From an uncultured bacterium (GTDB lineage Bacteria; Cyanobacteriota; Vampirovibrionia; Gastranaerophilales; Gastranaerophilaceae), in assembly GCA_902797985.1 (NCBI GenBank), contig CADBUZ010000005.1, positions 62,001 to 126,000 on the forward strand: a stretch of 64,000 bases of DNA, given 5' to 3'. How positions within the stretch are numbered: the stretch's first letter is position 1; every line of letters starts with the position of its first letter. The notes under the pieces were generated by a model. It ran no database searches. It saw only the letters and a list, made by a program, of their open reading frames with translations, and was not told the DNA's origin. Of the stretch, positions 1-64,000 are shown one piece after another. A program made the position numbers and the translations under genes.

Positions 1-657
1 TTTTCAGATACATTAGCATTTCAAGAATCAGAAGATAAAATTGAATACGAAAATGTTTCAGAAAGTGTCTCAGGTATCAAAACCTCAACAGATATTCAAT
101 ATTATTTCAATGAAGAAACAATGGTATATCCATTTTTCAATAAGAACTTCATCGGAACATTGCCTGAATTATTGACAGGTTTTGGTCCGTTATTCACTTT
201 CTTAAAGATTGCGACAGCATTTGGTCTTTTGGACTTTTCATCACCTGACGCACTTACACATTCTGTATCAGAATTCGTTGCTGATATGCAAATCGCTGCT
301 ATTTGCTCTGTACTTGCGGTAGGTTCTTGTTTAACATTCACTATTACCGACAAACTTGTCACAGCACTTGTGGTAATGAGTTCTTGTCACAAAGTACAAG
401 CTAAACTTGCATCACTGTTTAGTGTTGTTACAACTGAATCATTTATGATTGACTTGTTGAAAACATCAAAAATCCAAAATCACGAAAATGGTTCAATTTT
501 AAAATCAATACCGAAATCATTCGCAACAACAATTCAAAAAGATTTAGCAAATGTTATTATGCCATATCTTGATAGTTTAATTTTTGGTGTAAACACATTG
601 AATGATACAATGGCTAAAAAATCAGATAGCGGTGATGAATTAGGCGGATTGTTCTAG
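1..657 (+). CDS. ZorA/MotA/TolQ-like proton-channel subunit, 5' end cut by the window
   Basis: The reading frame is open from base 1, so this is the C-terminal 218 residues of a longer protein; the first internal ATG, at 121, should not be taken as the start. Two hydrophobic segments are visible, one containing GFGPLFTFLK (compare the Gly-rich GTFxG helix of MotA/TolQ/ZorA proteins) and one around ADMQIAAICSVLAVG. A polar tail of about 100 residues follows. In this family five or more copies surround two MotB-like subunits and pass protons to drive rotation or force. The assignment rests mainly on the next gene, a MotB/ZorB-like protein starting 9 bp after this stop. Zorya ZorA or a housekeeping MotA-like stator are both possible; the missing N-terminus prevents a decision. 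Confidence 0.6.
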   Translation, partial: FSDTLAFQESEDKIEYENVSESVSGIKTSTDIQYYFNEETMVYPFFNKNFIGTLPELLTGFGPLFTFLKIATAFGLLDFSSPDALTHSVSEFVADMQIAAICSVLAVGSCLTFTITDKLVTALVVMSSCHKVQAKLASLFSVVTTESFMIDLLKTSKIQNHENGSILKSIPKSFATTIQKDLANVIMPYLDSLIFGVNTLNDTMAKKSDSGDELGGLF

Positions 658-666
658 GAGTACAGT

Positions 667-1425
667 ATGGGAGCAAAGGTAAGACCTAAAAAACATGCGG
701 AAGGCGGAAACATATTCTGGGTAACAATGTCTGACTTGTTCATCGGGATGTTTATGATTTTTGCAACCTTGTTTTTCGCATTCTGTGCTAACACAGGACA
801 AGGTAAAGCAGATGCCGTTAAAGCTACTGAAAAAGCCGTTCAAGAAGTTGTTCAAAAGATGGAGCAACAAAGTATTGCGGTAGATGTAAGGCCTGAGAAC
901 GAAGAAATAAAAGAAGAATCCGCTAAAAAAGTAGATATTGTAATTGATCCGTTTAGCGGTATGGCAAAAATTTCTGACTTGGAATTGTTTGAACTAAATA
1001 GCGCAGTATTAACACCTGCCGGACGAGTATTTTTAAAGAAATTTTTACCGGTATACTTTGATGCCGTTCTCAACGGAGAATTAAAAAAACACGTTATGTA
1101 CATTGTTATACAAGGACATACAGACTCACATTTATTTAGAGGTTCATTCTCACCTCAACAACAATATATGAAAAACATGAACCTTTCTATGAACCGTGCA
1201 TATAATGTTGCTGAATACGCATTTGAACTTACAAAAGGGAAACCATATTATAAAGATTTGACACATATTGTTAGGGTTGAAGGAGCCAGTTTTAGTAAAC
1301 CAATTAAAATAAATGGCAAAGAAAATTATAAATTAAGTCGTCGTGTTGAATTGAGATTAGTATTAAAAGAACAAAAAATAGATTTAGTATGGGTGCAGCC
1401 ACATCTAAAACATCAGGTGAAATAG
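667..1425 (+). CDS. ZorB/MotB-like protein: one N-terminal membrane helix plus OmpA-like peptidoglycan-binding domain
   Basis: 252 residues. One membrane helix at about 17-41 carries WVTMSDLFIG; Asp23 at the start of the helix is where MotB/ZorB proteins have their proton-carrying Asp. A charged linker (about 45-90) is followed by an OmpA/MotB domain (about 90-235) with GHTDS at 150-154 and the RRVELRL signature at 225-231, so peptidoglycan binding is likely. The start is supported by AGGAG overlapping the upstream stop region, 6 nt before ATG, indicating translational coupling to the MotA/ZorA-like gene. No flagellar genes are nearby. The short linker and missing MotB plug resemble ZorB, but no zorC, zorD or zorE follows, so a defence role is unproven. 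Confidence 0.7.
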   Translation: MGAKVRPKKHAEGGNIFWVTMSDLFIGMFMIFATLFFAFCANTGQGKADAVKATEKAVQEVVQKMEQQSIAVDVRPENEEIKEESAKKVDIVIDPFSGMAKISDLELFELNSAVLTPAGRVFLKKFLPVYFDAVLNGELKKHVMYIVIQGHTDSHLFRGSFSPQQQYMKNMNLSMNRAYNVAEYAFELTKGKPYYKDLTHIVRVEGASFSKPIKINGKENYKLSRRVELRLVLKEQKIDLVWVQPHLKHQVK

Positions 1426-1428
1426 AAA

Positions 1429-2796
1429 ATGAAAAGCTTTGATGAAAATTTAGTTCTTGAAACAATTAATATGATAAGACTTTACAATCTTGATATTCGT
1501 ACCGTAACCTTATCAATAAGCTTACGGGATTGTATTGATAGAGATGTCAATGTTTTATGCAAAAGAATTAGAGAAAAACTTTTAAAATATTCACAAAATT
1601 TAGTCAAGTTTGCACAAGAAGTAGGTGATGATTATGCTATCCCTATTGTGAATAAACGTATAGCAGTAACACCTATTTCTATAATTGGTGAATCGTGTGA
1701 CGAATATGATTATGTGAAAATTGCAAAAACATTAGACGAAGTTGCCAATGAAGTCGGAGTAGACTTTATTGGCGGATATTCCGCTTTAGTTGAAAAAGGC
1801 TGTACAAAAGGCGACTTAGCATTAATAAAATCTATTCCGGAAGCATTATCAACAACTAACAGATTATGTTCTTCCGTAAATGTAGGAAGTTCAAAAGCCG
1901 GAATAAATATGGATGCCATTTTAGAGGTTGCAAACACTATTAAAAAATCGGCAGAATTAACCAAAGATACTGATGGACTTGGCGCTGCTAAGTTCGTATG
2001 CTTTTGTAACTCAGTAAGCGATAATCCGTTTATGGCAGGAGCATACTGCGGATACGGAGAGCCTGAATGCGCCCTAAACGTTGGAGTTTCCGGACCCGGT
2101 GTTGTTAAAGCCGCAATATCAAACCTTGATAAAAAAGCTGATTTAGGAACATTAGCAAAAACAATTAAAAATACCGCATATAAAATCACATCAACAGGCG
2201 AATTAGTAGGGAGAAAACTCGCAAATAAACTTGATATTCCATTTGGTGTAATAGATTTATCACTTGCACCGACACCTGCTATTGGTGATAGTGTAGCAGA
2301 AATTTTTCAAGCAATGGGATTAGAACACGCAGGTGCTCACGGAACAACAGCTGCATTAGCAATGCTCAACGATGCCGTTAAAAAAGGCGGTATCATGGCA
2401 AGTTCACATGTTGGCGGATTATCAGGTGCATTTATACCTGTATCTGAGGATGCAGGGATGATAGAAGCTGCTACAAAAGGTCATCTGACATTTGATAAAC
2501 TGGAAGCTATGACCTCTGTTTGTTCTGTCGGTCTTGATATGATTGCAATCCCGGGAGATACTCCTAACACTACAATTGCAGGCATTATTGCTGATGAGAT
2601 GGCGATAGGTATGATTAATAAAAAAACTACTGCCGTTAGAATTATTCCTGCTATAGGAAAAACTGTTGGTGACGAGGTTGTATATGGAGGATTACTTGGT
2701 GAAGCTCCTATTATGGCTGTTAATTCTTTATCTTCAGCTGACTTCGTCAACAGAGCCGGTAGAATCCCTGCCCCTATTCATAGTTTAAATAATTAA
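1429..2796 (+). CDS. UPF0210 (DUF711/PFL-like) family protein
   Basis: 455 residues, the usual full length of this family, with conserved stretches such as [17 protein letters not shown] and [10 protein letters not shown] near the C-terminus. The family looks like a distant relative of the glycyl-radical or nucleotidyl enzyme folds, but its biochemical function is not established. It is often encoded next to a small ACT-domain protein (UPF0237); no such gene is adjacent here. It begins 3 nt after the ZorB-like stop, with AGGTG about 9 nt before ATG inside the previous gene, so it is probably cotranscribed with the motor pair. Whether that link is functional or accidental cannot be told from the sequence. 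Confidence 0.85.
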
Positions 2797-2822
2797 TTGT
2801 TACGAATGTAACAAAATTTTTT
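2797..2822 (+). terminator. Hairpin TTGTTAC/GTAACAA plus T-run after UPF0210 (could also be an operator)
   Basis: A perfect 7-bp inverted repeat, TTGTTAC-N4-GTAACAA (2797-2814), is followed by AATTTTTT. It directly follows the UPF0210 stop and fits a rho-independent terminator for the motor/UPF0210 operon. The same 18 bp is also close to the Rex operator consensus (TTGTTAA-N4-TTAACAA), and rex is in this window, so a dual reading is open. Confidence 0.5.
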
Positions 2823-2876
2823 CTACCTGAAATTACTGTAAACACATGGTTTTTATATTATTAGAGAGATATAACT

Positions 2877-4364
2877 ATGAGTGAAGTGATACCTAGTAAA
2901 TTAAATGAATTAATAGCTCAAAATACAACTCGACAAGAGTTTATTGAACGCTATAAGCAATTAGCATCTAATACAGATAAGTCATCTGATGCATCTATTT
3001 TTGATGAAAATGCTGATGATGCTAAAATTTCAAGAATTTTTGACTTAATAGTTAATGCATCAAATGATACAGAATTTGATAGTCAAACCCCTGATAATAT
3101 AAAAATTAGCGAAGCTGATGTTAAGAAAATAGCCGGTTATGATGGTGATGATAGTTCTATATCAAATGAAGATTTAATCAAATATTACGAAGAAAAATTA
3201 ACTACAAGCAATATTAGCAATTCTATTGACTCATCTCAACAGAATTCTTATATTACAACGGCAATGGCTTTAGATTTATATTCAGACTTAAAACAACTAA
3301 AAGAAACTGAGGCCGAATCAAAAAAAATAAAACTTAGAGATGAAATAAATGAATTAATCCAAAATGATGAAAAAATTTCTCAAGAATTAAAAGACAATGC
3401 AAAAAAATTAAAAGATGACATTGATAAAATAAACAAAGAACTTCAAGCGAAAAAACAAGAAAAAGAAGAACTTGAAAGAAATAAAAATATTGCCTTAACA
3501 AACCTTGCAAAAAAAGAAGCACAATTAAAGGATACACAAGACGAAAATCAAAAAGAAACATTACAAGGCGAAATAGATAAATTAAATTCAGATATTGACG
3601 GTTATACAAGCAAAATAGATACATTATCTAAAGAACTGTCAAACTTAACAAAATCTTTAGCAAAAGCTCAAACAAAATTTGATAAATTAGTAGCAAAAAT
3701 AGCTAAAGGAAGCCCTGAGACAGCAGAAAAAATATCAAAAAAACAAGATGAAATAAAAGAAATAGATAGAAAATTAGAAGAAGATATAGCAGATATAGAT
3801 GAACAGTCTGTAACAATGGAGCAGAGAATACAAGCTGAAGCAAGACAAACAGGTCAAGAAACAGCATATTACAACAATGTAGCAGGCGGATATATAAACG
3901 ACGGTCACGTTGGTAAAAATGCAGCCCAAGCTTTGAGTAATGCTATAGGAGAAATAGGCGTTCGAGAAGCGACAGGACATAACGACGGTGCTGCAGTTGC
4001 CAAATATAGAGGCGGTGTTGACAACGGTGCTGCTTGGTGCGCAAGCTTTGTTTCTTGGTGTTATAAAGGAAATGATGTTTTTGGATATCAAGCAAGCGTT
4101 AGCGGAATTATGTCAAAAGCACAACAAAAAGGTTTATATTCAGCAAGAGATGTATACACACCTAAACCGGGTGATGTAATGATTCAAAAGAGTAACGGTG
4201 CATCTCACACAGGTATTGTAGAAAGTGTTGATCCGGACGGAACAATCCATACTATTGAAGGTAACTCAAGCAATCAAGTAAGACGTGTTACTTATAGAAA
4301 AGGCTCTAAAGGGTACAACCAAATCTCAGGTTGGGTAAGAATGTCTGACAGTCAAAATAGTTAA
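2877..4364 (+). CDS. Coiled-coil protein with C-terminal CHAP amidase/peptidase domain
   Basis: 495 residues. The N-terminus has no signal peptide and is rich in Asp/Asn, with loosely EF-hand-like stretches (about residues 40-100). A long Lys/Glu coiled coil covers about 135-320. The C-terminal domain (about 345-490) is CHAP-like: Cys388 in AAWCASFVSWC, His444 in SHTGIVE and Asn463 in EGN form a plausible catalytic triad. CHAP domains cut peptidoglycan amide bonds, so a cell-wall hydrolase acting in division, remodelling or against other cells is likely. Export without a signal peptide could use the type I secretion system encoded at 35-40 kb; this is inference only. The coiled coil plus NlpC/CHAP layout resembles PcsB/CwlO-type hydrolases, but those carry signal peptides. 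It is monocistronic. Confidence 0.8.
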   Translation: MSEVIPSKLNELIAQNTTRQEFIERYKQLASNTDKSSDASIFDENADDAKISRIFDLIVNASNDTEFDSQTPDNIKISEADVKKIAGYDGDDSSISNEDLIKYYEEKLTTSNISNSIDSSQQNSYITTAMALDLYSDLKQLKETEAESKKIKLRDEINELIQNDEKISQELKDNAKKLKDDIDKINKELQAKKQEKEELERNKNIALTNLAKKEAQLKDTQDENQKETLQGEIDKLNSDIDGYTSKIDTLSKELSNLTKSLAKAQTKFDKLVAKIAKGSPETAEKISKKQDEIKEIDRKLEEDIADIDEQSVTMEQRIQAEARQTGQETAYYNNVAGGYINDGHVGKNAAQALSNAIGEIGVREATGHNDGAAVAKYRGGVDNGAAWCASFVSWCYKGNDVFGYQASVSGIMSKAQQKGLYSARDVYTPKPGDVMIQKSNGASHTGIVESVDPDGTIHTIEGNSSNQVRRVTYRKGSKGYNQISGWVRMSDSQNS

Positions 4365-4400
4365 TTCATCCTTGTTAAAGTTTAATATACACGTATAAAC

Positions 4401-5195
4401 TTACATTTCATTTCTAACGTCTAAATTATAGTCAACAATATTTTCTGTTATTATTTTTTCTTCCCAAGTCGTTGCTATATCACAGACAGAAACCCCGTCT
4501 TTTTCAACAATGTGAATAAATTGATTATAATTATCTGTTCTACTTGTTGTACAAGTTAGGACATCTCCTAAGAATGTTTCCTTATTAAATTTGATATGCA
4601 AATTTTTCAGTCTGTGAGTTTTTCTAAATTCATCTGGTGCAGTCATTTCTGCAAGATTTATATAACTTTTATTATTAACGTGATTATTAAAATCTATATC
4701 TGATAAATTAATTGTGTGCTCAATTTTAGTACAAATTTCGGTAGCATTAGGCATAACGAATTTTTTATGTTCGCCTAAAACTAACTCATTATTTGTTTCA
4801 AATTTTTCTGCAACAATATCAGATTTAACCGGTCTTTGAGATTCTTTACTAATCAAAAACCATAAAGAATTACCCTTTGCAAAAACTTTGTCTTTATAAC
4901 AAATATTAAAATCTATATATATTTTTAATTTAGAAATTTCTGAAAACCATAATTCAACAGTTATTTCCTCAGACCAAAAAGGTAACGGCGTAATGAAATC
5001 CATATTTATTTCAGCCACAACCCAATATAAATTTTTAGCAAATAAATCATATGCTGCCATTTTTTGTGTTGCAGTATATCTTGCAAAAGCATCTTGTAGA
5101 TACATTATTGCAGAAATTGGTCTAAGTCGATACTCAAATAGATCCATATTATCAAGTATTATATTATATGATTTTTTATATTTGTTCATAATCAT
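4401..5195 (-). CDS. Acyl-ACP thioesterase (FatA/FatB-type, double hotdog)
   Basis: 264 residues, the usual bacterial length for acyl-ACP thioesterases with two hotdog folds. The second hotdog contains DIDFNNHVNNKSYI (about 173-187), matching the family's D-x-N-x-HVNN-x-Y motif. The first contains the YLQDAFARYT helix. The enzyme releases free fatty acids from acyl carrier protein. A second, divergent paralogue lies at 52887-53624. Two in-frame ATGs lie 6 nt apart at the start (MIMNK); a TATAAA lies 8 nt before the first, so the leader would be very short. It converges with the CHAP gene; a weak inverted repeat AAGTTTA/TAAACTT (4378-4402) overlaps the stop. Confidence 0.85.
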   Translation of the reverse strand: MIMNKYKKSYNIILDNMDLFEYRLRPISAIMYLQDAFARYTATQKMAAYDLFAKNLYWVVAEINMDFITPLPFWSEEITVELWFSEISKLKIYIDFNICYKDKVFAKGNSLWFLISKESQRPVKSDIVAEKFETNNELVLGEHKKFVMPNATEICTKIEHTINLSDIDFNNHVNNKSYINLAEMTAPDEFRKTHRLKNLHIKFNKETFLGDVLTCTTSRTDNYNQFIHIVEKDGVSVCDIATTWEEKIITENIVDYNLDVRNEM

Positions 5196-5402
5196 TTTCC
5201 ATATTTATACATAAAATCAACAACTTAATATTAACATAAACGGGCAACTAAATATATTACTACACTATTATCTTGATTAAAATAAAACCTGTTATTATTT
5301 ATAATCACAAATATTTGAATAACGTTATAATTTATATATATTAAATTTATGCTATTATTAAAATAATGCTTACAAACATTTTATAAAACAAAAGAGGGAA
5401 AT

Positions 5403-5966
5403 ATGATATTATTTATAAATGCTTGCGTTAGAAAAGAATCAAGAACAAGACTATTGACAGAATATTTACTAAAAAAATTTAATGACGAAATTAAAGAAAT
5501 AAATTTAGAAAAAGAAAATATTCTTCCTTTAGATAGCAAAACTCTTGATTTAAGAACAAAACTTGCTGAAGCCGGAACTTTTGATAACCCGATTTTTAAT
5601 TATGCAAAAGATTTTGCAACTGCAGACACTATTGTAATCGCAGCACCATTCTGGGATTTATCATTTCCTTCTTCTTTAAAGTGTTATATAGAAGCCATAA
5701 ATATAATAGGTTTAACCTTTGCATATTCATCAGAGGGTATTCCTTATGGGTTATGTAAAGCGAAAAAACTATATTATGTAACAACCTCCGGCGGTAAAAT
5801 CTTTAATGATGAATATAGTTTTGGTTACATAAAATCATTATGTAATAATTTTTACGGCATAAAAGATGTTTCTTACATAAAAGCAGAAAATCTTGACGTT
5901 ATAGGCTCTAATATAGAAAGCATTTTAAGAACAGCAGAAGAAGAAATTGCTAAGCAAATTCAATAG
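5403..5966 (+). CDS. Flavodoxin-fold NAD(P)H oxidoreductase (AzoR/AcpD or NQO-like)
   Basis: 187 residues. The N-terminal beta strand and phosphate loop read ILFINACVRKESRTRLL, followed by the conserved APFWDLSFPSSLKCYIE segment (about 79-96) and VTTSGG (about 125-130), typical of the flavodoxin_2 family that includes FMN-dependent NADH azoreductase. It probably binds FMN and reduces quinones or azo-type compounds; the natural substrate is unknown. GAGGG lies 7 nt before ATG. The gene stands alone, downstream of the divergently transcribed thioesterase. Confidence 0.75.
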   Translation: MILFINACVRKESRTRLLTEYLLKKFNDEIKEINLEKENILPLDSKTLDLRTKLAEAGTFDNPIFNYAKDFATADTIVIAAPFWDLSFPSSLKCYIEAINIIGLTFAYSSEGIPYGLCKAKKLYYVTTSGGKIFNDEYSFGYIKSLCNNFYGIKDVSYIKAENLDVIGSNIESILRTAEEEIAKQIQ

Positions 5967-6010
5967 TAGTCCATTCCCCGTCTGACAGACAAACTACCTG
6001 CTATAAATAG

Positions 6011-6037
6011 TTGGTAGGATAGACTTTAGTCTACCAA
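6011..6037 (+). terminator. Possible terminator after the flavodoxin-like gene
   Basis: A 7-bp stem TTGGTAG/CTACCAA with a 13-nt loop is followed by a moderately T-rich stretch. The T-run is interrupted, so termination efficiency is uncertain. The rest of the 5967-6273 gap holds AT-rich sequence and the promoter of the next gene; I see no other gene in it. Confidence 0.4.
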
Positions 6038-6237
6038 TACTTTATTATAGTTTTATGTCAAATTTTAAATGATATTATCAAGATAAAAATATTGTGTTTA
6101 TTACGATTGTTACTTATAATCGCCAACAAATTTTGGTTAAAAATATCGAATTATCAATCATTTAAAAACGTTAAATTCCGTGAAACATCTGAATATTTAT
6201 CATTTTAAAATATTATGTAACAAATTTGTAATATTTA

Positions 6238-6267
6238 CTGACAAATATATTAAAAAATTTATATAAT
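6238..6267 (+). promoter_or_regulatory. Promoter placing the start of transcription at the ATG of the lipoprotein gene
   Basis: CTGACA (6238-6243), 18-nt spacer, TATAAT (6262-6267), then exactly 6 nt to ATG at 6274. There is no Shine-Dalgarno. This spacing predicts a leaderless or near-leaderless mRNA; the same pattern recurs at seven other genes in the window. Confidence 0.6.
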
Positions 6268-6273
6268 TTTTTT

Positions 6274-6732
6274 ATGAAAAGAGTTATATTATCAATTATC
6301 ATTATTTCAATTTTATCAGTTGGATGTGTTCAAAAGCCCCCTTTAACTTTTGATAAAAATACAATAAAAGTTAATGCTCAAAATGAACAAAAATATTCTA
6401 TTGATAAAATGGAAGAGATTTGTTTGTCAAATAAATCATCTACACAGGAAATAAATGAATGCACCTTTAAGGCAATGGATGCTTGGAACAAAGAAATAGA
6501 AAAATATTTGGCATTACTCAAAAACATTAACTCAAAAGATGATTTTGAAAATATACAAATATCCCAAAAGAATTGGGAAAAATTCAGAGATAGTGAAATT
6601 ATTGTATATAATTTAATTCAACAAAAAGAAGGTACGATGTTTCAAAATGTTTCAACAGGGTTTAAAAGAGAGTTGATTAAACAGAGAGCAATAGAACTAA
6701 AATCTTTGTATGAAACATTAATGAACAAATAA
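6274..6732 (+). CDS. Lipoprotein with LprI/DUF1311-type (lysozyme-inhibitor-like) domain
   Basis: 152 residues. The signal peptide ends in the lipobox LSVGC, so Cys18 is likely lipidated. The mature part has two Cys (CLSNKS and NECTFKA) and the DUF1311-like pattern of an early Cys pair, a central helix and QKNWEKFRDSE (about 94-104). Members such as Mycobacterium LprI inhibit lysozyme. The next gene, 22 to 43 bp downstream, encodes a GH108 muramidase-like enzyme, so an inhibitor/muramidase pairing is attractive but unproven. Family assignment is moderate because the domain is short and diverged. Confidence 0.65.
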   Translation: MKRVILSIIIISILSVGCVQKPPLTFDKNTIKVNAQNEQKYSIDKMEEICLSNKSSTQEINECTFKAMDAWNKEIEKYLALLKNINSKDDFENIQISQKNWEKFRDSEIIVYNLIQQKEGTMFQNVSTGFKRELIKQRAIELKSLYETLMNK

Positions 6733-6775
6733 CCTTTTGTGTAATGCAGTTTAAATGAAAAGGAGATTTACCCCA

Positions 6776-7642
6776 ATGAAAAGAGATGAAAATTTTCAAA
6801 AAATGCTTAAATTTGTCTTGGCACGCGAAGGTGGTTATGTAAATAATCCAAATGATAAAGGTGGCGAAACAAATAAAGGTATTACTCATTCAACGTATGA
6901 TGCATATCGAAAATCACAAGGCTTGCCTGTTCAAAGTGTAAAAAATATTACGGATAAAGAAGTTGCAGATATTTATTATAGCAATTATTATAAGGCTTCA
7001 GGTGCAGACAAAATTGATGATCCACAAATGGGGATGTATGTGTTTGATACTGCAATCAATATGGGTGTGTCAACCGCTAAAGATATTCTTAACAAAAGTG
7101 GAGGAGATGTTGATAAATATGAACAACTTCGCAGAGAAAAATATCAAAAATATGTTGATTACGACAAATCACAGGAAATATTCCTAAAAGGTTGGAATAA
7201 TAGAGTTGACCAGTTAAAAGATTATGCAAGTAAAACATTTCCTAATAAAAAATTTGACATAAGTGTGGAAATGAACGTAGATAGGAATGGTAATCCCGTA
7301 GATTATTATGATTTTGAAGATTTAAAGAATATGGACAAAGAAACTTTTAGACAAAACTTTCCACAAATTTTAAAACAAATAATAAACAAACTATTAAATC
7401 CTTCGGTAAGTACATCAAAAAAGTCATCCAATTCTCAAAGAGGTTGTGTTGGTTCGTATTCTGTGTCAGGCTACACTCGTGCAGACGGGACAGAAGTCAA
7501 AGGTTATACTCGTACGTGCGGGGCAAAACATGCAGGCATGAGTGAACAAGAACGACTTGCAGGACAGGCAAAATATAAAGGTAAAAAGTTTCAGGATATT
7601 CCGCAAGATGAACTTGAACAAGCAATATCTTTCTTTATATAA
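6776..7642 (+). CDS. GH108 muramidase/endolysin-like protein
   Basis: 288 residues from the chosen ATG at 6776. An in-frame ATG at 6755 is possible, but AAAAGGAG (6758-6765) then falls inside the gene, whereas it sits about 10 nt before 6776. The N-terminal domain contains EGGYVNNPNDKGGETNKGIT, the GH108 signature with the catalytic Glu in EGG. The middle has the helical peptidoglycan_binding_3-like segment. The C-terminus has a tandem SGYTRADGT / KGYTRTCGAKH motif that I do not assign. GH108 proteins are mostly phage or secretion-associated muramidases. No signal peptide is present, as in phage endolysins. The gene lies next to repeated tRNA-His 3' ends, suggesting a remnant of an integrated element. 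Confidence 0.85.
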   Translation: MKRDENFQKMLKFVLAREGGYVNNPNDKGGETNKGITHSTYDAYRKSQGLPVQSVKNITDKEVADIYYSNYYKASGADKIDDPQMGMYVFDTAINMGVSTAKDILNKSGGDVDKYEQLRREKYQKYVDYDKSQEIFLKGWNNRVDQLKDYASKTFPNKKFDISVEMNVDRNGNPVDYYDFEDLKNMDKETFRQNFPQILKQIINKLLNPSVSTSKKSSNSQRGCVGSYSVSGYTRADGTEVKGYTRTCGAKHAGMSEQERLAGQAKYKGKKFQDIPQDELEQAISFFI

Positions 7643-7674
7643 ATTTTTGATTTAAAGTTTTTATTCCAATAGAT

Positions 7675-7700
7675 AAGAGTCGCTTTATTTAGCGACTCTT
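7675..7700 (+). terminator. Terminator of the GH108 gene
   Basis: A perfect 10-bp stem AAGAGTCGCT/AGCGACTCTT with loop TTATTT, 32 bp after the GH108 stop. The following sequence is AT-rich but not a clean T-run. Confidence 0.6.
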
Positions 7701-7730
7701 ATTATAATTCATTATAATATATTATAATGG

Positions 7731-7746
7731 GGCGGGTAGTGAGATT
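7731..7746 (-). repeat. tRNA-His 3'-end copy 1 (degenerate)
   Basis: GGCGGGTAGTGAGATT differs at one base from the 3' end of the tRNA-His gene at 8179-8252 (read on the minus strand). It lies downstream of a hairpin, as do the other two copies. It is the leftmost of three same-orientation copies and may mark an old attachment site. Confidence 0.65.
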
Positions 7747-7896
7747 GTTTTCAACAACTGCGCCCTCGCGTTAAACGGCACCGTTTCAAAATTAAAATCA
7801 AAAGCGTGGTTTTGATTTATAATTTTTCAACTCTCCTTACAGGGCTTGTCCGAACTTAAACAAAGCTTCGCTTTGTGGTTCTCATCCCAACAAAAT
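7747..7896. other. Non-coding spacer between tRNA-end copies 1 and 2
   Basis: No plausible gene is seen. The stretch contains short imperfect palindromes such as CAAAGCTTCGCTTTG. Its base composition is less AT-rich than the surrounding intergenic DNA. Confidence 0.5.
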
Positions 7897-7930
7897 AAAA
7901 AGGGCAATGACTTATGTCATTGTCCTTTTT
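7897..7930. terminator. Bidirectional terminator-like hairpin beside tRNA-end copy 2
   Basis: AAAAAGG(G)CAATGAC, loop TTAT, GTCATTGTCCTTTTT gives a stem flanked by A-run and T-run, functional on either strand. It directly abuts the tRNA 3'-end copy at 7926-7949, exactly as the real tRNA terminator abuts the tRNA. Confidence 0.65.
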
Positions 7931-7949
7931 ATGGGCGGGTAGTGGGATT
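7926..7949 (-). repeat. tRNA-His 3'-end copy 2 (exact)
   Basis: 24 bases here are identical to 8171-8194, covering the last 16 nt of tRNA-His, its 3' flank and part of the terminator T-run. Identity stops inside the T-arm. This is the size and place expected for an attL/attR-type core at a tRNA 3' end. Confidence 0.75.
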
Positions 7950-8141
7950 GTATCGGATTATTCGGGTACGCATAGCCTTTCACTTCGCTATTAAATCCTG
8001 ACGGATTTAGTCGCTTCGTCAGGCTATTTGCTCTTACGGGCTTGCTCGCTATTGCTCGACATCGCCCTACCGAAAATCCTCTCGAACCCATATAAGACTT
8101 CGTCTTATTGGGTTCTTTGAATTTCCAAACTTTTCACAAAT
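7950..8141. other. Non-coding spacer between tRNA-end copy 2 and tRNA-His
   Basis: About 190 bp without a credible gene. It includes palindromes (CCTGACG...CGTCAGG; AGACTTCGTCTT) and GGGTTCGAGAGG on the minus strand, which looks like a T-arm but lacks the rest of a tRNA. It may be residue of an excised or decayed element. Confidence 0.5.
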
Positions 8142-8175
8142 AAAAATACCGATAACAAAAGTTATCGGTATTTTT
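8142..8175 (-). terminator. Terminator of tRNA-His
   Basis: Perfect 15-bp inverted repeat AAAAATACCGATAAC/GTTATCGGTATTTTT with a 4-nt loop, immediately 3' of the tRNA on the minus strand. The A/T tails make it bidirectional. Confidence 0.8.
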
Positions 8176-8178
8176 ATG

Positions 8179-8252
8179 GGCGGGTAGTGGGATTCGAACC
8201 CACGCATAACGGAACCACAATCCGTGGTCTTAACCACTTGACGATACCCGCC
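8179..8252 (-). tRNA. tRNA-His(GTG)
   Basis: Read on the minus strand, the acceptor stem GGCGGGT pairs with ACCCGCC, the anticodon loop is TTGTGGT with anticodon GTG, and the T-arm is GTGGG-TTCGAAT-CCCAC. The extra G at -1 opposite C73, characteristic of tRNA-His, is encoded. CCA is not encoded. The 3' end is duplicated at 7926-7949 and, less exactly, at 7731-7746. Confidence 0.97.
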
Positions 8253-8301
8253 ATCTTTATCTATTATACTTACTCAAGTTTTTTTGGCAAGATACATAAT
8301 C

Positions 8302-8335
8302 AAAAAGGCATGAACAAATGTTCATGCCTTTTTTT
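8302..8335 (-). terminator. Terminator of rpaB
   Basis: AAAAAGGCATGAAC, loop AAAT, GTTCATGCC and T7; on the minus strand it follows the rpaB stop by 17 bp. Its A/T flanks also allow it to act on the plus strand. Confidence 0.8.
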
Positions 8336-8351
8336 ATATTTATTTCTTTTC

Positions 8352-9104
8352 TTAGTTGATTCTTTGGAACATATATCCTATTCCGCGTGCTGTTAAGATT
8401 AACTCCGGATTTGTCGGATCTGTTTCCAATTTTGAACGTAATCTTGAAATATGAACATCAACCACACGTGTATCAATTCTATGATCTGCAGGATATGACC
8501 ATACGTGTTGCAAGATTTCATTTCTTGAATATGCTTGACCTGAATTATTGACTAACAATTCTAATAAGCTAAATTCCATTCCTGTTAAACGAATTCTTTC
8601 GTTCTTTCTATATACTTGTCTTCTTGCTGTATCAATTTTGATATTTCCTGTTGTGATAACATTCTTGGCAGTTGCCTTTCCACCAGTCGGAACAACTACA
8701 CTCTTATCACTTGTCCTTCTCAATACAGCTTTTACACGAGCTTCTAACTCTTTTGGGCTGAATGGTTTAATTACATAATCATCCGCACCTAATTCTAATC
8801 CGGTAATTCTTTCTGAAACATCTCCTAACGCAGTAAGAATAATTATAGGAATATCAGAATTTCTTCTAATTTCTCTCGTTACACCATAACCATCCATCTT
8901 AGGCATCATTACATCCAATACCACCAAATCAGGATTTTCTTTATTAAATAACTCTACTGCTTCTTCGCCATCTTCTGCTAATACTACATCATAGCCAACC
9001 ATTTTTAATCTGGTTTCAAGAATTCTTCTGATACTAGCTTCGTCATCAGCTACTAATATCTTTTGGCGACTTGTTTCTTCCATTATTTCTTCATTCTCAG
9101 ACAT
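8352..9104 (-). CDS. rpaB: RpaB-like OmpR-family response regulator
   Basis: 250 residues. The receiver domain has the acidic pair in VADDEAS (about 19-23), phospho-acceptor Asp64 in VVLDVMMPK and the conserved Lys in VIKPF. The C-terminal winged helix (about 155-248) contains RLTGMEFSLLELL and ends in DVHISRLRSKLE / ILTARGIGYMFQRI. The whole protein reads very much like cyanobacterial RpaB (Ycf27), including the receiver segment ASIRRILETRL. In Cyanobacteria RpaB is essential and binds HLR1 direct repeats to control stress and photosystem genes; without photosynthesis its regulon here must differ. AAGGATGG precedes the ATG. No histidine kinase is adjacent. Confidence 0.92.
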   Translation of the reverse strand: MSENEEIMEETSRQKILVADDEASIRRILETRLKMVGYDVVLAEDGEEAVELFNKENPDLVVLDVMMPKMDGYGVTREIRRNSDIPIIILTALGDVSERITGLELGADDYVIKPFSPKELEARVKAVLRRTSDKSVVVPTGGKATAKNVITTGNIKIDTARRQVYRKNERIRLTGMEFSLLELLVNNSGQAYSRNEILQHVWSYPADHRIDTRVVDVHISRLRSKLETDPTNPELILTARGIGYMFQRIN

Positions 9105-9247
9105 ATTACCATCCTTTATTTTATTTTTAAATTTATTACAAAATATTTAATTTCATTGAGAAATTTTAATAATTATAAACATATCTTAATATAATTAACA
9201 TGAAAAATCAAGCAATTTTTTGAGATAATTCAACATAATCGTCTAAT

Positions 9248-10825
9248 TTACTGATTTTTTGAAGTAAGACCTTTTCTTCTTAATATAGAAGCTAATTGCA
9301 TATATAATTCTTGATTTTTTGCTGATTTATCTATATCACTTGCTTCTTTTATATATTCAAAAGCATCTTCATATTTTCCTATTGCTTGATAAAATTCGCT
9401 CATTTTTACATATAAATCAGCATTATTTACATCCTGCATTATTGCTTTCTTCAAACTTTCAATCGCAAAATTTATATCTTCTTTTTCAAACAATGCCAAC
9501 GCATTATAATAATATCCCTCATAATGATTTATATCCAACTCTATCAAATCCTGTGCCGAATCAAACAACGCATCATAATCTTTCTTTGCTAAATTTACCT
9601 CTGCCTCAAGAACTTTTGCATAATAATAATTTGGATATTTTTCTACCATTTCTGAAGATTTTTGTTCCGCTTCACTTACCAATCCCAATTTTAACAACAA
9701 TCTCACATTAAACATTTGATACTCAAACGATTTTGGATTTACTTTTATTGTTTCTTCTATCATCATTTTGGATTGTTTGTACATATCCAACTGATAATAT
9801 ATTTTTGCTAAAGAATACAATATTGTTTCATTTTCAGGGTTATCTTTCAACATCTTTTCTAATTCTATTTTTGGAGTCGCCAAATCACCCTTTTCTGCTT
9901 TTATTACTTGTTGTAATACTTTTGAATCTCTATAATCAGGATTCAAATGAGCCTCTGCTGCTTCATACTCACCGCATCTGTATAACATATATGCCAATGA
10001 ATAATGATACTTTTCTTCCATTGGATTTAAACATATTGCTGTATTGAAACATTTTTTTGCTTCTTCAAACCAACCCTTTAGATAATATGATTGCCCCATA
10101 TTATAATGATACTGAGCATTTTGATTATCTTTATCTATTGCTAATCTGAAATATTCTACTGCTTCATCTAATTGCAAATTATCCAATTTATCTAAGCCGA
10201 TATTATTTAAACCTTCAGCTGTTTGTGCATTTGTTTCTTCCAATTTTTTATATACCTCTTTTACTCTTTCTGTATCGTTTCTTTTATTTAGAATTTCTGC
10301 TTTTAAATTTAGCACATCTTCTTTTAATTTTAAATCAATATTTTCACTTAATACTATTTTCCCCAATATATCAAGTGCTTCATCATATCTGTTTATATTA
10401 CACATTGCAATTGCTGACTTATATTTGCAAAATTCGTCATCAGTTTCTTGTGCATAATCAATAATTTCCTGATTTTTACCCTGATGCTCTAATATTTCTA
10501 ACAACTCAAGCAAATCATCATCCTGACCTGTTATATCAAATATTTGTTTTGCAACGGTTTCTGCGCTCTCATATTTCTGCTCAGAATTATATACGTTTTT
10601 TAAAACCCTTAAACTGCTTTCATGATTTGGAACAATCTCCAACGACTTATTTACATAGTGCATCGCTCTTTCATTATTTTTTAACAAATAATATAAATCA
10701 GCCAATTCACTAAGAATTTCCACATCATCTCCAAGTGAAGATAAAAGCTTATAATATATTTCTATTGCTTGTTTATAATATCCTTTACGTTTAAATTCAA
10801 ACGCTTCTATCATAGATTTCTTCAT
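9248..10825 (-). CDS. TPR-repeat protein
   Basis: 525 residues composed almost wholly of tetratricopeptide repeats, with typical pattern residues in segments such as AQYHYNMGQSYYLKGWFEEA and ENETILYSLAKIYYQLDMYK. No signal peptide or membrane helix is seen, so it is probably a cytosolic scaffold. The ATG overlaps the stop of the upstream FtsB/DivIC-like gene by one base (TAATG), implying translational coupling and a shared process, perhaps division or envelope assembly. The specific partner is unknown. Confidence 0.85.
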   Translation of the reverse strand: MKKSMIEAFEFKRKGYYKQAIEIYYKLLSSLGDDVEILSELADLYYLLKNNERAMHYVNKSLEIVPNHESSLRVLKNVYNSEQKYESAETVAKQIFDITGQDDDLLELLEILEHQGKNQEIIDYAQETDDEFCKYKSAIAMCNINRYDEALDILGKIVLSENIDLKLKEDVLNLKAEILNKRNDTERVKEVYKKLEETNAQTAEGLNNIGLDKLDNLQLDEAVEYFRLAIDKDNQNAQYHYNMGQSYYLKGWFEEAKKCFNTAICLNPMEEKYHYSLAYMLYRCGEYEAAEAHLNPDYRDSKVLQQVIKAEKGDLATPKIELEKMLKDNPENETILYSLAKIYYQLDMYKQSKMMIEETIKVNPKSFEYQMFNVRLLLKLGLVSEAEQKSSEMVEKYPNYYYAKVLEAEVNLAKKDYDALFDSAQDLIELDINHYEGYYYNALALFEKEDINFAIESLKKAIMQDVNNADLYVKMSEFYQAIGKYEDAFEYIKEASDIDKSAKNQELYMQLASILRRKGLTSKNQ

Positions 10826-11223
10826 TATTTTTTAAATCCATGTTTTTTATGTTTATCTTTATCAGACTTAGGTATCTCTTGCTTATTCACAATGACTAAC
10901 ACTTCGTCTTTACCTGCCATTTTCAAATTATTACGAGCTATAGACTCCATTGTAGCTGTAGTTGAAAAGTTTTTTATATCCTTCTTTAGTTCAGCGTTCC
11001 TAGCTTCTGCCGCGATTTGTTTTGACTCAAGAGTAGATAACTTTCTTTGATATGCAACAATTTTGGTTATATTTAATAATGCACTAAAAGACATCTGTAC
11101 AAGACATACCAATAATATTATTGTTAAAAACGAATAATAAAACTGTGTATGATGTCTGTTCTTTTTATTTTTTTTTCTTGCTTTATCGACTAAATTATTG
11201 TCTTCAATATTTTTCTTTTTCAT
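10825..11223 (-). CDS. FtsB/DivIC-like septum-formation protein
   Basis: 132 residues: a basic cytoplasmic N-terminus, one membrane helix (about 30-53), a coiled coil (about 60-90) and ARNNLKMAGKDEVLVIV, which matches the conserved end of the DivIC/FtsB family. These bitopic proteins join FtsL and FtsQ/DivIB in the divisome. The C-terminal Lys/His-rich tail is unusual. The start has no Shine-Dalgarno; TATAAT lies 6 nt upstream. Confidence 0.8.
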   Translation of the reverse strand: MKKKNIEDNNLVDKARKKNKKNRHHTQFYYSFLTIILLVCLVQMSFSALLNITKIVAYQRKLSTLESKQIAAEARNAELKKDIKNFSTTATMESIARNNLKMAGKDEVLVIVNKQEIPKSDKDKHKKHGFKK

Positions 11224-11229
11224 AAAATA

Positions 11230-11258
11230 ATTATATCTGATTTAATACCTTATTACAA
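11230..11258 (-). promoter_or_regulatory. Promoter giving a predicted leaderless mRNA for the FtsB-like gene
   Basis: On the minus strand TTGTAA (11258-11253), 17-nt spacer, TATAAT (11235-11230), then TATTTT and the ATG at 11223. The spacing places initiation at or next to the start codon. Confidence 0.65.
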
Positions 11259-11273
11259 CCTAAAACAAAAGAT

Positions 11274-12104
11274 TTACAAACGAATCCTTGTAGAAAACTC
11301 AACCGCAGAACGAACCTTCCCTCCCGTATAGTACGTATGAGAAAGCCCCAATTCAAATCTCAACATATCAGGATGTTTTTTTAACTGAGGAGTATAAACA
11401 ATCGAAATTTTATTCTTCTTATAAGTTTCGTTAACATACGCTTGAATAGTATCCCTCAACACAAACGATTTTGACAACTTTATCTCAGGTGATATCTGAA
11501 TAGTTCTCTCGTCCACCGTTCCTTCAACATTACTCTCATTTGTGCCTATAGCTCCTGTTATTGCAAAATGTTTAAAATCATATCTGGTATAAATATTCAT
11601 TGTAGATTGCAACTGAGTAGTATCTAACCCTGAAGAATAATACGTTCCATATGAAAAATTCCCCATTCGTTCAGTAACATAAGACCATACAGGAGCTACC
11701 ATATATTCTTCACCCGTCAATCTTGTTGCATACGACAAGGCTCTCCTTTCAGAAATCTCCAATCCCTTTGAATATATTTTCTTATCTTGAACAGGAATAA
11801 CCATATTCGCTGTTTTTAAATTAATTCTCGGCTTTTCAATATTTTTATCAAGTTCAATCTCTTTTATATGTTGAACTCCCTCGTTATATATTACACTACC
11901 TTTCAATTCAACTTCATTGGGAAAACATAAATCATCCGAATTTTCTTCCACCATATGTATATCAGCATTATCCTCATCATTTATTGGAATAACATGATGA
12001 ATAGTCTGCAGTGCATCAGGCTGTTCTGAGCGAACATCAAACTCCTCTGAATATACAGGCATACTTATAATTATGAATAAAAATAGTAGTAATAATTTCT
12101 TCAT
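11274..12104 (-). CDS. Secreted protein, probable outer-membrane beta-barrel
   Basis: 276 residues from the chosen ATG at 12104. A TTG seven codons upstream would also be in frame, but the ATG directly precedes the signal peptide MKKLLLLFLFIIISMPVYS. A polar region of about 100 residues is followed by about 140 residues of alternating polar/hydrophobic strands ending in VEFSTRIRL, suggestive of a beta-barrel. I recognise no family. Its divergent neighbour across tRNA-Cys is mnmE; downstream lies the FtsB/TPR pair, which has its own promoter. TACAAT lies 6 nt before the ATG. Confidence 0.75.
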   Translation of the reverse strand: MKKLLLLFLFIIISMPVYSEEFDVRSEQPDALQTIHHVIPINDEDNADIHMVEENSDDLCFPNEVELKGSVIYNEGVQHIKEIELDKNIEKPRINLKTANMVIPVQDKKIYSKGLEISERRALSYATRLTGEEYMVAPVWSYVTERMGNFSYGTYYSSGLDTTQLQSTMNIYTRYDFKHFAITGAIGTNESNVEGTVDERTIQISPEIKLSKSFVLRDTIQAYVNETYKKNKISIVYTPQLKKHPDMLRFELGLSHTYYTGGKVRSAVEFSTRIRL

Positions 12105-12110
12105 ACCTAT

Positions 12111-12116
12111 ATTGTA
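12111..12116 (-). promoter_or_regulatory. -10 element for a predicted leaderless mRNA of the barrel-like protein
   Basis: TACAAT on the minus strand, followed by ATAGGT and the ATG at 12104. It independently favours the ATG over the upstream TTG as the start. A weak -35 (TTCACT, 16-nt spacer) can be drawn. Confidence 0.55.
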
Positions 12117-12159
12117 TATCAACAAAAATAATAGTGAAGGGGTAATATAAAAATAAAAA

Positions 12160-12230
12160 AGGCGACACCCAGATTCGAACTGGGGGTAAAAGCTTTGCAG
12201 GCTCCTGCCTTACCACTTGGCCATGTCGCC
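12160..12230 (-). tRNA. tRNA-Cys(GCA)
   Basis: Minus strand: acceptor GGCGACA pairs with TGTCGCC, the anticodon loop CTGCAAA carries GCA, the T-arm is CCCAG-TTCGAAT-CTGGG, and the discriminator base is T(U)73 as expected for tRNA-Cys. CCA is not encoded. Confidence 0.96.
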
Positions 12231-12324
12231 TTACCCTTCTTTCCGTATATATATCCTATTTTAGATATACTAAAATGTCAAGTTAATAAAATTATCAATT
12301 AAAAATATAAATTTATTTTTCAGT

Positions 12325-12330
12325 TACAAT
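12325..12330 (+). promoter_or_regulatory. -10 element for a predicted leaderless mRNA of mnmE
   Basis: TACAAT, then ATACAT, then the mnmE ATG at 12337; no Shine-Dalgarno is present. No good -35 hexamer is seen. Confidence 0.55.
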
Positions 12331-12336
12331 ATACAT

Positions 12337-13668
12337 ATGAATATTTTACAAGAATTTGATACAATATCAGCAATTTCAACTCCCATTGCCACAGGCGGCG
12401 TTGGAGTTATTCGTATTTCAGGAGATAAAAGTTTTAAAATAGCAGAAGAAATATCTGACAAATCTAATTTTAAGCCAAATTATATAACACATGCTTGGAT
12501 TATGGACGGAGAAAAAAAGGTTGACGAAGTATTAATTCTTCCTTTTAAATCTCCAAAAAGTTACACAGGGGAAGACGTTATAGAAATTCATTGTCACGGC
12601 GGAGTTAATATTGTAAAAAAAATTCTTGAACTAACTTTTAAGCACGGCGCAAGACACGCAGAAAAAGGCGAATTTACAAAAAGAGCTTTTCTAAACAAAA
12701 AGATGGACCTTTCACAAGCAGAAGCCGTTGCCGATTTAATACATTCAAAAACAAAAGATTTTGTAATAACATCTGCCAAAAATCTTTCAGGAGTTTTAGG
12801 CAGCAAAATTGCTAAAATACGTTCTGATATTTTTGAAGTTTTATCCAAAATTGTTGCAGGAATAGATTTTCCTGAAGATGTAAAAGAACCTGAATACGAT
12901 TATTTAATTTCAGAATTCGAAAAATCCATAAAAGAAATTGATTCTATTTTATCTACTGCAAATACCTCTAATATTTTAAGACAAGGTATATCTGTTGCAA
13001 TAGTAGGTCGTCCTAATGTTGGAAAATCTTCATTATTTAACACTTTACTTAATCTGGATAGAGCAATTGTTACTGATATTGCAGGCACAACTCGTGATGT
13101 CTTAAAAGAAACTTTAGATTTTGGCATCCCTGTTACTCTTGTCGATACAGCAGGTATAAGAGAACATAAAGACGTTTCAAAAGTAGAAGAAATCGGGATA
13201 AAATATTCTAAACAATCTCTTGAAGAAGCAGATTTAGTTTTATTTTTGTATGACGCATCAGAAGGAATGACAAAAGAAGACGAAGACATTTGGGAGCTTG
13301 TAAAAAACAAAAAAAATATTAAAATAGCCAACAAATGCGATTTAACAGATATAAAAACAAATGATTTAAAAATATCTACAAAAACAGATTTAGGAATTGA
13401 TGAACTAAAAACCGAAATAAAAAATATTGTCTGCGATGTAAACCCTGAGACTCTTGAATTCACGACAAATCAACGTCAACAAAATTGTTTAACTCAAGCA
13501 AAATCATCTTTAATGATTGCACTAGACGGCGCTAATAGAGGTGAACTTCAAGATATGATTTCTATTGATGTTAAGTCAGCACTGCTTGCACTTGATGAAA
13601 TTACGGGTGAAGTTATTACTGACGATATTTTAAACAATATTTTTGAAAACTTTTGCATAGGAAAATAA
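12337..13668 (+). CDS. mnmE: tRNA uridine-5-carboxymethylaminomethyl modification GTPase MnmE
   Basis: 443 residues, normal length. N-terminal formyl-THF-binding domain (about 1-120), helical domain, and inserted G domain (about 217-375) with P-loop GRPNVGKSS, DTAG switch, and NKCD specificity motif. The C-terminus ends in FENFCIGK, the classic MnmE ending with the catalytically important Cys. With MnmG it modifies the wobble uridine of several tRNAs. It is the first gene of a plus-strand run that continues through the KdsC-like, TPR and aspartokinase genes. mnmG is not in the window. Confidence 0.97.
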   Translation: MNILQEFDTISAISTPIATGGVGVIRISGDKSFKIAEEISDKSNFKPNYITHAWIMDGEKKVDEVLILPFKSPKSYTGEDVIEIHCHGGVNIVKKILELTFKHGARHAEKGEFTKRAFLNKKMDLSQAEAVADLIHSKTKDFVITSAKNLSGVLGSKIAKIRSDIFEVLSKIVAGIDFPEDVKEPEYDYLISEFEKSIKEIDSILSTANTSNILRQGISVAIVGRPNVGKSSLFNTLLNLDRAIVTDIAGTTRDVLKETLDFGIPVTLVDTAGIREHKDVSKVEEIGIKYSKQSLEEADLVLFLYDASEGMTKEDEDIWELVKNKKNIKIANKCDLTDIKTNDLKISTKTDLGIDELKTEIKNIVCDVNPETLEFTTNQRQQNCLTQAKSSLMIALDGANRGELQDMISIDVKSALLALDEITGEVITDDILNNIFENFCIGK

Positions 13669-13720
13669 TTAACTAAAACTTTCAAACTCTGTATAAATTC
13701 TACTTTTTTTATTATCATGA

Positions 13721-13726
13721 TATAAT
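13721..13726 (+). promoter_or_regulatory. -10 element for a predicted leaderless mRNA of the KdsC-like gene
   Basis: TATAAT, then CAAACT, then ATG at 13733. A weak -35 (TTCTAC, 17-nt spacer) is at 13698. This gives the downstream genes a promoter of their own separate from mnmE. Confidence 0.6.
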
Positions 13727-13732
13727 CAAACT

Positions 13733-14212
13733 ATGATAAATCTTCCCGAAACAATTAAAATGGTAATTACTGATTTCGACGGAATTTTAACTGATAATTT
13801 CGTCTACATTAGTGATAATTGTCAATCAACAAGAAGAATTAATTATAAAGATGTTATGGGATGTTTTATGCTTAAACGCAACGGAATTAACATCTCGATA
13901 ATTTCCGGCGAAAAAAATCCTGCTATAGAATGGCTCAAAACAACTTTTGAACTTGAAGACGTTCACCAAAGAATAAGAGAAAAATTACCGGTTCTAAAAT
14001 CAATCTTAGAAAAATATAATTTAAATGAAGAAGAATATTTATATATTGGTGATGATATAAATGATACAGATTGTCTGGAATACGCAAAATACAAAATAAC
14101 TGTACCAAATGCAGCTAAAAGAATTAAAGAAATACAAAACATCCAAATAACGACTGAAAAAGGCGGTGAAGGTGCTTTTCGAGAGGTGGCAGATTGTCTG
14201 ACAAAAATGTAA
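13733..14212 (+). CDS. KdsC-like HAD-superfamily phosphatase
   Basis: 159 residues, the size of the cap-less KdsC/NeuA-C type HAD phosphatases. Motif I is DFDGILTD (14-21), motif II SGE (about 59), the conserved Lys lies in REKLPV and motif III is GDDINDTDCL. KdsC removes phosphate from KDO-8-phosphate for lipopolysaccharide; related enzymes act on other sugar-8/9-phosphates. No other kds gene is in the window, so the sugar substrate is undecided. The following TPR gene overlaps its end by 19 bp. Confidence 0.85.
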   Translation: MINLPETIKMVITDFDGILTDNFVYISDNCQSTRRINYKDVMGCFMLKRNGINISIISGEKNPAIEWLKTTFELEDVHQRIREKLPVLKSILEKYNLNEEEYLYIGDDINDTDCLEYAKYKITVPNAAKRIKEIQNIQITTEKGGEGAFREVADCLTKM

Positions 14213-15720
14213 ACAAAAAAAAGAATTTCATTAAAAGAATAGTGGAAAAAGTCACAAAAGCGAATACCTTAGTAAATGATTACACAAGACTGGGTATAAC
14301 ACCTGCTATGCCGGGTAATGCGTTTATCAATATGGCAAACTCAATGTATATGATTGGTTGTTTTAAAGAGGCTGAAGATATGCTTCAAAGTGCTGTTTAC
14401 TTCCCTTCGCAAACATCAAATGCCTTAATAAATTTAGGAATTATAAAACAAACAACAGGTGACTTTAAAGAAGCTATTAAATATTATCTTGCAGCGTACA
14501 AAAAAGATAACCATAATGTAAAAGCCCTCGGACTATGGGGTAATTGCTTAGCAATGATGGGAAAAATGGACGAAGCTATTCAAAAATATGAACACGCTAT
14601 TCAAATAGATAATGAAAATATGGAAATTTACCTTTCTTGGGGCGCACTTCTAATCAAAAATAAACAATATACTGAAGCAAAGGAAAAATTGGAACTCGCT
14701 AATAAATATAATAATAAAGATGCAAGACCTCTATATATGTTATCTATTGTTGAAATTGAACTTGGAGAGTATGATTCGGCCTTAGAAAAACTCACATATA
14801 TAGTAAATACAACCGAGAATAATTTTGAAGCTTTGCACAATATTGCATACATATACTTCAAGAAAAAAGACTACGACAATGCTATTTCTTACGGAAAACA
14901 AGTTCTTGCAATATTCAGACAAAAAGTTGAGACCTATTTGCTATTAGGTGATATCTATGCAATGCAAGAAAAAGAAAAAGAATCTCTTCAATTTTACGAA
15001 ATGGCAGAAATGAATGGATTAAAAACGTTCTTTCTTTATATTTCTTGGGCAGTTTCCCTTCAAAAATTCAATCATCACGAACAAGCAATTGACAAACTGT
15101 TAAAAGCAAATGACTGCCTACAAGCTAAGAATATTGACGAAGTATACTCAAGATTAGCCCTTTCATATTACAAAATTGGGAAGGTAGATTTGGCTGTAAA
15201 AAATAAAGATAAAGCACTTGAAATCAACCCGCACAATTATATGGCAAACAGCGTTGCCGCTGAAATTGAAGTTGATAAGAAAAACTACAAAAAAGCTCTT
15301 GAACATCTTGAAAAATGTAAAGATGATTTTTCTAACAAAGGTTTTAATTATTCTTTAATGGCTCAATGCTACGAAGGTCTCGACCAATATGATAAAGTCC
15401 CTGAATTGTTTGAAAAAGCTATTGAATATATGCCAAATAAAAAAGAAATTCTTATTGCATATACTAAATTTTTAATAAAACAAAACGACTTTGAAACAGC
15501 AAAGAAAAGATTAAAAAACATAGGTGAAAAAACAGACGATATAGATATTTTAAATTGGTACTTTATAATTTTATACAGTCTTGCAAAACAAGATGGGTAC
15601 AAGTATAATGTAGAAAAGGCAGTTGAAATAGCTAAAAAAGCTGAAGAAATCAACACAAATTTATTTTTATACAAGCGAGAAAAAGAAGAGTTGGAGGAGC
15701 TCATAAAGAGCCATGAGTAG
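14194..15720 (+). CDS. TPR-repeat protein (TTG start)
   Basis: 508 residues of tetratricopeptide repeats after a basic N-terminus. The start is TTG at 14194, supported by GAGAGG (14181-14186) 7 nt upstream; no ATG offers comparable context. The gene overlaps the phosphatase upstream by 19 bp and aspartokinase downstream by 8 bp, so the three are one translational unit. No signal peptide is seen. Its binding partner is unknown; it differs in sequence from the TPR protein at 9248-10825. Confidence 0.85.
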   Translation: MSDKNVNKKKNFIKRIVEKVTKANTLVNDYTRLGITPAMPGNAFINMANSMYMIGCFKEAEDMLQSAVYFPSQTSNALINLGIIKQTTGDFKEAIKYYLAAYKKDNHNVKALGLWGNCLAMMGKMDEAIQKYEHAIQIDNENMEIYLSWGALLIKNKQYTEAKEKLELANKYNNKDARPLYMLSIVEIELGEYDSALEKLTYIVNTTENNFEALHNIAYIYFKKKDYDNAISYGKQVLAIFRQKVETYLLLGDIYAMQEKEKESLQFYEMAEMNGLKTFFLYISWAVSLQKFNHHEQAIDKLLKANDCLQAKNIDEVYSRLALSYYKIGKVDLAVKNKDKALEINPHNYMANSVAAEIEVDKKNYKKALEHLEKCKDDFSNKGFNYSLMAQCYEGLDQYDKVPELFEKAIEYMPNKKEILIAYTKFLIKQNDFETAKKRLKNIGEKTDDIDILNWYFIILYSLAKQDGYKYNVEKAVEIAKKAEEINTNLFLYKREKEELEELIKSHE

Positions 15721-16981
15721 AGATATAATAGTACAAAAATTTGGTGGTACATCTGTAGCAGATACAGAAAAAATTAAAAATGTAGCGAATACGATTTTAC
15801 GAGAAAAAAATCTCGGGAATGACGTAGTTGTTGTTGTATCAGCAATGGGACACACAACAGACCATCTTGTAAAAATGGCAAAAGAAATAACTCCAAACCC
15901 ATCAGGAAGAGAAATGGATATGCTTTTATCCACAGGGGAAGGAATTTCTATTGCATTATTAGCAATGGCGATACAGACAGCAGGCGGTAGCGCTGTTAGT
16001 ATGAATGCTATGCAAGTTGGTATTATCACAGAAAACGTTCACACAAAAGCAAGAATTGTTGATATCAAAACAGATAGAATAAAAAAATATTTAGATGACG
16101 GCAAGGTCGTTGTAATTGCAGGCTTTCAAGGTGTAACACCTGATGGAGAAATTACAACACTTGGACGTGGCGGATCTGACACATCTGCTGTTGCACTTGC
16201 TGCTGCATTGGAAGCTAAAAGATGCGATATTTACACAGATGTTGAAGGAGTTTATACAACAGATCCAAGACTTGTTCCAACCGCTTCAAGATTAGACATG
16301 GTTTCTTATGAAGAAATGTTGGAATTAGCAAGGGTTGGTGCTAATGTATTACACCCAAGAGCCGTAGAAACTGCTAAAATGTTTAAAGTCCCTCTAAGAG
16401 TTAGAAGCAGTTTTAAATTAGAAAATTTAGGTACATTAATTGTAGGAGTAGAAGATATGGAACTTCAAAAACCTGTTACTGGGGTTGCTTCAGATTTATC
16501 TCAACTGAGAATTGTTGTTTGCGACATTCCCGATGTTCCGGGGAGAGCAGCTCAAATATTCTCTAAATTATCTGATGCAAATATTTCTGTTGATATGATT
16601 ATCCAATCTTATGCAAGAAAATTAGAAAATACTAATGATATTGCATTCACTATTGATAAAGCTGATTTGGATAAAACGTTAAAAACATTAGATAATATGA
16701 AAGATGAAATTGGAGCCAGCAGATTCCAAGTTGATGATAAGATTGCTAAAGTTTCAATTGTTGGTGCAGGAATGATTGACCGCCCTGGTATAGCTGCCTC
16801 GATGTTTAATACTTTAGCAGCTCAAGATATAAATATTAAAATGATTTCTACAAGTGAAATTAAAATTAGTTGTCTTGTAGATGAACTCGATGCCGATAAA
16901 GCTGTAATTGCTTTACATAAAGCTTTTAATCTTGATTGTGATGAAATCGCTGAGGTTAAAGGTACTTTACCGGATGTTTAA
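15713..16981 (+). CDS. lysC: Aspartate kinase
   Basis: 422 residues. The kinase domain starts with QKFGGTSVA and contains GRGGSDTSA and YTDVEGVYTTDPR. Two C-terminal ACT domains (about 265-420, starting VPGRAAQIFSKLSD and RPGIAASMFNTLA) sense end products such as lysine or threonine. The enzyme phosphorylates aspartate in the first step to lysine, threonine and methionine. The two-ACT form is that of most bacteria; cyanobacterial homologues often carry four ACT repeats, so this is a simpler form. The ATG overlaps the TPR gene's stop (ATGAGTAG). Confidence 0.96.
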   Translation: MSRDIIVQKFGGTSVADTEKIKNVANTILREKNLGNDVVVVVSAMGHTTDHLVKMAKEITPNPSGREMDMLLSTGEGISIALLAMAIQTAGGSAVSMNAMQVGIITENVHTKARIVDIKTDRIKKYLDDGKVVVIAGFQGVTPDGEITTLGRGGSDTSAVALAAALEAKRCDIYTDVEGVYTTDPRLVPTASRLDMVSYEEMLELARVGANVLHPRAVETAKMFKVPLRVRSSFKLENLGTLIVGVEDMELQKPVTGVASDLSQLRIVVCDIPDVPGRAAQIFSKLSDANISVDMIIQSYARKLENTNDIAFTIDKADLDKTLKTLDNMKDEIGASRFQVDDKIAKVSIVGAGMIDRPGIAASMFNTLAAQDINIKMISTSEIKISCLVDELDADKAVIALHKAFNLDCDEIAEVKGTLPDV

Positions 16982-17051
16982 AATATGAACAAATTATTTT
17001 TTAAATCGTTATATACATGTGTAAAATGTAAATACAAAAAAGGATAACTAT

Positions 17052-17522
17052 ATGAAAAAAATATTACTTACTTTTTTAGCCATTATGACAGTTGCAACTT
17101 CTGTGTTTGCCGCAAGCACTAAAGATGAAGCATTGGCTTACTTTAAAAAATACGTTAATTTAGCTAATAATTATGATCCTATTATTACGACTATGTATTC
17201 TCCTTCTGCAAGAATTATTAGAGAGGTCGTTAAACCTGATGGTTCAACTGTTACAAGAGTAACTAATACTCAAAGATATATTAGTGAAATGAGAAAAAGT
17301 CAAATTGTTGCTAAAATCAGAAATTATAAAAACAACTATTCAAATATAAAAGTTGAACGCACCGGAACAGATACTTACAAAATTTCTTCTTTAAGACAAC
17401 CTTCAGGTGAAACATATAAATTAAAAGCTTATTTTGTTGTAAAAAAACAACCTAACGGTAATTGGATAATTATTGAAGAAATGATGCAAACAAAAGTTCA
17501 ACTGTTTATAAATGCTAAATAA
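17052..17522 (+). CDS. Small secreted protein, NTF2/SnoaL-like
   Basis: 156 residues with a clear signal peptide (MKKILLTFLAIMTVATSVFAA). The mature part, about 135 residues, alternates helix and strand (DEALAYFKKYVNLANNYDP; YKLKAYFVVKKQPNGNWIIIEE), suggesting a cone-shaped NTF2-like fold. The function is not predictable. AAAGGA precedes ATG and a strong terminator follows. Confidence 0.7.
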   Translation: MKKILLTFLAIMTVATSVFAASTKDEALAYFKKYVNLANNYDPIITTMYSPSARIIREVVKPDGSTVTRVTNTQRYISEMRKSQIVAKIRNYKNNYSNIKVERTGTDTYKISSLRQPSGETYKLKAYFVVKKQPNGNWIIIEEMMQTKVQLFINAK

Positions 17523-17538
17523 AAATACCATTTAATAT

Positions 17539-17574
17539 AAAAAAAGACTCCAAATAAATTTGGAGTCTTTTTTT
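17539..17574. terminator. Bidirectional terminator between converging genes
   Basis: AAAAAAAGACTCCAAAT/ATTTGGAGTCTTTTTTT with a 2-nt centre; serves the secreted-protein gene (plus) and the Y-family polymerase gene (minus), whose stop it overlaps. Confidence 0.85.
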
Positions 17575-18730
17575 AAAAACCTGTTCTTATAGAATTTCTT
17601 CCAAACCGCTTTTCTATATTATCTATACATTTACTTAAATTTATCTCTTTTTCATCATTTTCACTAAAAAGTGACAACTGTTCCCCGCCAAAAGAAAGAT
17701 TTTCTAACACAATCCCTGTACTTCTATAAGTTATATTTTTTGAATATATTTTTTCTAATATAATATTTACACTTTTTTGAAGTGTTAATTCAAAGTCCGT
17801 TGGCTTCACCAAAATCTCTTTATCATAATAAGTAACAAAATCTTTACCCTTAAGCATAACCCCAATAGAAGAACATTTGCCGTTATGATATCTTAGCCTT
17901 GAACAAGCACCGTGTAAATGTCTTGACAATTCCATTTTTATTACATTTATATCATTTGAAAATGTTCCGTCGCAAATTGTCGAAGTATCTTGAATTGACT
18001 TAGGCGGTTCATAAACATTACTAACTTTTGAAACAACTTCTCCAATAAGTTCATGTCTTAACTCAATCCCATTAATACCTAATTTCGTTTTCAACCATGC
18101 ATCATCTTTTTGTATAAGTTCATATGCTGTCAGAACACCATTTTTTCTAAGCGTTAAGGAATTTGCACGTCCTATTCCACATATTTCATCAATATCTGTT
18201 TTTAATAACACAGGAATGATATCATCTTTTCCTATTTTAAAAATACCACCGGTCTTTTTTGCCTTGTCACTCGCAAGTTTTGCCAATGTTTTTGAATAAC
18301 TCAATCCGATAGAAACAGGAATGTCTGTTTTTTCAAGAATTGTTTCTCTAATCATTTTACAAATATCAACGTAATCTTTTTTAAAAAGTCTTTTTGTTCC
18401 GGTCAAATCTACATACGCTTCGTCAACAGAAACAACTTCTATATCAGGACTAAAATCTTCTAAACATTTCATAACTTTTTTAGAATATTCGTGATATTTA
18501 TGATGATCAGCCACTATATAATTTGCTTCGGGAAACTCTTTGACTGCCATAAACATCGGCATCCCCATACGAACCCCTAACTCTTTCGCTTCCTTTGAAC
18601 GAGATATAACACATCCATTTCGTCCGGAAATAACACAAGTCGGGGTATTTTTATATCCCTTATCGTCTGCTTGTTCACAAGATACAAAAAAGGAATCACA
18701 ATCTACCAATGCAATTACTCGTCTTTTCAT
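17573..18730 (-). CDS. Y-family translesion DNA polymerase (UmuC/DinB-like)
   Basis: 385 residues. Catalytic motifs are VDCDSFFVSCEQ (9-20; Asp) and VSVDEAYVDLTG (Asp/Glu), with SIGLSYSKTLAKLASDKAK downstream. A helix-hairpin-helix thumb (CGIGRANSLTLRK) and the little-finger domain follow. QLSLF near residue 354 is a canonical sliding-clamp-binding motif. The FFVSCEQ form is nearer UmuC than classical DinB. No umuD is adjacent. The start has AATAAT 6 nt before ATG, a weaker version of the leaderless pattern. Confidence 0.93.
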   Translation of the reverse strand: MKRRVIALVDCDSFFVSCEQADDKGYKNTPTCVISGRNGCVISRSKEAKELGVRMGMPMFMAVKEFPEANYIVADHHKYHEYSKKVMKCLEDFSPDIEVVSVDEAYVDLTGTKRLFKKDYVDICKMIRETILEKTDIPVSIGLSYSKTLAKLASDKAKKTGGIFKIGKDDIIPVLLKTDIDEICGIGRANSLTLRKNGVLTAYELIQKDDAWLKTKLGINGIELRHELIGEVVSKVSNVYEPPKSIQDTSTICDGTFSNDINVIKMELSRHLHGACSRLRYHNGKCSSIGVMLKGKDFVTYYDKEILVKPTDFELTLQKSVNIILEKIYSKNITYRSTGIVLENLSFGGEQLSLFSENDEKEINLSKCIDNIEKRFGRNSIRTGF

Positions 18731-18821
18731 AATAATATTATTCCATATCAGTTTTATTTTTCCAATACATATTTATTATGCACTAAAATACCTGATAAAA
18801 CCTATTAACACCTTTTTAATT

Positions 18822-19418
18822 CTATTTTTTAGAAGTTTGTAAAGCTGTATATGAACAAGCTAAACCTGTTCCCTGTCTTGATGAATCAGTTTCTAACATA
18901 ATAGGGTCATAATTTTTACCAAAAGGTTCTATCTTGTTTGTGTAAATATTCATTCCAAAAACGTCCTTGCCCCATACATTTGGTCCACGTTTTCCATTTA
19001 CATCATACATTAAAATACCATATATTTTATCTTCGCCTTTAGAATCCGAATTATCAAACCACTTAAATGCTATAGATGCACCACTATCTGTGTTGTATAT
19101 TTCAGAAAATGTGTATTTTTCTTCCGGTATATCACCATTCAAATACTTAATCTTATATTTTTCAACATTTTGTAATGGATGAACTTTTATTAAAGCTGCA
19201 ATAAAATCTTCTATAGTTATAATTCCTTTGTCCTTATAATTTTGACTATTCATCATTGTAATCGGAATACTTGCAAAACCACTTTGAACATGTTGCCATT
19301 TTGCATTATTTTTAGCGGTTACGGCATCATCAACCGACAGCGGTACAACTAATACAGCAACCGTTAAAAATATAACAAATAATATTATAACTTCTACTAA
19401 AGTAAAACCGTCTTTCAT
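18822..19418 (-). CDS. Type IV prepilin-like / pseudopilin protein
   Basis: 198 residues. The N-terminus has a prepilin-peptidase site, G/FTLVEV after a short basic-acidic leader (MKDG), followed by a hydrophobic helix (about 6-30). A globular C-terminal domain contains YDVNGKRGPNVWGKDVFGM, an Asp/Asn-rich loop of the kind seen in calcium-binding pseudopilins. It is probably a minor pilin or type II secretion pseudopilin. No pilus machinery genes are adjacent. It begins 2 bp after the PHP gene stop. Confidence 0.85.
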   Translation of the reverse strand: MKDGFTLVEVIILFVIFLTVAVLVVPLSVDDAVTAKNNAKWQHVQSGFASIPITMMNSQNYKDKGIITIEDFIAALIKVHPLQNVEKYKIKYLNGDIPEEKYTFSEIYNTDSGASIAFKWFDNSDSKGEDKIYGILMYDVNGKRGPNVWGKDVFGMNIYTNKIEPFGKNYDPIMLETDSSRQGTGLACSYTALQTSKK

Positions 19419-19420
19419 AA

Positions 19421-20269
19421 TTACGCCATATCCAGTCGTCTTTTTTCTTCCACAAGCTTACCATAAATCCATTCAGGTACAAAATTCTTACCCAATATTA
19501 TTTGACCATTCATAATATTTGGGGCGTGAAAATCCGAACCACCTGTAACTATTAATCCATATTCTTCTGCTAAAGTAGAAAAATGTTCAATATAAGGTGC
19601 TGAATGCTTCCTATGATACGCTTCTATCCCTCTCAAACCGCAATTTACTAATTCCGGAATAAGTTCATCTGCCGTAGGGACATCATACGGATGAGCGATT
19701 ACAGGAATACCCCCTGCATCATAAATTATTTCAACAACATCAAATGGTGACACAGTCTTTCTTTCCACATATACAGGCGAGTCTGCATGTATGTATTTAT
19801 TATATGCTTCTATAACATTTGCTGTACCACCTGCATTAGTAATCGCTTTAGCTATATGCGGACGTCCTATACTACCACCTTCAGCTACCATATTTTTTAC
19901 ATCTTCAAACTTAATTTTTATACCTTCTTTTTTCTTTAAAAGAGCTAATATTTCTTTAGTTTGAACAATACGAGCCTGCTGCTGAGTTTTCAACATGTTT
20001 TGAAAATCTTTATTTTCAACGTTCATAAAATAACCTAAAATATGAACTTCCATGCTCTTATATAAGGTATTAATTTCAACCCCTCTTATCAATTCTAAAT
20101 TGATATTATTATCTTGAATATATTTTTGTGCAACATTATAAGATAATACGTTATCGTGATCCGTAAGAGAGATGACCTCTAATCCGTGCTCGACAGCTAA
20201 ATCAACGATTTTCTCCGGTGAGAATATACCATCTGAGTAGTAAGTGTGAATATGAAAATCCGATTTCAT
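19421..20269 (-). CDS. PHP-domain phosphoesterase (TrpH/RnaAM-like)
   Basis: 282 residues. Metal ligands are visible in DFHIHTYYSDG (4-14), SLTDHDN (about 35-41), the EVHILGY segment and, near the C-terminus, GGSDFHAPN. The layout matches YciV/RnaAM, a 3',5'-nucleotide bisphosphate phosphatase also acting as a 5'-3' exonuclease; substrate here is inferred. It lies 21 bp downstream of ymdB in the rny-ymdB-PHP-pilin run. GGGAGGG precedes ATG. Confidence 0.88.
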   Translation of the reverse strand: MKSDFHIHTYYSDGIFSPEKIVDLAVEHGLEVISLTDHDNVLSYNVAQKYIQDNNINLELIRGVEINTLYKSMEVHILGYFMNVENKDFQNMLKTQQQARIVQTKEILALLKKKEGIKIKFEDVKNMVAEGGSIGRPHIAKAITNAGGTANVIEAYNKYIHADSPVYVERKTVSPFDVVEIIYDAGGIPVIAHPYDVPTADELIPELVNCGLRGIEAYHRKHSAPYIEHFSTLAEEYGLIVTGGSDFHAPNIMNGQIILGKNFVPEWIYGKLVEEKRRLDMA

Positions 20270-20290
20270 CTCACCCTCCCCGAATCTTTA

Positions 20291-21121
20291 TCATACGCTA
20301 TTTCCAACGTCGACCTCCAATTCTTCTTGTGCTTCTAACTTGATATTAATTCTTTTTATTTCAGTTGCCTTTCCATCAATTAACGAAACTTCAACTGCAT
20401 TAATTTGTGCAGGGTAAGATGCTGATACTTCATATCTTTCAGGCAAAGATGTCATTAATCTTTTTATTGAAGTTTGATACTCCATCCCAATAATACTATC
20501 AATTGAACCGCAAAAACCGACATCTGTAATATATGCCATTCCATTGATAATTTTTTCATCAGCGGTTTGGACATGAGTGTGCGTTCCGACCATTGCGGAA
20601 ACACCCAATTCAGATAGAAATCTTCCAAAACACAATTTTTCTGCAGTTGCTTCTGCGTGAAAATCAACAATAATGTTTGGAGTTATTTCTTTTAACTTTT
20701 CTACCTCAGATTTAACAATATCCCATGGAGAATCCAATGGTTGCATGAATACACGACCAAGAGCATTAATAACAGCAATTTTTGCCCCATTAAATTCAAA
20801 AATTCTACTGCCAACACCTTGTGTTCCTGCGGGGTAATTGATGGGGCGGATTAGTTTATCCGCCTCGTCGATGTAGTTAAAAATATCTTTTTTATCCCAT
20901 ATATGATTGCCGGAAGTTATACAATCTACTCCTGCATCTATGAGTTCATTATAATTCTTTGGTGTTAAACCGAAACCGTGAGAAGCATTTTCGCCGTTTA
21001 TAATAACAAATAAATTATCTTCATATTTTTTTCGCTGACTAAGGTAGGTAGTGACAGCCTGACGGCCAACCTTACCTACCAAATCACCAAAAAATAAAAC
21101 TTTTATTTTGTTATTTAACAT
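20291..21121 (-). CDS. ymdB: YmdB-family metallophosphodiesterase
   Basis: 276 residues, TIGR00282/YmdB type. Metal-binding motifs: FFGDLVGKVGRQ (10-21), INGENASHGFG, TSGNHIWDKK, VDFHAEATAEK and GTHTHVQTADE. Bacillus YmdB hydrolyses 2',3'-cyclic nucleotides and affects biofilm and motility; in Firmicutes it is encoded next to rny, exactly as here. No strong Shine-Dalgarno is seen before ATG. The spacer from rny contains a strongly folded segment (see 21156-21249). Confidence 0.93.
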   Translation of the reverse strand: MLNNKIKVLFFGDLVGKVGRQAVTTYLSQRKKYEDNLFVIINGENASHGFGLTPKNYNELIDAGVDCITSGNHIWDKKDIFNYIDEADKLIRPINYPAGTQGVGSRIFEFNGAKIAVINALGRVFMQPLDSPWDIVKSEVEKLKEITPNIIVDFHAEATAEKLCFGRFLSELGVSAMVGTHTHVQTADEKIINGMAYITDVGFCGSIDSIIGMEYQTSIKRLMTSLPERYEVSASYPAQINAVEVSLIDGKATEIKRINIKLEAQEELEVDVGNSV

Positions 21122-21155
21122 TTCTAATGCCTTGTCTTAAAATTTCTTTGTGTTC

Positions 21156-21249
21156 GGGACTGTCATTCCGGTGGCTATAGTCAGATTTCATTTCGTCCTA
21201 TGCTTACCGATCTATACCGTCCGAAATTTCGATAGTGCACCGGTATCCC
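21156..21249. ncRNA. Candidate structured RNA between rny and ymdB
   Basis: Nested complementary pairs on the plus-strand coordinates: GGG 21156/CCC 21247; CCGGTG 21168/CACCGG 21238; CTAT 21175/ATAG 21232; ATTTCG 21190/CGAAAT 21222. The stretch is visibly more GC-rich than neighbouring intergenic DNA and carries no ORF. Transcription with rny would make it an intercistronic RNA element on the minus strand, but the fold is nearly strand-symmetric. I match it to no known family. Confidence 0.5.
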
Positions 21250-21268
21250 AGTACCCTTTAATTTACAC

Positions 21269-22783
21269 CTATTTTGCTATTTCAACTGCTCTAAACTCTC
21301 TTACCACAGTGACTCTAATTTGTCCCGGATAATCAAGTTCAGTTTCAATTTTATTTGCAACATCTCTTGCAAGTTTTTGAGATGCAAGATCATCAAATTG
21401 TTCAGCTTCGACAATAACTCTAACCTCACGACCAGCTTGAACAGCAAACGATTGTTTAATACCTTCATAGCTATTAACAATTTCTTCAATTTTTTGAAGA
21501 CGTTTGATATAAATTTCTAAAGTATCACGTCTTGCACCGGGACGTCCTGCAGAAATAGCATCTGCTATTTTAACTAATACAGCTTCAATGGTATTTGCTG
21601 TAACGTCATCGTGGTGAGCTTCGATTGCGTGAATAATTTCTTCTCTTTCACCGAATTTTCGAGCAAGTTCAACACCAAGCTGAATATGTGTTCCTTCTTG
21701 AGTTTGGTCAACCGCTTTACCGATGTCGTGCAACAAACCTGCACGTTTTGCAGTATAAACATTCGCACCGAGCTCAGCTGCCAACATGCCTGCTATATGT
21801 CCAACTTCTATTGAGTGATTAAGAACATTTTGACCGTAACTTGTTCTATAATACAAACGGCCTAAATCTTTTATAAGCTCTTTGCTTAAGCCCATAACAC
21901 CCATATCCAATGCAGCATTTTCACCTTCGCGGAAAATTTTCTTTTCAACTTCCGCCTTAGATTTTTCAACAACTTCTTCTATTCTTACAGGGTGGATACG
22001 TCCATCTTGAATAAGTTTTTCTAAAGCAAGTTTTGCAATTTCACGACGAACAGGATCAAAAGAAGATAATACAACTGCTTCCGGAGTATCGTCAATTATC
22101 AAATCAACCCCCGTTAATGTTTCCAATGTTCTGATATTTCGGCCTTCTCTACCGATAATTCTACCTTTCATTTCATCGTTAGGCAAAGAAACAACAGAAA
22201 CTGTTGATTCTACAACTTGCTCCATCATACAACGTTGCATTGTTGTTGATAATATATCTTTTGCTTTTTCTAATGCGTCTTCTTTTATCTTTGCCTCATT
22301 TTCTCTTATTAATTGCATTTGTTCTTGAGCTAAACTTTGTTTCAATTGTTCTAAAAGCATATTTTTCGCATCTTCTACAGAAAGCCCTGAAATTCTTTCT
22401 AACTCAGACAATTGTTTTTGTAAAGCTTCATCTAATTCTTTTTCTTTCTTATCTATTTCATCTTCTCTTTTATCAAGATGTGATTCTTTATCTGTAACCG
22501 ATTGAATTTTATTTTCTAATTCATCTTCACGTTTAGAAAGTTTATTTTCGAGATTATTTAACTCTCGTCTACGTTCTCTTTCTTCTTCATTAAACTTTTC
22601 TCTTTCATTTTGAAGAGCTTCTTTGGCACTAATAATTGCCTCTTTTTTAATAAGATTTTCTTTTTCTGCTAAATCAGCAGCACTAAGCTTAGATTGTCTT
22701 GACAGTTTACTGTACATAATAGCAAGTACAGCCAGTCCGAGTGCCAATACCACAATCAAAGCGATTGAAATACCAGTATTCAT
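21269..22783 (-). CDS. rny: Ribonuclease Y
   Basis: 504 residues: N-terminal membrane anchor (about 4-24), long coiled coil (about 30-190), KH domain with [17 protein letters not shown], and HD domain with [10 protein letters not shown] and the second HD-region EAHHDDV. RNase Y is the membrane-bound endonuclease that starts mRNA decay. Length is normal. AAAGGA precedes ATG. It heads the rny-ymdB-PHP-pilin run. Confidence 0.97.
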
Positions 22784-23026
22784 CTGCTTAATCCTTTTCT
22801 ACTGTTTTTTATTATAATATATACGGCTGTCAGCACATATAACCTACTGACACATTATTTCGAGGTTTGGCAAATATAAGCCCTTAAATATTATATATTC
22901 AAGCTTAATTCTATATTTACACCTGTCGCATATATTTTCCTAAAAATTTTTCTACTACATCTGACTATATTGTATCATGGTTTTTGTGTTTTGTATATAG
23001 TCAAAAAAAAAGGAAATGTTTGCAAA

Positions 23027-24418
23027 CTAAAACTCAGTTGTTGTTTTAATTTTATTTTTAAACTTAGTGATATTATTTTGGAATATTAAATTAACAGTTC
23101 CGACAGGACCGCTTCTTTGTTTAGCAATAATAATTTCAGCTTCACCTTTGTTTTTAGCAAGTTCTTCCGCTTCTTCACCATCACCATTTTTAGCATAATA
23201 TTCGCCACGATAAATAAACATAACAATGTCTGCGTCTTGTTCGATTGAACCGGAATCACGCAAATCTGAAAGCATTGGACGTTTATCTGTTCTTTGCTCA
23301 GTTGCACGTGACAACTGTGAAAGAGCAATGATAGGCACATCTAATTCTTTCGCTAATATTTTTAAACCTCTGGAAATTTGAGAAATTTGTTGAGTTCTTT
23401 CCATTTCTCTACCGCCTGTTTCCATAAGTTGTAAATAGTCAATTACAATAAGGCTCAAATTTTTATCAGCCATTGCCAAACGACGGCACTTAGCTCTTAT
23501 ATCAGTTAACGTACAACCGCTTGTATCATCAATATATATAGGGGCAGATGACAACGCATCCATAGCTTGCGCGAGTTTTTCCCAGTCACTTGATTGCATA
23601 TTTCCGGATCTAAGCCTTTGTGAATCTACTTCTGCTTCAGAACACATTAAACGTTGTACGAGTTGATCTTTTGACATCTCAAGCGAAAATATTGCAACTG
23701 TCTTTTTATATCTCAATGCAGCATTTTGAGCAATATTCAATGCAAAAGCCGTTTTCCCCATCGCAGGACGAGCTGCCAATATTATCAAATCTGATTTTTG
23801 AAATCCGTTTGTCATATCATCCAAATCATAAAAACCTGATTCTACACCAGTTTTTTCATCTCTGTGTTTGTACCTGTAATCAATTTTTTCATAAGTATCA
23901 AACACCAATGACTCTATTGGTACTAAATCAGAAGATGTTTTTTTAGATGAAATATCAAAAATGAGTTTCTCTGCCTTTTCCAATGATTCACCACTTGGGG
24001 TTAAATCATAACCTGAAGTTGTTATCTCGGAACCTGCTTGAATCAATGATCTTTTAATTGCTTTTTCTTCTATTACATTGGCATAATACGCAACATTTGC
24101 AGTCTGAATACATTTTAAACTCAAATCATTAATAAATGCTCTACCACCAACCAATTCCAGCTTCTGATTTATATTCAACGTGTCTGAAACTGATACAATA
24201 TCTATTACTTCATTATTATTAGTCAGTTGAATAATAGCTTCATAAATATATCTGTGCGCAGGTTTATAAAAATATTCCGGTTTAAGAATACTAACAACTT
24301 TATCTAAACACCTCGGATTAACAAGTATTGCACCTAAAACAGCTTCTTCCGCTTCAACATTTTGAGGCATTAATTGTGATAAATCAGATGGTTTATTTTT
24401 TACTGCATTCGTTGCCAT
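23027..24418 (-). CDS. dnaB: Replicative DNA helicase DnaB
   Basis: 463 residues. N-terminal helicase-loading domain (NVEAEEAVLGAIL), RecA-like ATPase with Walker A ARPAMGKTAFAL, Walker B LIVIDYLQLM, the Q-motif ISQISRGLK and SQLSRATEQR / LSDLRDSGSIEQDAD. It unwinds DNA at the replication fork. rplI, a frequent neighbour, is absent. AAGGAGG lies 4 nt before ATG. No intein or insertion is visible. Confidence 0.97.
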   Translation of the reverse strand: MATNAVKNKPSDLSQLMPQNVEAEEAVLGAILVNPRCLDKVVSILKPEYFYKPAHRYIYEAIIQLTNNNEVIDIVSVSDTLNINQKLELVGGRAFINDLSLKCIQTANVAYYANVIEEKAIKRSLIQAGSEITTSGYDLTPSGESLEKAEKLIFDISSKKTSSDLVPIESLVFDTYEKIDYRYKHRDEKTGVESGFYDLDDMTNGFQKSDLIILAARPAMGKTAFALNIAQNAALRYKKTVAIFSLEMSKDQLVQRLMCSEAEVDSQRLRSGNMQSSDWEKLAQAMDALSSAPIYIDDTSGCTLTDIRAKCRRLAMADKNLSLIVIDYLQLMETGGREMERTQQISQISRGLKILAKELDVPIIALSQLSRATEQRTDKRPMLSDLRDSGSIEQDADIVMFIYRGEYYAKNGDGEEAEELAKNKGEAEIIIAKQRSGPVGTVNLIFQNNITKFKNKIKTTTEF

Positions 24419-24589
24419 TCTTCCTCCTTAGATGTCCTATTATAGAAGTTTATCATGAGCAAATCCTATTTTGTACTGTTCATTAAGAATTTTAAAAATT
24501 TATTTTGTAAATTATTTTTACACAAGCTTTTTTAATAGCAAAAATTTTTTATTTCATGCATTTTTTAATCCACACATAGGAGTATTAAA

Positions 24590-24979
24590 ATGAAAATATT
24601 AGCCACAAATCAAATTACTTATACCGCAAACAAAGATAATAATAAAAAGACATATAAAAAACCGCAAGTCACGCAATACACCCATTTAAGCAAAACCGGT
24701 GATGAAACAAAATATTTAATAGGTGCTACAATAGGTGCCGTTCTTGGTGTAGCTTCAATAAATATGTACAATGACCACGTCACAAAACATATGCTTGAAA
24801 ATCTAAAACAAGAAATTAAAGCTGATGATAATAAATCTATAAAAATAGAAGATATAAATGACGACAAAACTCCTGAAATTATTCTTGAAAAAACTGATGG
24901 ATTTGAATATGTATATGATATGAAATCAGGCAAAATTTCAATCAAAGACGGAGATGAATTGATTGAATTGTTGGATTAA
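24590..24979 (+). CDS. Small protein with one hydrophobic segment, unknown function
   Basis: 129 residues. After a Lys/Thr-rich N-terminus there is a Gly/Ala-rich hydrophobic segment (about 43-62, IGATIGAVLGVASINMY), then an acidic C-terminal region with DINDDKTPEIILEK, resembling FG-GAP or calcium-loop-like sequence. I recognise no family. AGGAG lies 7 nt before ATG. It converges with the membrane protein at 25032-26168 across a shared terminator. Confidence 0.65.
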   Translation: MKILATNQITYTANKDNNKKTYKKPQVTQYTHLSKTGDETKYLIGATIGAVLGVASINMYNDHVTKHMLENLKQEIKADDNKSIKIEDINDDKTPEIILEKTDGFEYVYDMKSGKISIKDGDELIELLD

Positions 24980-25000
24980 TAAATAAAAAAATATTCGATA

Positions 25001-25030
25001 AAAGAGTTATTATGAATATAATAACCCTTT
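25001..25030. terminator. Shared terminator of converging genes
   Basis: AAAGAGTTATTAT and ATAATAACCCTTT pair with one mismatch; A/T flanks make it usable on both strands. It lies between the genes ending at 24979 and 25032. Confidence 0.65.
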
Positions 25031-25031
25031 T

Positions 25032-26168
25032 CTAATCTCTTTTTACAACCATAATTTCATTAGGATGAAGCACACGGAAAAATTCTTTTTGCGCTTTGTA
25101 TCCCCAATTATCTAAAATTTCCTGAGCTTGTTTGCGTTTTGCTTCAACTCTTTCATTTTCTTTAGTCACATTGTCTTTATTTTTTACATGAGTCAAATCT
25201 TCCGGTTTATAATTCGCTAAAGCTTTTGCTATAATCTTAAATTGTAACTCGCTTGGCAATCCTTCAATAGACTTAAAATTAAGTAATGAAGCCAATTCAC
25301 CTTTAGATAAAACATAGTCACCGTCATAATTTCCTGAAACATTTGCTCTTGTTTTATATCCGTCAACTATTTTATCAACAAGTTTTTGCGCACTTTCAAC
25401 GGCTTTTTGTTCTTTTTCGGCAGCTTGAGCATCATCTCTGCGGATTTTTTCTCTTGAGAAATTTATTAAACCCTTTACAAAACTAATATCTTTTTGATAG
25501 TATGCCAATTCTGAGAAATCAACTTGCTCAAGAATTTCTCTATCAGTAACATTATTCATAGCATACTCAAAAGCCTCTTCATAATACGATTTCATCGGAT
25601 GATTTTTAGCTTCTTCTGCTAAATGATTAATTGACCATTGTGCTTTCTTATATTCTTCAATTATTTTTCGTTTAGCATCTGACTTGTGCATATTTATAGG
25701 AAGAAAAGACACTCTTGAACAGATTTTTATATTTTCTCTTGTAGTTCTTGGCAGTCCATCTAATGCTGAATAATCCAACATTCTATAAAACTCATCAAAC
25801 TCAAGTACATTACTGTATCTTCCTTCTTTTGAAAGGCTATCTGCTTTTTCTAAAATAGCTTTATTTTCTTCATTTTCTTCTACATAGGTAGTAGATGCAC
25901 CTATCGGATAATCATCAGAAGCTTCTTCAATACCGGTGTAAACAATAGGCGCTGACATTAATCCGAGAGCCATTAAAGAACCTAGAACCAAATTCCTGCC
26001 TGTATTGTCCTCAATAGCTTTTGCAGTACTTTCAAATGTATATTCTTCCTCTATTTCATTCTCATCAACCTGATTATTTTTATCAACAGAAGAAATTTCT
26101 TTCTCTTTTTGAGGAAATTTATCTAATTCTTTCTTTGGAGTAGAATGCCAAAATTTATCAAAAATCAT
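25032..26168 (-). CDS. Membrane-associated hypothetical protein
   Basis: 378 residues from the ATG at 26168, chosen because AGGTG precedes it; an in-frame ATG 8 codons upstream has no ribosome-binding site. An acidic N-terminus (about 1-55) precedes one hydrophobic segment (about 63-83, LVLGSLMALGLMSAPIV). The remainder is helical and charged, with two similar segments (FDEFYRMLDYSALDGLPRTT and KGELASLLNFKSIEGLPSE) that look like an internal repeat. The function is unknown. It may be lineage-restricted. Confidence 0.65.
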   Translation of the reverse strand: MIFDKFWHSTPKKELDKFPQKEKEISSVDKNNQVDENEIEEEYTFESTAKAIEDNTGRNLVLGSLMALGLMSAPIVYTGIEEASDDYPIGASTTYVEENEENKAILEKADSLSKEGRYSNVLEFDEFYRMLDYSALDGLPRTTRENIKICSRVSFLPINMHKSDAKRKIIEEYKKAQWSINHLAEEAKNHPMKSYYEEAFEYAMNNVTDREILEQVDFSELAYYQKDISFVKGLINFSREKIRRDDAQAAEKEQKAVESAQKLVDKIVDGYKTRANVSGNYDGDYVLSKGELASLLNFKSIEGLPSELQFKIIAKALANYKPEDLTHVKNKDNVTKENERVEAKRKQAQEILDNWGYKAQKEFFRVLHPNEIMVVKRD

Positions 26169-26247
26169 AACACACCTATACTTCTTTCTCATGAAAAGTA
26201 ATGGAAATAATAAAAATTGATTAATTTAAAAAGTTTATTTACATAAA

Positions 26248-26277
26248 TTAATGTTGTTTATAAAACAATTTTATAAT
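26248..26277 (+). promoter_or_regulatory. Probable promoter of the ferredoxin gene
   Basis: TTAATG (26248-26253), 18-nt spacer, TATAAT (26272-26277). It leaves a leader of about 50 nt containing AAAGGAG, so this gene is not of the leaderless type. Confidence 0.45.
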
Positions 26278-26334
26278 ATACTAATCATGTGCCTAAAAAA
26301 GGTACGTGGCAATATAAAATAAAGGAGACAGAAA

Positions 26335-26511
26335 ATGAAAGTAACTATTGAAGATTCATGTATAGCTTGCGGCGCTTGCGAATCAATTTGCGACGCAGTA
26401 TTTTCAATCGAAGATAAAGCAGTTGTTAACGAAGCTGCAGTTGCAGATAACGAAGACAGTGTTCAAGAAGCTGCTGATGCTTGCCCTGTTCAAGCTATCG
26501 TTGTTGAATAA
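26335..26511 (+). CDS. Small 4Fe-4S ferredoxin (single cluster)
   Basis: 58 residues: MKVTIEDSCIACGACESIC with three Cys in C-x2-C-x2-C spacing plus a fourth in CIACGACESICD, and a distal ACPVQAI Cys. Only one 4Fe-4S cluster is predicted, as in Thermotoga and Desulfovibrio single-cluster ferredoxins; the second motif is reduced to the CP. Asp/Glu-rich and acidic, as expected of an electron carrier. It could supply the [FeFe]-hydrogenases at 57-62 kb. AAAGGAG precedes ATG, and a strong terminator follows, so it is monocistronic. Confidence 0.93.
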   Translation: MKVTIEDSCIACGACESICDAVFSIEDKAVVNEAAVADNEDSVQEAADACPVQAIVVE

Positions 26512-26531
26512 TTTTTAATAATTTAACGAAT

Positions 26532-26565
26532 AAAAGGAGTGACAATAAACGTCACTCCTTTTGTT
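26532..26565 (+). terminator. Terminator of the ferredoxin gene
   Basis: AAAAGGAGTGAC, 7-nt loop, GTCACTCCTTTT followed by GTTTT. The symmetric A/T tails may also serve the minus-strand binding-protein gene. Confidence 0.85.
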
Positions 26566-26600
26566 TTATTAATGAAATTTTACTATAATATCGTATATTT

Positions 26601-27821
26601 TTATTTTAATTTATTCAAATCGTTTGATAATTGATTTAATATTTCTTTGGTTGTTCCTTTATTTAATAAAATAGATTGAACGGCAGTATTTACCAGTAAA
26701 TTTATATCCTTTTGTCCTTGTTGTTGTCTTAGGGCAGGAGTTATATGCTCAAGCTGTTTTGCACTATATTTTCTCGCTCTTGCCATAACATCCTTATCTG
26801 AATTATAAAATTCATCTTTTAACGAATATCTGTTAGTTGATATAACATTTGTCATTTTTGCCAATTCTAACTGATTTTTTTGATTTGTTAAATACAAACA
26901 AAAATCAAGGGCTTCTTTTTTATGTTTTGCTCTAACAGGAATTATAAAATTCATTAAAGAAAAATCATTTTGACCAAGCTTACCAACAATTTGTGGCGCA
27001 ACTTCTGTATTTTTATAAACATTAGGAGCATTATCTTTTATCATAGAAAGGAAATTTGCACCTCCTTGATAAAACACAACACTTTCTGACATATATTTTT
27101 CTAACGCTTCTTGATGAGTTTGGGTAATGCTTTCTGCAGGAATAAGTTTTTGTTGATATAACTTTTTATACATATTAAATACTTTTTGACTTTCTACAGA
27201 ATCAATATTATTAACCCCTACTCCGTATTTATTTAATATTTTAAGCATAGTGTCATTTTCAGTTATAGTAGGGAAATAAGCATACGCCCCCGTTTTTATT
27301 TTTATTGCTCTTGATATATTTGCAAGTTCATCATAAGTTTTTGGTATTTTATTCCCGCCCAGCAATTTTTTATTATAAATAGTTACTGCTGAGGTTGCAT
27401 ACCAAGGTATCGCGAAAAGTTTACCCTCATACTTTAATGATTTCACCACATCAGTATTAAATTCAACAAGCTTATCTTCAGGAATTTCTTCTAACGCACC
27501 CTTTTGCGCCAAAATTGCTGAAAAATCCGGATTTAAATTAACCAAATCAGGTGGATTATTACTCAAAATAGAAGCCAACGTTCTTTTCTCACCCTCTGAA
27601 AACGGTACATCTATCCATTTTATTTTAATATTAGGGTTTTGTGCTTCATATTCTTTGATTATTCCGTTCATATAATCAGAAAAATTAGCCATTTGTAAAG
27701 TCCATACAACAACCTCTGTTCTATTGTCAGCTAATTTTTTATTAAAAGAAAAAATACAGAATAAACTAACGATAAAAAGAAAAATTATAAATATATATTT
27801 GAATAACTTTCCATTTCCCAT
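26601..27821 (-). CDS. ABC-transporter sugar-type substrate-binding protein (family 1)
   Basis: 406 residues. An N-terminal hydrophobic segment (about 8-25) acts as signal anchor or signal peptide; no lipobox Cys is clear. The mature protein begins VVVWTLQMANFSDYM and contains the family-1 pattern NPPDLVNLNPDFSAILAQKGALEEI and IPWYATSAVTIYNKKLL. Such proteins deliver sugars or glycerol-phosphates to ABC permeases. No permease or ATPase gene is adjacent; it lies 25 bp downstream of lepA, so it is an orphan whose partners lie elsewhere. Confidence 0.88.
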   Translation of the reverse strand: MGNGKLFKYIFIIFLFIVSLFCIFSFNKKLADNRTEVVVWTLQMANFSDYMNGIIKEYEAQNPNIKIKWIDVPFSEGEKRTLASILSNNPPDLVNLNPDFSAILAQKGALEEIPEDKLVEFNTDVVKSLKYEGKLFAIPWYATSAVTIYNKKLLGGNKIPKTYDELANISRAIKIKTGAYAYFPTITENDTMLKILNKYGVGVNNIDSVESQKVFNMYKKLYQQKLIPAESITQTHQEALEKYMSESVVFYQGGANFLSMIKDNAPNVYKNTEVAPQIVGKLGQNDFSLMNFIIPVRAKHKKEALDFCLYLTNQKNQLELAKMTNVISTNRYSLKDEFYNSDKDVMARARKYSAKQLEHITPALRQQQGQKDINLLVNTAVQSILLNKGTTKEILNQLSNDLNKLK

Positions 27822-27846
27822 CTTTCACTTTCCAATTTTATTAGTA

Positions 27847-29649
27847 TTACTCTTCGTTTAAGCTCAAAACTGCCATGAATGCTTCTTGTGGCACTTCAAC
27901 CTTACCAACAGCCTTCATACGTTTTTTACCACGTTTTTGTTTTTCTAACAATTTACGTTTACGTGTGATATCACCACCGTAACACTTATCTAACACACTT
28001 TTTCTTAATGCTTTAATGTTTGTTCTTGCAATTACTCTTCCGCCGATTGCTGCCTGAATAGGAACTTCAAACATTTGCCGCGGAATAATTGTTTTCAACT
28101 TTTCTGTTAGTTTTTGACCAACATAAAAGGCACTATCTTCGTGACAGATAACGGATAATGCGTCAACCACTTCGCCTGCAAGCATTACATCTAACTTGAC
28201 AAGTTTTGAACGTTTATATTCCGCAAACTCATAATCTAAACTTGCATAACCTTTAGAACGTGATTTCAATTGGTCATAAAAATCAGTAATAACCTCAGAT
28301 AAAGGTATGTGATATATTAATTCTGCACGAACCTTATCTATATAATGCATATTTATAAAAATACCACGTTTTGTTTGAGATAAATCCATCAAAGTCCCAA
28401 CATAATCATTTGGAGTAATAATAGAAACTTTCACATAAGGTTCTTCTATATAATCTCTATATTGAGCTGGGGGTAAATTAGCAGGATTGTCAATCTCAAC
28501 TATTTCACCGTTTGTTTTATGCACCTTATAAATTACGGAAGGAGCCGTTGTAACGATAGATAAATCGTATTCTCTCTCCAATCTTTCTTGAGCAATTTCC
28601 ATATGAAGCATACCCAAAAATCCGCAACGGAAACCAAATCCTAATGCTGATGAGGTTTCTGGCTCAAATGTAATACTACTATCGCTTAGTTTAAGTTTTT
28701 CCAGTGCTTCTTTTAATTCATGATAGTCCTCATTATCAACAGGATAAAGCCCTGAAAATACCATTGGTAAAGCTTCTTTATATCCAGGTAGTGGTTCACT
28801 TGCAGGATTTTCTACATTAACAACAGTATCCCCGACAAACCTTGTAATCTCTTTTATTGAACCCGCAAAATAACCTACATCACCACAAACAAGTTCTTTT
28901 ACTTGAACTCTATTCGGAGTCATATAACCGAGTTCAACTATCTCATATTCCTTACCTGAGGCCATAAATCGAACTTTGTCCCCAAATCTCATTTTGCCAT
29001 CAACAATTTTAAAGAAACAGAGTGTTCCTAAATATTGATCGTACGCACTATCGAAAACCAATGCTCTAAGCGGTTTTTCAGAAGTATCCTCTGGCGGAGG
29101 CATAAATTCTACAATAGCTTCCAATACTTCTTCTATATTTTCACCGGTCTTAGCACTCACAGGAATTGCCATAGAAGCATCTATTCCTAACACTTCCTCT
29201 ATTTCTTGTTTTACTCTTTCAACATCTGCAGAAGGCAAATCAATTTTATTAATAACAGGTATAATTTCAAGATTTTGTTCTGCAGCTAAATACACATTTG
29301 CCAATGTTTGCGCCTCAACCCCTTGGGTTGCATCAACAATAAGCAGCGCACCTTCACATGCAGCAAGAGAACGTGAAACCTCATAAGAAAAATCAACGTG
29401 CCCGGGGGTGTCTATAAGATTTAGCACATAATCTTTTCCGTTTTTAGCTTTATAGTTCATCCTTGCAGCATTAAGCTTAATGGTAATCCCACGCTCACGT
29501 TCGATATCCATTGTGTCTAACAATTGGTCTTGCATATCACGTTGTGCAATTGTTCCTGTTGCCTCAAGCAACCTATCTGCAAGAGTTGATTTCCCATGAT
29601 CGATATGTGCTATTATACAAAAATTTCTTACATTCTCTCTGTATTTCAT
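27847..29649 (-). CDS. lepA: Elongation factor 4 (LepA)
   Basis: 600 residues, full length. GTPase motifs: [15 protein letters not shown] (G1), DTPGHVDF (G3), NKIDLPSAD (G4). The LepA-specific C-terminal domain ends in [18 protein letters not shown]. It back-translocates or rescues stalled ribosomes. The ATG at 29649 has no Shine-Dalgarno; TATAAT sits exactly 6 nt upstream. The palindromic element at 29671-29818 begins just 10 bp upstream of that -10. Confidence 0.98.
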
Positions 29650-29655
29650 AGTTTT

Positions 29656-29661
29656 ATTATA
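29656..29661 (-). promoter_or_regulatory. -10 element for a predicted leaderless mRNA of lepA
   Basis: On the minus strand TATAAT, then AAAACT, then the lepA ATG. Any -35 would fall inside the terminal repeat of the adjacent palindromic element. Confidence 0.6.
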
Positions 29662-29670
29662 TTATAAAAA

Positions 29671-29818
29671 TAAATTATAGTTTAGCGACGAACGAAGTTC
29701 GTCGCTAAACTATGGTCGTTAAGACGTTAAGTCGTTAAGACGTTAGGTTCATTTAGTCGGCAAAGCCGACTATTTTATAATAATATACTATCTGTTTAGC
29801 TCGCTAAACTATAATTTA
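29671..29818 (-). repeat. Palindromic element, copy A (148 bp, 18-bp terminal inverted repeats)
   Basis: Perfect 18-bp terminal inverted repeats (29671-29688 and 29801-29818; TAAATTATAGTTTAGCGA outward). Inside are a strong hairpin (GCGACGAAC/GTTCGTCGC), an 8-bp tandem array (CGTTAAG units, about 29714-29748) and a second hairpin AGTCGGC/GCCGACT. A second copy, inverted and longer, is at 42511-42696. Both copies lie in divergent promoter regions. No transposase is encoded; it could be a MITE-like or REP-like element. Confidence 0.85.
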
Positions 29819-29874
29819 CCTTTTGCATATTTATCTGTTATCATGTATCATGTAACTTGGGAGTATATTTATAT

Positions 29875-30345
29875 ATGAATTTAACACAATATGTAAACAC
29901 AGGATATGAAGCTTTGTTTGTCGCACTAACAGTTCCATTAATCGCACAAACAATAAAGTTTTCACTCCACCTTATTTTTGATAAGAAAATAGATTTTAGA
30001 TTATTTACAACTACAGGTGGTATGCCTAGCGCACACTCAGCATTCGTTGTAGGTTTATCCACAAGTGTAGGTTTAATCTGCGGGTTTAAATCTATTGCTT
30101 TTGCAATAGCAACAGTTAATGCTTTAGTTGTAATGTATGATGCAGCAGGTGTTCGTCGAGCTGCAGGCAAACAAGCTGCTTGCCTTAATAGAATAATTGA
30201 TGATTTCTACAAGCACGAAATTCAAGAAATAGGCGGAAAACTAAAAGAATTACTCGGACACACACCTCACCAAGTATTCTGGGGTGCAATCCTCGGTATT
30301 ATATACGCATATTATATGCACCAATGGTTTCTCGGTAAAATCTAA
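29875..30345 (+). CDS. DUF212 / divergent PAP2-family membrane protein
   Basis: 156 residues from the ATG at 29875 (GGGAG about 11 nt upstream); an upstream in-frame TTG at 29857 is less likely. Four membrane segments are seen, with the family motif GGMPSAHSAFVVGLS (about 46-60) and VMYDAAGVRRAAGKQA. The SAH and R motifs resemble PAP2 phosphatase residues, but enzyme activity of this divergent family is not established. It converges with rubrerythrin, and the two stops overlap by 4 bp. Confidence 0.9.
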   Translation: MNLTQYVNTGYEALFVALTVPLIAQTIKFSLHLIFDKKIDFRLFTTTGGMPSAHSAFVVGLSTSVGLICGFKSIAFAIATVNALVVMYDAAGVRRAAGKQAACLNRIIDDFYKHEIQEIGGKLKELLGHTPHQVFWGAILGIIYAYYMHQWFLGKI

Positions 30346-30878
30346 TAGTTTTCTGACTTAAGCGCAAAATATTCCTGTGGATGTGAACACGCAGGACAGC
30401 TTTTAGGTGCTGTTTTCCCTTTATGAACATATCCGCAATTCATACATATCCACTCTGCATCTTTTTCTGATTTAAACACAGTTTGATTTTCTATATTTGA
30501 TAAAAGCTTTTTATATCTCTTTTCATGTTCTGCTTCTACCTCAGATATTTCTGTGAATAATTTTGCGATATCGTCAAAACCTTCAGCTTCTGCTTCTTTT
30601 GCAAAACTTGGATACATTTCTCTTGCCTCATATCCCTCCGTTTTTATTGCTGATCTTAAATTTTCTTCTGTTGTTCCTATTTTATCTATAATTTTAAACC
30701 ATACTTTTGCATGCTCTCTTTCATTTTCAGCTGTTTCTTCAAATATTTTAGATATTTGTATATAACCTTCTTTTTTTGCTTTTGAAGCAAAATATGTATA
30801 TTTATTTCTTGCCTCTGATTCTCCCTTAAATGCCTCTTTTAAATTTTGCTCTGTTTTTGTTCCTTTTAATTTTTTCAT
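30342..30878 (-). CDS. rbr: Rubrerythrin
   Basis: 178 residues. Diiron four-helix domain with FKGESEARNKYTYF and ENEREHAKVW, repeated as KTEGYEAREMYPSF and SEVEAEHEKRY, giving the EXXH pairs. The C-terminal rubredoxin-like domain has ICMNCGYVHKG and SCPACSHPQ. It reduces hydrogen peroxide with NADH-derived electrons and is characteristic of anaerobes. Strong AAAGGAGT precedes ATG. Confidence 0.97.
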   Translation of the reverse strand: MKKLKGTKTEQNLKEAFKGESEARNKYTYFASKAKKEGYIQISKIFEETAENEREHAKVWFKIIDKIGTTEENLRSAIKTEGYEAREMYPSFAKEAEAEGFDDIAKLFTEISEVEAEHEKRYKKLLSNIENQTVFKSEKDAEWICMNCGYVHKGKTAPKSCPACSHPQEYFALKSENY

Positions 30879-30930
30879 TTTTTACTCCTTTCTATGGAGT
30901 TTACAAAATTTATATATTTTTTTCATCAAT

Positions 30931-30961
30931 AAAAAAGACATCCAATAAGGATGTCTTTTTT
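30931..30961. terminator. Terminator of the small 67-residue gene
   Basis: AAAAAAGACATCC, loop AATAA, GGATGTCTTTTTT: a strong hairpin with A and T tails, placed between the small gene (minus, ending 30981) and rubrerythrin's start region. Confidence 0.8.
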
Positions 30962-30980
30962 TATATATAAATAATAATAA

Positions 30981-31184
30981 TTAGTTATTACTCAAAACAA
31001 TTCTTAAAGTAGCCAAATTCTTAATTGACAACATTTTATGTTTATTACGTTGTGCTCTTGCAATTTCAAATATTCTAATTATTCTTTGTATTTCATCTAT
31101 ATCTTTTTGTGATTCAATTTTATAAACGTTTTCGATTGGATCTGCAACAACTGACATCATAGCGTTTAATTCTGTTTCTTTCAT
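30981..31184 (-). CDS. Small hypothetical protein
   Basis: 67 residues, helical and charged, with no membrane segment. AAGGAA precedes the ATG by about 7 nt, and a strong terminator follows the stop, so it looks like a true small gene. I recognise no family. Confidence 0.55.
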   Translation of the reverse strand: MKETELNAMMSVVADPIENVYKIESQKDIDEIQRIIRIFEIARAQRNKHKMLSIKNLATLRIVLSNN

Positions 31185-31304
31185 TATAAATTCCTTATAA
31201 AAATATATCCTATATCCTCTATATTTTTATAAAGTATTTGTTAATCTGAGAATTGCCTTTTATGTGAAGAAATGTTACAAAAGGAATAATATCCGGTTAG
31301 GTTA

Positions 31305-32441
31305 TTAGAATAATTTTTTATATGTTTCAAATAATTTTTTATGCATTTTAACATTATGAACACGAATATAATCAACATTGTGTTCAATTGCTAATGTATT
31401 AAGAGCCAATGTATAAATATCTTTTTCTTCATTTGAACTATCTTTTAAATTAAGTAAACTCTTTCTGGAAATTCCTGTCATAACAGGATAACCAAGAGAA
31501 AAAAATTCTTCAATTCTATTTATAATAACAAAGTTTTCTTCTAAATTCTTATCAAAACCAATTCCCGGATCAATTATTATAGACTCTACGCCATAATGTT
31601 TTGCAAGTGTTATTTGTCTATTAATATCGTAGAACACATCATCCATAATGTTTTCATATTCGACATTTTCAACCATATTCACTTCATTCCCTAAAGAATG
31701 CTGAATTACTAATGTCGCATTGTGCTCAGCCACAACCTTTGCTATTCTGGGATCATATTTTAACCCAGAAACATCGTTTATTATAGATGCACCCTTTCTT
31801 AAACATTCTTGCGCAACAAGAGAACTTCTTGTATCAATACTAATTGGAATATTGTACTTATCTTTTACGTATTCCAAAACAGGTACAATTTTCTTGATTT
31901 GTTCTTCGGATGAAACACCTTTTGTATTAGGTTTAGTTGATTCTGCCCCAATATCAATAATATCAGCACCGTCTTGTACAAGCTCATCAAAATGTTTTAC
32001 GGCCTTTTCAAACGAATTAAATTCTCCGCCATCCGAAAAGGAATTATCTGTAATATTTAAAATACCCACTATTTTTGTTTGTATTTGTTTTCTATTTAGC
32101 TGTTCTTCTATCTTATCAGCCAATATTTTCAAACCGAACGGCTGAAATCTCAATTTTTGTGCTATTTTACGAAGTTGAGAAAAACTACCCGATAAAATAG
32201 CATCAGATATTTCTTGTTTTCCTGTTATTACTTCTTTATGAGTGGCACAATCTGCACCTACAGACAATGCGACTTGTTTAAGAATATTTGCTTGCGGAAC
32301 AGTTAAACTGTATATTTTTAAATTCTTAAAAATTAATTTTTCAACGGCTTTATGTTTATATGAACTGTCAAAACCGATAAGTTCAAGCTCTTTTTCATAA
32401 TCATCAGTATTTATGGACTTTATTAAAAAATCACTACTCAC
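31305..32441 (-). CDS. folP: Dihydropteroate synthase with N-terminal extension
   Basis: 378 residues, GTG start with GAGGGG 4 nt upstream. The catalytic TIM barrel starts near residue 118 (VGILNITDNSFSDGG) and includes DIGAESTKP, SIDTR, NDVSG, DPGIGFDKN and a C-terminal IRVHNV. It makes dihydropteroate from p-aminobenzoate and pterin pyrophosphate. The first 115 or so residues are an extra domain absent from the usual 270-residue enzymes; it has LTVPQANILKQVALSVGADCATHKEVITG, seen in some anaerobe homologues. Its role is unknown. It lies 14 bp downstream of the small membrane gene. Confidence 0.93.
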   Translation of the reverse strand: MSSDFLIKSINTDDYEKELELIGFDSSYKHKAVEKLIFKNLKIYSLTVPQANILKQVALSVGADCATHKEVITGKQEISDAILSGSFSQLRKIAQKLRFQPFGLKILADKIEEQLNRKQIQTKIVGILNITDNSFSDGGEFNSFEKAVKHFDELVQDGADIIDIGAESTKPNTKGVSSEEQIKKIVPVLEYVKDKYNIPISIDTRSSLVAQECLRKGASIINDVSGLKYDPRIAKVVAEHNATLVIQHSLGNEVNMVENVEYENIMDDVFYDINRQITLAKHYGVESIIIDPGIGFDKNLEENFVIINRIEEFFSLGYPVMTGISRKSLLNLKDSSNEEKDIYTLALNTLAIEHNVDYIRVHNVKMHKKLFETYKKLF

Positions 32442-32454
32442 TGTTCCCCTCGAA

Positions 32455-32724
32455 TTATCTTATTTCATCTTTATGAAAAAAATGATAAAATTTTGTATTT
32501 TCATACCAGTAACAATATTTATCAGCAATAGGCTCAAGTGTCGCAGCAGTATATGCTAATACCTTCAACAAAATACCTCCGATATGAATTACCCCTAAGC
32601 CTAAAACATAAATCAATAAAATTTTAGCAATGGTAACTCCGAATAATGCAACGATATTTACCCAATGCATATACAACCAATATGCGACAGAACAACCTAA
32701 AACAAGATAAATCAATTTTTTCAT
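32455..32724 (-). CDS. Small membrane protein, unknown
   Basis: 89 residues from ATG at 32724, preceded by AGGGG at 10 nt; a GTG 20 codons upstream is less likely. Two to three hydrophobic segments (about 3-60), then a short cytoplasmic tail rich in aromatic residues and His (CYWYENTKFYHFFHK). It lies between the SRP RNA gene and folP on the same strand. I recognise no family. Confidence 0.6.
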   Translation of the reverse strand: MKKLIYLVLGCSVAYWLYMHWVNIVALFGVTIAKILLIYVLGLGVIHIGGILLKVLAYTAATLEPIADKYCYWYENTKFYHFFHKDEIR

Positions 32725-32841
32725 AAACACAAAACCCCTATTTATCAGATAGAACATTTCATTTATAAATAAAAACCGTGCCACTACCTATCGGCAAATG
32801 AAAGAAATTATCTCCAAAGATAATACCTCCTTCTTAAAAAT

Positions 32842-33046
32842 ACAACACCCGTAAAGGTTGCCTTAGTGCTGCTATGTTTCCATCCTGACACGGTTCGACA
32901 GATTACGCCATTATATCTTAAGTTATCAACGATACTATAATCTTCGACAACACTCACACAAGCCTCACAGTAGGCCCTGCACCTCGCTAAGCGTTCGAGT
33001 CGAGAGGTCCGCTATGTCCCCGTGGAGCACGGTCTGGTTTAAGTTT
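32842..33046 (-). ncRNA. ffs: Signal recognition particle RNA, large (Alu-containing) type
   Basis: On the minus strand the 3' part contains the invariant domain IV: GTCAGGATGGAAACATAGCAG with GGAA tetraloop and the AGCAGC/CAGG internal loop. The 5' part has CCGTGC and GGACATAGCGG-type Alu-domain motifs, giving about 205 nt or more, like Bacillus scRNA rather than the 114-nt 4.5S RNA. It binds Ffh for co-translational targeting. Ends are approximate. Confidence 0.93.
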
Positions 33047-33108
33047 ATCATGGGGATAACAATAACGCAATAATAAAACAAAGATTATTAAACTATTTTT
33101 ATACAATT

Positions 33109-33459
33109 CTATTTTCTTAAATTGCTTGCACCTTTGAGATAAACAAACTCAGGTATAAAATCTTCCTCACAATTGAGTACAACAAGAACTCTTAAACATT
33201 TTTTTAACGAATCAGGTACATTTAATTCATGGAAACACATCATTGCAACAGTATCCCAACCCAATTCAACTCTGGCATATTTTGCGGGGGATACTGCGTT
33301 TAAATCATCCGTAAGAGTGAAAATTGCATGTGAAATTTTATTTTTATCAATATTATTTTTTTTAATCATTTCTTTCAGAAGCTCAAGAGTAGCTTCTTTA
33401 ATGCTTTCTTCAGTATTTTCTTCTACTGTAATTGCACCTCTAATACCTTTTGTAATCAT
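33109..33459 (-). CDS. aroH: Chorismate mutase, AroH type
   Basis: 116 residues, the size of the trimeric Bacillus-type monofunctional enzyme. RGAITVEENT (7-16), FTLTDDLNAVSPAKYAR (about 47-63) and LRVLVVLNCEE match the AroH family, including active-site Arg7 and Arg90-region (CLRVLV) residues. It converts chorismate to prephenate for Phe/Tyr. It starts 1 nt after the fmt stop, so is co-translated. Confidence 0.93.
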   Translation of the reverse strand: MITKGIRGAITVEENTEESIKEATLELLKEMIKKNNIDKNKISHAIFTLTDDLNAVSPAKYARVELGWDTVAMMCFHELNVPDSLKKCLRVLVVLNCEEDFIPEFVYLKGASNLRK

Positions 33460-33460
33460 T

Positions 33461-34384
33461 CTAGCTCCTTAACCCGTTATACCAGTCACGAGCATACATT
33501 TCCCCTTTGCCCTCAGGTTTAACTTTTATTAAACGTAAACAACCCTCTCCTGTTTGCATTACAACACCGTCTTTGTCTGTTTTTACAATTTCTCCGATTT
33601 GACCTTGAACATTAGTATCCTCTACCCTTGTTTGCATAACTTTTATAATTTTTTCGTTATGAATAAAATATGCACTCGGAGATTTATACACACCTCTAAC
33701 AAGGTTATGAATATCTTTTGCTGATTTATTCCAATCTATAAGCGTTTCTTCCTTCTTTAATTTATCCGCCATACATACACCATCTTCACACTGCGGACAA
33801 GGAGATAATGTTTTATTATACAATCCAACTAATGTCTGTTCTAAAAGCTCAGGCGAATCCTCAGATATCTTAAGCCATAAATCTTCACATGTCATATCAT
33901 CAGGGATTTGAATTTTTTCTTGCATACATACATCCCCGCAATCAAGACCTAACTCGGTTATCATTGTGCAAATACCTGTTTCTGTATCACCATTTATTAT
34001 ACATCTTTGTATAGGATTTGCACCTCTATATTTTGGCAATAAAGATGCGTGCAAATTTATTGTTTCATATTTAGGAATATCAAGAACTTCTTGTGATAAT
34101 ATTTGACCAAAAGCAAAAGTCACAAAAAAATCAGGCTCATACTGCTTTAGAGCATCAATTATATCAGGTTCTTTTCTAATAGATTTCGGCTGATATATAG
34201 GTAATTTTTTTTCTAATGCATACTCTTTAATTGGAGAAGGTCTAAGGTGCTTCCCTCTGCCTGCCGGTTTATCAGGCTGTGTAACCACTGCCAAAACCTC
34301 AATTTTATCTGAATTATACAAATAATCTAATGATTTTACCCCAATATCAGGTGTTCCAAAAAATATTACTTTAATTTTATCCAC
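33461..34384 (-). CDS. fmt: Methionyl-tRNA formyltransferase
   Basis: 307 residues. FFGTPDIGVKSLDYL (9-22) and the HASLLPKYRGANPIQRCI segment with GETETGIC-like GDTETGIC mark the family; the C-terminal domain supplies tRNA binding. It formylates initiator Met-tRNA and partners with def, which overlaps its start by 1 nt. A Cys-rich segment CPQCEDGVCMADKL is present in the middle (about 200-215) and is not typical of Fmt. Confidence 0.95.
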   Translation of the reverse strand: MDKIKVIFFGTPDIGVKSLDYLYNSDKIEVLAVVTQPDKPAGRGKHLRPSPIKEYALEKKLPIYQPKSIRKEPDIIDALKQYEPDFFVTFAFGQILSQEVLDIPKYETINLHASLLPKYRGANPIQRCIINGDTETGICTMITELGLDCGDVCMQEKIQIPDDMTCEDLWLKISEDSPELLEQTLVGLYNKTLSPCPQCEDGVCMADKLKKEETLIDWNKSAKDIHNLVRGVYKSPSAYFIHNEKIIKVMQTRVEDTNVQGQIGEIVKTDKDGVVMQTGEGCLRLIKVKPEGKGEMYARDWYNGLRS

Positions 34385-34944
34385 TATTTACCTAATTCCT
34401 TATCTAATTCAGGTTCATCAAGAAGTCTATCTACCTCTACAGGAGGAAGATTGTGTTCTGCCATCACCTTATCAGCTTCAAACCTATTTGTAGTATGGTC
34501 AATAAACAAAATTCCGTCTAAATGGTCATTTTCATGCTGTATACATCTTGCTAATAATGTCCCGTCTTTTGCTTCCATCACAAAAGGTTTTCCGTTTCTA
34601 TCTAATGCTTTCACCATTACATCTTTGTAGCGTTTCACTTCTGTATAAGCTTCAGGAAAACTAAGACATCCTTCCTGAGACAAAACAGCTCCTGTTTTTT
34701 TAATTATTTTAGGATTAATAAACACCATTGGCTTCAAAGGTTCATCACCACTTGAACAATCAACCACAAAAACTCTTAGATTAACACCTATTTGAGGTGC
34801 TGCAAGTCCAACACCATTATTAACATACATTGTATCAAACATATCTTGAATAAGTGTTTTTATTTTACTTGAAACTTTATGCACTTCCTTTGAAGGTTCT
34901 CTCAATGATGGTGTGCCATATTCTAAAATCTTTTTTACTGCCAT
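34384..34944 (-). CDS. def: Peptide deformylase
   Basis: 186 residues. All three motifs are present: GVGLAAPQIGV, EGCLSFP (Cys metal ligand) and QHENDHLDG (HEXXH). It removes the N-formyl group from nascent proteins. The longer C-terminal tail resembles the type 1B/1A bacterial enzymes. GGGAAAAG precedes ATG. First gene of def-fmt-aroH. Confidence 0.97.
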   Translation of the reverse strand: MAVKKILEYGTPSLREPSKEVHKVSSKIKTLIQDMFDTMYVNNGVGLAAPQIGVNLRVFVVDCSSGDEPLKPMVFINPKIIKKTGAVLSQEGCLSFPEAYTEVKRYKDVMVKALDRNGKPFVMEAKDGTLLARCIQHENDHLDGILFIDHTTNRFEADKVMAEHNLPPVEVDRLLDEPELDKELGK

Positions 34945-35048
34945 TTTCTTTTCCCACTTAGTTTTTACTCTTAAATATTATAACATTTAAAAATTAGTAT
35001 TGACAATCTTAAAATTTTAATTAAAACATAATCGGAAGGATTAACAAA

Positions 35049-35216
35049 TTGTTTATAAAATCAGAAGAAAAAAAAGAAATAAAAAACACCACAACAGATG
35101 TTATTGCAAAGGATAAGAAATTAATAAAATACAAATCTTTACTAAGGATAATCGAAAGCATCCATATTTTGTTTTTCCCAAAAGCAAAAGAAGAACAGAC
35201 ATCAAACAATTCATAA
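35049..35216 (+). CDS. Possible small basic protein (TTG start)
   Basis: 55 codons from TTG at 35049, with GGAAGGA (35034-35040) 8 nt upstream, the strongest Shine-Dalgarno of this region, and a rho-independent terminator 32 bp after the stop. Content is Lys/Glu-rich with one short hydrophobic stretch (LLRIIESIHILFFP). It is divergent from def. There is no homology to rely on, so it may be a small protein or a chance ORF in a small RNA gene. Confidence 0.45.
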   Translation: MFIKSEEKKEIKNTTTDVIAKDKKLIKYKSLLRIIESIHILFFPKAKEEQTSNNS

Positions 35217-35247
35217 TATCATATCTACATAGGGAAAATAAAGAAGA

Positions 35248-35276
35248 AAGACCGCTCTTTACGGGCGGTCTTTTTT
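35248..35276 (+). terminator. Terminator of the small plus-strand gene
   Basis: AAGACCGC, 8-nt loop, GGCGGTCTT and T6. Also usable on the minus strand after the HlyD gene only if read through; the T-run favours the plus strand. Confidence 0.75.
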
Positions 35277-35292
35277 ATAATAATTACTCATA

Positions 35293-36345
35293 TTATCTAA
35301 CCTTTATACTTTCATCCATATATTTAATCAACGGATAGATAAAGAATTCGATAATTCTACGTTTACCTATTTTAATTTCGTTTGTTGTAGACATACCGAA
35401 TTTAATAGATTCTTCTTTGCCTTCTACCATAAGAGTAGTATTTTCCGGTCTGATATAAACTTCATAAACAGGTCCAAGTTGTTCATCAGGCACACTATTT
35501 GGAGGGACAATAACGACAACACCATTGATGATACCGTACTTTTGGAAATTATAAGTATCAACCTTTACAGATACAGGCATTCCCGTTTTTACAAAACCTA
35601 CATCTTGGTTCAAAACTTTTGCCTTAATCATCAATGGCGCATTTTTATCAACCATTGTCAATATTGGTTCGGCAGGCTGAACAACACCTCCTACTGTATG
35701 AACCATTATTCTGTTAATATACCCGTCCATTGGTGCTTTTAAAATTTGTTTTTGTTTTTCCAACTGAACTTTTTTGTTATCTAACGCTGCAATCTGTGCA
35801 TTTAAACCATTAATTTCATGAATCAGTGCAGTTTCCTGATTCAACGCCTCATGATATCTTGACTGAGGGATAATATCACGAACAGCCTCTAATCTGCGTC
35901 TGTCAGAAGATGCTGTCACAAGTCTTGCTCTGTCTGATGCAAGCTGAGATGCTACTCTTGCTCTTTCTTCTCTGATATTATTCAATTCAAGCCCCGGTTC
36001 GTATTCAGCAGGCTGTACAATTGCGACAACCTGATCTTTATGCACATAATCACCCTCTTTTACAAAAAGTGACTGAACTACGCCCTTATCCAAAGACTGT
36101 ATAACTTTTTCTTCTCCATCAGGGATAATCTGACCACGAGCCGTGATTACAATATCAACTTTACCAAAATACATCCAAAGCGATGCTATAACCATAAAGA
36201 TTATAATAGTCCAATACATCTTGTTCCCGATAGGGTTGAGAGGTCTGTCCTCAATCTCAGTTAAAAGCGGTTTAAACTCATGTGCATCATCCTCTTTTGG
36301 AATAATTAAATCTATAAATTTTTGTTTGATATCACTTAATTTCAT
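35293..36345 (-). CDS. HlyD-family type I secretion membrane-fusion protein
   Basis: 350 residues. One N-terminal membrane helix (about 42-60, WTIIIFMVIASLWMYFG), biotinyl-lipoyl-like domain split around a coiled coil (TARGQIIPDGEEKVIQ ... IKAPMDGYIN-type ILKAPMDGYINRIMV) and a C-terminal beta-barrel. It bridges the HlyB-like exporter and TolC across the periplasm. Third gene of the tolC-hlyB-hlyD operon. The spacer to hlyB contains an 8-bp tandem repeat. Confidence 0.93.
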   Translation of the reverse strand: MKLSDIKQKFIDLIIPKEDDAHEFKPLLTEIEDRPLNPIGNKMYWTIIIFMVIASLWMYFGKVDIVITARGQIIPDGEEKVIQSLDKGVVQSLFVKEGDYVHKDQVVAIVQPAEYEPGLELNNIREERARVASQLASDRARLVTASSDRRRLEAVRDIIPQSRYHEALNQETALIHEINGLNAQIAALDNKKVQLEKQKQILKAPMDGYINRIMVHTVGGVVQPAEPILTMVDKNAPLMIKAKVLNQDVGFVKTGMPVSVKVDTYNFQKYGIINGVVVIVPPNSVPDEQLGPVYEVYIRPENTTLMVEGKEESIKFGMSTTNEIKIGKRRIIEFFIYPLIKYMDESIKVR

Positions 36346-36358
36346 ATTTTTCTCCTAT

Positions 36359-36380
36359 TACGTCGTTAGGACGTTAAGTG
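36359..36380. repeat. Octamer tandem repeat overlapping the hlyB stop
   Basis: About 2.5 units of an 8-bp repeat (CGTCGTTAGGACGTTAAGTG) cover the hlyB stop codon and the hlyB-hlyD spacer. The units match those in the palindromic elements at 29.7 and 42.6 kb. Confidence 0.55.
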
Positions 36381-38620
36381 CTTTGCGCCATATACAACTT
36401 CTTGAAGTAACCGTCGTGTTTCAGAAGTTCCTGAGGAGGTCCCATTTCAACCACTTCACCATTATCGAAACATACAATTGTATCACAATCTTTGATAGTA
36501 GAAAGTCTGTGAGCAATGATGATTGTTGTTCTTCCTCTTGATATTAATCCCATATTATCTCTGATAATCTTTTCTGATTCATAGTCAAGAGCTGATGTAG
36601 CTTCGTCAAAAATCAAAATTTTAGGGTTAGAAATCAAAGCACGAGCGATAGCGATACGTTGTTTTTGACCGCCGGAAAGGCTTGAACCACGTTCCCCAAC
36701 CTCTGTATCATAACCTTTTGGAAGTTTTGAAATAAATTCGTGAGCGCCTGCAATTTGTGCTGCCTGAACAATGCCTTCCATCGGCATATTTGGTCTTGGA
36801 AGTGCTATATTTTCTTTAATTGTTCCTGAGAACAAATAATTTTCCTGCAATACAATACCGATATTTGTTCTTAACCATACAGGGTTAATATTTCTAATAT
36901 CAATACCATCAATATATATTGTACCTTCAGTGGTATAATACAATCTTTGGATAAGTTTTGTAATCGTAGATTTACCTGAACCTGAACGACCTACAAACCC
37001 GATTTTTTGTCCCGGTCTGATTGTGAAATTGATATTTTTAAGTACCAAAGGTGCTTCAATGTTATATTTGAAAGACAAGTTTTCTATTCTTATTTCACCT
37101 TTTACATCACTCAAAGTAATTGCTGTACCTGATTGCATTTCGACAGGGCTATTCAAAATATCACCAATACGGTCAACCGCCAAAAGTGTTTGTTGGAAAT
37201 CGTTCCATAACCCTACAAGTCTGAGCATAGGTGCTGCAAACTGACCTGAGAACATTTGAAACGCAATCAACTGACCTATTGTAAGCTTGTTTTCAATAAC
37301 AAGCATTACACCAACATAAAGAATTGCGATTGTCATACCTTTTTGAATAAATCCGCAAATAGAACCTGTGAAGTTACCCATAATAGCAAGGTTGAAACTT
37401 GATTTTAAATATTTGCCAAGTTTATCTTCCCATTTTCTAAACATTGCACCTTCAATAGCCAAAGACTTAACTGTCTGAACACCTGTAACAGATTCAACAA
37501 GATATGAATTTTGGTGTGCGCCCATTTGGAATTTTTCTTCCAATCTTGCACGGAGTTCAGGAGTGATTGCAAGATAGATTACCGCAATTATTGCCAAACA
37601 ACCTAATGATATAAAGGTTAATTTTACGCTATATACAAACATAATCGCAACAAACACAAGAGAGAAAAACGCATCAATCAATACTGATACTGATTTGTTT
37701 GTAATAAACTCTCTGATACGGTCTAATTCTCGAACACGAGCAATAATGTTACCGACTTGTCTGTTTTCAAAATATACATAGTACAAATGGAATAAGTGAC
37801 GGAAAAGTTTTGAACCTAACTTTGCATCAATCTTATTCGTTGTATGAATAAATATATAGTTACGAGAAAGGTTAAGCAAAAGTTCAAACACCGCAACTAC
37901 GATAAATGCAAAAGCTAATACATCAAGTGTTGCCAGCGTACGGTTTACAAGGACTTTATCCAAAATAACCTGTGTGAATAACGGTGTTACAAGTCCAAAT
38001 AACTGAACAACAAATGAACCTAATAACACTTGACCTATAATCTTTTTATATTTAAAGATTTCATTAAAGAACCACTTAAACCCGAATTTTACATCATCAT
38101 CAAGCAGTTTGTGAGCAAGCACGAGGATAAAATCCTGCATTTTTTCTTGAACTTCTTCATATGTATGTGCTTCGGGATGTTTTGCAAGAGGTGTTAATGT
38201 CAAAACTTTATTTTCATCAGGTTTAACTGCAAGTAATACCCTATATGTACCATCTTTTAATTGAATAATAGCCGGCATTGGATACTTATCTGTCAAATCT
38301 GTAAGGGCAAATTTTTTCTTCTTAATTTTAAACCCTTTAGATTTTGCTATACGCATCAATTCTTCAGGGGAAGTGTCTGCCGTTTCTATACCAAATTCAC
38401 GAACAACTGAACGCATATCTATATCAATTTTATTCATACGGGCAACTATCTCTAATGAAATCAAACCTGAATTAACATTCTTTGGTAAAGAACGTTCTTG
38501 TTCTTCTTGTTCCTGTGAGTTTTGAGAGTCATTTTGAGATTCTTCTTTCTCATCTGAACCTGCATTCAAGTGTGCGTTCAATTCTTCTTCATTTTTCTTA
38601 TCTTTGTATTCGTCTGTCAT
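36374..38620 (-). CDS. HlyB-like type I secretion ABC exporter with degenerate C39 domain
   Basis: 748 residues. Acidic, Gln/Glu-rich N-terminus (1-45), a C39 peptidase-like domain (about 48-180) in which the catalytic Cys position reads SGLISLEIVARM, so proteolysis is lost as in HlyB; six membrane segments (about 195-480); and an ABC ATPase with GFVGRSGSGKST, LSGGQKQR, ILIFDEATSAL and IAHRLS. It exports unprocessed proteins with C-terminal signals, not double-Gly leader peptides. The hlyB stop overlaps the octamer repeat. GGAGAGG precedes ATG. Confidence 0.95.
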   Translation of the reverse strand: MTDEYKDKKNEEELNAHLNAGSDEKEESQNDSQNSQEQEEQERSLPKNVNSGLISLEIVARMNKIDIDMRSVVREFGIETADTSPEELMRIAKSKGFKIKKKKFALTDLTDKYPMPAIIQLKDGTYRVLLAVKPDENKVLTLTPLAKHPEAHTYEEVQEKMQDFILVLAHKLLDDDVKFGFKWFFNEIFKYKKIIGQVLLGSFVVQLFGLVTPLFTQVILDKVLVNRTLATLDVLAFAFIVVAVFELLLNLSRNYIFIHTTNKIDAKLGSKLFRHLFHLYYVYFENRQVGNIIARVRELDRIREFITNKSVSVLIDAFFSLVFVAIMFVYSVKLTFISLGCLAIIAVIYLAITPELRARLEEKFQMGAHQNSYLVESVTGVQTVKSLAIEGAMFRKWEDKLGKYLKSSFNLAIMGNFTGSICGFIQKGMTIAILYVGVMLVIENKLTIGQLIAFQMFSGQFAAPMLRLVGLWNDFQQTLLAVDRIGDILNSPVEMQSGTAITLSDVKGEIRIENLSFKYNIEAPLVLKNINFTIRPGQKIGFVGRSGSGKSTITKLIQRLYYTTEGTIYIDGIDIRNINPVWLRTNIGIVLQENYLFSGTIKENIALPRPNMPMEGIVQAAQIAGAHEFISKLPKGYDTEVGERGSSLSGGQKQRIAIARALISNPKILIFDEATSALDYESEKIIRDNMGLISRGRTTIIIAHRLSTIKDCDTIVCFDNGEVVEMGPPQELLKHDGYFKKLYMAQST

Positions 38621-38630
38621 TTTATCCTCT

Positions 38631-38657
38631 CCTAGTGCCTTAGTGCCCTAGTACCTT
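38631..38657. repeat. Octamer tandem repeat in the tolC-hlyB spacer
   Basis: CCTAGTGC, CTTAGTGC, CCTAGTAC, CTTAA: three and a half 8-bp units filling nearly the whole 45-bp spacer between tolC and hlyB. It is the second such array in this operon. Confidence 0.7.
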
Positions 38658-38665
38658 AATATCCT

Positions 38666-40279
38666 TTATTGTGTAAGTATCTGTATTCCTCTCTGAATAG
38701 CACATTCGGTAATACTATTCTTTTCAAGTTCTATATGTTGCTCAAGAAGTTTTATTCTTGCTTCATTTGCCTCGATTGGTGTAACCAACTTCTTCGAAAG
38801 AAGTCGTTTCATAGAAACATCTTTATCAGTTAACTCATCAATGATTTTGTTTGTATCATCAATTTGTTTATCCAAATACATCAAATTAGAACGCATAGTT
38901 GCCAGTCTTGTCATAAGCTGAGCAATCGCTTTGTCACGTTCTACTTGAAGTTGTTTATATTCTAAAGCAGTTTTATGGATATTGGCTCTGTTTTTCATAC
39001 CGTCAAAAAGCATCATTGTGACATTTGCCCCAACCGTAAAGTTTGATGGTTCAATATGACCTATTGAACTGCGTAAACTATTATGATTTGAACCGTATAA
39101 ATAATATCTGCCGTATGCGTTAACTTTTGGATAATTCATTCTTTGAACAACTTTTAATTCAAGTTCTTTTTTCTTCAAATGTTCTTCATATACTTTCCAA
39201 GTTACTGTTTTTGTATAATCATTACCTGCCATAACATCATAATTAGGCTTCTTTATATCAGAAACCTGCAATGCATCAATATCGTACTGTTCTCCTGTAT
39301 AGAATTGAAGCCAGTTTACTGATTCAACAAGAATTTGTTGAAGCTCAAAAATTTTTCTTTCCACCTCAGAAACCTTAACTTCTTCATCATTTAATTCTGT
39401 TTTTGCAATTTCTTGCGCATCAAATAAACGTTGTTTATACTTCAGATTTGTTTTGGATAAAGCTAAAATTTCTTTATTAATCTCTATTTGACGTTTTGTC
39501 ATAAGGATTTTAGCGTATGTATCAACAAGAGTAAGATTTAATTCTTGAAGTTTTTGTTCATTTTCCAGCTGTTTTACAATAACATCTTCTTTAGCAATTT
39601 TTAAATTACCGCCACGAACACCGAAGTCAAAGATATTATAACTAAGTGTCACACCCAAAACAGATTGATAACGTGTGTATGGATTAATGAACGCTTCCCC
39701 GATTGACATTACTGTTGTTTCATTAATATCACGAAAATTCTTTGTATATTCTAATCCGGCCATTGCAGCAAGTTTAGGGAAATATTCAGCTCTTGCACCT
39801 TTAATACCCTGTTTTGCAATCAAAACGTTATATTCACCTATTTGTAAATCGTATGCGTGATCTTTTGCTTTAATCAATACATCATCAAAATTTATTTTTG
39901 AAATCAATTTTTTATTTTCAGCTTTTTTTAGATTAATATCACCTTTAACCTTTTGATAATCCTTGTTATGTCTTAAAGCTCTTTCTACATATTTATTATC
40001 ATTTTTAGATATTTGTTCATTTTGCTGATTATTTTCCTGTTTGTTTTTCTTTGATTTTTTTACTTTTTTAGATTTCTTATCAACATTGACTGACACTTCG
40101 CTTTTTATTTTTGGCGATTTTTTTGTTCTCTTTTTAACATTTATATTATCAATATCTGTTTTTTCTATTGCAGTTTCATCTGATAATTTAGCTGTTTTAG
40201 CCATAACACTTAATGTATTTACAGAAATTTGCAAACACATAATCAACAATAATGATGTCAGTTTTTTTATATTAAACAT
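38666..40279 (-). CDS. TolC-family outer-membrane channel
   Basis: 537 residues. Signal peptide (about 1-27), a Lys-rich periplasmic linker of unusual length (about 28-110), then paired helix/strand repeats of the OEP family with NPYTRYQSVLGVTLSYNIFD and FTVGANVTMMLFDGMKNRA. It forms the exit duct of the type I system. First gene of the operon, with a Shine-Dalgarno AAGAGAAAG weakly placed. The Lys-rich linker is uncommon in TolC proteins. Confidence 0.92.
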   Translation of the reverse strand: MFNIKKLTSLLLIMCLQISVNTLSVMAKTAKLSDETAIEKTDIDNINVKKRTKKSPKIKSEVSVNVDKKSKKVKKSKKNKQENNQQNEQISKNDNKYVERALRHNKDYQKVKGDINLKKAENKKLISKINFDDVLIKAKDHAYDLQIGEYNVLIAKQGIKGARAEYFPKLAAMAGLEYTKNFRDINETTVMSIGEAFINPYTRYQSVLGVTLSYNIFDFGVRGGNLKIAKEDVIVKQLENEQKLQELNLTLVDTYAKILMTKRQIEINKEILALSKTNLKYKQRLFDAQEIAKTELNDEEVKVSEVERKIFELQQILVESVNWLQFYTGEQYDIDALQVSDIKKPNYDVMAGNDYTKTVTWKVYEEHLKKKELELKVVQRMNYPKVNAYGRYYLYGSNHNSLRSSIGHIEPSNFTVGANVTMMLFDGMKNRANIHKTALEYKQLQVERDKAIAQLMTRLATMRSNLMYLDKQIDDTNKIIDELTDKDVSMKRLLSKKLVTPIEANEARIKLLEQHIELEKNSITECAIQRGIQILTQ

Positions 40280-40400
40280 CTTTCTCTTACCAATTTTACA
40301 TATTTGATTTGGATAATCAGCCAGTTATATAAACAGATTACCCCATACAATTGTATCAGTCAAGCAAAAATAGGCAATCCTTCAAAAAGAGTAATGTATT

Positions 40401-42089
40401 TTATAATAATTTTATATAAATTTTTACAGGTTTGATTCTATCTTTATGCCTAATATCTAACCTATTTTTACAAGGTGGTGTAAACGTAACAATATTCAAC
40501 TCTTTAGGTTTAATATATTGAGAAATATCTATTTCTGCTCTTTTTGAATAATTAACTAAATCTATATCAACCACATCGTCATTAATTTTTACTTGTAAGG
40601 TATTCATATCTTTTTTGTCCGGAACAACAATTATAGCTTTCTTTTTAGGGGCATAAAAAGATTGAGGGATATATTGATTTTTCAATTCAATAGGTTTTGT
40701 CCCCAAACAAATCCCATTGTAATAATGTTTTAGTATAGTTTCAAAAGACATTTTGCAATCTTTTGCCATATACATTGCACCATATTGACTAAGTCCGCAA
40801 CCGTGTCCAAATCCGCCGCCATATGCTATTATTTCATCCCAATTATTTTCACTGTCATCTTTATAAATCGGCTTAAATACCACATTTGCGCTAGGCAATG
40901 CCTTCCCATCTTTAGTAAACAATCTTCTGATAACGAGTTCTTTTCCAACCGTGTATATTTTTTTATCAGTTTCTATCTCCAAAAAAACTATTTTGCCGGA
41001 AACCCCTCTTTGAATAACTTTAATATTTTGCAGCTCCCCAAAATCATCCGAACTTAACAATTTAGGCTCAACGAATCCTGTTTTTGACTGTACAACAAGA
41101 TTCTTCTTTAAAACACTTTGCAACTCACTTTTTGTCCATCTTCTCGTCCATCTGTACAGAGGAGAATGGATATCATAAGATAAAGGTTTTGTTGAGTAGA
41201 ATTTAAATGCGTCTTCTTCGTTATCCAACGGCTTAAAATCAGGCAAATCAGGTTTTGCAATTAAATAACCTTTTTCAGGGGAAGGGAATTGTTGAGTCAC
41301 AGGATCAGAAAACGTTTCCGAATAACATTCTGTATAACCGCCTGCAGTTGATGAAAACACTGCAACAATCATTTCATCATTATAAAGTGCAACTATCCCA
41401 TGTGTTTCATCGATAGCTTTATTAGCGATATCAGATTCTCTGCTATACCCATTATAAACTTGACTTGCCACACTATCTACCACATCAAATTCTCTGGACA
41501 TTTTCGTCCTTGGGGTAAGTGAATAAACCCTAGCTGCGACAGCTTGTGCTTTTAATGCTTCCAGTCCAAATGTAACAGGCATTTCACAAGGAACAACACC
41601 TTTTAGGTAATACTCTACGTCCAACACATTCACTAAATAAAATTTATCAGATTTATTAAAAACAGGGCAAATTTTAAATTCACCACGATACATTGCAGGC
41701 TTTCCGCCACGAATAAAATCTTTTATTCCAATAACACCATTCGGACATATCAATACAATTTCATTTGGATTATCAATAATAACCGTTTCACCTGTTAGCG
41801 TATCCACATAAGACAATATATATCTGCCATTATTTCTTGAAATTGTTATATATTTCCCGCCTTCAAGATTCAAAATCCTATCTTTTGTTTTTATATCATT
41901 TACAAAAACTTCATCCGTTCCATACAATGTAACTTCCGATTTTTCCACCGTCGTATATTTTTCATCCATTATTCCGACTCTAACCATTGCATTAGACGGA
42001 TAAGAATAGGTTGTAACAGGATTTAATAAAAGAATAAAACCTAAAAATAATATAAAAATAAAATATTTTCTTATTTTAAAATTTTTCAT
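40401..42089 (-). CDS. SpoIID/LytB-domain protein, secreted
   Basis: 562 residues from ATG at 42089; upstream codons in frame lack a start. N-terminal membrane segment or signal (about 8-28), then SpoIID domain with YLKGVVPCEMPVTFGLEALKAQAVAARVY, SSTAGGYTE and GHGCGLSQYGAMYMAK. SpoIID enzymes are lytic transglycosylases on denuded glycan; in non-sporulating bacteria they act in peptidoglycan remodelling, and cyanobacteria carry them too. TATAAT lies 7 nt before ATG. Confidence 0.9.
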   Translation of the reverse strand: MKNFKIRKYFIFILFLGFILLLNPVTTYSYPSNAMVRVGIMDEKYTTVEKSEVTLYGTDEVFVNDIKTKDRILNLEGGKYITISRNNGRYILSYVDTLTGETVIIDNPNEIVLICPNGVIGIKDFIRGGKPAMYRGEFKICPVFNKSDKFYLVNVLDVEYYLKGVVPCEMPVTFGLEALKAQAVAARVYSLTPRTKMSREFDVVDSVASQVYNGYSRESDIANKAIDETHGIVALYNDEMIVAVFSSTAGGYTECYSETFSDPVTQQFPSPEKGYLIAKPDLPDFKPLDNEEDAFKFYSTKPLSYDIHSPLYRWTRRWTKSELQSVLKKNLVVQSKTGFVEPKLLSSDDFGELQNIKVIQRGVSGKIVFLEIETDKKIYTVGKELVIRRLFTKDGKALPSANVVFKPIYKDDSENNWDEIIAYGGGFGHGCGLSQYGAMYMAKDCKMSFETILKHYYNGICLGTKPIELKNQYIPQSFYAPKKKAIIVVPDKKDMNTLQVKINDDVVDIDLVNYSKRAEIDISQYIKPKELNIVTFTPPCKNRLDIRHKDRIKPVKIYIKLL

Positions 42090-42096
42090 ATCATCT

Positions 42097-42102
42097 ATTA
42101 TA
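42097..42102 (-). promoter_or_regulatory. -10 element close to the SpoIID gene start
   Basis: TATAAT on the minus strand with 7 nt to the ATG at 42089; a near match to the 6-nt leaderless spacing seen elsewhere. Confidence 0.5.
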
Positions 42103-42146
42103 CATAAAATCAAACTGATATTATAATTTAAATAATAATGTCCTCG

Positions 42147-42485
42147 CTATTTTTTAAAAATAAAAAATACCGCAAGCACAATAAATAAAAATCCAACGAG
42201 ATAATTCCACCTAAATTCTTCTTTCAAATAAAACACAGAAAACACAGAAAACACAACAAGTGTAATCACTTCCTGAATAGTTTTTAACTGTGCGGCACTA
42301 TATATACCGTGTCCTATCCTATTTGCAGGAACTTGCAGACAATACTCAAAAAATGCAATGCCCCAGCTAATCAAAATAACAATCCATAGTGCAGTACTTT
42401 TAAACTTTAAATGACCGTACCATGCAAACGTCATAAATATATTTGACAATGTTAATAAAATAATTGGTAAAAATGCTCTAATCAT
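42147..42485 (-). CDS. DUF486/DMT-type small membrane protein
   Basis: 112 residues with four hydrophobic segments. WYGHLKF (about 23-29), SWGIAFFEYCLQVPANRIGH and KTIQEVITL are strongly conserved in DUF486 proteins, which resemble half-size drug/metabolite transporters. The transport substrate is unknown. ATG at 42485 has TATAAT 6 nt upstream, no Shine-Dalgarno. Confidence 0.93.
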   Translation of the reverse strand: MIRAFLPIILLTLSNIFMTFAWYGHLKFKSTALWIVILISWGIAFFEYCLQVPANRIGHGIYSAAQLKTIQEVITLVVFSVFSVFYLKEEFRWNYLVGFLFIVLAVFFIFKK

Positions 42486-42491
42486 ATAAAT

Positions 42492-42497
42492 ATTATA
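42492..42497 (-). promoter_or_regulatory. -10 element for a predicted leaderless mRNA of the DUF486 gene
   Basis: Minus strand TATAAT, ATTTAT, then ATG at 42485. Palindromic element copy B lies directly upstream, as copy A does for lepA. Confidence 0.6.
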
Positions 42498-42510
42498 ATA
42501 TAAATTAAAA

Positions 42511-42696
42511 TTTATCGAGCTAAACAGATACTAGGACGCTAGGACGCTAGGTCGTGAGGTTCAATTTTACAGCCGGCTGTATATTATTATAAATTAGTCG
42601 GCTTTGCCGACTAAATGAACCTAACGTCTTAACGACTTAACGTCTTAACGACCATAGTTTAGCGATGAACTTCGTTCATCGCTAAACTATAATTTA
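42511..42696 (+). repeat. Palindromic element, copy B (about 186 bp, inverted relative to copy A)
   Basis: Shares with copy A: CGAGCTAAACAGATA, the AGTCGGC/GCCGACT hairpin, the octamer array (GTCTTAACGAC...), and the end hairpin GCGATGAAC/GTTCATCGC with the TAAACTATAATTTA tip. It has about 50 extra bp (42532-42580) holding another octamer array (CTAGGACG units) and a hairpin AGCCGGCT. The left terminal repeat is damaged (TTTATCGAGC). Relative to A the end hairpin has a C-G to T-A pair change that keeps pairing. Confidence 0.85.
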
Positions 42697-42792
42697 CAAA
42701 TATTAAGACATGTTACAACATGTTCAATGACTGAAATTAAAGGATTTTCACATACTTTATATATTTAAGAGAGTAACTATATAAGGATTGTC

Positions 42793-43728
42793 ATGGATTT
42801 AAAAATAGACACTGATGACTATTTAAAGAAGCTGCAGCAACAACAAGATGCTGGGGTACCTACTGTTCAAGTAAATCCTCAAGGAGGTAATGGACAAGAT
42901 GGTACACAAGGTGCCAATGGGCAATCTTTTGAAGAACAATACGGTTCAAACAATATTTTTGGAGCAGAACAAAATGCCGCATCAGGCTCTGCCGCTCCGA
43001 CATACCAAAACGTAGGAGCAGCAGCAGGTTCAACAAATGCACCTGTAAATACAAATGACAGTGGTCCACAGACATTCAGTTTAGCTGATGCAGTACAAAT
43101 GGATAACCTACCTGTAGCAGCAACATCAGTACCAACACAAGCTCCTGAATTATCCAGCGGAATAACCGCTGGCGGAAATTCCGAAGGAAATAATCCGCAA
43201 GGCGGTGCAACAGATAATGGTGCCGGTGAAAACGGACCAAAATTTGGTGCCGGAGATGTTATGAATTTAACAGGCGGTTTAGGTACTACAGAAGTAGCTT
43301 CTAATAGCACATCAGATGGTGGATACGTTAGTGTATTCGGCAATAATGACACAAACGGCACAGGTGGTGCAGGAATGATTGGCGGTGGCGAAGGAGCAGC
43401 CGACGGTGTTGGCGGAACAAATGATGGTGGCACAACTAACGGTGTTGACGGAAATAACGGAAACGCTAACGGCGTTGGCGGCACAAGTAATGGCGGTGAA
43501 GCTGACGGTGTTAACGGTGAAAACGGAAATGTAAACGGCAGCGGCAACGATGAAAACCCTGAAGATTCTGCAAATGGTGACGTTAATAAAAATGATCCGT
43601 CTAATCCACAAGCAGGTGCAAATCCGGAAAACGATCCAAATTCAAACGTGAACAACGGCAACAATGGTGAAGATTCAGGACAGCTGGATCCGAATAAAAA
43701 AACTGTTAAAGAAGAAGACGAACAATAA
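42793..43728 (+). CDS. Gly/Asn-rich, acidic, low-complexity protein
   Basis: 311 residues. Polar throughout, without signal peptide or membrane segment. From about 130 on it is a degenerate Gly/Asn repeat (VGGTNDGG, NGVDGNNGN, VGGTSNGG), ending in a charged tail (KKTVKEEDEQ). AAGGA lies 6 nt before ATG. The function is unknown. A signal-less, acidic, Gly/Asp/Asn-rich protein suits type I secretion, though the classical RTX nonapeptide is absent, so this is only a suggestion. Base composition is noticeably higher in GC than neighbours because of Gly codons. Confidence 0.7.
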   Translation: MDLKIDTDDYLKKLQQQQDAGVPTVQVNPQGGNGQDGTQGANGQSFEEQYGSNNIFGAEQNAASGSAAPTYQNVGAAAGSTNAPVNTNDSGPQTFSLADAVQMDNLPVAATSVPTQAPELSSGITAGGNSEGNNPQGGATDNGAGENGPKFGAGDVMNLTGGLGTTEVASNSTSDGGYVSVFGNNDTNGTGGAGMIGGGEGAADGVGGTNDGGTTNGVDGNNGNANGVGGTSNGGEADGVNGENGNVNGSGNDENPEDSANGDVNKNDPSNPQAGANPENDPNSNVNNGNNGEDSGQLDPNKKTVKEEDEQ

Positions 43729-43740
43729 TAACTATTTTAT

Positions 43741-45291
43741 TTAGTTGTTTGCTAAACTTTTTAATCGTTTATATTCTTTTTTCAAAATCTCTTTTGATGG
43801 TTTTATAGAAACCACATCCCAAGGCAACTCACTATCAAGCGTATATTTATAATTTGTTGTATATTCATCTGTATTAATACCGAGTTTTTTTGCGGATGAT
43901 TTATATGCCCCAATTTTACCGCCCTGTTTATATACTTCAATTATATAATCTGTTAGACTGCTATCACCACGGGATAACAACGTTTGATAATAATCCCACT
44001 TAGGACTTGAAAACCTCGCTTCAACCCCAACTTTGTGAAATTCCTTTTGTAAATATGATATTTTCTTTTCTAATATTTTCGTGTCTTCTCTATTTGACCA
44101 TTGTAGAGGAGTATGAGGCTTTGGAACAAATGTTGAAAAAGAAAATGTAAGGTTAAATCCCTTAAATTCAGTTTTTAAATCTTTTGCCAAACGAACAAAT
44201 TCTTGAACATCATATTCTGTTTCTGAAGGTAGACCAAGCATAGCATAGATTTTCATTCCCTTTAATCCATTTTCTTTTGAAACCCTAACTGCGTTAAAAA
44301 TTTGTTCTTCTGATATATTTTTATTTACAACTTTTCTTAATCTTTCTGTTGCCGCTTCAATTGCTATAGTAATATTTCTTTGTCCTGTTGCAACAAGAGT
44401 TTTTATAACAGTTGGAGTAAGAGTATTTGCACGCATAGAAGAAATACTCATCTCGATTTCACTACCCGCCTGCACTTTATCATAAATATATTTACAAATA
44501 TCCTCAAATCTTGGATGTGCACTAACTAACGCACCTAATAATGCAATTTTATTGGTATATTTTAGACCAAACTCTATTTTTTCAATTATTTTTTCATAAG
44601 ACACAAATCTTACAGGAAGATTTAAATATGACGCTATACAAAAACCACAACAGTTATAACACCCTCTGGATGTTTCTATAATAAATGTATTTGAAAAAAA
44701 ACTGTCTTCACTCAATATTGGGGTATAAATTGGCTCATTCAGTTTTTTATAAGATTTTTTTACAGGGTTGTGCAAATTATGTATTTTCGGCACATATACT
44801 CCGTCAAGTTCCGACAATTTTTTAAATAAAATATTATAATCTTCATCTTTGTATTCAGAACAAATATTAATTGCATCTACCCCTAATTCCTCGCCATCAC
44901 CTATAACCATAAAATCAAAAATTTCTTTATATAGCTCGGGATTAGCAGTAATAACAGGTCCGCCTGCAAAAATTATAGGATGTTTTCCTGTTCTGTCTTT
45001 TGATTTTAAAGGTATATTATATTTTTCTAACATTGAAAAAATATTTACAAAGTCCATATCAAAAGTAAAAGAAAACCCGATAGCATTAACCTCATCAGGT
45101 TTAAGAACCGTTTTTTGCGTATCAGTAGCTATTCTTTCTACAAAAACATTCTGTGATTCATCCAACTCTTTGTATAACCATAAATATCCAAGCGAAGAAA
45201 GAGAAAAAGAGTAACATTCGGGGAAGGCAAACCACACATTATAATCACTTTTTTTGTTCAAACTTCTCTCGTACAAATATTTTTCAGGCAT
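43741..45291 (-). CDS. Radical SAM protein (TIGR03960-like, B12-binding-type N-terminus)
   Basis: 516 residues. N-terminal domain resembling a cobalamin-binding Rossmann region (VNAIGFSFTFDMDF; GGPVITANPELY), then the radical SAM barrel with SRGCYNCCGFC (C-x3-C-x2-C). The family, often paired with a TIGR03936 domain, is linked to tRNA or ribosomal modification neighbourhoods, but function is unknown. One nt separates it from the upstream permease stop (TAATATG), so the two are co-translated. Confidence 0.85.
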   Translation of the reverse strand: MPEKYLYERSLNKKSDYNVWFAFPECYSFSLSSLGYLWLYKELDESQNVFVERIATDTQKTVLKPDEVNAIGFSFTFDMDFVNIFSMLEKYNIPLKSKDRTGKHPIIFAGGPVITANPELYKEIFDFMVIGDGEELGVDAINICSEYKDEDYNILFKKLSELDGVYVPKIHNLHNPVKKSYKKLNEPIYTPILSEDSFFSNTFIIETSRGCYNCCGFCIASYLNLPVRFVSYEKIIEKIEFGLKYTNKIALLGALVSAHPRFEDICKYIYDKVQAGSEIEMSISSMRANTLTPTVIKTLVATGQRNITIAIEAATERLRKVVNKNISEEQIFNAVRVSKENGLKGMKIYAMLGLPSETEYDVQEFVRLAKDLKTEFKGFNLTFSFSTFVPKPHTPLQWSNREDTKILEKKISYLQKEFHKVGVEARFSSPKWDYYQTLLSRGDSSLTDYIIEVYKQGGKIGAYKSSAKKLGINTDEYTTNYKYTLDSELPWDVVSIKPSKEILKKEYKRLKSLANN

Positions 45292-45292
45292 A

Positions 45293-46321
45293 TTAAATTG
45301 ATTCCCTATTTATTGGTTTAATATACAATTCATCAACTAAAACAGCAATCGTTGCAGCAATAGCAGGAGCAAAAATAACTCCAATTATACCCAAAAATTT
45401 AGCCGTTACAAATAATGAAAACAAAATAATTAACGGATGTAAATCCATAAACTTACCAAATATATAAGATCTCACAAAATTATTTTCAACCCATTGTGCG
45501 AGTAGGAAAAAGAATATAACCAACCCTAAGGTCACAGGCCCATAACTGTAACACATTAACACAAATATAACACATGCAATAGTAGGACCAATAACAGGTA
45601 TTAAATCAAGCACAGCGGCTAAAACACCTAACAAAACAGCACAATCTATTTTCATAATCAATAAAGGTATCATAACGCAAATAGCTACGCCGGTAATAAC
45701 AGTAAGTTGGGCAATTATATAATTCCCTATCTTTTCTGATATTGTTGTAATTATAGAATCTGCTTTTTTCTTAATATGATTAGGGAATAACAACATAAAC
45801 CCTCTACGAATAGTATCTTTATCAACTATGAAATAATACGTTATTACACACATTGCAAACATATATACAATAGCTGACGCAAAGTTTAAGGTTATAGATA
45901 TAGATTGATCAACCAGTTCTTTCATAAACCCCGAAACAGGTTCAACAACAGATTGAACATTTATCATTGAAACCAAATTTTGTCCAAAAATTTGTTTATG
46001 TAATACGAAAGATTTTATAAGAGCAAAATGCTTCGGCAGAGTCATAACAACGATTTCAATTTGTTTTACCGCTACAATCACCAATGGTAAAAATACAGCA
46101 AAAAAGATAAGAATAACACCGCTCATAACTATACCTGCGGCTAATGGTCTGTTCATTTTTTTGCTAAACTTATCAACAAGCGGATTTAGCGAGCAAGCAA
46201 ACACATACGACGCAAAAAATAACATAACGGTTGTGGTTATTTGAGAAAAAAACTTAATCAACAAAATAACCATAATTACAAAAATAATATTTTTAACTGT
46301 TATACTATTTCTACTAAACAT
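45293..46321 (-). CDS. AI-2E/PerM-family membrane protein
   Basis: 342 residues from ATG at 46321; a GTG two codons upstream is also possible. About seven to eight membrane helices; FVLHKQIFG... central soluble loop and conserved DLIPVIGPTIACV and QWVENNFVRSYIFGK segments typical of this family. Members include the AI-2 exporter TqsA and Na+/H+ antiporters; the substrate here is unknown. Confidence 0.92.
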   Translation of the reverse strand: MFSRNSITVKNIIFVIMVILLIKFFSQITTTVMLFFASYVFACSLNPLVDKFSKKMNRPLAAGIVMSGVILIFFAVFLPLVIVAVKQIEIVVMTLPKHFALIKSFVLHKQIFGQNLVSMINVQSVVEPVSGFMKELVDQSISITLNFASAIVYMFAMCVITYYFIVDKDTIRRGFMLLFPNHIKKKADSIITTISEKIGNYIIAQLTVITGVAICVMIPLLIMKIDCAVLLGVLAAVLDLIPVIGPTIACVIFVLMCYSYGPVTLGLVIFFFLLAQWVENNFVRSYIFGKFMDLHPLIILFSLFVTAKFLGIIGVIFAPAIAATIAVLVDELYIKPINRESI

Positions 46322-46386
46322 ATACACCTTTTTTTAAAGTCACACTATAAACTATACTATCAAAAATTATATATAAAATAAATAGT

Positions 46387-46418
46387 AAAATGCGGTAAAA
46401 TAAATTTACCGCATTTTT
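46387..46418. terminator. Terminator of the 46437-46997 gene
   Basis: AAAATGCGGTAAA, 5-nt loop, TTTACCGCATTTTT: strong hairpin with A/T tails, just downstream of that gene's stop on the minus strand. Confidence 0.8.
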
Positions 46419-46436
46419 AAAAACTTATTCATTATC

Positions 46437-46997
46437 TTATGCTACTTTATTATACCTTTGAACTGCCTCAGAAAGAGGAACTGACTCGCCGGACGGCAAA
46501 GTACAAATAACCATTGCAGGAATACCACCCATAGCAGGACGCTTTGTGTAGGTTATATTATCCGGTAAAATACTTCGTGCTTTATCTAAATCATACGTCA
46601 TTCCATCATTATCCTGTTTTGCACCTTGCAATCGTGGCATTGTTAAATATTGCAATTTATAAGTTTCACTTTGAGTAAAAGCATCAGGATTTTCACCTAA
46701 TCTCTGAGGTATGCGCAAATCTAAAAAATCATTACTACGTTCATCAACTTTTACATCACCATAAGCATATAGACTAAACATTGCTGCCTGATGTCTTGTC
46801 GGATCTGCGATAAAACTAAACGTAGCATTTGGTCTAACAAAAGTATTTTGTATTTGCTTACTACTTTCATTAAACACAACATTAGGAGTTGAATCCTCAT
46901 TATTATGAACATCACCTATAGTTGGCTTACTCCAAAATTTAGAAACTTTATATGCAAAACTTTCTGTTGATGCTGTAGCTGGTCCGTTTTCACGCAT
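46437..46997 (-). CDS. Hypothetical protein
   Basis: 186 residues, soluble, no signal peptide; GAGG about 9 nt before ATG. Contains NATFSFIADPTRHQAAMFSL and a run of beta-strand-like sequence (FLDLRIPQRLGEN; LPDNITYTKRPAMGG). I recognise no family; it may be lineage-specific. Upstream lies a long non-coding interval. Confidence 0.6.
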   Translation of the reverse strand: MRENGPATASTESFAYKVSKFWSKPTIGDVHNNEDSTPNVVFNESSKQIQNTFVRPNATFSFIADPTRHQAAMFSLYAYGDVKVDERSNDFLDLRIPQRLGENPDAFTQSETYKLQYLTMPRLQGAKQDNDGMTYDLDKARSILPDNITYTKRPAMGGIPAMVICTLPSGESVPLSEAVQRYNKVA

Positions 46998-47314
46998 TTA
47001 AAAATCCTCGTAGTTTCTTCTTATATTTATATAAAGTCCTTGAGTATATACTAAATTGCCTTTTTTGAACTATTTTTGTAATATTTTGTTACAAAAGTGT
47101 TGAACCATTGATAATAAACTACAAAATTTAATTTACCCATAAACAAACCATAGACACAGATTGATAGGCATTTGAAACTTTGATTTTTAACGACATTTAT
47201 TAAAAAATGTTACAGATAATGTTATATACTTTGTATATACGGGTACATGATATATATAACTAATCTAATCTCTTTTCTTTATTTTCTCCTCCACTATTAA
47301 AAAGCGTGAGTATG
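46998..47314. other. AT-rich intergenic stretch
   Basis: No gene is seen. It holds the promoter region of the 46997 gene and an imperfect palindrome TTTTGTAA-N7-TTACAAAA near 47068. Confidence 0.5.
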
Positions 47315-47347
47315 TGCCGTATCAATAGATCGGCATTTTTATTTTTT
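47315..47347 (+). terminator. Orphan plus-strand terminator
   Basis: TGCCG(T)ATC, loop AATA, GATCGGCA, then a 12-nt U-rich tract. No plus-strand protein gene precedes it within 300 bp, so it may end a small RNA. Confidence 0.55.
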
Positions 47348-47381
47348 AGCAAAATAAATAGATTGTAATTGATTGTGTAAT

Positions 47382-47408
47382 TAAGTGACTGCGTGACTAG
47401 GTGACCTT
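47382..47408. repeat. Octamer tandem repeat
   Basis: TAAGTGAC, TGCGTGAC, TAGGTGAC, CTT: three 8-bp units in non-coding DNA, same family as at 53658 and 38631. Confidence 0.65.
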
Positions 47409-47450
47409 ATTAAATGGAAAGCGGAAAGTGGAAAATTGAAAGTTATTTTT

Positions 47451-47715
47451 CCCTTCTCCAGCGGAGAAGGTGTCCGAAGGACGGATGAGGGGCAATAAAA
47501 AATTCCCCTCCCTTGGGGGATGGGTTAGGGGAGAGGGTTGAATATTTTTAAATTAATAACATATCCTCTACCGCCATGTAAATTTCGTGAAACTCAATAA
47601 CAATAGCTCCTTCACCAAGTCGGGGAAGGCTGAGATGGGAAGTGATTGAAATTTTAAAATTGCCTTACAAAATATAAGAACATGCTTTCTCTCCCTCGAA
47701 AAGGGAAATATTACA
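47451..47715. repeat. Cluster of REP-like palindromes
   Basis: Contains CCTTCTCC-AGC-GGAGAAGG (47452-47470), followed by TGTCCGAAGGACGGATGAGG, then CCCCTCC...GGGGGATGGG...GGGGAG, and AGCTCCTTCACC...GGGGAAGGCTGAG (about 47606-47636). These GC-rich palindromes, contrasting with the AT-rich background, look like the REP-type repeats I recall from many gut bacterial genomes. No gene is present. Confidence 0.7.
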
Positions 47716-47768
47716 TGAAGCTCGGAACCACACTACTCAAATCCTGTCTTTTTGCAAAAAACAAACTA

Positions 47769-49820
47769 TTAAGAATGTCTTAATTGTTGAAAAGTTTGAC
47801 TGGAATTAATATTCTTAAGTTTAGAATAATCGATTTTGTTGGAAGCAACTTCTTTAGCTTCAGGTTGTTGTTGTTCTTTTTGTTGAGCTAAATATGCTTC
47901 TTTTGCAGCTGCTGCTTTTGCTTGTCTTTTTTCGGTCATTTTGTAAACCATTTTTGGAAGAACCATACCTAAGAAAGCAGGTACAATCAAGAATGTTGCG
48001 GCACAAGATACAAATGAGTTCAATGAACGAGCTCTTTTTAGGATTTTGTTATCTTTACCTTTTGCCGGTTTAATTGCTTCTACCAATTTTTCGCCAAATT
48101 CAGAACATTCATTCAACTTGTCCAAAATAGTTTTATTAGCAGCTGTTCTATCATTTTGTTTTGCTAATGATTTTAAATATAATCCGAATTCACTGAATAC
48201 GTTGTTAACTTTCTTTTCTGTATCTAAAACTTTAGCAACACTTCCACCGTTTTTATCAATGAATTTAGACATATTTGTCAATTTTTCGGTGTTATCAATG
48301 TTACCATAAATCTGGTCAAGGTCATTGATTCCATAATAACCGAAAGCGCTGAACGGATTAAGCATGTCTAAAACTTTTTTAACGGTAGACATTGGTTTAT
48401 CAGGTCTGTTTTTAAGAACAAAGCCTGAAGCATGCTCATAAGAACTGATTAAAGCTTTAGAAGCCATTGGCACACCGAAAGTAACTGCAGCAGTAGAAGT
48501 AATATCTCTTGTCAATGCTTCCGGAATTTCAGAATAATCTTTTTTATGAGTAATTGGATCTTCAGGTGCACGTTTAGCAGCTGTTAATACACGAGGAGTC
48601 ATCAATCCCCCAACTGCTAATGATGTCATCAATGCAGGAGTGAATTGATTACCGTTAAATTCCAATGTTTTAGCAACTTTATCCCATTTACCAGTAAAAG
48701 AAACTTGACCATTATTATTTGGTTTTGTTTGAGAGTCAACAGGTGCTTGAGCTTTAGCTGTCATAGCATCTGCATTAACAGGATCACCCAATGCTCCGGG
48801 AGGTACAGGGTTAACTAATTTATATAACATTGGAACTAATGACAACGATCCGATTGTTGATGCTATTGCAGAAGCATTAACAATACCTCTTTTTATCATT
48901 GCATTATTTTTAGTATTTTGTGCATATTGTTCTGTAACTTCTGATGGATTTTTGATACCTTTTAGTGCATCTTCTGCATATCCTCTCAAACCATTGATGG
49001 TTTTTTCAGTAGAATAAACTTCACCATCAAATTTAACTTTGTTAACCATATCGAGGTCAGCAGAATTTTCTTTGTGGAAATTGTTAAATTCTTGGATAAG
49101 CTCTTTTTGAGTTTTTTCTAAAACTTTTTTAGCTTTAGATTTTCTTCTTCCTGATGATTTTGCAATGTATTCAGCTTGTTCATCAAGGTTCATTAAACCT
49201 TTTGTTGCTTTCTCAATAAATGCGGACTCTACAGCTTCATTTTTTGTGTTGGTTGTTGATTTTACTATATCTGTAATGCTCTTTCTATAAAAATCTTCTT
49301 TTAAATCTTTTACATTATCAAAATTAGCAGATTTAACAGTTTCTTTAAGTTTGTTGCCTAAACGTTTAATCATGCTTGAGTTTGTGAATGTTGATTTTCC
49401 AACGAATTTCTTACCTAAAGCAAGAACTAACATTGGAGTAAACATCATAAATGGTCCTGAAAGACCTTCTCTGATAGCAACTTCTGTTCCTTCTTTGAAG
49501 TTCAAGTCTTTAAAATGTAAACATTTTTTCTTATCTTCTTCAGATGGTTTTTGGAAAGTAAGTTTAGCTTTCAAAACTCTGAAAGTAGCGTCAACTCTAT
49601 CTTTATCAATACCTCTAATAAGACCTTCACCGGTACGAGGTGCCGTCATGCCTGCTGTATCTTGAATAAGGAAAGATGCTGCAAAACCACCCTTTTCAAT
49701 AAAATTCATTGCAACACCAGGAGCATCTAACAAACCTTTGAAATTTGGATTAGACTGAGCATTCTTATTTTCAGCCTTGTTATTGATATTGTTTACTGTA
49801 CCTACAGAATTTATTTTCAA
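47769..49820 (-). CDS. Large lineage-type protein with NPNFKG N-terminal motif
   Basis: 683 residues with a TTG start (49820): an in-frame TAA lies 2 codons upstream and GGAAGG 8 nt before TTG. The N-terminus MKINSVGTVNN leads to SNPNFKG (24-30), a short motif I recall at the start of many Gastranaerophilales proteins. Several hydrophobic segments (around 128, 315, 395, 440 and 620) suggest membrane association; the C-terminus is an Ala/Gln-rich tail. No enzymatic domain is recognised. Confidence 0.7.
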   Translation of the reverse strand: MKINSVGTVNNINNKAENKNAQSNPNFKGLLDAPGVAMNFIEKGGFAASFLIQDTAGMTAPRTGEGLIRGIDKDRVDATFRVLKAKLTFQKPSEEDKKKCLHFKDLNFKEGTEVAIREGLSGPFMMFTPMLVLALGKKFVGKSTFTNSSMIKRLGNKLKETVKSANFDNVKDLKEDFYRKSITDIVKSTTNTKNEAVESAFIEKATKGLMNLDEQAEYIAKSSGRRKSKAKKVLEKTQKELIQEFNNFHKENSADLDMVNKVKFDGEVYSTEKTINGLRGYAEDALKGIKNPSEVTEQYAQNTKNNAMIKRGIVNASAIASTIGSLSLVPMLYKLVNPVPPGALGDPVNADAMTAKAQAPVDSQTKPNNNGQVSFTGKWDKVAKTLEFNGNQFTPALMTSLAVGGLMTPRVLTAAKRAPEDPITHKKDYSEIPEALTRDITSTAAVTFGVPMASKALISSYEHASGFVLKNRPDKPMSTVKKVLDMLNPFSAFGYYGINDLDQIYGNIDNTEKLTNMSKFIDKNGGSVAKVLDTEKKVNNVFSEFGLYLKSLAKQNDRTAANKTILDKLNECSEFGEKLVEAIKPAKGKDNKILKRARSLNSFVSCAATFLIVPAFLGMVLPKMVYKMTEKRQAKAAAAKEAYLAQQKEQQQPEAKEVASNKIDYSKLKNINSSQTFQQLRHS

Positions 49821-50165
49821 AATTTAACCTTCCATTAAAAAATGTACATAATCATACAACCGTACATGATAAAAAAGTGTCTTTATAGAAAAAAATTGCT
49901 ATTTTTGTAAATAAAACACTTATTTTCTTTACAAAAGTTTAGATAGATTGAATAATTGTCACACCCCTTAATTGATTTGATTGAACACGTTCAATTATTA
50001 TAGAACATTTTTCGGGTTTCGACAAGTGTATAGTTTACAATTATTCATAATTACTTAATGTTATTTTTTCAAACAAAAGATATGAAGTGGAAAATTATTT
50101 TTTTTAAAGACAAGCGATTATATAACTATGACTACAGTTATAATTAGCTACAAACACAGCACAAC
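49821..50165. other. AT-rich intergenic stretch
   Basis: 345 bp without a gene. It includes an imperfect palindrome TTGAACACGTTCAA near 49991 and otherwise AT-rich sequence; probable promoter of the 49820 gene lies at its left end. Confidence 0.5.
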
Positions 50166-50193
50166 AAAAAAGCGGAGTAAACACTCCGCTTTT
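50166..50193 (-). terminator. Terminator of the substrate-binding/TolC fusion gene
   Basis: AAAAAAGCGGAGT, loop AAAC, ACTCCGCTTTT; on the minus strand it follows the stop at 50207 by 14 bp and ends in a T-run. Confidence 0.85.
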
Positions 50194-50206
50194 ATAATAA
50201 AAATAT

Positions 50207-52780
50207 TTATAACTGAAAATCAGGTTCTGCCGGTAATATAATAGGAACTTTCTTAATCCATGCTTTTACCTCAGGATTAGCATGTGTCCAGTTAACAGAA
50301 ATCAAACCTCTTTGAACCCAAATAAGTTCTTTGAAAAACTCATACTGAGAATTTAAAGCATCTAATTTAGCCTTCATATACAAATTCTGAGCATCAGTCA
50401 ATTGAGTAAGTGAAGATTTTCCTACCAAATATCTGTCCTTAACCATTTGATAATTTTCAGCTTCTGCAAACATAGCCTTATATGATTTTTCAATCATAAA
50501 GTATTTAGCAATTGCGCGGTTAACAACTGAACGAACTTGCATCTCAATTTCAGTATTAACTTCTTCTAAATATGCTTTCAATTCATTCAACTCAGCTTTA
50601 CAACGTGCGATTTCGGCAATTTTATGGCCGCCTTCAATTGGTTTCCATTGCGCACCAATAAAGAATCTGAAAGAATTTTTATCCAATCCGAGATACGGAG
50701 AATTATAAAAACCACTTTGAAACGCATTTGCACCAGCTTCTAACGCACTATTAGCCGCAGCATCCATTGTTGCTTTTGCACCGGCCATATCTCCTGCAGC
50801 AGCTTGAGCTGCTGCAGTAGCAGCAGATGTGCCATACGATTTTGCTTGAGCTTCTGCACCTCTTGCAGACGCAGTTGCTGCTCTTAATTGATTATGTCCT
50901 GAACTTTCATAAGGCAAATGTCTGTCAAATACGGTTGTATACTCTAAAGACATTTTAGCATTTGGCATAAAGAATTTTTGAGCATAATTAGACATTTCTG
51001 CCTTCTTCATCCCTATTGCTGCTTTTAATTTTGTAGTTTCAGGAGATAAATATATTACCTGTTTTACGAGGTTATCCGTAAACAAACCTAATCTTTGAGG
51101 GTTTCTTACGTGATCAATAATATTTAAATCAGATGTAAAGAAAGCAGGATCAGTCGCTTTCAATGGCACAAACGCAAAATCAACTTTTTGGTCTTTAAAC
51201 AAAAGTTTATTTATATGAATTTTTGCATTTTTATATTCAGCTTGCATACTAAGAAGCTTCTTTTCTGATTCAGATACTTCACCTGCCCAGCGAAGAACTT
51301 CTTCATATCCGCACTTACCTGTTTTTTGACGTACACGAGCAATAGCTAAGTTTTCTCTTGATTCTTGTACAAATTCTTGTTGAACCTTAATCATATTCTC
51401 AAGCATCAAAGTATCTATATACAAGTTACCTGTTTGATACTCCATATTTGCTTTTGTAAGAACAGCTTCTGCCTTATCGAACTTAAGCTTTTTATGTTTA
51501 ACAATAATGTTTGTAACCAAATCAGGAGAATATAAAACTTGATCCATCGCAAAGGTAAATGCACCTGCCCTTGTTGGAACATCCGAATAAGACTTTGCAT
51601 AGCTACTGTTAAATGTTTGATACCCTAAATCAAGTCTGAGAGTAGGTAAATATCTCAAATATGCACTTGCAACAGACCTTCTTGCAGCACTAACAAGATA
51701 TCTTTTTCTTGCCATATCAAGGTTGCTGTCGTCTAATGTATCTAATAACAACCCTAAATCATATTTAGGCAGCTCTTTATGAGAAATAACCGTACTGTTA
51801 TTTAACAACCTTAATGGAGCAACATATCCCACAGCTTCTGCCGTATCAGAGTTAAAGAAAATTACTTTATCATCAAAGAAAGGTATTTTTTCATTTTTTA
51901 CTACATTACCTTTTAATACCCCATAAATATTAAATGAAGTTGATTCGGCAAGCTTTTTATCTACATCAGCGGCAGATGTACCAAGCATTGCGCCCATGTC
52001 AACATCTTCTTGTCCAACAGTTGAGAATGAAGGAAGCTTCTTATTATTAATATATTGATAAAGCTCTTTTCTTTGTCCCTTTGTAATATTAAATAACGGA
52101 GTGACAAATACAGAATCAACATCATTAGGAATCTTAGACAAAGATGCTTTTATGTTGCTATTAACAGGAATTACAACAAAATTTAAGTCACATTTCTTTT
52201 CTTTTAATTTTTTTGCAATACTTGCATTCCAATTATTATTCATTCTGTAATAATTTTCGTTCATCAAAATAGCTGTCTTTTTCATAGTTGGAACTAATTT
52301 TTTGAACATAGTCAAATCAATAACATTTTGAGCAATTGGGTTAAATGTTTTAGAACCAAAATCTCTTAACCCGTATTGATCAATAGTCATAACAAATTTA
52401 TTTTTATTCTTTTTACTATTGTAATACTCACTTGAAATTGCCCCTAAAGATATGACCATTTTTGCCCTTGAATTTAAAGCTTTATCCGCGGCAACTCTTG
52501 CACTTTGTTCAGTCCAATTACCTGTAAACACTAACTCTTTTGGAAAAGATGCCTTAAAATCAGGCAACAAAGATACTCTAATAGTTTTTTGAAACATTTG
52601 TAAAACTTCTGCATTTTTATCAGAAGGTCCGTCAAAAACAAACGCCAATTCAATTGTTTTAGCGTTAGGCAAGGGTTTTAATCTCGCCTGTGCAAAAGGT
52701 GATTCACTAATAGCCCACGCGCAGCTAACATTCATAAACACTAACGTGCATGCCAAAAATGCACACAGAATCTTTCTCAT
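50207..52780 (-). CDS. Fusion of ABC substrate-binding-like domain and TolC-family domain
   Basis: 857 residues. Signal peptide (about 1-24), then about 300 residues resembling the TrpX/YtrX-type ABC_sub_bind family (AKMVISLGAISSEYYNSKKN; KKTAILMNENYYRMNN; LPSFSTVGQEDVDMGAML), then a TolC/OEP domain (about 345-850) with helix pairs and an Ala-rich insertion (about 655-705). ATG has GGGAG. It is monocistronic with its own terminator. A ligand-sensing domain joined to an outer-membrane channel is unusual. Could regulate channel opening or capture a small molecule; unproven. Confidence 0.8.
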   Translation of the reverse strand: MRKILCAFLACTLVFMNVSCAWAISESPFAQARLKPLPNAKTIELAFVFDGPSDKNAEVLQMFQKTIRVSLLPDFKASFPKELVFTGNWTEQSARVAADKALNSRAKMVISLGAISSEYYNSKKNKNKFVMTIDQYGLRDFGSKTFNPIAQNVIDLTMFKKLVPTMKKTAILMNENYYRMNNNWNASIAKKLKEKKCDLNFVVIPVNSNIKASLSKIPNDVDSVFVTPLFNITKGQRKELYQYINNKKLPSFSTVGQEDVDMGAMLGTSAADVDKKLAESTSFNIYGVLKGNVVKNEKIPFFDDKVIFFNSDTAEAVGYVAPLRLLNNSTVISHKELPKYDLGLLLDTLDDSNLDMARKRYLVSAARRSVASAYLRYLPTLRLDLGYQTFNSSYAKSYSDVPTRAGAFTFAMDQVLYSPDLVTNIIVKHKKLKFDKAEAVLTKANMEYQTGNLYIDTLMLENMIKVQQEFVQESRENLAIARVRQKTGKCGYEEVLRWAGEVSESEKKLLSMQAEYKNAKIHINKLLFKDQKVDFAFVPLKATDPAFFTSDLNIIDHVRNPQRLGLFTDNLVKQVIYLSPETTKLKAAIGMKKAEMSNYAQKFFMPNAKMSLEYTTVFDRHLPYESSGHNQLRAATASARGAEAQAKSYGTSAATAAAQAAAGDMAGAKATMDAAANSALEAGANAFQSGFYNSPYLGLDKNSFRFFIGAQWKPIEGGHKIAEIARCKAELNELKAYLEEVNTEIEMQVRSVVNRAIAKYFMIEKSYKAMFAEAENYQMVKDRYLVGKSSLTQLTDAQNLYMKAKLDALNSQYEFFKELIWVQRGLISVNWTHANPEVKAWIKKVPIILPAEPDFQL

Positions 52781-52862
52781 TTTACACTCCCTATAAATAA
52801 TTCACTAAACTGCAATAATATGTTTGATTATATCAACAATAAAAACATATGGCAACAATATT

Positions 52863-52880
52863 GTTACATTGTGCTACAAT
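52863..52880 (+). promoter_or_regulatory. -10 element and overlapping HLR1-like direct repeat before the second thioesterase
   Basis: TACAAT (52875-52880), then TAATAT and ATG at 52887, the leaderless spacing. The same bases form GTTACATT-N2-GCTACAAT, one mismatch from the cyanobacterial HLR1 consensus bound by RpaB, and RpaB is encoded in this window. Confidence 0.45.
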
Positions 52881-52886
52881 TAATAT

Positions 52887-53624
52887 ATGATTCAAAATGG
52901 ATACTCTGAAAAAATAACTGTTAAATACTCTGAAACAGACCAAAATCTTGCAATGAAACCTTATGCGCTTTTAAACTTTTTACAAGACATAGCTAGTAAA
53001 AATGCAGAAGACAAAGGTTTTGGATATTCATTCATATATCCTAAAAACTATGCATGGTTTTTGATTAAATACAGAATGGAATTTTCTGAATATCCGTTTG
53101 ATGTACAAGATTTAACCCTTTCAACGGAAGCAAGAGGATATAACAAACTATTTGCATATCGTGATTTTGAATTATCAAAAAAAGACAAAATAATTGCAAG
53201 AATATCCAGCATGTGGTCAATTGTAGATATAGAAAATCGTTCAATGATACCTATAGGAACAGCTTTGGAAGGCTGCGAAAACATGACTACCTACACAAAA
53301 AGAGAAGACGACCTTAATTTTTCTAAGATAAGTGCAATTACTAACCCGACAATAGAAAAAGAATTTGAAGTCAGATATAATGACTTGGATGTAAACGGTC
53401 ACGCAAACAACGGGAATTATATAGTATGGGCATTTGAACCTTTAAGTTTTGATTTTAAAAATACCCATAAAATTAAAGTTTTAGATATGGTGTTTAAAAA
53501 AGAAGCAAAATTTGGAGAACAAATAATATCACAAGTTGAATTTAAAACAGAAGATACAACAATCCACAAATTAACCAACAAAGACGGTGACGATTTGTGT
53601 TTAATTCAATGCGAATGGACCTAA
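52887..53624 (+). CDS. Acyl-ACP thioesterase, second paralogue
   Basis: 245 residues, double hotdog. The second fold has NDLDVNGHANNGNYIVWA (about 165-183), the family's active-site motif with HANN in place of HVNN. It shares the family but not close identity with the protein at 4401-5195. It releases fatty acids from ACP. The ATG lacks a Shine-Dalgarno. Confidence 0.85.
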   Translation: MIQNGYSEKITVKYSETDQNLAMKPYALLNFLQDIASKNAEDKGFGYSFIYPKNYAWFLIKYRMEFSEYPFDVQDLTLSTEARGYNKLFAYRDFELSKKDKIIARISSMWSIVDIENRSMIPIGTALEGCENMTTYTKREDDLNFSKISAITNPTIEKEFEVRYNDLDVNGHANNGNYIVWAFEPLSFDFKNTHKIKVLDMVFKKEAKFGEQIISQVEFKTEDTTIHKLTNKDGDDLCLIQCEWT

Positions 53625-53657
53625 ATTCGGTCACATCTTTACCTAAAAATTGCATCT

Positions 53658-53693
53658 TAAGTGACTAAGTGACTGGGTGAATAAGTGACTAAG
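53658..53693. repeat. Octamer tandem repeat upstream of adhE
   Basis: TAAGTGAC, TAAGTGAC, TGGGTGAA, TAAGTGAC, TAAG: four and a half 8-bp units, best-preserved array of this family in the window. Confidence 0.75.
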
Positions 53694-53751
53694 AAAACAT
53701 TTCCTAATACCCCCTATATCGACAACAAACCCCAACAAAAATCGTACTAAG

Positions 53752-53854
53752 TTGTCACAATTTACAATTAAATCGTGACAAAATTACCAATATTAAGAAT
53801 TGTGAAAATAGAGGTTTTTAGGTGTTTGACTTACAATTATTTTTGTACTAAACT
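53752..53854 (+). promoter_or_regulatory. adhE promoter and upstream inverted repeat
   Basis: Promoter TTGACT (53826-53831), 17-nt spacer, TAAACT (53849-53854). Upstream, TTGTCAC (53752-53758) and GTGACAA (53775-53781) form an inverted repeat with a 16-nt spacer, and a lone TTGTGAAAAT lies at 53800. The half-site shapes recall Rex operators (TTGTGAA), but the spacing is wrong for a classical site. Regulation by the downstream Rex is plausible. Confidence 0.55.
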
Positions 53855-53897
53855 GAGAAATAAGGAAATAAATCACAATTAAAAAGGAGATATAAAT

Positions 53898-56549
53898 ATG
53901 CCAAAACTTAAAGAAAGACCTGCAGTAAAAGAAACTGCAAAGAAAAATACAAGCGGACTTGTAGACAGTATTGAAGCATTAAATGAATTGATTGCAAGAG
54001 TGAAAAAAGCTCAAACAGAATATTCAAAATTTACTCAAGAACAAGTAAATAAAATTTTCAAAGCTGCTGCAACTGCTGCTGACAAAGCTCGTATCCCATT
54101 AGCAAAAATGGCTGTAGAAGATACAGGAATGGGCGTTCTTGAAGACAAAATTATCAAAAACCACTTTGCTTCAGAATATATTTACAATAAGCACAAAAAC
54201 GCAAAAACTTGCGGAATTATAAAAGAAGACAGAATTAATGGTACAAAAATTGTTGCTGAACCTTTAGGAATCTTAGCAGGTATTATTCCTACTACAAACC
54301 CTACTTCAACGGCAATATTTAAATCACTTCTTGCTTTAAAAACAAGAAATGCAATTATCTTTTCACCACACCCAAGAGCAACAAAATCAACTATAGAAGC
54401 TGCAAGAATTGTTCTTGAAGCTGCAGTTGAAGCTGGTGCTCCAAAAGACATTATTGGTTGGATTGATACTCCTACAATGGAATTATCTGCAGAGTTATTA
54501 CACCACCCTGACATCAATTGCATTTTAGCAACAGGCGGTCCGGGTATGGTTAAGGCTGCATACTCATCAGGTAAACCTGCTTTAGGTGTTGGTCCTGGTA
54601 ATGTTTCTGCAGTTATTGACGAAACGGCTGATATAAAAATGGCTGTATCATCAATTCTTATGTCTAAAACTTTCGATAACGGTATGATTTGTGCTTCTGA
54701 ACAATCTGTTATCGTTGTTGAGGATGTTTACGAAGAAGTTAAAAAAGAATTTTTATACAGAGGTGCATATTTAGTAAGTAAGGCTGATGAAAAGAAAATG
54801 ATTGATTTACCTTTCATTGACCCTGCAAGAGGCACAGCACATCCATCAATAGTTGGTCAATCAGCATGCAAAATTGCTGAATTAGCAGGTTTCTCTATTC
54901 CGTCTGATTCAAAAATCTTGTTATGCGAAAGACCAAAAGTAGATTGGAATGACCCGTTCTCAAGAGAAAAACTATCTCCAATCTTAACTATGTATAAAGC
55001 TAAAAACTTTGAAGAAGCTGCTGAAATGGCATACGAATTAGTTTTAAAAGGCGGAGCAGGACACTCATCTGCTTTATACACTGACGAAAGAAAGTCTGAC
55101 AGAATTAACTACTATGCAGAAAAGATGCCATCTTGCCGTGTATTAGTTAACTCTCCATCATCTCAAGGTGGTATTGGTGACTTATTCAACTTTAAACTTG
55201 AACCATCATTATCTTTAGGTTGTGGTTCTTGGGGCGGAAACGCTGTTTCAGGTAATATTGGGGTAGAACACTTACTAAACTACAAAACTGTAGCTGAAAG
55301 GAGAGAAAATATGTTATGGTTCAAAGTTCCTCCTAAAGTTTATTTCAAAAGAGGTGCTATTGATTTAGCATTGAAAGAACTTCAAGGTAAAAAACGTGCA
55401 TTTATTGTAACTGACAGATTCTTATTTAACTCAGGTGCTGTTGACACAATCACAAACGCTCTTGATGAAATCGGAATTGATCACCAAGTATTCTTTGATG
55501 TTAAACCTGATCCAACCCTTGCTACAATCAAGCAAGCTATGGAAATCGTAAGACCATACGAACCTGATGTTATTATCTCGTTAGGCGGCGGCTCTCCAAT
55601 GGATGCAGGTAAGATTATTTGGTTATTATATGAACAACCTGACACAGATTTCTCTGATATCTCAATGAGATTTATGGATATCAGAAAAAGAATCTGTCAA
55701 ATCCCTGACTTGGGCAAAAAAGCTACAATGGTTTGTATCCCTACAACATCAGGTACAGGATCTGAAGTTACACCGTTTGCTATCATTACTGATGAAAAAA
55801 CTCATTACAAGTATGCAATCGCTGATTATGCGCTTACTCCAAATATGGCAATTGTTGACCCTAATTTCGTTGACGGTATGCCTAAAGGATTAACAGCTGC
55901 ATCAGGTATTGACGCACTTGTTCACTCAATTGAAGCTTATGTATCTTGTATGGCAACTAACTTCACTAATTCAAATGCTTTAGAAGCTACAAAATTAGTA
56001 TTTAAATACTTAGCTCGTTCATACAATGAAGGTGCTAATGATCCTATCGCTAGAGAAAAAATGCACTATGCTGCAACAATTGCAGGTATGGCATTTGCTA
56101 ACGCATTTTTAGGATTATGCCACTCTATGGCTCACAAATTGGGTGCTATGTACAGCATTCCTCACGGTGTTGCTAACGCACTATTAATTCGTCAAATTAT
56201 CAAATTCAACGCTGTTGATAAACCTACTAAACAAGCAATCTTCCCTCAATACAAGTTCCCTTGTGCTAAGACTAAATATGGTCAAATTGCTGATGAACTT
56301 GGTTTGGGAGGTAAGAATGATGATGAAAAAGTTGAATTACTTATCAAAGCCGTTGATGATTTGATGACTGAAATCAATCTTCCAAAATCAATCAAAGAAT
56401 TTGGTGTTAAGGAAGATGAGTTTATGGTAAATCTTGATGTCTTGGTTGAAAGAGCATTTGATGACCAATGTACAGGTGCTAACCCAAGATATCCATTGAT
56501 GACAGAAATTAAACAAATCTTCATCGATGCATACAATGGTGTTGTCTAA
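53898..56549 (+). CDS. adhE: Bifunctional acetaldehyde/alcohol dehydrogenase AdhE
   Basis: 883 residues, full length. N-terminal aldehyde dehydrogenase domain with catalytic Cys265 in NGMICASEQ and the NAD-site GVGPGN; C-terminal iron-dependent alcohol dehydrogenase domain with GGGSPMDAGK, TSGTGSEVTPF and His ligands in GLCHSMAHKLGAMYSIPHG. It turns acetyl-CoA to ethanol, oxidizing two NADH. AAAGGAG precedes ATG. It is followed by a terminator and by rex. Confidence 0.98.
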   Translation: MPKLKERPAVKETAKKNTSGLVDSIEALNELIARVKKAQTEYSKFTQEQVNKIFKAAATAADKARIPLAKMAVEDTGMGVLEDKIIKNHFASEYIYNKHKNAKTCGIIKEDRINGTKIVAEPLGILAGIIPTTNPTSTAIFKSLLALKTRNAIIFSPHPRATKSTIEAARIVLEAAVEAGAPKDIIGWIDTPTMELSAELLHHPDINCILATGGPGMVKAAYSSGKPALGVGPGNVSAVIDETADIKMAVSSILMSKTFDNGMICASEQSVIVVEDVYEEVKKEFLYRGAYLVSKADEKKMIDLPFIDPARGTAHPSIVGQSACKIAELAGFSIPSDSKILLCERPKVDWNDPFSREKLSPILTMYKAKNFEEAAEMAYELVLKGGAGHSSALYTDERKSDRINYYAEKMPSCRVLVNSPSSQGGIGDLFNFKLEPSLSLGCGSWGGNAVSGNIGVEHLLNYKTVAERRENMLWFKVPPKVYFKRGAIDLALKELQGKKRAFIVTDRFLFNSGAVDTITNALDEIGIDHQVFFDVKPDPTLATIKQAMEIVRPYEPDVIISLGGGSPMDAGKIIWLLYEQPDTDFSDISMRFMDIRKRICQIPDLGKKATMVCIPTTSGTGSEVTPFAIITDEKTHYKYAIADYALTPNMAIVDPNFVDGMPKGLTAASGIDALVHSIEAYVSCMATNFTNSNALEATKLVFKYLARSYNEGANDPIAREKMHYAATIAGMAFANAFLGLCHSMAHKLGAMYSIPHGVANALLIRQIIKFNAVDKPTKQAIFPQYKFPCAKTKYGQIADELGLGGKNDDEKVELLIKAVDDLMTEINLPKSIKEFGVKEDEFMVNLDVLVERAFDDQCTGANPRYPLMTEIKQIFIDAYNGVV

Positions 56550-56556
56550 ATTGATT

Positions 56557-56583
56557 AAGGGCTTTGTACAAATCAAAGCCCTT
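56557..56583 (+). terminator. Terminator of adhE
   Basis: AAGGGCTTTG, 7-nt loop, CAAAGCCCTT, then CCTTTCTTTATT. Confidence 0.8.
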
Positions 56584-56600
56584 CCTTTCTTTATTATAAA

Positions 56601-56653
56601 AGGTGATTATGATTCATGTGAATAAGTGTTTTTACTTATTCACACAATCACCT
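56601..56653 (+). promoter_or_regulatory. Extended hairpin in the rex leader
   Basis: Outer stem AGGTGATT/AATCACCT (56601-56608, 56646-56653) and inner stem TGTGAATAAGT/ACTTATTCACA (56617-56627, 56634-56644), with an 8-nt bulge. It lies between the adhE terminator and the rex Shine-Dalgarno (GAGG). The inner half-sites TGTGAA and TTCACA match Rex half-sites, so it may be a DNA operator for autoregulation, an RNA structure, or both. Confidence 0.55.
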
Positions 56654-56672
56654 GATAAAAATGAGGTAATTT

Positions 56673-57284
56673 ATGAATATTCCTGACAAGGCAGTTAATC
56701 GTTTATCTTTATACCATTTTATACTTGATGATTTAAGAGAAGACGAACAATATATATCAAGCACTAAAATAGCTCAATTATTAAATATAGACGATTCTCA
56801 AGTAAGAAAAGATATAAAATATTTAGACAACTCAGGCAAATGCAGAGTAGGTTATGATGTAAAAAAACTCAAATCTGCAATTGAAAAAAAACTCGGTTTC
56901 AAAGAACAAAGAGATGCTTTTATAATAGGTGCAGGAAATTTAGGTTCTGCACTGGCGAAATATGATAGTTTTTCAGATTATGGTTTGAAAATATTAGCAA
57001 TGTTTGATAACGATCCTAAAAAAATAGGAACTGTTATAAACGGAAAAGAAGTTTTTGATTTAACAAAAATTGGTAATCTATCAAAAAGATTAAATGTTAA
57101 CATGGCAATATTAACCGTTCCGAGAGAAACAGCAAAAGGAACGGCTTTATATCTTGCGGGGGCAGGAATAAAATATATTTGGAATTTTACTCCAAGTGTG
57201 TTAGATTTACCTAAGGATGTAAAAGTCTGGAATGAAAATTTGATAGGTAGTTTTTTAAGATTTAAGAATAATGATGAGGTATAA
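56673..57284 (+). CDS. rex: Redox-sensing transcriptional repressor Rex
   Basis: 203 residues, normal length. N-terminal winged helix (ISSTKIAQLLNIDDSQVRKDIKYL), Rossmann fold with GAGNLGSALAKY (about 87-98) for NAD(H), and the swapped C-terminal helix. Rex releases DNA when NADH is high, derepressing fermentation genes such as adhE and hydrogenases, its exact neighbours here. It leads the hydrogenase operon: the next gene starts 8 bp after its stop. Confidence 0.97.
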   Translation: MNIPDKAVNRLSLYHFILDDLREDEQYISSTKIAQLLNIDDSQVRKDIKYLDNSGKCRVGYDVKKLKSAIEKKLGFKEQRDAFIIGAGNLGSALAKYDSFSDYGLKILAMFDNDPKKIGTVINGKEVFDLTKIGNLSKRLNVNMAILTVPRETAKGTALYLAGAGIKYIWNFTPSVLDLPKDVKVWNENLIGSFLRFKNNDEV

Positions 57285-57291
57285 ATAAATA

Positions 57292-57522
57292 ATGACAACT
57301 GAAATAAAAGTATGCATGGGAAGTGCGTGTTTTGCTAAAGGAAATCAAGAAAATTTAGCATTCATACAACAATATATAGAAGAGAATAATTTAGATTCTG
57401 AAATAGAGATAATTGGTTCATTGTGTGAAAACAAATGCTCAGATGGGCCAAGAATAATAATAAATGATACTGAATATAAAAATATTACGCAAGAAAAAAT
57501 TATAGAAATATTGAAAGGTTAA
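57292..57522 (+). CDS. 2Fe-2S thioredoxin-like ferredoxin (NuoE/HfsA-like)
   Basis: 76 residues with CMGSACFAKG (8-17) and GSLCENKC, giving the four Cys of a thioredoxin-like [2Fe-2S] cluster as in NuoE and HndA. No NAD- or FMN-binding subunit is nearby, so its electron partner is not obvious. It precedes the sensory-type hydrogenase by 2 bp, fitting co-assembly with it. A paralogue lies at 60424-60681. Confidence 0.9.
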   Translation: MTTEIKVCMGSACFAKGNQENLAFIQQYIEENNLDSEIEIIGSLCENKCSDGPRIIINDTEYKNITQEKIIEILKG

Positions 57523-57524
57523 AA

Positions 57525-59252
57525 ATGAGCAAACTGTATCCTGTCTACACATTAAAAAATGAGTGTAACGATTGTTATAAATGCATTCGTGAATGTCACA
57601 TAAAAGCAATCAGAATACAAGGTGGAAGTGCATCTGTAATGGATGACAAATGTATAGCATGCGGACATTGTGTTACAATATGTCCGGCCGGAGCAAAAAG
57701 AGTAAGAAACGATATAGACACAGTAAAAACTCTTTTACTTGCAGGGAAAAAGGTATACGTATCATTAGCACCAAGCTGGGCAGGAGTATATAATATTTCT
57801 AAAGAAAAAATGATTGCAGTTCTTAAAAAATTAGGATTTGCAGGAGTAAGTGAAACTGCACTAGGCGCACAAGAGGTATCTATTGAAACAGCAAAACTGT
57901 TAAACAAAAAATCATCAGGTCTATTCATATCATCAGCATGTCCAGTTATTGATGATTATATCAGATTATATAAACCTGAATTTGCAAAAAATATTACACC
58001 TATAGCATCACCTGCATTAACTCATGCCGGATTATTGAAAGATATGATTGGAAACGACATTGAGGTTGTTTTCATAGGTCCTTGTATCGCTAAAAAAAAC
58101 GAAGCAGACAAACATCCTGATTTGATTAGTGTATCATTAACCTTTGATGAATTAAATTATTGGATAAAAGAGGAATTTATAGATATAGATAAAGTTGAAA
58201 CTGACGCCAGTTGTCATTTTGTTCCCGAAGGGGCATATGAAGGTGCTTTATACCCAATAGAAGGCGGGATGAATGAAACAATAAAACAAGTAGGAATAGA
58301 TAAAAATGATGTTACATTCATTAGTGTAAGTTCATTAGACGCATTTGACAAAGCACTAACAAATATAAATCCACAAAAAGTAGAAAATAAAATTTTTGTT
58401 GAAGCACTTGCTTGTACAGGCGGATGTATAAACGGACCGTGTTTATCAAGTGAAAAATCAAGAATTTTAATAACATCAGATATATATAAAAATACTAACT
58501 ATAGAGAAACCGTACCAAAAGAGCCAAGAAAAGTTGTTCCTATAGAATATATACCTGATCCTATAGAAAAAGTTGAATTTTCTATTGAGCAAGTATCAAA
58601 AGCACTAAGAAAAATCAGCAAACATTCTCAAGAAGACGAACTTAACTGTAGCGGATGCGGGTATGCAAGCTGCAGAGAATTTGTAAATGCTCTTATTGCA
58701 GGTAACGCAGAACCTTCACAATGTGTTTCATACATGAGAAAAATAGCAGTAAGAAAGGCAGCTGCAATGCTAAGATGTATGCCATCTGCAGTTGTAATAG
58801 TTGATTCCAATATGGAAATTGTTGAAACAAATGATTCATTTGAACATATGTTTTTAAGTGAAGAAATGTATGAAATTTTTGCATCACGTCAAGACGGTCT
58901 TGCCGGTGCTTCAATAGACAGAATTGTACCTTATAGTGAACTGTTTAAATCAGCTCTTGAAACAGGTAACGACATTCATCAAGAGCATTACGCAGTAGAC
59001 AACAAACTATATGATATTAGCATATTTACTATTGAAGATAATGAACTTGTCGGCGCCGTTATTTCAGACGTAACAAAATCAGAAATGGATAGAAGTAAAA
59101 TTGCACAAAAAGCAAGAGAAGTAATCACTAAAAACATTACTACCGTTCAAGAAATAGCAAGTTTATTAGGTGAACACATGGTAGAAACAGAATTGTTATT
59201 AAATTCTATTGCTGAAGGATTTGATTCTAACATTAGCGAAGGAAAGAACTAA
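57525..59252 (+). CDS. PAS-containing sensory-type [FeFe]-hydrogenase (HydS/HfsB-like)
   Basis: 575 residues. Two 4Fe-4S motifs (CNDCYKCIRECH; CIACGHCVTICP), an H-cluster domain with Cys139 in SSACPV, Cys187 in GPCIAKK and Cys297/301/306 in ACTGGCINGPC, a CGYASC Fe-S motif near 370, and a C-terminal PAS domain (about 420-540). The proton-transfer Cys of catalytic enzymes (TSCCP) is Ala here, as known for the sensory HydS of Thermotoga. It lies between a 2Fe-2S protein and a PP2C phosphatase, as in Hfs clusters. It probably senses H2 or redox state. Confidence 0.9.
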   Translation: MSKLYPVYTLKNECNDCYKCIRECHIKAIRIQGGSASVMDDKCIACGHCVTICPAGAKRVRNDIDTVKTLLLAGKKVYVSLAPSWAGVYNISKEKMIAVLKKLGFAGVSETALGAQEVSIETAKLLNKKSSGLFISSACPVIDDYIRLYKPEFAKNITPIASPALTHAGLLKDMIGNDIEVVFIGPCIAKKNEADKHPDLISVSLTFDELNYWIKEEFIDIDKVETDASCHFVPEGAYEGALYPIEGGMNETIKQVGIDKNDVTFISVSSLDAFDKALTNINPQKVENKIFVEALACTGGCINGPCLSSEKSRILITSDIYKNTNYRETVPKEPRKVVPIEYIPDPIEKVEFSIEQVSKALRKISKHSQEDELNCSGCGYASCREFVNALIAGNAEPSQCVSYMRKIAVRKAAAMLRCMPSAVVIVDSNMEIVETNDSFEHMFLSEEMYEIFASRQDGLAGASIDRIVPYSELFKSALETGNDIHQEHYAVDNKLYDISIFTIEDNELVGAVISDVTKSEMDRSKIAQKAREVITKNITTVQEIASLLGEHMVETELLLNSIAEGFDSNISEGKN

Positions 59253-59253
59253 A

Positions 59254-60411
59254 ATGTTTATAGATATAGACTGTTCTCAAAAGAAAAAATATAACCAAAA
59301 CGCATATGGAGATTTCTATTTATCAGGAAGATTTCCAAATATGAATCGTGTTGTGGCAGTTTTATCTGATGGACTAGGCAGCGGGATAAAGGCAAACATC
59401 CTTGCTTGTATGACCTCAACAATGTTATTGAAATTCCTTGAGAATAACTCTGATATAGAAAAATCTTGTGAAATAATTATGAACTCATTGCCGGTTTGTA
59501 AAGTCAGAGGAATTAGCTATTCAACTTTTTCTGCTATTGATTGCTATGAAAATGGGAAAGCAAAAATTGTTGAAGAAGGTAACCCTGATTTTATATGGAT
59601 TAGAGATGGTGAAGTCCAAAAACCGGAATACCAATCGATTCAGTCAAAAACCTTTAAAAACAGAAAAATGAAAGTCTATAATATCCACCTTGAAAAAGGA
59701 GATAGAATAATCTTTTGCTCTGATGGAGCAACACAGGTTGCTATGGGTTCGAAAGCATACCCTCTGGGATTAGAAAGAAAAGGATTAATAAAAATTATTT
59801 TAAATAAACTTGAAGAAAATCCTGAAATTTCATCAACAGAATTAAGTAATTATTTGGTCAAACAAATAGAACTTATTGCTCCAAACAGAGAACTAAAAGA
59901 TGACACGTCAATATTATCAATATATTGCAGAGATCCCAGAGAATCTTTAATATTTACAGGTCCACCGTACCATCAAGAAAAAGATAGCTATTATGCTAAT
60001 ACATTTAATAAATTTAAAGGTAAAAAAGCTATTTCTGGGGGAACTACGGCAAATATTATATCAAGAGAATTAAACATTCCTGTCACAGCAGACATGTCAT
60101 TAAACACCGGTAAATTACCGGGATTATTAAAAATGGAAGGCATCGATTTGGTAACAGAAGGAATTTTAACATTAACTAAAACTTTAGAATACTTAGAAAA
60201 TGGAAAGAGTGAAAAAGACGCAGCAGAAGCACTAATGAAATTTATGTTAGATAGCGACTGCATAACATTCTTAGTCGGCGCACAAATGAATAAAGCTCAC
60301 TATGATCCAAATCTGCCTATTGAAATTGAGATAAGGAAAAATGTAGTAAAACAAATTGCTAAAGTTTTAGAAGAAAAATATTTAAAAAAGGTTACGGTAC
60401 AGTTTATATAA
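59254..60411 (+). CDS. PP2C/SpoIIE-type serine phosphatase
   Basis: 385 residues from ATG at 59254, 1 nt after the hydrogenase stop; GGAAAG precedes it. A TTG 15 codons upstream is less likely. PP2C metal-site motifs: VLSDGLGSGIKA (about 34-45), FCSDGATQ (about 152) and KDDTSILSIY (about 218). The C-terminal 150 residues are of the SpoIIE-associated type but form no other known domain. It may relay the sensory hydrogenase's signal by dephosphorylating an unknown anti-sigma-type protein; none is in the window. Confidence 0.88.
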   Translation: MFIDIDCSQKKKYNQNAYGDFYLSGRFPNMNRVVAVLSDGLGSGIKANILACMTSTMLLKFLENNSDIEKSCEIIMNSLPVCKVRGISYSTFSAIDCYENGKAKIVEEGNPDFIWIRDGEVQKPEYQSIQSKTFKNRKMKVYNIHLEKGDRIIFCSDGATQVAMGSKAYPLGLERKGLIKIILNKLEENPEISSTELSNYLVKQIELIAPNRELKDDTSILSIYCRDPRESLIFTGPPYHQEKDSYYANTFNKFKGKKAISGGTTANIISRELNIPVTADMSLNTGKLPGLLKMEGIDLVTEGILTLTKTLEYLENGKSEKDAAEALMKFMLDSDCITFLVGAQMNKAHYDPNLPIEIEIRKNVVKQIAKVLEEKYLKKVTVQFI

Positions 60412-60423
60412 AGGAGTTCAATT

Positions 60424-60681
60424 ATGGAAAAAATCAAAGTGCAAGTATGTTTAGGTACAACATGTTTCGTAATGGGTGGAGCAAATTTACAAGAATTAAA
60501 TGATATTATTCCAAGAAAATATGGAGACAAAGTAGAAGTTGTTGGAAGCAATTGCTTGGGCTTATGTTCAATTCAATGGGAATATTCTAAAGCACCTTAC
60601 GTAAAAGTTGATGATGAAGTTGTTCATGAAGCAACTGTTGAAAAAGTTTTAGAAATGATTGATAAAAAACTAGGCAAGTAA
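60424..60681 (+). CDS. 2Fe-2S thioredoxin-like ferredoxin, second copy
   Basis: 85 residues with CLGTTCFVMGG (9-19) and GSNCLGLCS for a thioredoxin-like [2Fe-2S] cluster. AAGGAG precedes ATG. It resembles the protein at 57292-57522 and sits just before the catalytic hydrogenase, so each hydrogenase has its own small 2Fe-2S partner. Confidence 0.9.
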   Translation: MEKIKVQVCLGTTCFVMGGANLQELNDIIPRKYGDKVEVVGSNCLGLCSIQWEYSKAPYVKVDDEVVHEATVEKVLEMIDKKLGK

Positions 60682-60733
60682 ATATATTATTTTTAAGATA
60701 TAATATATTATGAACAGAGGAAAATAAAATAAA

Positions 60734-62275
60734 ATGAATAATGCAGGACAAGCAATACACTTAAAAAAAGAGATATTAGTCAGAATTATAAAAGCATTTT
60801 TTTCGGATAATTTTGAAGAGAACACACGTTTAATTCCGTATGCAATGCGTCCAAAAGGAATGGAAGTTCCATACAGATGTTGCGTATATAAAGAAAGAGC
60901 AATTATCAAGGATAGAGCCATTGCAGGATTAGGGTTCCCTATTGAAGAAGATGATGAAACTGTTTCACTGGGAACTTATGCAGAAAAAGCAATAAAAAGA
61001 GACGAGCTTGACGGAAGGAATTTAACCGTACTACAAGCCGCTTGCAAAGGCTGTTCCACAAATAGAATATATGTAACTGATTTATGTCAAGGATGTGTTG
61101 CACGACCTTGTCAATCAACTTGTAAATTTGGTGCAATCTCAATTATTGACGGTAGATCAGTTATAGATGATTCTAAATGTAAAAAATGCAAAATGTGTGT
61201 AAATGCTTGTCCATATAATGCTATCGTTAAAATTACTGTTCCCTGCGAAGAAGCATGTCCTGTAGGAGCTATTAAAAAGGATGAAACAGGATTTGCAAGT
61301 ATTAATCATGAAGAATGTATCAATTGCGGAAGATGCATCTCTGCATGCCCATTCGGAGCTGTACACGAAAAAAGCCAAATTATTGATATTTTAAAAGCAA
61401 TGATATCAAAGAAAAAAGTTATTGCAATGATTGCGCCATCAATTGCAGGTCAATTCCCCGGAGATATATACAAATTAAAATCAGCAATAATAAAAGCAGG
61501 ATTTGATGATGTATATGAAGTAGCTCAAGGAGCAGATATAACAGCAAATAACGAAGCCAAAGAATTTATGGAACGTATGGCTAAAGTCAATGAAAAGAAT
61601 TCAGAATGGCTTAGCGAATGGGCAAATGCGGGTGGATACGGCGAATCAGAAGAAACAAAAGATGAAGAAAAAATTCAAAACTTTATGACAACTTCTTGCT
61701 GCGCAGGATACAATCAACTTGTAAAAAAACATTTACAAGAAATTAAACCTTATGTATCTGATACAGGAACACCTCTTTATTATACTGCTGAGATTGTTAA
61801 AAAAGCAGAGCCAGATGCCATAACTGTATTTATCAGCCCTTGCGTCGCAAAACGTGCAGAAGGGTTCGACAACAAAAATGTTGACTATGTAATGAACTAT
61901 GAAGAACTTGGAGCACTATTTGTAGCTAAAAAGATAGAAATTCTTGAATGTGATGGCGAAAAATATGTGGTTGAGGCTTCAAAACAAGCAAGATGTTTTG
62001 GTTATTCAGGCGGTGTTGCAGACTCGGTTAAAGCATCATTGCAAGATGAATCTGTCATAAAACCTTGTATAATCAATGGCTTGAATAAAGATAACATAAA
62101 ACAGTTAAAGAAATTCGCTAAAACGGGTGAATGTGAAGGTGGATGTAATTTAATAGAAGTTATGTGCTGCGAAGGAGGTTGTATCGGTGGAAATGCAACT
62201 ATGAATAATCAAAAAACAGCAAAAAAACTTATCGATAATCTTGCAAACAATAGCAAAGATATACCAAAAATATAA
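60734..62275 (+). CDS. [FeFe]-hydrogenase, catalytic type (HydA/HfsD-like)
   Basis: 513 residues. N-terminal Cys-rich region with CKGC..., CQGCVARPCQSTC, KCKKCKMCVNACP and ECINCGRCISACP clusters, then the H-cluster domain with Cys322/323 in TSCCAGY, Cys370 in SPCVAKR, and Cys478/479/483 in MCCEGGCIGG. Unlike the sensory paralogue it keeps the Cys used for proton transfer; Pro of TSCCP is replaced by Ala. It evolves H2 from reduced ferredoxin. The maturases HydE, HydF and HydG are not in the window. Confidence 0.93.
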   Translation: MNNAGQAIHLKKEILVRIIKAFFSDNFEENTRLIPYAMRPKGMEVPYRCCVYKERAIIKDRAIAGLGFPIEEDDETVSLGTYAEKAIKRDELDGRNLTVLQAACKGCSTNRIYVTDLCQGCVARPCQSTCKFGAISIIDGRSVIDDSKCKKCKMCVNACPYNAIVKITVPCEEACPVGAIKKDETGFASINHEECINCGRCISACPFGAVHEKSQIIDILKAMISKKKVIAMIAPSIAGQFPGDIYKLKSAIIKAGFDDVYEVAQGADITANNEAKEFMERMAKVNEKNSEWLSEWANAGGYGESEETKDEEKIQNFMTTSCCAGYNQLVKKHLQEIKPYVSDTGTPLYYTAEIVKKAEPDAITVFISPCVAKRAEGFDNKNVDYVMNYEELGALFVAKKIEILECDGEKYVVEASKQARCFGYSGGVADSVKASLQDESVIKPCIINGLNKDNIKQLKKFAKTGECEGGCNLIEVMCCEGGCIGGNATMNNQKTAKKLIDNLANNSKDIPKI

Positions 62276-62287
62276 AAGGATAAAGTT

Positions 62288-63100
62288 TTGGCAGGAATTT
62301 TAAATATACAATTTCAACCTACAATAGGTGACAAAAAATGTAATCTCGAAAAAATTGAACGTTACTTAAAAAACAATCCTCACCAAAATCTTGATTTAGT
62401 TGTTTTGCCGGAATTTTTCTCTACCGGAATTCACCATGAATCATTCATTGATTCACCGGAAGATATTAACGGTGGAGAAACGATAAAATTTATTTCAGAG
62501 CTTGCAAAGAAATATCACACAAATATTGTTGCTGGTACTGTCATAGAAAAAGAGGAAAACAAACTTTATAATACCTCATTTATAATCAACCGAAACGGCG
62601 AAATAATAGATAAATATCGAAAAATTCATTTATATAATTATATGGGTGGAACAGAAGGCGAACGAATAACAGCAGGCGATAGACAAATAACAGTTGATTT
62701 AGATTTTGCAAGAATTGGAATTGGAATATGCTACGACATAAGATATCCGCTTCATTACAAAAATTTAGTTAAATCAGGTGCAGAAATTATCGTTTTACCA
62801 ACAGCGTGGGTAGTGCCAAATGAAATATATACCGATAAAACAGCACTCAAAACAGCACAAGATATGTGGATTGCTATGAATAGAACCCGTACGTTTGATA
62901 ATCTTGTCTACACTATCTCCTGTAATCAAATAGGGCAATGTAATAATAACGTTTCTTGCATCGGAAATTCAATGATTATCTCACCAACAACAGAAATTCT
63001 ATCCAATGCAAAAAATGAACAAGGATGCTTCTTTGCAGACATAGATTTAAATATTGTAAAATTTTACAAATCAATTTATCCAATTGCAGAAATTGATTAG
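62288..63100 (+). CDS. Carbon-nitrogen hydrolase (nitrilase superfamily amidase)
   Basis: 270 residues with a TTG start; AAAAGGA lies about 7 nt upstream. The catalytic triad is visible: Glu in VLPEFFSTG (about 42-50), Lys in YRKIHLY and Cys in GICYDIRYP. The sequence is closest to omega-amidase/YafV-type or Nit2-like enzymes that repair deaminated glutathione or glutamine derivatives; the substrate is inferred. It lies 12 bp after the hydrogenase, probably in the same transcript. Confidence 0.85.
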   Translation: MAGILNIQFQPTIGDKKCNLEKIERYLKNNPHQNLDLVVLPEFFSTGIHHESFIDSPEDINGGETIKFISELAKKYHTNIVAGTVIEKEENKLYNTSFIINRNGEIIDKYRKIHLYNYMGGTEGERITAGDRQITVDLDFARIGIGICYDIRYPLHYKNLVKSGAEIIVLPTAWVVPNEIYTDKTALKTAQDMWIAMNRTRTFDNLVYTISCNQIGQCNNNVSCIGNSMIISPTTEILSNAKNEQGCFFADIDLNIVKFYKSIYPIAEID

Positions 63101-64000
63101 TTATAGCAACTTTTCTGTTTCTATTTTATCTAACACGCTTTTAACGGAAACCGTTTCAATACAAGGAGAATATATTTCACCTTCTTTTAAATATTTACAC
63201 TTCTTTTTCCAACAATATCTACATTTGTTCGTTGGCTCAACGTAATAACCATTTTTCCCATATGGTTTGATTTTATCAGGTGAAGTTGAACCAAGAATAG
63301 AAATTGTATTAACCCCATAAGCAGCTGCTATATGCGCAGGACCTGAATCAACGGAAATTACGATATCTGCCAAAGATAAAAGAGCACAACTTTCCTTCAA
63401 AGAAAATTTACCTGTAAATAGTACTAATTTCCCATTATTTAATTCTTCATGAAAACTGACTTCACCTTTACTCCCATTTACAAATACAGTACCACCGTAT
63501 CTTTCAATTAATTTTTCAGATAACTCTTTCCATTTTTTAAGATTCCAAACTCGCCCCTGCCTTGCATTATTAGACTGCCTGCCGGGATTTATTACTATAT
63601 GAGGCTTAGGATATTCATTCAAAATATCTGATATTTTTTCTTCAATTTTTTCGTCATTTGATAAATACAATCTATCCGGTAATTCTATATCTTTTATAAC
63701 TCTTTTTGCAGTATAAAAATAATTTTCTACCCATAAATCACCTTTATAACCCCTGAAAACAGCCCTCTTTGGGAAACTTAAATAAGAAAAAATATAATCT
63801 CGTAAAGTTCTGCTTAAAGAAATAATTATATCATATCGCTCTTTATATAATATTTTTAATGTGTCAAAAGTTTTTTCATCATATTTTATAATTTTATCAA
63901 CATATGGACAATTCTCCAATAAACTTAAAGATGCACCTCTTGATAAATAATGAATTTCATATTCCGGATGTTTTTGTTTTATAGAATAAGGAATGACAGA
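63101..64000 (-). CDS. GT9 glycosyltransferase (heptosyltransferase-like), 5' end beyond the window
   Basis: The frame is open up to base 64000, so the TTG at 63919 is not the true start; about 299 residues are visible. The N-terminal visible part (KHPEYEIHYLSRGAS) and the NPGRQSNNARQGRVW, VFVNGS and SVDSGPAHIAAA...SILGSTSPDKIKPYG segments are hallmarks of GT9 ADP-heptose:LPS transferases. The C-terminus has Cys-rich CRYCWKKKC. It acts in lipopolysaccharide or capsule core synthesis, supporting an outer membrane. Confidence 0.92.
   Translation of the reverse strand, partial: SVIPYSIKQKHPEYEIHYLSRGASLSLLENCPYVDKIIKYDEKTFDTLKILYKERYDIIISLSRTLRDYIFSYLSFPKRAVFRGYKGDLWVENYFYTAKRVIKDIELPDRLYLSNDEKIEEKISDILNEYPKPHIVINPGRQSNNARQGRVWNLKKWKELSEKLIERYGGTVFVNGSKGEVSFHEELNNGKLVLFTGKFSLKESCALLSLADIVISVDSGPAHIAAAYGVNTISILGSTSPDKIKPYGKNGYYVEPTNKCRYCWKKKCKYLKEGEIYSPCIETVSVKSVLDKIETEKLL

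Follow-up and report, generated by a model that had tools for sequence, protein, structure and literature searches.

The closest described counterparts of the repeats reported here are the tRNA-linked repeats (TLRs; RtT, RF00391) of Escherichia coli, in which one to several units lie behind a tRNA gene, each ending in that gene's 3′ end. E. coli K-12 carries 22 TLRs at ten loci, with one to five units per locus, and the last 18–19 bp of a TLR repeat the 3′ end of the upstream gene (PMC8144298). They have been known since 1978, and most have no accepted function: 19 of the 22 are without a known one, proposals having been made for three that are rRNA-linked (PMC8144298). These rRNA-linked TLRs are transcribed and processed, and bind Hfq and CsrA (PMC8144298). 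Two further kinds of element resemble the units described below in part: integrative elements and genomic islands in tRNA genes, in their sub-location within the tRNA and the direct repeat of its 3′ end; and the REP/BIME repeats with their RAYT transposases, in being small, non-coding, palindromic and modular.

Candidatus Gastranaerophilales are non-photosynthetic gut relatives of Cyanobacteria. We analysed a 64,000-nucleotide stretch of DNA (the window) from an uncultured member of the family Gastranaerophilaceae, together with the genome to which it belongs (1.86 Mb in 55 contigs, 97.7% complete; 38 tRNA genes read with their flanks). The tRNA-His gene in the window is followed by an array of the TLR type, so that what was an enterobacterial curiosity seems to be matched in another phylum. 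A literature search that covered few subscription papers found no earlier account of repeats of this kind in the lineage.

A two-unit array behind tRNA-His

The tail of tRNA-His, taken as its final 15–17 nt, is present three times, in the gene itself, in an exact copy within a repeated 24-bp core and in a third copy with one change, and a terminator-like hairpin follows each of the three on the minus strand (Table 1). Both the triplication and the hairpins had been reported in a preliminary description of this DNA and are confirmed here. The copies delimit two units, here and at the other loci examined built in the same order from the tRNA outward: terminator palindrome, anti-tail, small hairpin, GGGTTCGAG, structured body, junction and tail copy. 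The anti-tail matches, imperfectly, the reverse complement of the tail and T-arm of its host tRNA, and GAG stands in for the TCG of the T-loop complement (...GGGAT GAG AACCC). The DNA between the tail copies is non-coding, structured and 190–230 bp long, and the bodies of the two His units are unrelated to each other (51% identity). The distal terminator is probably the original terminator of tRNA-His; a homologous sequence closes the array of a congener, G005.

Table 1 Parts of the tRNA-His array, in window positions; fold z scores are relative to shuffled sequence
Feature	Coordinates	Strand	Basis
Host gene tRNA-His (GTG)	8178..8251	-	ARAGORN; Rfam tRNA, 61.7 bits
24-bp core TTTTTATGGGCGGGTAGTGGGATT, at the gene	8171..8194		Exact repeat
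24-bp core TTTTTATGGGCGGGTAGTGGGATT, at tail copy 1	7926..7949		Exact repeat
Unit 1, 245 bp: terminator, degenerate anti-tail, hairpin, type D body, tail copy	7933..8177	-	Direct repeats; fold z -8.2; found in congener G005
Unit 1 terminator palindrome, directly 3′ of tRNA-His	8140..8177	-	Inverted repeat, 17/17 bp
tRNA-His tail copy 1, exact, AATCCCACTACCCGCCC	7933..7949	-	
Unit 2, 203 bp: terminator, anti-tail, GAG, hairpin, type B body, tail copy	7730..7932	-	Direct repeats; fold z -4.4; missing from congener G005
Unit 2 terminator palindrome	7895..7932	-	Inverted repeat, 94%
Unit 2 anti-tail TTGTTGGGAT	7884..7893	-	8/10 positions pair with tail
GAG after unit 2 anti-tail	7881..7883	-	
Unit 2 type B body core	7758..7839	-	BLAST against own genome and tRNAs at matched loci
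tRNA-His tail copy 2, one change, AATCTCACTACCCGCCC	7730..7746	-	
Distal terminator of the His array	7673..7702	-	Inverted repeat, 12/12 bp; G005 comparison

The preliminary description had ascribed the triplication to repeated integration and had read the adjoining GH108 endolysin and LprI-like lipoprotein genes as fitting a decayed or very small element. The tRNA 3′ end has indeed received additional material more than once, and the number of units varies among relatives; it is the decay of a phage or island that does not hold, the inserts being non-coding and common to other tRNA loci. Remnants of phage or island integration would account for a tail that is the usual attB segment of tRNA-using integrases, for the direct repeats that flank the inserts and for the GH108 gene nearby, but they are already contradicted by non-coding inserts of 203–245 bp at many tRNAs, each with its own tail, and we regard this origin as very improbable. 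Integrative elements and islands differ from the new units in the same respects, as these are only about 200 bp long, non-coding, without an integrase and spread over many tRNA targets and tails. An integrase acting on att sites common to all copies was not found, the units being non-coding and the tail different at each tRNA; because each locus carries the tail of its own tRNA, no single integrase att site explains the arrays. Pfam confirms the identities of the GH108 and LprI genes, but both lie outside the array and the gene beyond the array differs in G005, so that neither is tied to it. They look like bystanders, and relatives of the GH108 gene are located elsewhere in other genomes.

The GH108 protein (window 6755–7642) ends in a module common to differing proteins of congeners: its last 80 residues recur in otherwise different proteins of several of them at 58–85% identity.

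Own-tail copies across tRNA genes

The His locus is one among many comparable loci in the genome. For a census we took the tail as 15 nt (positions 59 to 73) and counted matches with at most two mismatches within 1 kb downstream. Copies of a gene's own tail lie downstream of 12 of the 38 tRNA genes in the window's genome, a lower bound because the assembly is fragmented and several contigs end inside repeats. By the same 15-nt criterion, none of the 38 has a copy upstream and none has one on the reverse strand, and cross-pairings with the tails of other tRNAs gave 4 matches in 1,322, which places the own-tail excess far above chance. In G004, which is another species of the genus, own-tail copies are present at 13 of 38 tRNA genes, in a partly different set and again with none upstream or on the reverse strand. 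The count is 3 of 43 in G033, from another family in the order, where two of the three are adjacent Pro genes, and 0 of 43 in G013, from the window's own family. Occupied loci hold one to three units directly 3′ of the gene, and in L096 the tail copy extends to 19 nt including CCA.

Bodies common to different tRNAs

The bodies are of a few kinds that recur behind different tRNA genes, and the element at a locus often closes with the tail of its own host. The junction before the tail copy mostly ends in ACA, often as CAAGACA, and the tail copy starts with ATCC or GTCC. A BLAST search with the region found dispersed copies of the inter-tail DNA in its own genome, many of the clear ones just 3′ of tRNAs (Arg-ACG, Ser-GGA, Gln-TTG, Gly-TCC, Val-TAC, Ala-TGC and Leu-GAG), and the type B body core of unit 2 is likewise scattered over the genome, mainly 3′ of other tRNA genes. 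Among type A bodies, which follow the Val, Tyr, Ile, Leu-TAG and Met tRNAs, mean identity is 84%, against 59% for the tails of the same pairs. In both congeners, a stretch resembling the unit of another tRNA lies within 500 nt downstream of 24 of the 38 tRNA genes, whereas the upstream control gave 6 and 5 of 38. The full tail always stays joined to the gene, which thereby remains whole.

We think it probable, on balance, that these TLR-type arrays are made of non-autonomous elements that insert or duplicate behind the T-loop of tRNA genes and copy the tail as they do so. We infer that units are mobile: the point of insertion or duplication would be the junction of T-loop and 3′ end (position 58/59), and the event itself would copy the target tail. 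Units may also multiply in tandem and swap bodies from one locus to another.

The main rival is a local process without a dedicated mobile element, in which tail and terminator are copied in inverted or tandem form (template switching at the terminator palindrome is one example) and homologous recombination through common T-arm and hairpin sequences moves the bodies between loci. Such duplication would readily yield arms that are both host sequence. Arrays may be mixed or uniform, and in the tandem Arg-TCT and Pro arrays the units are near-identical (98% and 97%, respectively), as plain duplication would give, which is a counterpoint to insertion. Duplication also fits the last units that are truncated at Gly-CCC, Ser-GGA, Met and Lys-CTT and the terminators that are duplicated together with the tail at several loci, a length that exceeds the 15–19 nt of a simple target duplication. 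It does less well with bodies that are alike over 100–170 bp at tRNAs with different arms, and with a layout and a GAG replacement that recur at many loci and in many species, beyond what independent accidents would produce. We hold local duplication to be possible but unlikely.

Three loci depart from the usual arrangement. One (L011, own genome C25:32783-32851) has a type B body with no tRNA in the locus and the hairpin AAATAAAACCACTTTGGGAAAAGTGGC on both sides, as if the duplicated target were a hairpin other than a tRNA. Another (L010, own genome C6:3375-3441) holds two tandem units with a Leu-like tail, GTCCCATCTTCGACA, and no tRNA gene in its 3 kb, and is perhaps an array that has outlived its tRNA. 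At the His locus of G005 (L051), the unit 1 body contains an extra hairpin of 40-odd bp, CACTCTGCCGAACAAAACGATTAAGTATCGTTTTGTGAGAGGGGC, that is missing from the window; hairpins like this one recur at other loci, so that smaller hairpins seem to be taken up inside unit loops.

Host-matched arms and predicted fold

We measured the match between arm and host in 41 units picked by a motif independent of the closing helix. Pairing of a unit's own tail with the ten bases that precede GAG averages 6.51 pairs; permuted tails give 5.58 ± 0.15, and none of 5,000 permutations reached the observed value. A covariation score that counts tail/anti-tail pairs over 40 units was 0.345, compared with 0.206 after shuffling and at most 0.212 for slid registers; the 40-sequence alignment was adopted over a 28-sequence one that omitted poorly paired units. 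With the whole T-arm and a looser alignment, a unit's own arm ranked top in 12 of 39 units, with a mean fractional rank of 0.17.

As a single strand, the unit is predicted to fold into a three-way junction, a model whose details were derived for type A bodies. RNAalifold, given seven type A units, placed the tail/anti-tail helix as the closing stem unprompted, and its consensus contains 19 pairs with two-sided changes, some of them in helices that are not derived from tRNA. Both His units also score well against shuffled sequence (z of -8.2 for unit 1 and -4.4 for unit 2), in part because each includes a terminator. The closing helix varies with the host tRNA, but its covariation alone is no proof of selection at the RNA level, because inverted duplication of the host tail gives the same result. 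Covariation in the inner hairpin argues that pairing is maintained, in RNA or in single-stranded DNA.

Occupancy among relatives

Among relatives the His locus occurs both empty and occupied, and occupied His loci of other species bear that species' own His tail. In G005, unit 1 and a tail copy follow tRNA-His, next comes a distal terminator that is a homologue of the one in the window, and unit 2 is cleanly absent. At orthologous tRNAs of G000 and G004, some with short flanks, tail copies are found in G004 only at Asp, Gly-GCC, Gly-TCC, Lys-TTT and one Met, and in G000 only at Val, Ile and Leu-TAG. These comparisons are between species rather than strains, so that gain and loss are not separable in them. 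A strict core pattern (ATGAGAACCC, gap, GGGTTCGAG) matched 12 of 386 Cyanobacteriota genomes. All 12 belong to the family of the window, and the reversed pattern had 0 matches in the same genomes. At 9 of the 16 sites the pattern sits 3′ of a tRNA gene that has a downstream copy of its own tail.

The units could instead be functional small-RNA genes, processed from tRNA read-through and kept by selection, with the tail serving 3′ processing and the fold serving function. A strong covarying fold agrees with this, as do the rRNA-linked E. coli TLRs that are processed and bind proteins (PMC8144298). A conserved RNA gene would hardly show so patchy a spread, down to none and three of 43 tRNA genes in two relatives, or a difference in occupancy between orthologous tRNAs of congeners, and most E. 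coli TLRs lack a known function (19 of 22; PMC8144298). We consider small-RNA genes an improbable explanation.

The strict unit core pattern also has matches in three viral contigs in IMG/VR (L301, L302 and L303). L302, which was taken from a contig of 277 kb, contains 18 tRNA genes, but on the opposite strand.

Comparison with E. coli TLRs

Read directly, the E. coli tyrT/tyrV units have the part order, the anti-tail and the GAG for TCG of the new units, together with a hairpin of the AACC..GGTT type and a closing helix with 10/10 pairs, and the lysV unit comes after a terminator-like hairpin, a further likeness. In other E. coli TLRs, such as argQ, the layout of anti-tail, GAG and hairpin is weak or absent. 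The new units differ in belonging to another phylum, in having a terminator palindrome in most units, in occupying about one-third of tRNA genes of many kinds, and in bodies of several kinds that have no sequence match to RtT. The Rfam RtT model is passed at its gathering threshold by the E. coli tyr units (133–138 bits) and lysV (47 bits). With an E-value limit of 0.01 it lists no unit of the present set, and with a limit of 1 nothing in the window; at the loci of this genome only tRNA rose above the Rfam cut-off. The E. coli units share layout and motif with the new ones, the bodies are not alignable with the RtT model, and we accordingly call the new arrays TLR-type, a name meant to imply neither common nor separate descent.

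Read-through past the tRNA terminator would give a pre-tRNA that bears the folded unit. The tail copy might then assist in its processing, by analogy with what has been proposed for the rRNA-linked E. coli repeats. A bolder reading is that TLRs are cross-phylum, tRNA-targeting selfish elements that rebuild direct and inverted copies of the host tail, the E. coli TLRs being a small, old remnant; we find this doubtful at present. Were it true, a closing helix matched anew to each host tRNA would be a mode of insertion not described before. The match between anti-tail and host offers a specific lead on mechanism, and a lineage in which about one-third of tRNA genes are occupied and units differ between congeners makes the origin and movement of TLRs testable.

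Candidate enzymes and related elements

We considered several known activities as the source of the units and could link no enzyme to them. A RAYT/Y1 transposase was rejected as the mobiliser: other hairpins adjoin the RAYT genes, and presence among relatives does not track unit load. Unit-like matches, mostly short, lie near 4 of 17 RAYT loci. The flanking hairpins seen are of other sequence, and the transposases of this genome appear to act on repeats of a different kind. The new units are further set apart from REP/BIME elements by their position at tRNA 3′ ends and their host-matched arms. A resident reverse transcriptase is unlikely as the unit enzyme because none is found in this genome (no RVT_1 at 97.7% completeness), and among relatives its presence, too, does not track unit load. 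A hammerhead-like junction, raised by a GAUGAG motif, was dismissed since the CUGA and GAAA core is absent, as were decayed tandem tRNA genes, the bodies being unlike the 5′ part of tRNAs.

The genome has three small Y1-type (RAYT-like) transposase genes (L304, L305 and L306, on C20, C43 and C14), one of which has two stop codons. Their flanking hairpins, such as GTAGGTCGGCTTTACTAAGCCGAC, look like GTAG-tagged REP elements.
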